Assembly: GCF_000716545.1 (NCBI RefSeq)
Contig: NZ_JNWZ01000084.1
Span: 1 to 30,115, forward strand
DNA from: Kitasatospora phosalacinea
GTDB taxonomy: Bacteria; Actinomycetota; Actinomycetes; Streptomycetales; Streptomycetaceae
DNA length: 30,115 nucleotides
Direction: 5' to 3'
This document shows positions 1-30,115 of the stretch, in pieces. The first letter of the stretch is position 1; each line of letters opens with the position of its first letter. The notes beneath the pieces were generated by a model, which was not told the DNA's origin, made no database searches, and saw nothing but the letters and a program-made list of their open reading frames with translations. A program made the translations under genes and the position numbers.

Positions 1-120
1 GACCTCCTCGGCCTTGAGCGCGATGGCCACCATGGCCTTGATCCGCTCGTGCTCCGTCGGGGTCCGCCCGTCGGTGGGGTCGGTGGTCACGTCACCGACC
101 GTGAAAATGCCGAACTGCAT
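1..120 (-). CDS. LLM-class flavin-dependent oxidoreductase, N-terminal fragment (gene runs off the window)
   Basis: The first 40 residues are visible. They begin MQFGIFTVGDV and continue with a TPTEHERIKAMVAIALKAEE segment. This matches the beta1-alpha1 start of luciferase-like monooxygenases that use FMN or F420 in a TIM barrel, including the acidic helix of the 'A-x-KAEE-x-GLD' type. The ATG at 118-120 is preceded on the minus strand by GGGAGG about 4 nt upstream, which supports this start. The rest of the enzyme, including the cofactor and substrate residues, lies to the left of the window, so the substrate cannot be inferred. The family assignment is recognised from the N-terminus only. 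Confidence 0.75.
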   Translation of the reverse strand, partial: MQFGIFTVGDVTTDPTDGRTPTEHERIKAMVAIALKAEEV

Positions 121-1179
121 ACTGCCTCCCGCTTTCCGCGTCCGTACGGGCCTGCGGCCGGTCTGCGGCCGAGGCACTCCGGAGCGACGCTAGGAGGGAG
201 GGGCCACGCCCTCGTGACCGAACGCGCACCGCTGTCTTACCGAGAGCGCAGCACCGGACGGCGCTCCTCCGCCGGGGGACCGGCTCCGAGGACGACCTCC
301 AGCGGGCGACCGCCGCCGAGAACGCCTCAAGAGCGGCCGCCCTCCACTCCCGGGCGGCCGGGTGCCCGTGCTCCCGGCCGCGAGCGAGGGGAGTCGCGAC
401 GATCACTGCGGCGTCGCGGAACGTCGCCTTCTGGACGCCTTCGGCATCCCCGGCAAGCCCGAAGTCCTCGACCCCGAAGGCGACCAGGCCAGCGGTTGGA
501 GCGCCGCTTGGGGCGACTGCGACGCGTCGGCCGTCGCTGCGGAATCGAGCCCTGGACCCCGGCAGATCGGACCGGACACCAGTGCGTCCGGAATCGCCCT
601 CGTCGCCGACACTCCTGGCCGACCAACCGGCCCTGCTCCGAAACGGCGTCACCGGATCACGTCGGCTGAGCTTGACTCTGTCGGGGATCCTGGTGTTCGA
701 CTGCAGGTGATCATGGTGGTGCGCCAGTCTCGCGGGTGCACGATGGCCGCGAGATTTCCGAGGAGTACGAGATGCCGGTCCGTCCCCGTTCGGGTACCGA
801 GGTCCCGGGGTTGACGGCGCGGATGGCGCGGATGGCGCGGATGGCGCGGGCCGGCAACTCCGGTGGTACTACGGCGATGTGGGTGCGTGACCGGCGCGAC
901 GGCCTGTGGCGGATGGGCTCGTCGCAGCCGGGATCGCCCGGCCCTGGACCCCGCTCTGACGCACGGCGCCCACCAATTCCCCGTTGCGGTCCCCGGAACC
1001 GCAAGACGGCCCTCACCACGCAGCAGACCGGCGGTCAACCATCGGCAATGGGCTGTGAACCTGTCGCACACCCTGTCTTATGCGCAGTGTCCGGGATACG
1101 GCTGCTGCGGGCCGCCTCGTACGGATGGCCTCCCGACCATTGCCGAGAGGCCGTCCATCTCACGACAGCCTGAGCCCAA
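121..1179. other. About 1 kb with no convincing gene
   Basis: Reading frames here on both strands are Arg/Pro/Ser-rich, lack good ribosome binding sites and show no recognisable domain. The base composition is somewhat less biased at third positions than in neighbouring genes, which suggests decayed coding sequence. The plus frame around 404-490 reads like the start of a small enzyme (a LLDAFGIPGKPEVL segment), but it breaks down quickly. The stretch also holds a 9-bp tandem repeat (816-849) and a 10-bp inverted repeat, TCGGCAATGG at 1042-1051 with its complement at 1137-1146. I see no RNA gene. Confidence 0.5.
816..849. repeat. 9-bp tandem repeat, 3.8 copies
   Basis: The unit GGCGCGGAT is repeated at 816-824, 825-833 and 834-842, followed by a partial copy GGCGCGG at 843-849. 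The unit is a multiple of three. It would encode repeated Met-Ala-Arg in one plus frame, but that frame does not look like a real gene. Confidence 0.85.
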
Positions 1180-2523
1180 CTACGCCTGGTTTCCCGCTCG
1201 GTGGGCCGCGATCAGGTCGCGGTACCAGGCGAACGAGGCCCTCGGGGTGCGCTGCTGCGTGGCGAAGTCGACGTGGACCAGGCCGAAGCGCTGGCTGTAG
1301 CCCTCGGCCCATTCGAAGTTGTCGAGGAGGGACCAGGCGCAGTAGCCGCGGACGTCGATGCCGGCGGTGGTGGCCCGGGCGAGGGCGTCGAGGTGGGCGG
1401 TCAGGTAGTCGATGCGGAAGGCGTCGTCGAGGGCGGCGTCGGTGGAGCAGCCGTTCTCGGTGATGGTGATCGGGGGGAGGGCGGTGCCGTAGCGGGCCTG
1501 GAGGGTGTGGAGGAGTTCGGGGAGTCCCTCGGGGACGACGGGCCAGCCGAAGTGGGTGCGCGGGACGCCTTCGATGGGGGCTTCGGCGAAGGGGAGACCG
1601 GGGTCGGTGGGGGCGGCGATGCGGGTGGGGTTGTAGTAGTTGACGCCGAGTCCGTCGAGGCCGGGGGCGTGGATGAGGGTGAGGTCGCCGTCGCGGACGG
1701 CGCCGCCGAGGTCGGGGTCGGGGCCGAGGCCGTACGCGGTCAGGTCGGGGTAGCGGCCGAGCAGGAGCGGGTCGGTGAACAGGCGGTTGTGCAGGGTGTC
1801 GTAGGCGTCGGCGGCGGCGCGGTCGGCCGGGGAGTCGGTGGCGGGGCGGACGGGGGTGAGGTTGTTGGCGATCAGGACGTCGAGGCCGCGGGCGCGCAGT
1901 TCGGCGGCGGCCAGGCCGTGGCCGAGGAGTTGGTGGTGGGCGGCGGGCATCGCGTCGAGCATCAGGGCGCGGCCGGGGGCGTGGATGCCGAGGGCGTAGC
2001 CGTACACCAGGTGCACGAAGGGCTCGTTGAGGGTGATCCAGGCCGGGACGCGGTCGCCGAGGCGGTCGGCGGCCAGGGCCGCGTACGCGGCGAAGCGGTG
2101 GGCGGTGTCGCGGTGCAGCCAGCCGCCCCCGTCCTCCAGGGCCTGCGGCAGGTCCCAGTGGAAGAGGGTGGGCAGCGGGGTGATGCCGGCTTCGAGCAGG
2201 CCGTCGACGAGGCGGTCGTAGAAGTCGAGCCCGGCCGGGTTGGCCGGGCCGCGGCCGGTGGGCTGGACGCGCGTCCAGGCGAGCGAGAACCGGTAGGTGT
2301 CCAGGCCGAGTTCGCGCATCAGGGCGATGTCCTCGGGCCAGCGGTGGTAGTGGTCGCAGGCGGTGCGGCCGCTGTCGCCGTTCTTCACGGCGCCGGGGCG
2401 CGCGCAGAAGGCGTCCCAGACCGACGGGCCGCGGCCGTCCTCGTCAACCGCGCCCTCGATCTGGTACGCGGCGGTGGAGACGCCCCAGCGGAATCCGGCG
2501 GGCAGGTCGTGGCGGTCCGGCAT
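1180..2523 (-). CDS. Glycoside hydrolase family 1 beta-glucosidase
   Basis: This 447-residue protein has the usual length of a bacterial GH1 enzyme and the full set of family landmarks. These are an N-terminal FRWGVSTAAYQIEGA segment (residues 11-25), TLNEP with the acid/base Glu at about 167, a GVNYYNP segment (293-299), ITENG with the nucleophile Glu at about 356, and a C-terminal CAWSLLDNFEWAEGYSQRFG block (395-414). GH1 enzymes hydrolyse beta-linked glucosides, such as cello-oligosaccharides, with retention of configuration. There is no signal peptide, so it acts in the cytosol on imported sugars. The ATG at 2521-2523 follows AGGAGG by 6 nt. No sugar transporter or LacI regulator lies beside it in the window, so its natural substrate is not indicated by context. 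Confidence 0.95.
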   Translation of the reverse strand: MPDRHDLPAGFRWGVSTAAYQIEGAVDEDGRGPSVWDAFCARPGAVKNGDSGRTACDHYHRWPEDIALMRELGLDTYRFSLAWTRVQPTGRGPANPAGLDFYDRLVDGLLEAGITPLPTLFHWDLPQALEDGGGWLHRDTAHRFAAYAALAADRLGDRVPAWITLNEPFVHLVYGYALGIHAPGRALMLDAMPAAHHQLLGHGLAAAELRARGLDVLIANNLTPVRPATDSPADRAAADAYDTLHNRLFTDPLLLGRYPDLTAYGLGPDPDLGGAVRDGDLTLIHAPGLDGLGVNYYNPTRIAAPTDPGLPFAEAPIEGVPRTHFGWPVVPEGLPELLHTLQARYGTALPPITITENGCSTDAALDDAFRIDYLTAHLDALARATTAGIDVRGYCAWSLLDNFEWAEGYSQRFGLVHVDFATQQRTPRASFAWYRDLIAAHRAGNQA

Positions 2524-2830
2524 GGCAGCCTCCTGGCGGACGATCAGCTAAATGCGAGGAGTGCTCATGTTAGTGCCGCGGCGCCGGAACACCAGGGGTG
2601 CGGACGGGACGGGCGCGACCGCCACGGCGGACCGGCGGACCGGCGGACCGGCGCGCCGAGGCCGTGCGCCCCGGCGTCCCCCTTGCGAGCCGCCGTTCGG
2701 GCCCTGCCTCCGGGGCCGTTCGGCCCTTCCGGGCGCCCGGGGCCGGTGGGGACAGTGACCCCAGGTCAGCGATGTGTCCGGCCCGCGCGGCGGGCCGATC
2801 GAGTGGGCGTGGGCGCCCGGGGAAGGCCGT
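2524..2830. other. Intergenic region upstream of two divergent genes, with an 8-bp tandem repeat
   Basis: This is the shared upstream region of the GH1 gene (minus) and the RHH-like gene (plus). The left end, about 2545-2576, is relatively AT-rich and probably holds the GH1 promoter, though I cannot assign clear -35 and -10 boxes. The unit CGGCGGAC is repeated three times at 2625-2648, followed by a degenerate copy. The short plus frame starting at about 2567 contains a TTA codon but reads as Arg/Pro-rich noise. Confidence 0.5.
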
Positions 2831-3256
2831 GTGATGGAATCCGACGAGGTCATGCTGGCCGTCCGGCTCACCACCGCGGAGCGGACGCTGTTGCGCCGGC
2901 TGGCGCACGGCCACCGCGGCGACGTGTCCGAGGTGGTGGCGGACGCGCTGCTGGACGTGCTGCCCGCGCTGCTCGCCCGGGACGCGTCCCGACTCGCCGA
3001 GCAGTTGGGCCCGTTCGCCCCGTGCGCGGTGACGGTCTGGCTGCCGCCGGACCTCGCCGACCTGCTCCCGGCCCTGGCCGGGCGCCTGGCGTCCGCCCCG
3101 CGTCCGTCCGCGACGCCCAGCCCTTGCGCCGCGCTGGGCACCGCGCTGCGGCTGTGGCTCCGTCAGGACCCGGCCCGGCTGGCCGCCGGTCTGCGCGCCA
3201 TGCACGCGCGCCCCTCCCCGTCCCCTCGGCCGCACGCCCACCCGCTGGCCGCCTGA
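2831..3256 (+). CDS. Small protein with two ribbon-helix-helix-like segments
   Basis: I do not recognise a named family. The first half, residues 7-46, reads VMLAVRLTTAERTLLRRLA followed by DVSEVVADALLDVL. This is the strand, helix, S-x-x-V-x-x-A-L turn and helix pattern of ribbon-helix-helix DNA-binding domains. A second similar unit follows at about 65-111, with CAVTVWLPPDLADLLPALAG and then ALGTALRLWL. The two are joined by a short linker, and the last 20 residues are Pro/Ser-rich. RHH proteins normally dimerise, so a tandem chain could form one DNA-binding unit by itself. Start: GTG 2831 or ATG 2834, both in frame behind GGGGAAGG; longer upstream starts lack a ribosome binding site. The regulatory role is inferred from fold pattern only. 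Confidence 0.6.
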   Translation: MMESDEVMLAVRLTTAERTLLRRLAHGHRGDVSEVVADALLDVLPALLARDASRLAEQLGPFAPCAVTVWLPPDLADLLPALAGRLASAPRPSATPSPCAALGTALRLWLRQDPARLAAGLRAMHARPSPSPRPHAHPLAA

Positions 3257-3406
3257 GCGGGCACCGTCGGCCCGCGTGGGCCCGCCCGGGCGCGAGTACG
3301 CCGGCCGCCTCGGCTCCCGGACGAGCACCGCGCCGGGCACGCCCACCGACCGGAGCCCGTGACCGGAACTCCTTCCGACGCCAGGGGCGTTCGGCTCGCA
3401 GGTCCG

Positions 3407-4498
3407 TCAGTCGACGGCCGGGCTGTCCGTGCGGTCGATCCGGCGGATCTCCTCCAGTGGGTACGGGGTTCGCCGGCTGTGGCGCTGGAACTTGAGGTTG
3501 AAGTCCGACATCACGGCGGCGATCGGCGCGTGCCGGGTGAGGATCGCCGCGGCCTCCGCCGGGATTCCGGTGGGGCGCTCGCCCTCCGCGTAGGCGCGCA
3601 CCAGCGCGTAGCGGCCGTCCCTGTCCTCCCTCCGGTACCCGAACAGGGCGGTGACCAGCCAGTTCACGAAGTACGTGGCGGTGTGGCAGCGGTCGTAGGT
3701 CTGGTGCCGGTCGAAGAAGTCGACCTCGTCCGGCGACAGCTCGAACCGGGAGGAGATCGCGAGTCCGTAGTCCGCGAAGTAGAGGCGCCGACCGTCGGTC
3801 AGGATGTTCTCGAAGTGCGCGTCGAAGTGCAGGAGTCCGCGGCTGTTCATGAACGAGACACCGGCTGCCAGTTCCCTCTCCACCATGGCGCAGGCCCGGT
3901 CGGCGGTCCGGTCTCCCGCTCCGATCCGGGTGCCCAGCCACTGGTGCAGGTTCTGCGGGACGTACTCCAGGAACAGCGCGACGCTCGCCGAGGACCGCTG
4001 GAGGGCCTCGATCCGGTGGCGCACCTGCGGTCCGCCGCCCCGGTAAGCCACAGCCCGTTCGACGTCGGCCAGGTCCTCGGGCAGGGGCGTCGAGTCCGGC
4101 AGCACGCGCCAGTGGTGCATCAGGGGGAAGCCCTCGTGCTCCGCCGCGAGCACCCAGTTCGTCGTCATGGCGTGCACGGCGAGCTCTCTCCAGGCCCCGA
4201 AGCCCGGCCCGGCGATGGCGCCGACGCCGTAGTGGCAGAAGTCGGGCAGCTCGAACAGGTTGGCCGTGGACCGGACGTGCTCGGGCTGCCTCTCCAGGTC
4301 GGTGAGGGGCACCCGTTTGACGAAGACCGGGATCCCGGCGACCTCCAGCAGGGACGACTTCCCGCCGATGCCGGATCCGAGCGGCGCCGCCGTGTCCACG
4401 AGCTCGCGCAGTGCGCGATCGCTGCACAGGGCCAGGGCCGTGGAGACGGCGCCGTGGGCGGCGAGACGCGCACCTCGCGACATGTCGGGGACTTCCAC
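3407..4498 (-). CDS. Protein kinase-like protein with intact catalytic residues
   Basis: This 363-residue protein has a divergent protein kinase or aminoglycoside-kinase-like fold. It shows a glycine-rich start (PLGSGIGGKSSLLE, 39-52), a beta3-type lysine in VFVKRVP (about Lys61), a hinge-like FLEYVPQNLHQWL (176-188), a catalytic loop LLHFDAHFENIL (222-233; Asp226 and Asn231), and a DFG-like FADYGLA (241-247; Asp243). All residues needed for phosphotransfer are present. No membrane segment or PASTA domain is seen, so it is a soluble kinase of unknown substrate, not a classical Hanks-type receptor. The GTG at 4496-4498 is chosen because GGTGGAG lies 6 nt upstream; an in-frame ATG at 4483 is the alternative. 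A -10-like TAAGGT lies at 4656-4661 on this strand. The neighbours give no substrate clue. Confidence 0.8.
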   Translation of the reverse strand: MEVPDMSRGARLAAHGAVSTALALCSDRALRELVDTAAPLGSGIGGKSSLLEVAGIPVFVKRVPLTDLERQPEHVRSTANLFELPDFCHYGVGAIAGPGFGAWRELAVHAMTTNWVLAAEHEGFPLMHHWRVLPDSTPLPEDLADVERAVAYRGGGPQVRHRIEALQRSSASVALFLEYVPQNLHQWLGTRIGAGDRTADRACAMVERELAAGVSFMNSRGLLHFDAHFENILTDGRRLYFADYGLAISSRFELSPDEVDFFDRHQTYDRCHTATYFVNWLVTALFGYRREDRDGRYALVRAYAEGERPTGIPAEAAAILTRHAPIAAVMSDFNLKFQRHSRRTPYPLEEIRRIDRTDSPAVD

Positions 4499-4798
4499 TG
4501 CTGTCTCCACCTGGACGCCGGCCTCGATCCCGGGGCTGCGGCGCGTCCGGGGCGAGCCGCCACCGCGTTCGACGCGCAGCCCCGCGGTCCGGCCGGAGCG
4601 GGTCGGGGCGCCCGGGACCGTGTGCGACGACGGACCTGGGCACCCGTTCGACCGCACCTTACGTGAAGGCCGACGACGAGTCGGGGGGACCGCGCTCTTC
4701 GGGCGGGGGCCGACGAACGCGGAGGGAGGTCGCGACCGCGCGCGGAGAAGGGCGCTCAAGGGGTGAACCGGGGCGCCCTTCCCCGCGTTGCGCTGATC

Positions 4799-4861
4799 GG
4801 ACGCACATGCGTCCCTGCCGGACGCACATGCGTCCCTGCCGGACGCGCATGCGTCCCTGCG
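4799..4861. repeat. Three 21-bp direct repeats, each containing an inverted repeat
   Basis: Three adjacent 21-bp units lie at 4799-4819, 4820-4840 and 4841-4861. Units 1 and 2 are identical. Unit 3 differs by one base in the body and one at its edge. Each contains GGACGCA, two bases (CA), then TGCGTCC, so every unit is itself a 7-2-7 dyad (6 of 7 in unit 3). A spacing of 21 bp puts all dyads on the same face of the helix. The array ends 61 bp before the start of the secreted crystallin-like gene, so it is a likely multi-site operator for that gene. Confidence 0.9.
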
Positions 4862-4922
4862 ATGCCGCCGCGCGCTGCGGCCCTCGGCGGCACCCGTCAC
4901 CACGGAAAGGAACAACTCACCA

Positions 4923-5264
4923 GTGAAGCGCTTCATCACCCGCCTCGCGGTGGTCGCGACGGCCGGCGCCATGGCCGCCGTGCTGCCTGCTTCGTCGGCG
5001 TTCGCCGTCAACCGCACCGATTGCGATGAACTCGGTCTCCTGATGCTTCACAACTCGGGCGGCTCCCTCTGCTTCGCCAACGCGGGCGCGCAGAGCGTGG
5101 CGATCTACGGCGTGGACCGGATCTGGACCGGGAACAACAAGGTCACGTTGGAGTACGTGCCGCGGCTGGGGGCTCCGACGACCAGCGCGACCGTGGACAA
5201 GTGGCAGTTCGGCAACGTCCCCGGTGAGCCCATCCACAAGATCACGAAGATCGTGATCTGGTAG
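4923..5264 (+). CDS. Secreted beta/gamma-crystallin-like small protein
   Basis: This 113-residue exported protein has a Sec signal peptide: MKRFITRLAV, a hydrophobic core, then ASSAFA, with cleavage probably after residue 28. The mature part is about 85 residues and begins VNRTDC. It has two cysteines (34 and 50), likely paired, and the motifs CFANAG (50-55) and a WTGNNKVTLEY Greek-key-like strand turn (68-78). These resemble the single-domain beta/gamma-crystallin proteins secreted by streptomycetes, a fold shared with the Streptomyces metalloproteinase inhibitor SMPI and with some killer toxins. The biological activity is not shown by sequence. Start GTG 4923 has GGAAAGGA about 14 nt upstream. 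It is preceded by the triple 21-bp repeat and followed by a gene-free hairpin region, so it is probably transcribed alone. Confidence 0.8.
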   Translation: MKRFITRLAVVATAGAMAAVLPASSAFAVNRTDCDELGLLMLHNSGGSLCFANAGAQSVAIYGVDRIWTGNNKVTLEYVPRLGAPTTSATVDKWQFGNVPGEPIHKITKIVIW

Positions 5265-5412
5265 CGTCCGCCCCCGCGGACGAGGTGACGGCGGGGCCCG
5301 ACCGGGCCGCAACCGCAGTCGTCCGCACGGCTGCATGACGTCGCCGCGGTGGGTTCACCGGGCGTTCCCGGAGTGGCCACCGACGTGGTGACGCCCGTGC
5401 GGGCACCACGCG

Positions 5413-5481
5413 CGAGGCACCTGTGCCGTTGGGGGGAGACGTCGTCGGAAGTCTCGAACGCCCATCGGCTCAGGTGCCTCG
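5413..5481. other. Long imperfect hairpin in a convergent intergenic region
   Basis: The 69-nt segment folds on itself. CGAGGCACCTG (5413-5423) pairs with CAGGTGCCTCG (5471-5481) over 11 bp. After one T-T mismatch, GCCGTTGGG (5425-5433) pairs with CCCATCGGC (5461-5469) over 8 of 9 positions. An inner stem GAGAC (5436-5440) pairs with GTCTC (5451-5455). That gives about 24 pairs in total. It lies between the convergent crystallin-like and corA genes, so it could be a bidirectional terminator, a structured RNA or a small palindromic element. There is no T-tract. Confidence 0.65.
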
Positions 5482-5507
5482 TCGATCCCCTGTCCTGCCA
5501 CACCCGG

Positions 5508-5520
5508 CCCGCCCGGCGGG
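5508..5520 (-). terminator. Possible corA terminator stem
   Basis: CCCGCC and GGCGGG form a compact GC hairpin about 55 nt downstream of the corA stop codon. It has no U-tract, as is common in streptomycetes. The functional call is weak. Confidence 0.3.
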
Positions 5521-5575
5521 TGCCGCCCGGAGCGGGGTGCCGGACCACCGCTCCGCCAGCTGAACCACCGTCCCG

Positions 5576-6751
5576 CTAGAGCCAGTTGCGGCGCTTGAAG
5601 ATCAGGTAGAGGCTGACGCAGACCACGCCCATCAGGCCGATCGCGAAGGGGTAGCCGAAGGCCCAGTGGAGTTCCGGCATCTCCTCGAAGTTCATGCCGT
5701 AGACGGTGCCGATGAGGGTGGGGGCGAAGAGGATGGCGGCCCAGGAGGAGATCTTCTTGATCTCGTCGTTCTGGGCGTGGCCGGCTTCGGCGAGCTGCTT
5801 CATCTCCTCGTTCTGGCGCTGGGAGACCAGGGTGGCGTTGACGGTGAGGATGTTCTGGAGCATCTGCCGGAAGCCGTCGACGCGTTCGGCGGCGTAGGTG
5901 GCGTGGTCGGCGACGTCGCGCAGGTAGCGCTGGAGCTCCTCGTCGGTGCCGTACTTCTGGAAGCCGCCTTCGAGGGCGCGCATGATCTCCAGCAGGGGGC
6001 CGGTGGCGCGCTGGAACTCGATGACCTCGCGGGAGAGTTCGTAGATGCGGCGGGAGACTTCGGGGTCGCCGCCGAAGACTTCGGTCTCGATCTCGTCGAT
6101 GTCGTGCTGGAGGCCGGCGATGACGGGGGCGTAGCCGTCGACGACGGCGTCCAGGACGGCGTAGAGGACGGCTTCCGGGCCGAGGGCGAGCAGGTCGGGG
6201 TCGGCTTCGAGGCGGCTGCGGACCATCGAGATGTCGGGCGACTGGGAGTGCCGGACGGTGAGGACGAAGTCGGGGCCGACGAAGAGGTGGATCTCGCCGA
6301 AGTCGACCTCCTCGACGTCGTCGAGGTAGCGGGCGGCGCGCAGCACGACGAACAGGGTGTCGCCGTAGCGTTCCAGCTTGGGGCGCTGGTGGGCGACGAT
6401 GGCGTCTTCGAGGGCGAGTTCGTGCAGGTCGAACTTCTCGGCGGCTTCGACGAGTTGGGTTTCGGCGGGGCGGTAGAGACCGATCCAGGCCATGGTGCCG
6501 GGCTTGCCGGGGAGGTCGCGGTAGATCTCGGCGAGGCCGGTGGGGGTCTCTATCCGGTGGCCGTCGCGGTAGACGGCGGCGTCGACCAGGGAGCGTTCCA
6601 GCGAGACGGACTGCTCGCCGTCGAGGGCCTGTTCGGAGCGCGGGTCCATGGAGTGCTCGGGGGCGGCGGCGCGGTCGGCGGGCCGCCGGGCGGTGGTGCG
6701 GCTGAAGGGTCGCTTGCTCGCGCGCACGGCGCGCACACGCCAGTCGGACAC
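5576..6751 (-). CDS. corA: CorA-family magnesium/cobalt transporter
   Basis: This 391-residue protein has a large soluble N-terminal domain and two C-terminal membrane helices (about 331-350 and 363-384). Between them is the family signature YGMNF at residues 351-355, followed by the EEMPEL loop and a basic KRRNWL tail. CorA proteins form pentameric channels that import Mg2+ and sometimes Co2+ or Ni2+; the cytosolic funnel senses Mg2+. The N-terminal 35 residues are Arg-rich and longer than in enteric CorA. Start GTG 6751 has GGAGG 7 nt upstream. A 34-codon ORF with a near-perfect Shine-Dalgarno sequence lies about 145 nt upstream on the same strand, which suggests leader-peptide control of the gene. 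It converges on the crystallin-like gene. Confidence 0.95.
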   Translation of the reverse strand: MSDWRVRAVRASKRPFSRTTARRPADRAAAPEHSMDPRSEQALDGEQSVSLERSLVDAAVYRDGHRIETPTGLAEIYRDLPGKPGTMAWIGLYRPAETQLVEAAEKFDLHELALEDAIVAHQRPKLERYGDTLFVVLRAARYLDDVEEVDFGEIHLFVGPDFVLTVRHSQSPDISMVRSRLEADPDLLALGPEAVLYAVLDAVVDGYAPVIAGLQHDIDEIETEVFGGDPEVSRRIYELSREVIEFQRATGPLLEIMRALEGGFQKYGTDEELQRYLRDVADHATYAAERVDGFRQMLQNILTVNATLVSQRQNEEMKQLAEAGHAQNDEIKKISSWAAILFAPTLIGTVYGMNFEEMPELHWAFGYPFAIGLMGVVCVSLYLIFKRRNWL

Positions 6752-6895
6752 GGCGGTACCTCCACGGGTTCTGGTGCCGCCGGGCCCTGGTGCGGCCTGG
6801 GTGCGGATGGACGCGGACGGACGCGGGCGGGGCGACGGGCCCCGGCGGCAGCCGTGCGCGGGCGACGCGGCGCGGACGCGGGCGTGAACGCGGGT

Positions 6896-7000
6896 TCAGC
6901 GGGCGGAGCGGCGCGGACGCGGGCGGTGGTGCCGGGGGCCGTGAGCGGGTGAGTACTTCCCGGAGCGGGGCCGACTTCGGCCCGGACTACTGCACTCCAC
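6896..7000 (-). CDS. Putative leader peptide upstream of corA (34 aa)
   Basis: The peptide starts MECSSPGRSRPRSGKYS and continues with Pro, His and Arg residues to a TGA stop; Pro and Arg make up nearly half. It has a stronger ribosome binding site than most genes here: AGGAGGTGAG at 7005-7014 (minus strand), with GTG 8 nt after AGGAGG. A -10-like TAGACT at 7053-7058 would start the transcript about 46 nt upstream. From its stop to the corA GTG are 144 nt of C-rich leader RNA. In Salmonella, the corA and mgtA leaders carry short ORFs (corL; the proline-rich mgtL) that couple translation to Rho-dependent termination. By analogy this may sense Mg2+ or translation state. It could also be chance; the evidence is the SD, promoter and position. 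Confidence 0.5.
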   Translation of the reverse strand: MECSSPGRSRPRSGKYSPAHGPRHHRPRPRRSAR

Positions 7001-7216
7001 TGCTCTCACCTCCTGTACGCCCCGGGCGCCCGGGGGCGCCACGACCGCGCCCAGTCTAGCCCCGCGCACCGGCCGCCCCCGCCACGCGCGCGCCCGCTCC
7101 CCCGCCCCGCACGCCGACCTCCGCGCCGCACACCTCCCCAGCCACTTCCCCACCCGCCTCCCCGCCCCCGGTAATCCCGTGGCGCCCGCCGCCGCGGCCG
7201 GGCCACACTCGGGCGC

Positions 7217-8164
7217 GTGATCGACGACGCCCGGGCCCCGGACGAGGACCTGCGCGAGGCGGCCGCCCTGCTGTCCTCCGCCGACCCCTCCCGGCGGGCC
7301 GCCGGGTACGGCCGGCTGGCGGCCCGCACCGCGCCCGGGGAGGACGCGCTGCGGGCCTGGGCGGTCGACACGGTGCTGGGACGGGCGGCGCGGGAGCCGG
7401 ACGGGTTCGCGCTGTCCGCGCTGGTGGAGGTGCTGGAGGCCGCGCAGGACGAGCGGGCGCTGCCGGTGCTGCTCGGGCTGGTCGGCCACCCGGACGGGGC
7501 GGTGCGCCTGGCGGTGGCGAAGGCGCTGCCGTTCGTGGGCGAGCCCGTTCCGGACTCGCCCCGGGCGCGCGCCCTGCTGACGCTGTGCCGGGACGCGGAC
7601 CCGGAGGTGCGGGACGCGGCGGTGTTCGGGGTCGGCACCCTGGACGAGGCGTACGGCCCGGCGGTCCGGGCCGCGCTGCACGAGCGGCTGGACGACCCGG
7701 ACGAGGAGGTCGCGGAGGAGGCCGTGCGCGGCCTGGCCCGTCGCCAGGACGTGTCGGTGCTGCCCCGATTGATCGACCTGCTGGAGACGTACGTGGAGCC
7801 GCACGTGCTGACGCTGTCCGCCGCGGCGGTCCTCGGCCGGCCCGAACTGCTGCCCGTGCTGGAGGAGTTGGCGGCGGAGCGGCCGGACGACCGGCGGATC
7901 ACCGCGGCCCTGGAAGCCTGCGACCCGGCCCGGCGCGAGGAGCGCGCCGCCCTGGCCTGGCGGCTGCTGGAGGAACTGACCGCCCGGCGACCGGACTTGG
8001 ACGCCGCGCTGGTCTGGCCGCGGTTCTCCGCCGACCTGGAGCTGGAGGTCCGGCACGGCTCCGCTCCGGCCACCTACCGCGCGGACGACCTGCTGCGCCG
8101 CGCCGGGCACGACCCGTCCCGGGCGGCCGCCCGGGTCGACGCCGACTTCCCGCCGGCCCGCTGA
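7217..8164 (+). CDS. HEAT-repeat protein
   Basis: This 315-residue soluble protein is built of about five to seven paired-helix repeats of the HEAT/PBS-lyase type. Examples are RALPVLLGLVGHPDGAVRLAVAKALPFVG, LCRDADPEVRDAAVFGVGTL, LDDPDEEVAEEAVRGLARR and VLPRLIDLLETYVEPHVLTLSAAAVLG (approximate residues 85-230). Such solenoids bind proteins or serve as scaffolds; no catalytic motif is present. The GTG start lacks a Shine-Dalgarno sequence. A -10-like CACACT (7204-7209) ends 7 nt before it, so the mRNA may be leaderless. It converges on the LLM gene with a 7-bp gap. Its partner is unknown. Confidence 0.8.
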   Translation: MIDDARAPDEDLREAAALLSSADPSRRAAGYGRLAARTAPGEDALRAWAVDTVLGRAAREPDGFALSALVEVLEAAQDERALPVLLGLVGHPDGAVRLAVAKALPFVGEPVPDSPRARALLTLCRDADPEVRDAAVFGVGTLDEAYGPAVRAALHERLDDPDEEVAEEAVRGLARRQDVSVLPRLIDLLETYVEPHVLTLSAAAVLGRPELLPVLEELAAERPDDRRITAALEACDPARREERAALAWRLLEELTARRPDLDAALVWPRFSADLELEVRHGSAPATYRADDLLRRAGHDPSRAAARVDADFPPAR

Positions 8165-8171
8165 ACGGCCC

Positions 8172-9092
8172 TCACTCTCCCCGCAGCGGCCGGACGATCT
8201 CCTTCACCAGCCACTCGGCGACGCCCGGCGGGTAGGGCGCCCGCAGGCTCAGCACCAGGTGGGTGAAGCCGGCGTCGATCAGTTCGGCGAGCACGGCGCG
8301 GTCCCGGGCCGGGTCCTGGTACGAGACGATGTACTGCACGGAGCGGGTGAGCGTGGCGGGGTCGCGGCCGATCGCGGCGCAGTGCGCGTCCAGGACGCGG
8401 GCCCGTTCGGCGACGGCGGCGACGGTGTTGTGCGGCGGGCCGGGGACGTTCCAGATGTCGGCCCGCTCGGCGACCAGGCGCAGCAGCCTGGTCCCCCAGC
8501 CGCCGATCAGGATCGGCGGGCCGGGGCGCTGCACCGGCCCGGGGTGGTTGCGGTTGCCGGACAGGGTGGTCCAGCGCCCGGCGAAGTCGAACTCCCCCCC
8601 GCTCCACATGCCGCGCAGCACCTCGACGGTCTCGGCGAGCCGAGCGATGCCCTCGCCGGGCGGCACCAGGCTCAGCCCGTAACCGGCGTACTCGGCGACG
8701 GCGGGGTTCTCCCCGGCGATGCCGCCCGCACCGGCGGGCTGGTGGGTGCCGCCGACGCCGAGGCCCATGACGAGCCGCCCGCCGGAGAGCACGTCGACGG
8801 TGGTGGCCATCTTGCCGAGCAGCGCGGGGTGGCGCAGCGGGTTGGCGGTGACCAGCAGGCCGAGCCGCAACCGCCGGGTGCGGGCGGCCAGGGCGCTGAG
8901 CAGGGTCCAGCCCTCCAGGACGTCGCCGTCCTTGGGCCCGACGACGGGCATCAGGTGGTCCCACAGCCAGGCGTCGGCGAGTTCGGGGAGCTCGTCGGCC
9001 TCCTCCCAGACCCGCAGGATCTCGGGGTAGCCGACGCGCATGGGTGTGGTCTTGACGCCGAACGTGACGTCCGGTGATGTGAGTCGCTCCAT
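8172..9092 (-). CDS. LLM-class flavin (F420-type) oxidoreductase
   Basis: This 306-residue TIM-barrel protein has luciferase-like features: FGVKTTPMRVGYPEIL at the start, DAWLWDHLMPV (residues 40-50), RLRLGLLVTANPLRHPALLGKMATTVDVLSGGRLVMGLG (about 74-112), and GPPILIGGWGTRLLRLVAERADIWN (about 190-215). These are typical of actinobacterial FMN/F420-dependent LLM oxidoreductases; the substrate is not predictable. It is divergent from a MarR gene with 97 bp between the starts. A -10-like TACGCT (9101-9106, minus strand) ends 8 nt before the ATG and there is no ribosome binding site, which points to a nearly leaderless transcript. Two palindromes cover this promoter, so MarR control is likely. 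Confidence 0.9.
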   Translation of the reverse strand: MERLTSPDVTFGVKTTPMRVGYPEILRVWEEADELPELADAWLWDHLMPVVGPKDGDVLEGWTLLSALAARTRRLRLGLLVTANPLRHPALLGKMATTVDVLSGGRLVMGLGVGGTHQPAGAGGIAGENPAVAEYAGYGLSLVPPGEGIARLAETVEVLRGMWSGGEFDFAGRWTTLSGNRNHPGPVQRPGPPILIGGWGTRLLRLVAERADIWNVPGPPHNTVAAVAERARVLDAHCAAIGRDPATLTRSVQYIVSYQDPARDRAVLAELIDAGFTHLVLSLRAPYPPGVAEWLVKEIVRPLRGE

Positions 9093-9098
9093 GTTCAG

Positions 9099-9128
9099 TC
9101 AGCGTAGCTGATCGTCAGTGATACTGAC
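9099..9128. promoter_or_regulatory. Two adjacent palindromes, likely MarR operator
   Basis: TCAGC-GTA-GCTGA (9099-9111) overlaps the -10-like TACGCT of the LLM gene. GTCAGT-GAT-ACTGAC (9114-9128) is a perfect 6-3-6 inverted repeat in its spacer. Both lie between the divergent LLM and MarR genes, where MarR proteins usually bind to repress both. Confidence 0.7.
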
Positions 9129-9189
9129 CATAAACAGGCGTGAACCATCACCGCCACCGACCGTCAGCCGCCACGGCTATCCTCGCCCC

Positions 9190-9627
9190 ATGACCAGCGA
9201 CGCACTCCCCGGTCCGTTCTCCGACCGGCTCGGCTACCTGCTCAAGCACGCCCACCTGCGCTACACCGAGGTCTCGACCCGGGCCCTGGCCCCGCTCGGC
9301 ACGGACGGCCGCGAACTGGCCGTGCTCGCCGTCCTGGCCTCGGACACCCCGCTCTCCCAGCAGGAGGCCGCCGGACGGCTGGGCGTGGACCGCACCACGA
9401 TGGTCGCCCTGGTCGACGCCCTGGAGGCGAAGTCGCTGGCCGAACGCCTCCGCAGCCCCACCGACCGCCGCAAGAACATCGTCCGGCTCACCGAACAGGG
9501 CCGGCAGCTCCTCGACCGGGCCGAACGCACCCGCCTGCGCACCGAACGCGACTTCCTGGCCGCCCTGCCCGCTCCGGACGCCCGGATCCTGCTGTCGGCA
9601 CTGCGCGTCCTCGCCACCGGGGACTGA
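9190..9627 (+). CDS. MarR-family transcriptional regulator
   Basis: This 145-residue winged-helix protein has the MarR layout: an N-terminal dimerisation helix, then LSQQEAAGRLGVDRTTMVALVDALEAKSLAER (recognition helix at about residues 57-88), the wing RSPTDRRKNIVRLTEQGRQLL with the conserved D-R-R pattern, and a C-terminal helix. MarR proteins are repressors released by phenolic or oxidative ligands. A GTG further upstream is open but has no ribosome binding site. I choose the ATG at 9190 because TATCCT (9178-9183) sits 6 nt before it, the classic spacing of a leaderless actinobacterial mRNA. It is divergent from the LLM oxidoreductase, its likely target. Confidence 0.9.
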   Translation: MTSDALPGPFSDRLGYLLKHAHLRYTEVSTRALAPLGTDGRELAVLAVLASDTPLSQQEAAGRLGVDRTTMVALVDALEAKSLAERLRSPTDRRKNIVRLTEQGRQLLDRAERTRLRTERDFLAALPAPDARILLSALRVLATGD

Positions 9628-9631
9628 CACC

Positions 9632-9687
9632 GGCGGCCGACCACCGGCGGCCGACCACCGGGAACCGACCAGCGACGGCCGACCGGC
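9632..9687. repeat. Degenerate 14-bp tandem repeat, four units
   Basis: Units at 9632-9645 and 9646-9659 are identical (GGCGGCCGACCACC). Units at 9660-9673 and 9674-9687 keep the CCGACC core. The repeat lies just after the MarR stop codon. No function is evident. Confidence 0.75.
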
Positions 9688-9829
9688 GGAAACCGCCTCC
9701 GGCGGCGGGCACGCGTCGCGGCACGCCCCGGCGCACTTCCGCACGCCCGGCGGCCGGAGGATGAGGACGGGTTTTCACCGGGAATGCCCCGGGTTGCCCG
9801 AACCCGTCGCACCCCTGGAGCGTGACCGA

Positions 9830-10564
9830 GTGTCCACCCCGCCGTCCGACCCGCCGCCGCCCGCCGCCCAGCCGCCCGACCCCGCGCAGGGGGCCGTCGT
9901 GTTCGACGCTCCGTTCTCGGACCGTTCGCAGTGGGCCGCCGGGGCCTCCTCCGCGTACCCGGCCGGCGGACGCAACACCGGGGACAACAAGTTGGACCAC
10001 CTGGTGCCCGGGTACGGGCCGGACGGGGACAGGTTCACCGCGCTGCGGGAGAACGGGCGCAGTTGGCGGACGCCGCTGGTGACCACGGAGGGTACGGCGG
10101 GCGGGTTCGAACTGCGGCCCGGCGACCGGCTGGAGGCGCGCTGCCAGGTGACGGCGGACCAGGGCGTCTGGCCCGCGATCTGGACCTGGGGGCGGGACGT
10201 CGCGCCGGGGCAGCCGCAGCCCGGCCACGGGGAGGTGGACGTGTTGGAGTACCACGACGACCACCCGCGGCAGTTGGAGCTGAGCAACCACGTCCGCCCC
10301 GGCGACCCGGCCTACCTGGACGGGCTGGTGACGCCCGGCCGGTGGTTCACCGTCGCCTGCGTCTTCGGCGCCGACTCGGTGCGCTGGGAGCTGGACGGCC
10401 GCGAGGTGTACGCCGACGGCCGGGGCGTCGGCCCCGACTGGCGGGCCTGGATCATCGTCAACCTGTCCGTGGCGGGCGGCCGTTGGGGCCACCGACAGCC
10501 GCGCGCAAACGCCCGCCGGCTGTCCTGGCGCTGCCGCGACCTGACCGTCCGCCGCCCCCGGTGA
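9830..10564 (+). CDS. Glycoside hydrolase family 16 (concanavalin-like) protein
   Basis: This 244-residue protein matches the GH16 jelly-roll. It has GVWPAIWTWG (112-121) and the catalytic signature GHGEVDVLEY (132-141), with nucleophile Glu135, assisting Asp137 and acid/base Glu140. It also has WFTVACVFGADSVRWELDGREVY and a C-terminal WIIVNLSVAGG strand. GH16 enzymes cleave beta-1,3/1,4-glucans or galactans. The N-terminus is a Pro-rich tract (STPPSDPPPP), with no signal peptide or membrane helix. That is odd for a family that is usually secreted, so either export is non-classical or the enzyme stays inside. Start GTG 9830 has GGAG 9 nt upstream. Confidence 0.8.
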   Translation: MSTPPSDPPPPAAQPPDPAQGAVVFDAPFSDRSQWAAGASSAYPAGGRNTGDNKLDHLVPGYGPDGDRFTALRENGRSWRTPLVTTEGTAGGFELRPGDRLEARCQVTADQGVWPAIWTWGRDVAPGQPQPGHGEVDVLEYHDDHPRQLELSNHVRPGDPAYLDGLVTPGRWFTVACVFGADSVRWELDGREVYADGRGVGPDWRAWIIVNLSVAGGRWGHRQPRANARRLSWRCRDLTVRRPR

Positions 10565-10594
10565 CCGGCGCGGGCCGGGCGGCGCGGGGCCGGT

Positions 10595-10798
10595 TCAGGC
10601 GGCGGCGGGACGCACGGCAGCGGGCAGCGCGGCCGCGAACCGGGCGACCGCCCCGGCCGGCGCCGCGTCCAGCACGTACCGGCCGGACGCGACCTGCGCG
10701 CCGAGCGAGGTCGGCACCGGCCGCAGCGCGTGGTCCAGCGCCAGGACGTGTGCCGCCGACCCGCCGACGGCCGGCGGCAGCACCGGCTTGCCGTCCAG
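10595..10798 (-). pseudogene. C-terminal remnant of an NADPH-dependent FMN reductase
   Basis: The minus-strand frame reads ALDGKPVLPPAVGGSAAH, then VLALDHALRPVPTSLGAQV and SGRYVLD, ending at a TGA. This is the last third of an SsuE/MsuE-type flavodoxin-fold reductase: the GKPVLP strand, the GGS-x-AH-x-LALDHALRPVL helix, LGA and the FVLD strand. The first two thirds, including the FMN phosphate loop, are absent. Upstream sequence in this frame turns into Arg/Pro noise without a start, and the asnB stop lies 100 bp away. It is therefore a 5'-truncated gene. Deletion next to asnB is the likely cause. Confidence 0.65.
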
Positions 10799-10873
10799 CG
10801 CGTGCCGGGGTCTCCGGCGAGCGCGGCCTCCGCCGCGGACGGTCTTCGGCGGACGCCCTCTGCCGGAGGAGCA

Positions 10874-10890
10874 CCCGGCCCTTGCCCGGG
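10874..10890 (-). terminator. Hairpin just after asnB
   Basis: CCCGG (10874-10878) and CCGGG (10886-10890) form a short stem 7 nt past the asnB stop. A second stem, TCCGCCG (10829-10835) with CGGCGGA (10847-10853), lies further downstream. Together they probably end the asnB transcript. There is no U-tract. Confidence 0.35.
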
Positions 10891-10897
10891 GGCGGCC

Positions 10898-12751
10898 CTA
10901 CAGCTCCAGCGACACCTCCCGGCCGCGCAGCCAGCCGTCGAGCAGCAGCACCGACTCCCCGGCGTTGCGCAGGTCGGCGCCGGGGGCGTCGGCGACGGCC
11001 CGGGCCACCGCCGGGAGGTCGAGCAGGTCGCGGACGGGGGCGTCGCGGTCGGCCAGCAGGGCGCGCAGTTCGGCGCGCAGCGCCTCGGCGTAGCGCGGGT
11101 CCTGGGTGGAGGGGTAGGGGCTCTTGACCCGCTGGGCGACGACCTCGGGCAGCACGTCGCGGGCGGCGGCGCGCAGCAGGGACTTCTCCCGGCCGTCGAA
11201 GTTCTTCATCGCCCAGGGCGTGTTGAACACGTACTGGACCAGCCGGTGGTCGCAGAACGGGACGCGGACCTCCAGGCCGACCGCCATCGAGGTGCGGTCC
11301 TTGCGGTCGAGCAGGATCTGCACGAAGCGGGTCAGGTGCAGGTAGCCGATCTCGCGCATCCGGCGCTCGTGGCCGCTCTCCCCGGCCAGCCGGGGGACTT
11401 CGGCGAGGGCCTCGCGGTAGCGGGCGTCCCGGTAGCCGGGGAGGTCGAGCTTGGCCAGCAGGTCGGGGGCGAGCAGCGACTGCGGGCCGAGCCGGGCGGT
11501 GCCGCTGGTGAAGCCCCTGGCGAGGACGTACATCCAGGGGAAGCCGTCGTGGGCGACGGCGGCCGGGTCGTGGAACCAGGCGTAGCCGCCGAACACCTCG
11601 TCGGCGGACTCGCCGGACAGCGCGACGGTGGACTGCTCGCGGACGGCCTTGAACAGCAGGTACAGCGAGGTGTCGCCCTCGCCGAGGCCCTGCGGCAGGT
11701 CGCGGGCGGCCAGGACGGCGTCCCGGTGGCGGCGCTCCGTCAGGTCGGCGGTGTCCAGCACGATGTCGCGGTGCGCGGAGCCGACGTGCGCGGCCAGCGC
11801 GTGCGCGTACGGGGCGTCGGGGGTGCCGCGCAGCGCGTCGGGGGTGAAGTTCTCGGCCTGCCCGGTGAAGTCGACTGCGAACGAGCGGACCGGCCCCTGC
11901 CCGGCGGCGGCCAGGCCGCGCGCGGCGAGCGCGGTGATCACCGAGGAGTCGAGCCCGCCGGAGAGCAGGGTGCACAGCGGGACGTCGGCGATCAGCTGGC
12001 GGGCCACGATGTCGTCGAGCAGTTCGCGGACGGTGGCGATGGTGGTCGGCAGGTCGTCGGTGTGCTCGTACGACTCCAGCCCCCAGTAGCGGCGCTCGGT
12101 GATGCCGCCCCGGCGCACCCGCAGGGTGTGGCCGGGCTTGAGTTCGCGCATGCCCCGGTAGACGGCGTGGCCGGGGGTCTTGGTGAAGGCGAGCAGTTCG
12201 GCCAGGCCCTCGGCGTCGACGGCGGCGCGCGCCTCGGGGTGGGCCAGGATCGCCTTGGGTTCGGAGCCGAACAGGACGCCGTCGGGGGTGGGCCGGTAGT
12301 AGAGCGGTTTGACGCCCATCCGGTCGCGCACCAGCAGCAGTTCCTCGGTGCGCGGGTCCCACAGCGCGAAGGCGTACATGCCGTTGAGCCGTTCGGCGAA
12401 CGCCTCGCCCCACTCCAGGTAGGCGTGCAGGGCGACCTCGGTGTCGCTCTCGGTGCGGAAGGCGTGGCCGCGGGCGGCCAGTTCGGCGCGCAGTTCGCGG
12501 TAGTTGTAGATCTCGCCGCTGTAGGTGGTGACCAGCACGGTGCGGCCGTCGTGCTCGACGGCCATCGGCTGGCGGCCGCCGTCGAGGTCGATGACGGCCA
12601 GGCGCCGGTGGCCGAGGCCGACGTGGGTGTCCAGCCAGACGCCGGCGGCGTCCGGGCCGCGGCAGGCCATGGTGGCGGTCATCGCGGCGAGGGTGGCGTG
12701 CTCCGTGCTCAGGTCCCGGTCGAACGAGACCCATCCGGTGATTCCGCACAT
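10898..12751 (-). CDS. asnB: Asparagine synthase (glutamine-hydrolysing)
   Basis: This 617-residue class II amidotransferase transfers ammonia from glutamine to an AMP-activated aspartate. The N-terminal glutaminase begins MCGITGW (catalytic Cys2 after Met removal), with RGPDAAG (31-37), GHRRLAVIDL (47-56) and YSGEIYN (77-83). In the last motif a Ser replaces the Asn usual in E. coli AsnB. The synthetase domain has the ATP pyrophosphate loop LLSGGLDSS (262-270), SGESADEVFGGY and LEVRVPFCDH. The ATG at 12751 fits the required Cys2; longer frames do not. AGGAAGGG lies about 11 nt upstream, and a good promoter is found at 12844-12872. Related actinobacterial AsnB/AsnO proteins also work in natural-product pathways, but no cluster is seen here, so primary asparagine supply is the simplest role. 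Confidence 0.95.
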   Translation of the reverse strand: MCGITGWVSFDRDLSTEHATLAAMTATMACRGPDAAGVWLDTHVGLGHRRLAVIDLDGGRQPMAVEHDGRTVLVTTYSGEIYNYRELRAELAARGHAFRTESDTEVALHAYLEWGEAFAERLNGMYAFALWDPRTEELLLVRDRMGVKPLYYRPTPDGVLFGSEPKAILAHPEARAAVDAEGLAELLAFTKTPGHAVYRGMRELKPGHTLRVRRGGITERRYWGLESYEHTDDLPTTIATVRELLDDIVARQLIADVPLCTLLSGGLDSSVITALAARGLAAAGQGPVRSFAVDFTGQAENFTPDALRGTPDAPYAHALAAHVGSAHRDIVLDTADLTERRHRDAVLAARDLPQGLGEGDTSLYLLFKAVREQSTVALSGESADEVFGGYAWFHDPAAVAHDGFPWMYVLARGFTSGTARLGPQSLLAPDLLAKLDLPGYRDARYREALAEVPRLAGESGHERRMREIGYLHLTRFVQILLDRKDRTSMAVGLEVRVPFCDHRLVQYVFNTPWAMKNFDGREKSLLRAAARDVLPEVVAQRVKSPYPSTQDPRYAEALRAELRALLADRDAPVRDLLDLPAVARAVADAPGADLRNAGESVLLLDGWLRGREVSLEL

Positions 12752-12843
12752 GCGAGGTGTGGCCCTTCCTCGTGAGGAGGCCGGCGCCGCCCCGGTGGTG
12801 GCGGGGGCGGGGCCGTCTCCCGTACGGCCGCGCCGACGCCACG

Positions 12844-12872
12844 ACGCTAGGCGGGGTGGGTGCATTCGACAA
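12844..12872 (-). promoter_or_regulatory. asnB promoter with overlapping palindrome
   Basis: On the minus strand, TTGTCG (12867-12872) and TAGCGT (12844-12849) are separated by exactly 17 nt, a good match to a housekeeping sigma promoter. Transcription would start near 12837, giving an 86-nt leader. ACCAA-GTG-TTGGT (12872-12884) is a perfect 5-3-5 palindrome abutting the -35 box and could be a regulator site. The surrounding 40 bp is the most AT-rich patch nearby. Confidence 0.6.
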
Positions 12873-12884
12873 CCAAGTGTTGGT

Positions 12885-13251
12885 CATGTACGCACAATTC
12901 GGGCCACCCGCCTTCCCCGCCCCACCTGCGCCGACGCCTCCCCGACTCCGTTCGTCCACCCGCACATCTGGCCCGAACCCGCGCACCCGGCGCCCGGCGC
13001 CCGGCCCGGCCGCACGCCCCCGGCACGCCTCCCGCCCGGCCCGCGCACCCTCGCGCGCCGTCGCGTGCCCACCGTCCGTTCCCCTACGATCCGTCAGCGG
13101 GCCGGTGCCACCGGCACATGCGCGGACGCCCCGCCCCAGGCGTCCCCGGCCCCGTCGGCCCCGGCCGGCTCCCCCGCCGCGCCCCGGGCGGCGACACCCC
13201 GGCCCGGTGTCCGCCCTCCGCGCGGCCCACCCCTCATCGGAGGCACCCCCC
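12885..13251. other. Upstream region of the secreted lectin-like gene
   Basis: No gene is seen here; the frames are Pro/Arg/Ala-rich. TACGAT at 13085-13090 resembles a -10 box for the plus-strand gene, without a clear -35, and would give a leader of about 155 nt. GGAGG at 13239-13243 is the ribosome binding site of the next gene. Confidence 0.4.
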
Positions 13252-15537
13252 TTGACCGCACCCCGGCGCGCCCCGCGCGCCCTCCTCGTGCTGGCGCTCG
13301 CCGCCGGCGCGCTCACCCCCGCCCTGGCCGCCGCGCCGCCGGCCGCCGCCGTCTCCGAACCCGGCCGCCCGCAGGCGGTGACCGCCGCCGACGGCACCCT
13401 CTCGATGTTCGTCCGCGGCACCGACGACATGATCTGGCGCCGGGTCCGCGACGGCGCGACCGGCGGGTGGCGGGACTGGGTGGCCACCGAGGGCAAGGCG
13501 GCCGGCGACCCGGCCGCGGCCCGGAACCTGAACGGCCGCCTGGCGCTGGTGGCCCGGCGCGCGGGCGGCCACCTGTGGTGGCAGTACCAGGGCGACAAGG
13601 GCTGGAGCGCCTGGACGGACCTCGGCACGCCCCCGGGCACCACGGCGGCCGGCGACCCGGTCCTGATCGCGGACGACAACACCGCCTCCGCGCCCAACCC
13701 GAACGCCGAGGGCAAGGTGCAGGGCAACACCGACGGACGGCTGGAGCTGTTCGTCCGGGGCGCCGACCACGCGCTGTACCACCGCGCGCAGGCGGCGCCC
13801 AACGGCGGCGGCTGGAGCGGCTGGGAGAAGCTGGAGGGCACCTGGGCGGGCGACCCGGCGCTCGCGCTGAGCGGCGGCGGCCGGATCGCGGTCGCCGCCC
13901 GCTCGCAGGACGGGCACCTGATGCAGACCGCGCAGAAGCGGCCCGGCACCCAGCAGGCGCCCCTGCCCGCCGACAACTGGGCGCCCTGGGCCGACCTGGG
14001 CACCGGCTTCACCGGCGACCCGGCGCTGACCGCCGTCACCACCGGCACGGGCATCCTGCTGCAGACCGCCGCGAACGGCGACGACTCCCGGCTGTGGACG
14101 CTCACCCAGTCCAAGCCCGGCACCGCCGGCGCCCCCACCGGCAGTTGGGACACCGGCCACCGGCTCGACCTGGGCCCGGCGCTGGGCGGCGGCGCCCCGC
14201 AGTTCGCGGCCGGCTCCGACGGACGGCTGTCGGTCTTCGGGCTGAACGCCTCCCAGCAGGTCGCCTACCGCTCGCAGACCGACACCGCGACGCCCGGCAC
14301 CAACCCGAACGGCATCTGGGAGGGCGGCTGGGCCGCGCTGACCGGCCAGAAGGCCCGCTCGGTGGCGGTCACCCGGACCGACCGGGCCCCGTTCACCGCC
14401 CTGCTGGTGCAGGCCGGTTCGGCGAAGGTGTTCGCCCGCGACCAGCTCGCGGCCGGCACCTCGGCCTCCCCGCGCGGCGTCTGGCTGGACTGGCGCGACC
14501 TCGCGGGCATCGGCACCGGCCGCTGCGCCGGGCCCGGCACGCTGGCCTGCCTGACCCTCACCAACACCGACCTCGGCCTGGCCCTCGACCTCCAGGACCC
14601 GTCCGACGCCGTCACCCGGCTCACCCGGGCCACCCCCGACGCGGCCTCGGCGAACCAGCAGTGGCAGCTCGCCCCGGTCGCCGGGGCCACCGACGGCAGC
14701 TTCCGGATCGTCAACGCCAACGGCAAGTGCATGGCCGAGCAGACCGAGGCGCCCGGCCCGTGGCACCTTCGGCTGGGCGACTGCGCCACCGACCAGTACC
14801 TGACGCAGTGGTACCTGGAGCCGGTCACCGCCGCCACCACCGAGAACCCCGCCAAGTACCGCATCCACCAGTCGGGCACCGGCGTCTGCCTGACCGCGCT
14901 CGCCGACGACGTCACCGGCCACGACTCCCGGCAGGTCGAGCGGATCGACTGCGGCTCGACCTCCGCAAACGACAAGCAGTCCTGGCAGTTGGGCCGCAAC
15001 GGCACCACCGCCCCCGGCGTCCTGCAACTGGCCCTGGACCACGCCGCCTCGCTGTGCGCCGCCGACGCCAAGGCCAACCACTGCACCTTCCAGGACACCG
15101 CCGCCCCGAGCGCGTACAACGCGGCGGGCTGCGTGGCCGGCAGCGTCCTGTACAACCAGAGCCCGGACTCCTCCGCCACCTACGGCCTCAGCTGGGCGCA
15201 CATGACCGGCTCGCAGTGGTCGCTGGCCGGGCAGTTCACCGCGAAGCTCAGCGACACCTTCAGCGCCTCGCTGACCGTCACCCACACCTGGATCGAGCAG
15301 GACACCACCACCCAGACCGTCAACGTGACCGTCCCGTCCAAGCGCTTCGGCTGGATCGAGTACGCGCCGGTGGCCCGCGAGACCGTCGGCTACTGGAAGA
15401 TCGAGGTCGGCGGCTGGAGCTACACCGTCCCCGGCCACAACCTGTCGTACGCCAAGGACGACACCGACGGCCGCAGCCCGATCATCGTCACCAGGACCTC
15501 CACCGAGCCGCCGACCACCGCGAAGTGCAAGCGCTGA
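13252..15537 (+). CDS. Large secreted protein: beta-propeller lectin, ricin-type lectin and beta-rich tail
   Basis: This is a 761-residue exported protein. Residues 1-34 are a Sec signal (PRRAPRALLVLALAAGALTP, then Ala-rich). Residues about 40-420 hold repeated blades with G-R-L-x-L/V-x-x-R-x-x-x-x-L-x-x and W-S-G/A-W motifs (for example GRLELFVRGADHALYHRAQ and GWSGWEKLEG), as in fucose-binding PLL-type propellers. Residues about 425-585 form a ricin-B-like unit with Q-W pairs (NQQWQL, KQSWQL) and cysteine pairs. Residues 620-761 form a Ser/Thr-rich alternating beta tail (SLAGQFTAKLSDTFSASLTV, then TVPSKRFGWIEY) reminiscent of aerolysin-type pore-forming modules. The tail assignment is inference. 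Start TTG 13252 is chosen because GGAGG lies 8 nt upstream and the signal peptide follows directly. Likely role: binding glycans outside the cell, possibly attacking membranes. Confidence 0.75.
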   Translation: MTAPRRAPRALLVLALAAGALTPALAAAPPAAAVSEPGRPQAVTAADGTLSMFVRGTDDMIWRRVRDGATGGWRDWVATEGKAAGDPAAARNLNGRLALVARRAGGHLWWQYQGDKGWSAWTDLGTPPGTTAAGDPVLIADDNTASAPNPNAEGKVQGNTDGRLELFVRGADHALYHRAQAAPNGGGWSGWEKLEGTWAGDPALALSGGGRIAVAARSQDGHLMQTAQKRPGTQQAPLPADNWAPWADLGTGFTGDPALTAVTTGTGILLQTAANGDDSRLWTLTQSKPGTAGAPTGSWDTGHRLDLGPALGGGAPQFAAGSDGRLSVFGLNASQQVAYRSQTDTATPGTNPNGIWEGGWAALTGQKARSVAVTRTDRAPFTALLVQAGSAKVFARDQLAAGTSASPRGVWLDWRDLAGIGTGRCAGPGTLACLTLTNTDLGLALDLQDPSDAVTRLTRATPDAASANQQWQLAPVAGATDGSFRIVNANGKCMAEQTEAPGPWHLRLGDCATDQYLTQWYLEPVTAATTENPAKYRIHQSGTGVCLTALADDVTGHDSRQVERIDCGSTSANDKQSWQLGRNGTTAPGVLQLALDHAASLCAADAKANHCTFQDTAAPSAYNAAGCVAGSVLYNQSPDSSATYGLSWAHMTGSQWSLAGQFTAKLSDTFSASLTVTHTWIEQDTTTQTVNVTVPSKRFGWIEYAPVARETVGYWKIEVGGWSYTVPGHNLSYAKDDTDGRSPIIVTRTSTEPPTTAKCKR

Positions 15538-15552
15538 CGCCCCTGCGCCCCG

Positions 15553-15575
15553 CCCCCGGGCCGCCCGCCCGGGGG
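15553..15575 (+). terminator. Strong GC hairpin after the lectin-like gene
   Basis: CCCCCGGGC (15553-15561) and GCCCGGGGG (15567-15575) form a perfect 9-bp stem with a 5-nt loop, 15 nt past the stop codon. There is no U-tract. Its position and strength make it a likely terminator. Confidence 0.6.
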
Positions 15576-15620
15576 TACCCCCCTGTCGCGGCCGCCACCG
15601 CCCGGTGATGAACTGGAACG

Positions 15621-15827
15621 GTGAGCGACCAGCGCGGCAGCACCGAACCCCCGATCCCCGGCACGGCCGTCGAGCGCCGCCCGGCCCCCGTGGTGCGCTG
15701 CCGCCGCTGCCACCGCCCGCTGCACAGCCCCGAGTCCCGCTGGGAGAAGCTCGGCCGCCACTGCGCCGACGCGCCCGAGCCGGTCCGGGTCTACGTCATC
15801 GACCAGGACCCCCTGCCGGGCACCTGA
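15621..15827 (+). CDS. DUF6011-type small zinc-binding protein
   Basis: This 68-residue protein has a core VVRCRRCHRPLHSPESRW followed by GRHCADAPEP: two Cys-x2-Cys/His-type ligand groups (CRRC, then H-C) spaced as in the small actinobacterial DUF6011 proteins, which share a C-x-x-C-x-R-x-L signature. It probably binds one zinc ion; its function is unknown. GTG start with GGAAC close upstream. It converges on cbiZ with a 7-bp gap. Confidence 0.65.
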   Translation: MSDQRGSTEPPIPGTAVERRPAPVVRCRRCHRPLHSPESRWEKLGRHCADAPEPVRVYVIDQDPLPGT

Positions 15828-15834
15828 CGGCCGG

Positions 15835-16602
15835 TCAACCCGCCTTCCCCGCCAGCACGTCGTCGCACGCGCAGCCCGGCAGCGTCGCCGGGTGGGTCGG
15901 CGGGCCGTCCCACCCGGCGCGGCGTCCGCGGTCGGCCAAGGCCCCGGCGAGGACGGCGCGGTGGACGGCGCGGGCGAGGCGGGAGCCCCAGTGCGAGCGG
16001 GGGCCGCCGAACGGCTCGGGCGGGCCGCCCCCGGTGCGCACGGCCACGCAGACCGCGTCGGAGGGGGTGCCGGAGCAGTCGTAGCCCGCCTCCAGCAGGG
16101 CCTGGACCTTGGCCTCGGTGGCGGTGGTGAGCAGGTTGAGCAGCCCGGCGTCGGAGACCGGCGCGGGGACGACCGCCAGGATGTTGATGGTGCCGGGCAC
16201 GTACGCGGCGGGGGCCGGGACGGCGGGGGCGGCCGCCCAGACCGGGACGCCGATGCCGGTGGTGACGACGGCGGTGACGCCGCCGTCCTCGGCCCAGGTG
16301 CAGGCGTCGACCTCGGCGGCCGTCATCAGACCCGTGCCGGGCCCGGTCAGGCCCTGCGCGGCGGCGAGTTCGGCCAGGTGCTCGGCCGGGTCGAGGCGCC
16401 CGTACCCGGCCCGGACCTGCGCGTTGAGCACCCAGTGGCGTTCGCCGATCCCGCCGCCGAGGACGCCGGAGCCGGCCGTCCGCCAGCCGGGGCCGGCCCG
16501 CCACACCAGCAGGTGCCGGCACGCCCCGTCCTCGATCCGCGCGGCCCGCCGGACCGTCACCTTCGGCGCCGTCACCGGCTCCGCCGCCCGCTGCTCGTTC
16601 AT
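15835..16602 (-). CDS. cbiZ: Adenosylcobinamide amidohydrolase
   Basis: CbiZ removes the aminopropanol arm of adenosylcobinamide to give adenosylcobyric acid, letting cells salvage incomplete corrinoids for B12 synthesis. The 255-residue protein shows the family blocks: RHWVLNAQVRAGYGRLDPAEHL, GPGTGLMTAAEV, TTGIGVPVWAA, and GTINILAVVPAPVSDAGLLNLLTTATEAKVQALLEAGYDCSGTPSDAVCVA, the last being the conserved amidohydrolase core. It ends with a GCACDDVL segment. The ATG at 16600-16602 is chosen; a GTG at 16620 is in frame, and neither has a strong ribosome binding site. No other cobalamin gene or B12 riboswitch is visible nearby, so it is an isolated salvage enzyme, probably controlled by the divergent TetR protein. 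Confidence 0.85.
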   Translation of the reverse strand: MNEQRAAEPVTAPKVTVRRAARIEDGACRHLLVWRAGPGWRTAGSGVLGGGIGERHWVLNAQVRAGYGRLDPAEHLAELAAAQGLTGPGTGLMTAAEVDACTWAEDGGVTAVVTTGIGVPVWAAAPAVPAPAAYVPGTINILAVVPAPVSDAGLLNLLTTATEAKVQALLEAGYDCSGTPSDAVCVAVRTGGGPPEPFGGPRSHWGSRLARAVHRAVLAGALADRGRRAGWDGPPTHPATLPGCACDDVLAGKAG

Positions 16603-16621
16603 GATCCGACACCCAACCACA

Positions 16622-16635
16622 CCCGAACGGTCGGG
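16622..16635. promoter_or_regulatory. Palindrome between cbiZ and tetR
   Basis: CCCGA-acgg-TCGGG (16622-16635) sits in the 71-bp gap between divergent cbiZ and the TetR gene. It is followed by a related CCCGACCGG at about 16647-16655. It is a candidate TetR operator controlling both genes. Confidence 0.5.
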
Positions 16636-16673
16636 ATTCGCCCCGGCCCGACCGGATGCGGCAGAGTGTCGTC

Positions 16674-17351
16674 ATGACCCCGCAGCCCTCCGCATCCGCC
16701 GCCCGTGCCTCCCGCACCCCGGCCGCCGGGGCCCGCCGCCGGCCGGTGCAGCAGCGCAGCCAGGAGCGGTACGAACGGCTGCTGGACGCCTGCGCGGGGC
16801 TGCTGGACGAGGTGGGGACGGCGGGGCTGACCACCAAGGAGGTGGCGCTGCGCGCGGAGGTGCCGATCGGCACCCTGTACCAGTTCTTCGCCGGCAAGGA
16901 GGGCCTGCTGGCCGCCCTCGCCGAACGCAACCTGGCGCGCTTCCTGGACGGCCTGGCCCGCCGGGTCGCCGCCGCCGGGGCGGGCGCGCCGAGCGTGGCC
17001 GCCTTCACCGACCACGCGGTGGACGAGTTCGTGGCCATGAAGCGCGCCGTCGCGGGCTTCGGCCACCTGGACTTCGGCCTGGTCGACACCGCCGGGGGCG
17101 GGCTCGACGACCTGCACCTGCTGGACGAGGAGCTGGACAACAACGCGGCGGTCGCGGCCCGGCTGCGCGCGATCGGCGGCGAGCTGTTCGCGGCGCCCGG
17201 GTACGCGCTGGCGCTGCGGGTGTCGATGGAGTGCGCGGACGCGGTGCTGAAGCTGGCGTTCCGGGCCGACCCGAAGGGCGATCCGGCGCTGATCGGCGAG
17301 TGCAAGCGGCTGGTGCGCAGCTACCTCGCCGAGACCCCGCCACCGCCCTGA
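16674..17351 (+). CDS. TetR-family transcriptional regulator
   Basis: This 225-residue protein has a TetR N-terminal HTH: RYERLLDACAGLLDEVGTAGLTTKEVALRAEVPIGTLYQFFAGKEGLLAALAERN, with the diagnostic G-T-L-Y-x-F-F-x-x-K-E-x-L recognition helix (about residues 60-80). The helical C-terminal ligand domain is of the type often annotated TetR_C. The ATG at 16674 has no ribosome binding site but lies 6 nt after a CAGAGT hexamer, compatible with a leaderless mRNA. It is divergent from cbiZ with a palindrome between them, so cbiZ is the likely target and a corrinoid or small amide could be the effector. The ligand is unknown. Confidence 0.88.
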   Translation: MTPQPSASAARASRTPAAGARRRPVQQRSQERYERLLDACAGLLDEVGTAGLTTKEVALRAEVPIGTLYQFFAGKEGLLAALAERNLARFLDGLARRVAAAGAGAPSVAAFTDHAVDEFVAMKRAVAGFGHLDFGLVDTAGGGLDDLHLLDEELDNNAAVAARLRAIGGELFAAPGYALALRVSMECADAVLKLAFRADPKGDPALIGECKRLVRSYLAETPPPP

Positions 17352-17486
17352 ACCGCCGGCGCCCCGAACCCGGAGGCGCCCGGGCCCGCCGCCTCCGGGC
17401 CGTCCGCCTTTGCGCCGTCCGGGTGCCCGCCGCACAGTGGAGGGGGAAGCTCACGAACCACGTTCCTCTGCCGGTGGGAGTGTCCG

Positions 17487-17687
17487 ATGCGAGCCATGGT
17501 GGGAGACCACGTCCACATGTACAGCAGGTCGGTCGGCATGACCGACCGCAGGGGTGAGATCGTCGAGGTGCGCGGCACCGACGGCGAACCGCCGTACCTG
17601 GTGCGATTCGAGGACGGCCACGCCGGCCTCGTCTACCCCGGCCCCGACTGCGTCGTCGAGCAGCGCCTCGACGAGGAGCAGCGCTGA
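17487..17687 (+). CDS. DUF1918 domain protein
   Basis: This 66-residue protein starts MRAMVGDHVHMYSRSVGMTDRRGEIVEVRG, then PPYLVRFEDGHAGLVYPGPDCVVE. This is the full length and motif set of the actinobacterial DUF1918 family: GD at the start, RxGxIxEV, G-x-PPYxVRxxDGH and PGPD. The fold is a small SH3-like barrel; function is unknown. GGGAG precedes the ATG by about 7 nt. It is followed after 41 bp by the DedA gene on the same strand, so they may be co-transcribed. Confidence 0.88.
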   Translation: MRAMVGDHVHMYSRSVGMTDRRGEIVEVRGTDGEPPYLVRFEDGHAGLVYPGPDCVVEQRLDEEQR

Positions 17688-17728
17688 TCACGGGCCCCCG
17701 CCGGGCCCGGTAGGAGGAACGTCCGACC

Positions 17729-18463
17729 TTGTCGCCGCCCCTGCCCGGCCCGCTGGCCCACCTCGCCCCGCTGCTCGACGACTACGGGTACCTCGCGGTC
17801 GGGGTGCTGGTGTTCCTCGACAACTGCGTGCTCCCGGTGCCCGGCCAGACCATCCTGGTGCTGGCCGCGGTGTACGCGGGCGCCGGGCAGCTCTCGCTGC
17901 CGGTGCTGCTGCTGGTCGCCGTGCTGGCGGCGGTCGCGGGCGACGCGCTGGCGTACGTGCTGGGCCGCACCGGCGGCCTGGCGTTCGTGAACCGCTGGGG
18001 CCGGTACGTCCGGCTCACCCCGGAGCGGATGGAGCGCGCCGAGGCGTTCTTCCGCCGCCGGGGCGCGCTGGTGGTCACCGGCGCCCGGTTCGTCGACGGG
18101 CTGCGGCAGACCAACGGCCTGATCGCGGGCACCACGGAGATGCCCTGGCGCCGCTTCATGGTCGCCAACGCGGTGGGCGCGGCGCTGTGGGCGGGGGTGT
18201 GGACAGCGGTCGGCTACTTCGCGGGCAGCAACATCGACACCCTGTACCGGGAGGCGGTGCGCTACCAGGTGCTGCTGTTCGCGGTGCTGGCCGCCCTCGT
18301 CCTGCTGCTGGCCGTCCGCACCTGGCTGCGCCGCCGTCGCCGCCCGCCCCGGGACGCCGCGGCCGGCCGGATCCCGCACCAGGACGGGCCGGACGACCAG
18401 GACGGCCGGGGCGGCCGGGACGACGGCCGGGACGTCCCCACCGACGGGAACGGTCGGCCCTGA
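17729..18463 (+). CDS. DedA-family (VTT domain) membrane protein
   Basis: This 244-residue integral membrane protein has several hydrophobic segments and the DedA/SNARE-associated core: LVFLDNCVLPVPGQTILVLAA (about residues 29-49), then GDALAYVLGRTGGLAFVNRWGRYVRL, then FFRRRGALVVTGARFVDGLRQTNGLIAGTTEMPWRRFMVANAVGAALWAGVW with the conserved R-F-x-x-G-x-R-x-x-x-x-x-x-A-G motif. The last approximately 45 residues are charged, Asp/Gly/Arg-rich and cytosolic. DedA proteins contribute to membrane homeostasis; undecaprenyl phosphate or phospholipid recycling is the best-supported role in other bacteria. A TTG start is chosen because AGGAGG lies about 11 nt upstream. Confidence 0.88.
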   Translation: MSPPLPGPLAHLAPLLDDYGYLAVGVLVFLDNCVLPVPGQTILVLAAVYAGAGQLSLPVLLLVAVLAAVAGDALAYVLGRTGGLAFVNRWGRYVRLTPERMERAEAFFRRRGALVVTGARFVDGLRQTNGLIAGTTEMPWRRFMVANAVGAALWAGVWTAVGYFAGSNIDTLYREAVRYQVLLFAVLAALVLLLAVRTWLRRRRRPPRDAAAGRIPHQDGPDDQDGRGGRDDGRDVPTDGNGRP

Positions 18464-18500
18464 GGGCCGCCGGGCGCGTCCGTCGGGCGGCGGGTGCCGG

Positions 18501-18965
18501 TCAGGCGGGCAGGTCGCCGTCCCCGCCGAGGTTGGCGACCATGCGGCGCAGGACGTTGATCGTGGTCACGAAGTCGGCCGTGTCGATGCCCTCGTGCGCC
18601 TGCCGGTGCACCCGCAGGTTGCGCTCCCCGGCCCGGAGGCGCCCGGCCTCCCCCGCCTCGGTCAGCGTCATCAGCCCGGCGTCCTCGACCAGCCGGCCGC
18701 GACCGGCGAGGTCGTCGTAGACGCCCTCGAAGTCGATCCCGAGGTCGTCCCACTTCGCCAGCCGCTCGGTCAGCTCCGCCCGGGTCCACCTGCCGGGCGC
18801 GCCGGCGACGTGGTTGAGCGTCCACCAGTGCGGCTGGGTGAGGTCCTCCACCGCCAGCTGTTCGCGGAGGGCCCCGACCACCAGCCGGCAGGCCGTGCCC
18901 GTCCAGGCCCCGACGGGCTGGGCGGCCACCTGCTCCTGCGGGTACTCCTTCAGCGTCACGCTCAC
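18501..18965 (-). CDS. MarR-like winged-helix protein under a SoxR/MerR-type promoter
   Basis: This 154-residue protein resembles a streptomycete MarR subfamily: LKEYPQEQVAAQPVGAWTGTACRLV at the start, then LTQPHWWTLNHVAG, WTRAELTERLAKW, a wing region LVEDAGLMTLTEAGEAGR and a C-terminal RVHRQAHEGIDTADFVTTINVLRRMVANLGG. It probably binds DNA as a dimer. GTG start 18965 has GAGGAGG 5 nt upstream. Its promoter (18998-19028) has the 19-bp spacer and dyad of MerR-family-activated promoters, close to the E. coli soxS layout. It is therefore likely induced by redox stress, a metal or a drug through a regulator not in this window. It converges on the DedA gene. Confidence 0.75.
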   Translation of the reverse strand: MSVTLKEYPQEQVAAQPVGAWTGTACRLVVGALREQLAVEDLTQPHWWTLNHVAGAPGRWTRAELTERLAKWDDLGIDFEGVYDDLAGRGRLVEDAGLMTLTEAGEAGRLRAGERNLRVHRQAHEGIDTADFVTTINVLRRMVANLGGDGDLPA

Positions 18966-18997
18966 GTGCCCCTCCTCGTGTCCGACCGAACGCCCTC

Positions 18998-19028
18998 ACC
19001 GTAGGAGTTCAAGTCCGCTTGAGGTCAA
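18998..19028 (-). promoter_or_regulatory. SoxR/MerR-type promoter with 19-bp spacer
   Basis: On the minus strand, TTGACC (19023-19028) and TACGGT (18998-19003) are separated by exactly 19 nt. The spacer begins TCAAG-CGGA-CTTGA, a 5-4-5 dyad (19009-19022). The E. coli soxS promoter has the same plan: a -35 ending in ACC, then TCAAG-TTAA-CTTGA, with a 19-bp spacer. Such overlong spacers are corrected by DNA distortion by SoxR or other MerR-family activators. Confidence 0.75.
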
Positions 19029-19048
19029 GGCCGTTCCCCCGCGGCCCG

Positions 19049-19798
19049 TCAGCGGAAGGCGATCACCTCGAAGGCGGCGGCGAAGCGGGTGCCGAGGCGG
19101 GCCCCGGCGGCGCGGCCCATGCCCTCCAGGAACTCGGCGGCGTTCGCCATCTCCCCGCCGAGGCCGTCCAGGTAGGCGCGGTGCGCCTCCAGCGAGGCGA
19201 CGCCGGCCGCGAAGGTGTCGGTGGTGTCGACGGCGTGCCGGGCCTCGGGCGAGCCGGCCGCCCAGAGCTGGCGGACGCCGTTCCAGGGCTGGTGGCCCTC
19301 GGCGGTGAGCTCGCGGAAGACCCAGCGGTTCCCGGCGTCGCGCACCGCGTCCAGGGTGGCCCGGCCGACGGCGATGTGGTCGGCCTGGTTGGGGAGGACG
19401 CCGCCGTAGGTGTCGCGGAAGTTGGTGGTGATGACGATGTCGGGGCGGTGCCGGCGGATCGCCCGGGCCAGGTCGCGGCGCAGCGGCAGCCCGTACTCGA
19501 CGGTGCCGTCGGGGTGGCCGAGGAACTCGACGGTGTCGACGCCGACGATCCGGGCCGATTCGACCTGTTCGCGCTCGCGCACGGGGCGGCACTGCTCGGG
19601 GTCGATGCCGTCGATGCCGGCTTCGCCGCTGGTGACCATCAGGTAGCTGATCCGCTTGCCCTGGCCGGTCCAGCGGGCGACGGCGGCGGCCGCGCCGTAC
19701 TCCATGTCGTCGGGGTGGGCGACGACGGCGAGCGCGCTGTCCCAGTCCTCGTCCAGCGCCCGGTAGGGGGGCGGGGCCTGCTCGGTGGTGTCGCTCAT
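19049..19798 (-). CDS. PIG-L family zinc deacetylase
   Basis: This 249-residue LmbE-like protein has the zinc-binding motif ALAVVAHPDDMEYGAAAAVARW (from about residue 22, with HPDD at 28-31), followed by YLMVTSGEAGIDG, R-x-REQVESARIVGVDTVEFLGHPDG, RRHRPDIVITTNF and NQADHIAVGRATLDAV, which supplies the later His ligand. These enzymes hydrolyse N-acetyl groups of GlcNAc-containing small molecules, such as mycothiol precursors and conjugates or antibiotic intermediates. AAAGG about 8 nt before the ATG is the ribosome binding site. It lies 46 bp downstream of the F420-type oxidoreductase on the same strand, with a hairpin between, so they may share a promoter with attenuation. The substrate is not given by context. 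Confidence 0.9.
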   Translation of the reverse strand: MSDTTEQAPPPYRALDEDWDSALAVVAHPDDMEYGAAAAVARWTGQGKRISYLMVTSGEAGIDGIDPEQCRPVREREQVESARIVGVDTVEFLGHPDGTVEYGLPLRRDLARAIRRHRPDIVITTNFRDTYGGVLPNQADHIAVGRATLDAVRDAGNRWVFRELTAEGHQPWNGVRQLWAAGSPEARHAVDTTDTFAAGVASLEAHRAYLDGLGGEMANAAEFLEGMGRAAGARLGTRFAAAFEVIAFR

Positions 19799-19818
19799 GG
19801 TGCTGCCTTTCGTTCGGA

Positions 19819-19842
19819 CCCCGCCCCCGGTGCCGGGCGGGG
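19819..19842 (-). terminator. Hairpin between the F420-type oxidoreductase and PIG-L genes
   Basis: CCCCGCCC (19819-19826) and GGGCGGGG (19835-19842) form an 8-bp stem with an 8-nt loop, directly after the oxidoreductase stop codon on the minus strand. It may lower expression of the downstream PIG-L gene. Confidence 0.45.
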
Positions 19843-19844
19843 GT

Positions 19845-20501
19845 TCAGCGCGCGGTGCGGATGGCGTAGTTGAAGTCGGCGTGGCCGTAGTGGCGCATCA
19901 GGCGCAGCCAGAACGGCATCAGCATCTCCAGGCCGCGGGCGGCGTCGATCCCGCCCAGGTCGAGGATGTCGGCGGCGGGCCAGCCGAACTCGGTGAGCAG
20001 GGCGACCACCTGGGCCTTGCCGTCGGCGTCGTCCCCGGCCACGAACAGCTGGTGCTCGCCGGGGACGCGGCCGGGGTCGACCATGACCTCGCAGTTGACG
20101 GTGTTGAGCGCCTTGACGACCCTGGTGCCGGGCAGGGCGCGCTGGAGGCGCTCGCCGACGCTGTCGTCGTTGACCGGGTCGAGGGTGACCTCGCCGGTCG
20201 GGGAGAACACCAGCGGGTTGGAGACGTCCAGCAGGGTCTTGCCGGCCAGGTTCTCCGCCCCGGCGAGTTCGACCGCCGCGAGGGCGACGGTGCCGCCGGT
20301 GGCATTGATGACGAGGTCGCCGAAGGCGGCGGCCTCCGCGAACGTCCCCGGGCGGGCGAGCGGGCCGGAGCGGGCCGCCCAGTCCTCCGCCGCGGCGTTG
20401 CCCTTGCTGCGCGAGCCGAGGGTGACCTCGTGACCGAGGGCGACCAACTTGCCGCCCAGGGTCTGCCCGACCGTTCCGGTGCCGATGATTCCGATCCGCA
20501 T
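19845..20501 (-). CDS. NADPH-dependent F420 reductase-like protein
   Basis: This 218-residue Rossmann protein begins MRIGIIGTGTVGQTLGGKLVALGHEVTLGSRS, with the dinucleotide-binding G-x-G-x-x-G at residues 7-12 and a basic/Ser 2'-phosphate pocket suggesting NADP(H). It continues with DLVINATGG, TLLDVSNPL, VVKALNTVNCEVM, LFVAGDDADGKAQV and a helical tail. The family (F420_oxidored) includes enzymes moving hydride between NADP(H) and coenzyme F420, and also sequences of unproven cofactor use. Its presence fits the two F420/FMN-type LLM enzymes in the window. The ATG at 20501 has GGAG 7 nt upstream. It is probably first in a two-gene unit with the PIG-L gene. Confidence 0.85.
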   Translation of the reverse strand: MRIGIIGTGTVGQTLGGKLVALGHEVTLGSRSKGNAAAEDWAARSGPLARPGTFAEAAAFGDLVINATGGTVALAAVELAGAENLAGKTLLDVSNPLVFSPTGEVTLDPVNDDSVGERLQRALPGTRVVKALNTVNCEVMVDPGRVPGEHQLFVAGDDADGKAQVVALLTEFGWPAADILDLGGIDAARGLEMLMPFWLRLMRHYGHADFNYAIRTAR

Positions 20502-20638
20502 CCGTCTGCTCCGTCCCCGCGTCAGATCGTCGATTCGAACGCACCCTACAAGAAGGCGCCCTGACGGGTGATCGACTCCACGGGACGGCCGCCCCTCCCC
20601 GGTGGCGGCCCGCCCTCCCCTCCACCGTAGCCCGGCGG

Positions 20639-22108
20639 CTAGGCGGGGTGCTCCTCGGTGCTGCGGGAGTCGGTGAGGGTGAGCGCGCCGCCCGCGGTGA
20701 CCAGGCCGACGATCACCGCCAGCACGGCGTAGGTGATCCGCTCGCCGTGGAAGAAGGAGTGCACCAGGCCGCTGTCCCAGGTGCCGGCGGGCAGCTGGGT
20801 GGTGACCAGGGCGGCGATCAGGGTGCCGACGACGGCGGTGCCGACGCTGCTGCCGACCTCCTGCGCGGTGTCGTTGAGGGCGGTGCCGATCGAGGTGCGG
20901 TTCTCGGGCACCGCCTCGACCAGGGCGATGGCGCAGATGGTCATGACGGTGCGCAGGCCGACGGTCATCACGACCATGCAGACCGCGATGGCGGCGTACC
21001 CGTGGGAGACGCCCCAGGCGAGGCCGGCCAGCGCGCCGGCCAGGCAGGCGGCGCCGACCAGGCAGGCGACGCGGTGGCCGAAGCGCTTGGCGAGCCACTC
21101 GGACAGCGGGGTCGCGGCGAGCATGGTGAAGATGATCGGCAGGTTGGCCAGACCGGCCTTGACCGGGCTCCAGCCGTAGGCGTACTGGAAGTGCAGGATC
21201 AGGCCGAACATGACGGCGGCCATCGCGATGGCCGTGCCGATCTGGGCGATGGCGGCGCCGCGGACGGTGCCGCCGGCGAAGAGCTTCAGGTCGAGCATGG
21301 GGGCGGTGGTGCGGCGCTCGTGCCGCACGAAGGCGGTGCCCGCGACGAGGGCGCCGAGGATCGAGCCGATCGTGGCGGCGGAGCCCCAGCCGTGGTCGAC
21401 GCCGCTGGTGAGCGAGTAGCAGGCGAGGCCGATGGCGGCGACGCTCAGCACGGCGCCGGGCAGGTCGAGCCGGTCGCGGGTGAGGTCCTCGGGCCGGTCG
21501 GCGGGGACGCCGAGGCGCACGCCGACGGCCGCGATCAGCGCGATCGGGGCGTTGACCAGCAGCAGCCACTGCCACTTCACGTGGGCCAGGGCGGTGCCGC
21601 CGAGCAGCGGGCCGAGGACGAAGCCGGACATGCCGACGACGATCATCACGGTCATCGCCCGCATCCGCAGCGCCGCGTCGTCGAAGAGCCGGAAGACCAG
21701 CGAGTTGGTGATCGGGGCCATCGCGGCGGCGGCGACGCCGAGCCCGGCCCGCAGCGCGATCAGCTGCCCGGCGCCGGTGACGAGGGCGACGCCCAGGCTC
21801 AGCAGGCCGAACACGGCGAGGCCGGCCAGCAGGACGCGGCGGCGACCGAGCCGGTCGGCCATCGACCCGGCGGTCAGCAGCAGGCCGCCGAAGGTGAGCG
21901 AGTACGCGCCGGTGACCCACTGCAGCGCGGTGGTGCCGCTGCCGAGGTCGCGGCCGATGGTGGGCAGCGCGATGGACAGCAGCGTGTTGTCGACCATCTC
22001 GACGAAGAAGGCCAGGCAGAGCGCGGCCATCGGGATCCATGCCGCGCGCAGCGACGGATAGGTGCGCGGTGCCGCTGGGGCGGCGGCGGCGGTTTCGGTG
22101 CCGGTCAT
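20639..22108 (-). CDS. MFS drug transporter, DHA2 (EmrB/QacA-like) family
   Basis: This 489-residue membrane protein has about 14 hydrophobic segments, the number and length typical of DHA2 drug:H+ antiporters. The signatures are LCLAFFVEMVDNTLLSIALPTI (helix 1, acidic motif D1), motif A GSMADRLGRRRVL (about residues 80-92) and the antiporter motif C-like VGMSGFVLGPLLGG (about 158-171). It likely exports a cationic or amphipathic drug. GAGGAGG lies a few nt before the ATG. It is divergent from a TetR gene, with a set of TTCGATA half-sites between them covering both promoters. This is the standard layout of a ligand-induced efflux pump. Confidence 0.93.
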   Translation of the reverse strand: MTGTETAAAAPAAPRTYPSLRAAWIPMAALCLAFFVEMVDNTLLSIALPTIGRDLGSGTTALQWVTGAYSLTFGGLLLTAGSMADRLGRRRVLLAGLAVFGLLSLGVALVTGAGQLIALRAGLGVAAAAMAPITNSLVFRLFDDAALRMRAMTVMIVVGMSGFVLGPLLGGTALAHVKWQWLLLVNAPIALIAAVGVRLGVPADRPEDLTRDRLDLPGAVLSVAAIGLACYSLTSGVDHGWGSAATIGSILGALVAGTAFVRHERRTTAPMLDLKLFAGGTVRGAAIAQIGTAIAMAAVMFGLILHFQYAYGWSPVKAGLANLPIIFTMLAATPLSEWLAKRFGHRVACLVGAACLAGALAGLAWGVSHGYAAIAVCMVVMTVGLRTVMTICAIALVEAVPENRTSIGTALNDTAQEVGSSVGTAVVGTLIAALVTTQLPAGTWDSGLVHSFFHGERITYAVLAVIVGLVTAGGALTLTDSRSTEEHPA

Positions 22109-22137
22109 GGCGGCCTCCTCTCGGGGCGGGTGTCACG

Positions 22138-22180
22138 AATTATCGAACTGGGTTCGATACTAGAACCACGTTCGATAATC
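22138..22180. promoter_or_regulatory. TetR operators between efflux gene and regulator
   Basis: TATCGAAC-TGG-GTTCGATA (22141-22159) is a perfect 8-3-8 palindrome. A second, imperfect site, GAAC-CAC-GTTCGATAAT, follows at 22163-22179, centred 18 bp away. The outer arms ATTATCGAAC (22139-22148) and GTTCGATAAT (22170-22179) are also exact complements. The sites overlap -10-like hexamers for both divergent genes (GATAAT, 22138-22143 minus strand; TAATCT, 22176-22181 plus strand). Confidence 0.8.
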
Positions 22181-22196
22181 TGGCAAATGTGGTTGG

Positions 22197-22952
22197 ATGA
22201 AGGGCATGACACCTCCGCGCCAGCGCCCCGCCGACCGCCCCTCCCGGGAGCGACGGCGCGCCTCGCACTCCATCGAGGCCGTCCTCGGCGCCGCGGTGGA
22301 ACTGCTGGACGAATCGGGCGAACCGGCCCTGACCATCCGCGGCCTGGCCGGCCGGCTCGGCACCGGCGTCGGCAGCGTCTACTGGTACGTCTCGGGCCGG
22401 GAGGACCTGCTGGACCGCGCCGTCGACCACGTCCTCGGCGGAGTGCTGGCCGAGATCGAGCGGCACCCCGGCACCGGCGACCCGGTCGACGAACTGCGGA
22501 GGATGGCCGTCACGCTGTTCGACGCGGTGGTGGACCGTCCGTGGCTGGGCTCGCGCTTCATGCGCAACATCGACACCGAGGGCAACTCGCTGCGGCTCTA
22601 CGAGGAGCTGGGGCGGCAGCTGCTGCGGCTCGACCTCACCCCGCTGCAGCGCTTCCACGCCGTAACGGCGGTGGTCGGCGTGGTGGTCAGCAGCGCCGCC
22701 GACCTGGGCCAGGAACCGCCGCAGGCGGTGGTCGACGGCCTGGTGGAGCGCGAGGAGTACCTCGGCCGGTACGCCACCAACTGGCGCGCGCTCGACCCCG
22801 GGGAGTACCCCTTCCTGCACGACATCGTCGACGCGTTCGACGGCCACGACGACAAGCAGCAGTTCCTCGCCGCCCTCGACCTGACCCTGAACGGCCTGCG
22901 CCTGCAGGCCGGACAGCGCCCGGGCCCCGGCGCCCGGACCGAGGGCCCCTGA
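22197..22952 (+). CDS. TetR-family regulator of the DHA2 efflux gene
   Basis: This 251-residue protein has a TetR HTH: SIEAVLGAAVELLDESGEPALTIRGLAGRLGTGVGSVYWYVSGREDLLDRAVDHVL, with a V-G-S-V-Y-W-Y-V recognition helix (about residues 55-75). The C-terminal helical domain is of the TetR_C_1/TetR_C type. It is divergent from the DHA2 transporter and shares its operator region, so it almost certainly represses the pump and itself until a drug binds. The start is ATG 22197 or ATG 22206 (same frame), neither with a good ribosome binding site. With TAATCT at 22176-22181 the transcript would begin about 9 nt before the first ATG, so near-leaderless translation is likely. Confidence 0.9.
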   Translation: MKGMTPPRQRPADRPSRERRRASHSIEAVLGAAVELLDESGEPALTIRGLAGRLGTGVGSVYWYVSGREDLLDRAVDHVLGGVLAEIERHPGTGDPVDELRRMAVTLFDAVVDRPWLGSRFMRNIDTEGNSLRLYEELGRQLLRLDLTPLQRFHAVTAVVGVVVSSAADLGQEPPQAVVDGLVEREEYLGRYATNWRALDPGEYPFLHDIVDAFDGHDDKQQFLAALDLTLNGLRLQAGQRPGPGARTEGP

Positions 22953-22964
22953 CGCCTCCGGCGC

Positions 22965-23405
22965 TCAGCCCCCGGTGTGCAGGCGCAGCAGCAGCCCGTG
23001 CAGGGCGGCGCGTTCGGCGGGGTCGAGCGGGGCGAGGACGGCGTCCTGGACGGCGCGGGCCTCGGCGTGGAGTTCGGCGAGGCGGGCGCGGCCGGCGTCG
23101 GTGAGGGTGAGGGTGAGGCGGCGGCGGTCGGCGGCGTCCCGGGTGCGGTCGATCCAGCCGCGGGCGGCGAGCAGGTCGGCGGCCTTGGCGAGGTCGCTGG
23201 GGTCGAGGCGCAGGCGGGCGGCGAGTTCGCGCTGGGTGTGCGGGCCGAGGTCGGCGAGGGCGGCGAGGGCCGCGTGGTGGTAGAGGCGCAGGCCGTCGGC
23301 GGCGAGGCGTTCGGCGAGTCGGGTGCGGGCGTCCTTGCCGGTGCGGGAGAGCAGGTAGGTCGTCAGTTCGCGGAGCGAGGGCGGGGTTCCGGTGGGATCG
23401 GCCAT
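22965..23405 (-). CDS. MarR-family regulator, divergent from a VOC protein
   Basis: This 146-residue MarR protein has LYHHAALAALADLGPHTQRELAARLRLDPSDLAKAADLLAARGWIDRTRDAADRRRLTLTLTDAGRARLAELH, i.e. the HTH, recognition helix and D-x-R-R-R wing. The ATG at 23405 is chosen because a TATGAT hexamer (23413-23418, minus strand) ends 7 nt before it and there is no ribosome binding site, a leaderless pattern; a second in-frame ATG lies inside that hexamer. It is divergent from the VOC gene with a perfect 9-4-9 palindrome between. It converges on the TetR gene with a 12-bp gap. Confidence 0.88.
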   Translation of the reverse strand: MADPTGTPPSLRELTTYLLSRTGKDARTRLAERLAADGLRLYHHAALAALADLGPHTQRELAARLRLDPSDLAKAADLLAARGWIDRTRDAADRRRLTLTLTDAGRARLAELHAEARAVQDAVLAPLDPAERAALHGLLLRLHTGG

Positions 23406-23429
23406 GGGGTCAATCATAGGTTCACCCCT

Positions 23430-23451
23430 ATAGTGGGTGCCTACCCACTAT
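23430..23451. promoter_or_regulatory. MarR operator, perfect 9-4-9 palindrome
   Basis: ATAGTGGGT (23430-23438) and ACCCACTAT (23443-23451) flank GCCT. The right arm overlaps a -10-like TATTCT (23449-23454) for the VOC gene, and the site lies just upstream of the marR -10. Binding would block both promoters. Confidence 0.8.
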
Positions 23452-23464
23452 TCTGGAGGTGCCC

Positions 23465-23854
23465 GTGGACGCGCTCCACCCCCGCCTGCTGGTCGCCGAC
23501 TTCCCGGCCTGCTTCGCCTTCTACGACGCCGTCCTGCCGCCACTGCTCGGCGCCCGCCTCGTCCAGGGCTCCGCGCGGGGCCCGTACGCGCACTGGGACG
23601 TCGACGAGCAGGCCGTGCTGGTGCTGTTCGACCGGGCCGCGATGGCCGGCGCCCTGGGCGAGGAGCCGCCCGCGCCCCGGGGCGACATGTTCGTCTGCCG
23701 GGTCGCGGACGTGGACGCCGCGCACGACCTGGCCGTGCGCAGCGGGGGCACCGGGGCGCTGCCGCCCACCGACCGGCCGGAGTGGGGCCGGGGGATGCGC
23801 ACCGCCCACCTGCGCGACCCGGAGGGCCGGCTGATCGAGTTCCAGTCGTACTGA
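23465..23854 (+). CDS. VOC-family (glyoxalase/bleomycin-resistance-like) protein
   Basis: This 129-residue single VOC module has HPRLLVADFPACFAFYDAVLPPLLGARLV at the start (beta-alpha-beta), a central GDMFVCRVADVDAAHDLAVRSGG, and a C-terminal GMRTAHLRDPEGRLIEFQSY, whose D-P-E/D-G-x-x-I-E-x tail is the family signature with the metal-ligand Glu. Members bind or detoxify small molecules as dimers. Two in-frame GTGs occur; 23465 is preferred because GGAGGT lies 4 nt upstream, while 23459 would sit inside that site. It is controlled together with the divergent MarR gene. The substrate is unknown. Confidence 0.88.
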   Translation: MDALHPRLLVADFPACFAFYDAVLPPLLGARLVQGSARGPYAHWDVDEQAVLVLFDRAAMAGALGEEPPAPRGDMFVCRVADVDAAHDLAVRSGGTGALPPTDRPEWGRGMRTAHLRDPEGRLIEFQSY

Positions 23855-23881
23855 CGGGCCGTCGGCTCGTACGCTGGCCCG

Positions 23882-24523
23882 GTGTGCTGGAGCGCCGAGG
23901 CCGACCTGATCGCCGGGAGCGCCGTGGCGGCGGTCGGCGTCGCGGCGGCGGTGCGCGCCGGAGCGTCGCGGCGGCTGCCGCTGGCCGCGCTGCCGCTGCT
24001 GCTGGGCGCGCACCAGGTGGTGGAGGCGGGCGTGTGGGCGGGCTGGGCGTGGGCCCGGACGGCGTGGGCGGTGATCGCGCTGCCGCTGCTGCCGCTGTAC
24101 GTCCCGGCGGCGGTGTGGTGCGCGACCCGCCGCCGCGCCGCCGCGTGGTTCACCCTGCTGGGCGCGGCCGTGGCCGTCCCGCTGGCGTGCGCCGTGGCCC
24201 GGCGGCCGGTGGCGGCGCACGCGCACGGGCACACCCTGGGCTACGCGGTCGGCGTCCCGGCGCCCGGCGTGCTGCTGGCCGGTTACCTGGCGGCGGTGCT
24301 GGGCGCGCTGCTGTGCTCGGGCGATCGGCACCTGCGGCTGCTGGGCTGGATCACCGGGGCGGGCGCGCTGGTGTGCGGCCTGCTGTGGCGGCTGGCGTTC
24401 GTCTCCACCTGGTGCGCGCTGGCCGCGCTCGCCTCGGTGCTGCTCTACCGCTGGGCGGTCGTCAACTCGTCGAGCAGCGCCAGGACTTCGGCCACCGAGC
24501 CGCCCGGGTCGGGCACCGGGTAG
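23882..24523 (+). CDS. DUF6629 family membrane protein
   Basis: This 213-residue protein begins MCWSAEADLIAGSAVAAVGVAAAV, the hallmark start of the actinobacterial DUF6629 family, and has about six or seven hydrophobic helices with HQVVEAGVWAGW in the second. Function is unknown. The GTG start has no ribosome binding site but follows TACGCT (23870-23875) by 6 nt, so translation is probably leaderless. Its 3' end overlaps the convergent HxlR-peroxiredoxin gene by 79 bp, so the last 26 residues (NSSSSARTSATEPPGSGTG) are encoded opposite that gene and are low complexity. The two transcripts would be antisense to each other there. Confidence 0.8.
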   Translation: MCWSAEADLIAGSAVAAVGVAAAVRAGASRRLPLAALPLLLGAHQVVEAGVWAGWAWARTAWAVIALPLLPLYVPAAVWCATRRRAAAWFTLLGAAVAVPLACAVARRPVAAHAHGHTLGYAVGVPAPGVLLAGYLAAVLGALLCSGDRHLRLLGWITGAGALVCGLLWRLAFVSTWCALAALASVLLYRWAVVNSSSSARTSATEPPGSGTG

Positions 24524-25344
24524 AGCACCGCGCGCACGGTGCGGGCGGCGTCGACCACCAGGGTGAGCCGCTTGAGCCGGTCGGCGCCGCCGGCCCGGAA
24601 GGTGGGCAGCCGCAGGGCTCCGGTCAGCCGCAGCGCGGCGTCCGAGAGCAGCGGGAACGGGATGGACTGGTGGGCGGCGAACGCGGCCTGCTGGTCGGGG
24701 CGCTGGGTGGAGACGCCGTGCACGGTGGCGCCGCGCTCGGTGAAGGCGTCCAGCCGGTCGCGGTAGGTGCAGGATTCGAGGGTGCAGCCGACGGTGCCGG
24801 GGATGTCGTCCCAGCCGGGCGGGTAGCCCTGGGTGCCGGGGGCGTAGGCGCCGGGGAAGCAGTACAGCACCGTCCAGGGGGTGCGGCCGACCGGGTCGGC
24901 CAGCGGCGGGCGGGCGCTCTCGGAGGCTGCGGGCAGGGCGAGTTCGGGGACGCGGGTGCCGACCAGGGCGTGCACCCGGCGGGTCTCGGCGGAGTCGGGG
25001 TCGGCGGTGGCGGTGAGGGTGCCGTCGCCGAGCAGGTGGCGGCCGCCCCAGTCCTGGAGGGCGACCAGCACCGGCAGCAGCCCCCAGCCCTTGTCGGTCA
25101 AGTGGTAGGCGTAGCGCGGCGGGTGGGCGTGGTAGAGGCGCTTCTCGACCACGCCGTCCTCGACCAGGGTGCGCAGTCGGGCGGTGAGCACCTTGCGGCT
25201 GATGCCGAGCGATTCGTGCAGGGCGTCGAACTGGTGGGTGCCGCCCGCGAGGTCGCGCACCAGCAGCAGGGTCCACCAGTCGCCGACCACGGACAGCGCC
25301 TGGGCGATGGAGCAGTCGGTGTCGCCGACGTCGGTGTAGCGCAT
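24445..25344 (-). CDS. HxlR-type regulator fused to a PrxQ/BCP-like peroxiredoxin
   Basis: This is a 299-residue two-domain protein. Residues 1-105 are an HxlR/DUF24 winged helix: DTDCSIAQALSVVGDWWTLLLVRDL with the family's N-terminal Cys (Cys11), then FDALHESLGISRKVLTARLRTLVEDGVVEKRLY and the YHLTDKG wing. Residues about 125-299 are an AhpC/TSA-type thioredoxin fold: WTVLYCFPGAYAPG, then GCTLESCTYRD with Cys187 and Cys192 in the C-x4-C spacing of PrxQ/BCP enzymes, VHGVSTQ and FPLLSDAALRL. In YodB/HypR-type HxlR proteins the N-terminal Cys senses oxidants. Here a peroxidase domain on the same chain could oxidise it. The ATG at 25344 has AAGG upstream. It is divergent from an MFS gene across a perfect palindrome. 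No frameshift or linker stop is seen, so the fusion is real. Confidence 0.88.
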   Translation of the reverse strand: MRYTDVGDTDCSIAQALSVVGDWWTLLLVRDLAGGTHQFDALHESLGISRKVLTARLRTLVEDGVVEKRLYHAHPPRYAYHLTDKGWGLLPVLVALQDWGGRHLLGDGTLTATADPDSAETRRVHALVGTRVPELALPAASESARPPLADPVGRTPWTVLYCFPGAYAPGTQGYPPGWDDIPGTVGCTLESCTYRDRLDAFTERGATVHGVSTQRPDQQAAFAAHQSIPFPLLSDAALRLTGALRLPTFRAGGADRLKRLTLVVDAARTVRAVLYPVPDPGGSVAEVLALLDELTTAQR

Positions 25345-25378
25345 GCGACCACCTTGCCACTGTCGCGCCCGCACCGCC

Positions 25379-25406
25379 TATAGTGAGTTCCCAAAGGGAA
25401 CTCACT
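25379..25406. promoter_or_regulatory. HxlR operator overlapping the MFS promoter
   Basis: AGTGAGTTCCC (25382-25392) and its exact reverse complement (25396-25406) flank AAA, a perfect 11-3-11 dyad. It overlaps TATAGT (25379-25384), a -10 box for the plus-strand MFS gene; TTGCCA at 25354-25359 is a possible -35, with a 19-nt spacer. It is the likely binding site of the fused regulator, controlling both genes. Confidence 0.85.
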
Positions 25407-25430
25407 GCCTGCCACCAGGGGGAACGCCGC

Positions 25431-26708
25431 ATGAGCACCACCAGCCCCACCCGCGCCGACCGACCGCTGCGGGCCCCCGCCGGCGGCGCGGCCGCCGCCT
25501 TCTGGCGCTACTGGACGGCCACCACCGTCAGCGGGCTCGGCGACGCCGTCACCGCGATCGCCCTGCCGCTGACCGCCGTCTCGGTGCTGCACGCGAACGG
25601 CTTCCAGGTCGGCCTGGTCACCGCCGCCGGCTACGTCGCCTGGCTGGTGATCGGCCTGCCGGCCGGCGTCCTGGTGCAGCGCCTGCCGCTGCGCGGCACC
25701 CAGATCGCCATGGACCTGCTGCGCGCCGCCGCGATCGCCTCCGTCCCGCTGGCCGCCGCGTTCGGCGTGCTCGGCCTGCCGCACCTGGTGGCGGCGGCGC
25801 TGCTGGTCAGCTTCGCCGGCGTGGTCTTCGACGTCGGCAACTCGACCTTCCTGCCCAGCGTGGTGCCGGCCGAGCAGCTCACCGCCCGCAACAGCCTGAC
25901 CTCCGCCACCCACTCGGTGAACCAGCTCGCCGGGCCCTCGCTCGGCGGCCTGCTGGTCCAACTGCTGGGCGCGGCGACCGCGTTGGTGACGGACGCGGTG
26001 AGCTTCCTGTGCTCGGCCGCGCTGCTGCGCACCCTGCCGCGGGCCGCCGCCGAGCGCCCCGCGCCCGGCGGCGAACGGCCGTCCTTCCGGGCGCAGATCC
26101 GCGAGGGCTGGCGCTACGCGACCCGGCACCCGGTGGTGGGCCCGTGCCTGGCCGAGGCGACCTGCGTCAACTTCGTCTGCGGCGCGCTGATGGCCGTGAT
26201 CCCGGTGTTCCTGGTCCGCACCGCGCACGCCCCGGCCGGGCTGGTCGGCGTGCTGATGGCCGCCGAGGGCGCCGGCAGCCTGGTCGGCGCGGCGCTCACC
26301 CCCCGGCTGGCCGCCCGCTTCGGCACCGCCCGCACCCTGGTCCTGGGTTCGCTGTTCGGCGTGCTCACCGCCCCGCTGATGGCCCTCGCCCCGGGCGGCC
26401 CCGGCCTGCTGCTGTTCGCGCTGGGCAACGCCGGGTTCGGCGCCTCCGTCGTGGTGCCCAGCATCCTGACCCGCACCTACCGGCAGGCCACCACCCCCGC
26501 CGCCCTGCTGCCCCGGGTGATGGCCACCGTCCGGTTCGTCTCCTGGGGCGCCATCCCGGTCGGCGCGCTGGCCGCGGGCACCGCCGTCTCGCTCTGGGGC
26601 GCCCGCACCGCGCTCGCCCTGGCCTGCGCGCTGACGGTGCTCTCCCCCGTCCTGCTGCTCTCCTCCCGGCTGCGCGGCGCCCGCGACCTGACCGACGTCG
26701 GCGCCTAG
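25431..26708 (+). CDS. MFS transporter (EntS/DHA3-like)
   Basis: This 425-residue protein has about 12 membrane helices. It begins FWRYWTATTVSGLGDAVTAIALPL, followed by GLPAGVLVQRLPLRGTQIAMDLLRA (motif A region), VVFDVGNSTFLPSVVPAEQLTARNSLTSATHSVNQLAGPSLGG (about residues 140-182) and a second half starting FRAQIREGWRYATRHPVV. This layout is that of the EntS/DHA3 exporters, which release macrolides or siderophores in other bacteria. AGGGGGAA precedes the ATG by about 5 nt. It is divergent from the HxlR-peroxiredoxin gene with a perfect operator between, so it is probably induced under oxidative or electrophile stress. Its stop overlaps the stop of the convergent deacetylase gene by 3 bp. Confidence 0.92.
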   Translation: MSTTSPTRADRPLRAPAGGAAAAFWRYWTATTVSGLGDAVTAIALPLTAVSVLHANGFQVGLVTAAGYVAWLVIGLPAGVLVQRLPLRGTQIAMDLLRAAAIASVPLAAAFGVLGLPHLVAAALLVSFAGVVFDVGNSTFLPSVVPAEQLTARNSLTSATHSVNQLAGPSLGGLLVQLLGAATALVTDAVSFLCSAALLRTLPRAAAERPAPGGERPSFRAQIREGWRYATRHPVVGPCLAEATCVNFVCGALMAVIPVFLVRTAHAPAGLVGVLMAAEGAGSLVGAALTPRLAARFGTARTLVLGSLFGVLTAPLMALAPGGPGLLLFALGNAGFGASVVVPSILTRTYRQATTPAALLPRVMATVRFVSWGAIPVGALAAGTAVSLWGARTALALACALTVLSPVLLLSSRLRGARDLTDVGA

Positions 26709-27538
26709 GCTCCGTCCGACAGCCGGACGAACCGGCACCCGGCGTCCAGCATCGCGGGCAGCGCCCGGGCGTAGCCCGCGCCGGTGCCCGCGTCCGGGTG
26801 GTTGAAGTGGCTGATCACGATCGATCCGGGCGGCGCGGCGGCCACCGCCCCGGCGACCTGCCCGGGGGTGAACGTCGCCCCGCCGTCCCCGTTCACCGCG
26901 AACCCGGCCGCCCGCTCGCCCGCCTCCCCCACCAGCGCCACCGCGACCTCGTCGTAGTGCGCCGTCCCGGACCTGAACCAGCCCGGTGCCCGCCCCAGCA
27001 GGGCGGTCAGCTTCGCCCGGTTGCCCGCCACCTCGTCGTACGCGGCGGCCGGGTCCGCCGTCCCGGTGATGCCGTACGCCGAACGGCCGGTCACCGACAG
27101 CGGGCGGTGCGCGGTGCCGTGGTTGCCCAGTTCGAACAGCGGGTCGGCGGCCAGTTCGGCGGACGGCCCCGGGTTGGCGTCCACCCAGCGGGAGTTCAGG
27201 AACAGCGTGGCGGGCACCCACAGGCGGCGCAGCGTGTCGATCAGCGCGGCGTCGTAGCCGTCGCCGCCCGGCCCGCCGCAGGCGTCGAAGGTCAGCGCCA
27301 GCGCCCCGCCGGGGACGGTCGCCACCACGCCCGGCAGGTCGGTGCCCCACTCGTGCGGCGCCCGCCCGGCGTAGCGCGCCAGCACCTGCTCCCGGGACGG
27401 CGGGGCGGGCGGCCGGACCGCCGACGGGCTGTCGACCGCCCCCGGGCCGTCGACCGCCACCGGCGCCTGCCGGGCGGGGGCGGCGCAGCCCGCCGCGAGG
27501 CCGAGCGCCGCCGCCAGTACCGTCCGCCGTCCGACCAT
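26705..27538 (-). CDS. Lipoprotein polysaccharide deacetylase (NodB domain)
   Basis: This 277-residue protein starts MVGRRTVLAAALGLAAGCAAP, with a twin arginine, a hydrophobic run and a lipobox (LAAGC) placing Cys18 at the membrane-anchored N-terminus after export. The catalytic domain (about residues 75-277) has LALTFDACGGPGGDGYDAALIDTL (motif 1, metal/base Asp), ELGNHGTAHRPLS (motif 2, H-x3-H) and SIVISHFNHPDAGTG near the end. These carbohydrate esterase family 4 enzymes remove N- or O-acetyl groups from peptidoglycan or exopolysaccharide. The TFDACGG form of motif 1 marks a subgroup distinct from TFDDG. The ATG at 27538 has GAGGAG 8 nt upstream; a longer in-frame extension lacks an export signal. 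Confidence 0.88.
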   Translation of the reverse strand: MVGRRTVLAAALGLAAGCAAPARQAPVAVDGPGAVDSPSAVRPPAPPSREQVLARYAGRAPHEWGTDLPGVVATVPGGALALTFDACGGPGGDGYDAALIDTLRRLWVPATLFLNSRWVDANPGPSAELAADPLFELGNHGTAHRPLSVTGRSAYGITGTADPAAAYDEVAGNRAKLTALLGRAPGWFRSGTAHYDEVAVALVGEAGERAAGFAVNGDGGATFTPGQVAGAVAAAPPGSIVISHFNHPDAGTGAGYARALPAMLDAGCRFVRLSDGA

Positions 27539-27624
27539 CTCCGCAGCTCCTCGCCGTGTGCCGTCGCCACCGTCACGAGTGTCACTTCCGGGCGGGGCCG
27601 GTGCCATCTGCCAAGCTCGGCCGT

Positions 27625-28728
27625 ATGGCTCCCTCCCCCCGGCCGCACTACCTGCAGTGGACGACCGTCGCCCCGGTGCTGGCGTTCCTGCTACTCCTGG
27701 CGACCTGGCACCGCGACCTGCCGTGGCCGGTGGTGGCACTGGTGGCCTGCTTCCTGGCGGTGTCGGTGGTGGCCGCGGTGCACCACGCGGAGCTGATCGC
27801 GCACCGGGTCGGCGAGCCGTACGGTTCGCTGGTGCTGGCGGTGGCCGTCACCATCATCGAGGTGGCGCTGATCGTCACGCTGATGGCGGACGGCGGCGAC
27901 AAGAGCGCGGGCCTGGCCCGGGACACCGTGTTCGCGGCCGTGATGATCACCTGCAACGGGATCCTCGGCCTGTCCATCCTGGTCGGCGCGCTGAAGTACC
28001 GGGTGGCCGTGTTCAACGCGGAGGGCACCGGCGCGGCGTTCGGCGCGATCGCCACCCTGGCGACGCTGAGCCTGGTGCTGCCGACCTTCACCACCTCCGA
28101 GCCGGGCCCGCGGTTCTCCACCACCCAGCTGGTGTTCGCCGCGACCGCCTCGATCGTCATCTACGGCCTGTTCGTCTCGACCCTGACGGTCCGCCACCGG
28201 GACTACTTCCTGCCGGTCACCCCGGCGGGCGAGATCGTCGATCCGATGGACGAGCACTCCGAGCCGCCGACCATGCGGGCCACGCTGGTCAGCGTGGCCC
28301 TGCTGTCGGTGGCCCTGGTGTCGGTGGTCGGCCTGGCCAAGGGCGTCTCCCCCACCATCGAGCGCGGCGTCGCCGCCGCGGGCCTGCCGGGCGCGGTGGT
28401 CGGCGTGGTGATCGCCCTGCTGGTGCTGCTGCCCGAGTCGATCGCCGCCGTCCGGGCCGCCGTCCGCAACCGGGTGCAGATCAGCCTCAACCTGGCACTG
28501 GGCTCGGCGCTGGCCTCGATCGGCCTGACCATCCCGGCGGTGGCGGTCGCCTCCACCTGGCTCTCCGGCCCGCTCGAACTCGGCCTGGGCGCGAACCACA
28601 TGATCCTGCTCGCACTGACCGTCGCGGTCGGCACCCTGACCGTCATCCCCAAGCGCGCCACCCCCCTGCAGGGCGGCGTCCACCTGGCGATCCTCGGCGC
28701 CTACCTGGTCCTCGCGGTCAGCCCCTGA
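27625..28728 (+). CDS. chaA: Calcium/proton antiporter (ChaA/CaCA family)
   Basis: This 367-residue protein has about 11 hydrophobic helices and the two inverted alpha repeats of cation/Ca2+ exchangers: HRVGEPYGSLVLAVAVTIIEVALIVTLM (about residues 60-88) and LLVLLPESIAAVRAAVRNRVQISLNLALGSALASIGLTIP (about 273-310), each with a conserved Glu for ion binding. The middle loop has an acidic VDPMDEHSEPPTM segment. It should export Ca2+ or Na+ in exchange for H+. The ATG at 27625 has no ribosome binding site and lies 7 nt after CAAGCT (27612-27617), another leaderless-like arrangement. It is divergent from the deacetylase gene with an 86-bp gap. A GC hairpin follows the stop. Confidence 0.93.
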   Translation: MAPSPRPHYLQWTTVAPVLAFLLLLATWHRDLPWPVVALVACFLAVSVVAAVHHAELIAHRVGEPYGSLVLAVAVTIIEVALIVTLMADGGDKSAGLARDTVFAAVMITCNGILGLSILVGALKYRVAVFNAEGTGAAFGAIATLATLSLVLPTFTTSEPGPRFSTTQLVFAATASIVIYGLFVSTLTVRHRDYFLPVTPAGEIVDPMDEHSEPPTMRATLVSVALLSVALVSVVGLAKGVSPTIERGVAAAGLPGAVVGVVIALLVLLPESIAAVRAAVRNRVQISLNLALGSALASIGLTIPAVAVASTWLSGPLELGLGANHMILLALTVAVGTLTVIPKRATPLQGGVHLAILGAYLVLAVSP

Positions 28729-28746
28729 CCCCGGCCGGCCCCGGGG
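28729..28746 (+). terminator. Hairpin after chaA
   Basis: CCCCGG (28729-28734) and CCGGGG (28741-28746) form a stem immediately after the TGA, with a 6-nt loop that is itself self-complementary. It is a likely U-less terminator. Confidence 0.5.
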
Positions 28747-28773
28747 ATCCGCCGACCACCGGAGCGTGCGCCC

Positions 28774-28905
28774 GTGTCGGGGAGCGTGCTGGCCGACCTG
28801 TGCGGCGACGCGGTCATGACCGAGGTGCCGTTCGCCCCGCCGAGGATCCCGCGCCGCACCGAGACCGCCCGGAAGCAGCTGCGGGCACCCTCGGCGACGT
28901 GCTGA
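28774..28905 (+). other. 43-codon frame, possible gene remnant
   Basis: The frame starts at a GTG with GGAG 9 nt upstream and reads VSGSVLADLCGDAVMTEVPF, then APPRIPRRTETARKQL, ending at a TGA. The residue mix looks more like real protein than the surrounding noise. It could be a truncated gene or a small ORF. I do not recognise a family, and function is unknown. Confidence 0.25.
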
Positions 28906-29765
28906 CGGCGCACCGGGGCGGCGGCCGGTTCCGCTCGTTCACTGACGACGGCCGTCGGCGCCGGTGGAGCCGGACCCCGCGCCGCCGCCGGGCTCGGACG
29001 CTTGTCCCGGGCCCGCGGTGGGGCCGCTCAGGGCAGCCGGTTGCCGTAGAACGGGCCGTTCTACGTTCACTCATCCGGTGTCAGGAGGATAGCGGCTCCC
29101 GCCCCGGCGAGCGATGGAGTTCAGGGGGGTTCCCCACGCTACCGACGACAGCGCCGGCATCTCCTCCCCCTGTACCGCTGACCTGGGAGAACCGGTGCTC
29201 GGGCGGCGGCTGCCACAGCAGTAGCTCGACAGCCCGGCGCCAAGACAACCAGCTTCACCGCGTGATCGGCACCGGCCAGCCGCAGAGACCTCCGTTCCCG
29301 GGTACCAGCAGGTGGGCCAGGGTGTACTCGGACCGATGCTGACTTTTGCTGACCTTGCCTGACGACCCGTCACCACTGATTCACCGAACGGGACGGCACC
29401 AGTGGCAGCACAGCATCGCGTCCCTGCCGGAAGAACACCCGGCCGGGCACCTGACTCCAAGTGCCGTCGGCAGAGCCAAGTCCCATGGATATCGGCGTAT
29501 CGCTCAACTGCCTCCCCACCATGGGCGTCAGCGAGATCCACCGGAGCAGGCGGATTTCCACGCCTCCAGTACGAGGTTCACCACCAGGCGGTCACTGCTG
29601 CCGTCCTTCCACGTCCTCAGCCAAGTCCGCCCGGTAGGAAGCACAGCACCGCCGACAGGGCCGATCCACACTCTTCCGCGGGTACGACGGGAGAGCACGT
29701 CAAACAGCAGGCCACGCTCGCACGGGAGGGCGTCATATCCCAGCATCTGGTGGACCACCGCACCG
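28906..29765. other. Gene-free stretch between chaA and the CRISPR remnant
   Basis: No frame here has both a ribosome binding site and a recognisable domain. Base composition is less GC-rich than in the genes. Apart from a perfect 21-bp palindrome, the only pattern noticed is three TGAC-containing steps about 9-10 bp apart at 29338-29363. It looks like old, decayed or integrated DNA. Confidence 0.5.
29045..29065. repeat. Perfect 21-bp palindrome
   Basis: CGTAGAACGG (29045-29054), one G, then CCGTTCTACG (29056-29065). As RNA it gives a 9-bp stem with a 3-nt loop. It could be a terminator hairpin, though there is no T-tract, or a regulator or recombinase site in gene-free DNA. Confidence 0.8.
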
Positions 29766-29976
29766 ACAGACCCCGCACGAGCGGGGGTCTGCCGCCGCTC
29801 GTACGGCAGCAGCCGGGCACCGGCGAGTCCTCCCCGCGCGAGCGGGGGTCTGCCACCCAGTACGTCTGCTCCGGCGTGATCCCCCTCGTCCTCCCCTCGC
29901 GAGCGGAGGTTGCTCGCGCCCCAAGCGTGAGTACGAGGACGACTTCTCGACCCCGCGCTCGCGAGGGTTACTCCAT
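29766..29976 (+). CRISPR. Decayed type I-E-like CRISPR array (four repeats, three spacers)
   Basis: Four 28-nt repeat-like segments lie at 29766-29793, 29827-29854, 29888-29915 and 29949-29976, an exact 61-bp period with 33-nt unrelated spacers. The second reads GTCCTCCCCGCGCGAG followed by CGGGGGTCTGCC, matching the actinobacterial type I-E repeat plan (GC stem, short loop and a 3' handle). The first has an altered 5' end. The third carries changes on both stem arms (CCTC with GAGG) that keep pairing. The fourth is strongly diverged and shifted by about 1 nt. Translated frames show the typical array signature (PRSRGED, PPLARGG, TPARAG) rotating between frames. The diverged right end suggests a trailer and a leader on the left, but no AT-rich leader or cas gene is in the window, so activity is doubtful. 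Confidence 0.7.
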
Positions 29977-30024
29977 GGCCATGGCCACCACCCAGCTGCA
30001 TCTGTTCCTGCCCCTTAGAGGGCG

Positions 30025-30115
30025 TTAAGTCCGTTTCTGGTAGCGGCCGCGTCCGGGTTGATCGAGGAGTCCCTGACGAACGAGTCGTCCCAGGCGGGAG
30101 CGGGTGACGTTGATC
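30025..30115 (-). CDS. 3' end of an unidentified gene (runs off the window)
   Basis: The last 29 codons read INVTRSRLGRLVRQGLLDQP and then GRGRYQKRT before TAA. The R-L-G-R-L-V-R-Q-G-L-L ... G-R-G-R-Y pattern is like the end of a winged-helix DNA-binding segment, as in regulators, replication proteins or transposase-associated proteins. The body of the gene lies to the right. The frame has no stop to the window edge. Identity is not established. Confidence 0.5.
   Translation of the reverse strand, partial: INVTRSRLGRLVRQGLLDQPGRGRYQKRT

Follow-up and report, generated by a model that had tools for sequence, protein, structure and literature searches.

An HxlR–peroxiredoxin fusion of actinobacteria as a candidate redox-responsive repressor of exporter and O-methyltransferase genes

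What a peroxiredoxin could contribute to a transcriptional regulator is the question raised by a gene of Kitasatospora phosalacinea that joins an HxlR winged helix and a peroxiredoxin (Prx) in one chain and that is divergent from a gene for a major facilitator superfamily (MFS) pump. Relays in which a thiol peroxidase hands peroxide oxidation on to a transcription factor are known from eukaryotes, where they run between separate proteins, as in the redox relay of Orp1/Gpx3 and Yap1. A bacterial one-chain version, if true, would make such a relay directly measurable. The gene lies in a stretch of 30,115 nucleotides that was analysed as a whole and is referred to here as the window. A first-pass annotation of this sequence had suggested that peroxide oxidises C187 of a C187/C192 pair in the Prx domain, that the disulfide is passed to C11 of the HxlR domain, and that repression of the divergent pump gene is thereby lifted.

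With a GTG start, the open reading frame would cover 24445–25374 of the minus strand; an ATG at 25344, which is preceded by AAGGTGG, affords a protein of 299 amino acids with four cysteines (C11, C162, C187 and C192; Table 1). That both domains reside in one chain was borne out by a Pfam search, which placed HxlR (PF01638) at residues 19–103 (E 1.4e-21, 76.6 bits against a cut-off of 20.8), AhpC-TSA (PF00578) at residues 184–272 (E 1.1e-14) and Redoxin (PF08534) at residues 128–268 (E 1.2e-8), the latter two representing the fold of the peroxiredoxin superfamily. The protein can thus be divided into an HxlR part (approximately residues 12–104), a linker and a Prx part (approximately residues 123–299). 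Solved HxlR proteins are matched with E-values of 6e-22 (4gcv) and 1.1e-8 (YodB, 5hs7), and the NCBIfam PrxQ models NF053650 and NF006960 score below their cut-offs (44.4 bits for a cut-off of 260 and 34.8 bits for 140, respectively). A structure model of the fusion reached a mean pLDDT of 91.3 and a pTM of 0.87 and is weak near C11 (mean pLDDT of 49 for residues 1–10 and 64 for residues 11–20). In this model, C187 opens a helix, and C11 appears directly before helix 12–20 in the weakly modelled stretch. The fusion gene is convergent with a DUF6629 gene on the plus strand (23882–24523), with which it shares an overlap of 79 nt (24445–24523).

Table 1. Features of the fusion locus in window coordinates.
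Feature	Position	Strand	Remarks
HxlR–peroxiredoxin fusion gene	24445–25344	−	299 aa; PF01638, PF00578, PF08534
Cys192 codon, resolving-type cysteine	24769–24771	−	34/76 fusions vs 27/27 unfused relatives
Cys187 codon, Prx peroxidatic-type cysteine	24784–24786	−	76/76 fusions, 27/27 unfused relatives
Cys162 codon	24859–24861	−	56/76 fusions, 21/27 unfused relatives
Cys11 codon, HxlR N-terminal cysteine	25312–25314	−	74/76 fusions; the other two without N-terminus
Possible −35 box TTGCCA	25354–25359	+	spacer of 19 to TATAGT
−10 box TATAGT of the pump promoter	25379–25384	+	by sequence; the operator begins inside TATAGT
Putative operator, perfect 11-3-11 dyad AGTGAGTTCCC-AAA-GGGAACTCACT	25382–25406		sequence and family conservation
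Divergent MFS exporter, MFS_3	25431–26708	+	425 aa; PF05977 (E 1e-29), PF07690 (3.8e-25)

A protein search returned 2796 matches (E ≤ 0.001) among 8000 scored candidates, of which the best 120 all carry PF01638 together with PF00578. At E 1e-60 or better, the fusion was matched in 54 of 199 relatives, the window genome included, while a class-level search found matches in 21 of 394 genomes at 1e-35, including one Prx without an HxlR part and one chain without its N-terminus. Named carriers include members of Kitasatospora, Streptomyces, Streptacidiphilus, Embleya, Actinoallomurus, Janibacter, Knoellia, Luteipulveratus and Micromonospora. Five further records from a plasmid collection derive from Streptomyces (four) and Nonomuraea (one), and in both Streptomyces plasmid regions that were opened an annotated MFS transporter is divergent from the fusion. 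The architecture is already given by an automatic JGI name ('DNA-binding HxlR family transcriptional regulator/peroxiredoxin'); the NCBI names seen mostly read 'winged helix-turn-helix transcriptional regulator', and the Prx half is hence easily overlooked. Among the open-licence papers searched, no title or abstract opening on an HxlR–peroxiredoxin fusion was found.

The comparisons below are based on 76 distinct fusions from actinobacterial loci, many of which are close relatives, with identical chains counted once and matches of fewer than 200 aligned residues (L046, L047, L078, HxlR-only loci) left out; two chains that lack the N-terminus (L075 and L111) were in addition left out of the trees. 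As many matches of the protein search were partial, located on short contigs or still endowed with PF01638, unfused relatives were taken from a phylum search, 27 of whose 30 best loci could be used, the other three being fusions. Apart from one chance match of 25 residues, no HxlR gene was detected beside these 27 within the fetched flanks. Supposed proteobacterial fusions (L048–L058) were rejected, since their matches cover the HxlR part alone. Six of these loci (L048, L049, L051, L055, L056 and L058) contain frames of 321–350 codons that encode two HxlR domains per chain, each followed by C-x2-C.

The genome-neighbourhood survey that the first-pass annotation had called for revealed an exporter as the divergent gene in 65 of the 76 fusion loci; three families are represented, namely MFS_3 (43), MFS_1 (14) and ABC-2 permeases (8, including a weak match beside the incomplete fusion copy of L111). 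MFS_3 was therefore rejected as an invariable partner. The remaining divergent genes encode DapD (3), an O-methyltransferase (OMT; 3) or enolase (2), and three loci are without one (one with a flank of 4 kb, two at contig ends). DapD and enolase, five of the 76 in sum, are not obvious targets. For the MFS_3 pump of the window, no solved relative was found at E 0.001.

The divergent arrangement across a perfect 11-3-11 dyad that overlaps the −10 box of the pump gene could be retraced in the window sequence. Such a dyad is by itself not rare: the window holds two with arms of at least 11 and loops of at most 8, and 20 shuffles gave 0–3. As arms of this length arise by chance in a 30-kb window, the dyad was rejected as stand-alone proof; judged from the comparison of loci, it is its position and conservation, rather than the dyad itself, that exceed chance. 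At 28277 lies another perfect dyad, whose arms of 11 enclose a loop of 2. The pattern AGTNNGTTCC-N5-GGAACNNACT with 16 fixed bases was scanned in the 200 nt upstream of each fusion and was found with at most 3/16 mismatches in 69 of the 76 loci vs none of 1398 control windows from the same loci. In detail, 26 fusions show no mismatch, 20 show one, 14 two, nine three, five four, one five and one seven, while no control window has fewer than four and two have four. The seven fusions above three mismatches all adjoin exporters, as do 58 with at most three; the other 11 loci, in which the neighbour is of another kind or absent, all lie within this limit. A −10-like TATAGT coincides with the operator start in 32 of 74 loci and CATAGT in 14; a −35 hexamer with 5/6 matches precedes the −10 element by 16–19 nt in 22 of 74 loci vs 0.3% of control positions, and the best hexamer reaches at most 2/6 matches in 37 of 74. 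The fusions would thus have a palindromic operator near a promoter, as is usual for HxlR regulators.

This association extends to whole genomes. In the window genome assembly (226 contigs), 25382–25406 is the sole site with at most three mismatches to AGTSAGTTCC-N5-GGAACTSACT. Sites with at most one mismatch occur in 35 of the 199 genomes, comprising 34 of the 54 with a fusion and one of the 145 without (Fisher's p 4e-23, a value that ignores relatedness), and a reversed control pattern gave no such match in any of the 199. Of 36 sites at this limit, 32 adjoin a fusion by their coordinates, and four lie elsewhere (G049, G078, G064, G191). Looser limits are less clean: with two mismatches, the reversed control has one match in G352 and two in G091, and with three it has one each in G049, G027 and G218. 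It gives none in G078, G505 and G396. Taken together, this comparison supports the earlier suggestion that the dyad serves to control the divergent pump, and makes it very probable that the fusion is an operator-binding repressor.

Which genes might such a repressor serve apart from the adjacent pump? Away from the fusion, sites precede an OMT gene in G049, G078 and G505 and an MFS_3 pump gene in G064, where the fusion itself faces an MFS_1 pump. The OMTs belong to PF01596; their nearest solved proteins are named O-methyltransferase, and catechol and caffeoyl-CoA enzymes follow at lower ranks. A survey covered 30 loci out of 108 matches in 100 genomes. Among the ten OMTs with at least 70% identity to the G049 enzyme, all seven from fusion-bearing genomes have a site with at most four mismatches, 18–46 nt before their start, while this applies to one of the three from fusion-free genomes (G082). 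Three of the seven (G002, G083, G091) are divergent neighbours that share the site of the fusion, and four (G021, G049, G068, G078) are encoded elsewhere. Before the 20 more distant OMT paralogues among the 30 loci, no operator-type site was seen. Two of the three genomes with the fusion beside dapD (G078 and G505) each contain one other site (at most two mismatches), directly before an OMT gene; in the third, G388, no second site was found. The pump originally proposed as the single target was thus retained, and the putative regulon was widened to other MFS pumps, ABC-2 exporters and an OMT. The operator and neighbour data support a repressor dedicated to genes for export and detoxification. 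No recognised target follows three further two-mismatch sites of G396. This genome also harbors a natural split (L158/L078), in which a Prx gene without an HxlR part, encoding C187 and C192, faces an MFS_1 pump gene across a site; elsewhere in G396, an MFS_3 pump gene is preceded by two more.

Conservation of both cysteine sets had been set beforehand as a test of the relay, which C11 and C187 passed and C192 failed. In the window protein and its 120 closest homologues, C11 is invariant (121 of 121), C162 and C187 are each present in 120, and C192 in 72; the single chain without C187 (P0118) carries Arg at this position and keeps C11. Among the fusions, the reading of C11 as the N-terminal cysteine of the HxlR family, located at a helix start in the weakly modelled stretch, holds for 74 of 76. 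The C-x4-C pair of the window protein, a mark of atypical 2-Cys PrxQ enzymes, is found in 34 of 76 fusions vs 27 of 27 unfused PrxQ/BCP-like relatives; it does not characterise the fusion family, and C187/C192 as a conserved working pair had to be given up. The unfused proteins, which stem from other actinobacterial classes, resemble the fusions in their longer loop and in P164, C187, T188 and R259. In a tree of the Prx domains, they form one side of a branch with a support of 98, and C192 changed at least eight times among 74 fusions and not once among the 27 unfused proteins (spanning tree lengths of 24.8 and 14.1); a fusion-only tree gave six changes. In the aligned chains, C11 and C187 are the sole cysteines kept across the fusion family. 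Six members (L045 from Micromonospora sp. BL4, L093, L094, L109, L118 and L119), which fall into at least two separate clades, possess these two cysteines only and narrow a relay to one possible disulfide pair. Arg256 is present in all 76 fusions vs two of the 27 unfused relatives and may be a residue of the domain interface.

Fusion hence came with less constraint on C192, whereas C11 and C187 were retained, which is the pattern to be expected with C11 as the resolver of C187. On the basis of the variable C192, the persistence of C11 and C187 and the six two-cysteine chains, we favor a relay from C187 to C11, in which C11 replaces the usual resolving cysteine. In the reduced state, the HxlR part, which like YodB presumably forms a dimer, would occupy the 25-bp dyad and cover the −10 box of the exporter, whose gene it would repress, probably along with its own. 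An oxidant, either peroxide itself or peroxide from redox-cycling phenols, would then react with the peroxidatic C187. Since C192 is dispensable, the oxidised C187 could be resolved by C11 of the same or the other chain, and engagement of C11 would shift the recognition helices and free the DNA. The exporter, plus an OMT in some genomes, would be made and could remove redox-active phenolic or quinone-like compounds, before reduction returns the switch to its start. The fusion, its operator, the association with exporters and OMTs, the variability of C192 in fusions only and the constancy of C11 and C187 are supported by comparison; dimer, disulfide, DNA release and inducer are what we infer from them. 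Redox control through C11 and C187 appears probable, and the chances are about even that the fusion is an autoregulated repressor whose own chain includes the sensor, for either peroxide or a quinone-derived oxidant. A direct C187–C11 disulfide as the main signal comes close to an even chance. The complete proposal is more tentative still and falls somewhat short of one: a single-chain peroxide relay whose HxlR domain supplies the resolving cysteine of the Prx, so that the catalytic cycle doubles as the on/off cycle of the repressor, with the same operator and sensor plugged into interchangeable MFS_3, MFS_1 and ABC-2 exporters and a catechol/caffeoyl-CoA-fold OMT.

YodB, CatR and QsrR regulate the detoxification of quinones and catechols (PMC8063818, PMC6798810), and Cys6 at the helix start of YodB forms a disulfide with Cys101 of the partner subunit or takes a quinone adduct (PMC8063818). 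The fusion shares with YodB, QsrR, CatR and HypR the HxlR winged helix, an N-terminal cysteine before a helix and, in its case putative, a palindromic operator and detoxification targets. Unlike YodB, a single domain of 112 amino acids, it has a Prx attached about where the YodB chain ends. No C101-like second cysteine was found in its HxlR domain, C11 being alone in residues 1–104 of the window protein; its candidate partner would instead be the catalytic cysteine of the Prx. The operators differ as well, that of YodB being given as TACT-N7-AGTA. In the eukaryotic relays Orp1/Gpx3–Yap1 and Prx2–STAT3, it is a thiol peroxidase that reacts with the peroxide and a transcription factor that receives the oxidation, with two proteins there and one chain here. 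A Prx domain is also fused in the Prx–nitroreductase described under PDB entry 4eo3, whose partner is an enzyme rather than a DNA-binding domain.

The most serious alternative is that C11 alone senses through S-alkylation or mycothiolation, like Cys6 of YodB and QsrR, while the Prx is an ordinary peroxidase for local protection or reset whose C187 is resolved by mycothiol or another outside thiol. C11 is also present in 12 of 12 aligned HxlR-only relatives; its constancy alone therefore proves little, and the argument for the relay rests on the pattern. Moreover, Cys6 of YodB reacts with quinones unaided, and the disulfide is reported to reduce DNA affinity only a little in comparison with the quinone adduct, which frees DNA better (PMC8063818). 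AhpE of Mycobacterium tuberculosis, an actinobacterial 1-Cys Prx with a similar fold, meets mycothiol, as the title of a solved structure indicates (asymmetry in the active site upon exposure to mycothiol), and the association with OMTs suggests phenolic stress. However, sensing by C11 alone would leave unexplained why C192 varies only after fusion and why the conservation of C187 and R259 equals that of C11, and we regard it as unlikely.

Alternatively, the Prx fold might mainly bind a ligand or mediate dimerisation and thus sense the exporter substrate without redox chemistry. While the Prx motif PxxxT/SxxC places P and Cys seven residues apart, P164 and C187 are separated by 23 residues in the window protein, and the active-site loop has a variable extra length. 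In addition, the Thr/Ser that peroxiredoxins carry three residues before the peroxidatic cysteine is not a family feature: position 184 is T in the window protein, A in 51, T in 14, G in 10 and S in one of the 76 fusions, and A in all 27 unfused relatives. With Ala prevailing at this position, peroxidase activity is putative. The neighbours are drug-type exporters, which would suit a ligand sensor. Yet, C187, P164, T188 and R259, the last assigned here as the putative catalytic Arg of the Prx, are each retained in 76 of 76 fusions. A non-catalytic fold should lose C187, which is missing in just one of 121 close homologues, and this explanation is therefore improbable.

With regard to C162, a cysteine that the first-pass annotation had not named, which is kept in 56 of 76 fusions and could be the resolver there, the evidence counts against the C187-to-C11 relay. 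Nine fusions of one clade (L034–L037 and L112–L116; family f3, genus g19) have lost C162 and carry Cys in place of S212, possibly a swap of a helper cysteine; residue 212 is predicted on another strand of the model than C162. These observations could be accommodated by an autoregulated antioxidant enzyme with two functions, whose C187 is resolved within the Prx by C162 (by C212 in clade f3) and whose neighbours are not targets. This explanation is very improbable, as 11 of 76 chains contain neither cysteine, chains without C162 are also without C192, and sites go with the fusion and are found again before exporter and OMT genes at other places in the genome.

A C187-to-C11 relay would give a concrete hint about the signals to which actinomycete exporters and methyltransferases respond, and fusion and operator might serve as a peroxide-responsive promoter part. 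A possible unfused analogue is encoded in the fusion-free G191, in which a site lies between a plain HxlR gene and a divergent gene (L243, 2032–3244). This HxlR protein shares 48% identity over 107 residues with the HxlR domain of the fusion, and the product of the divergent gene presumably resembles a DUF899/thioredoxin-fold protein. The window itself encodes a second MFS exporter (20639–22108, minus strand) near a MarR-type regulator (22965–23417, minus strand); this exporter scores 741.6 bits to the Tet(43) model, under the cut-off of 999.
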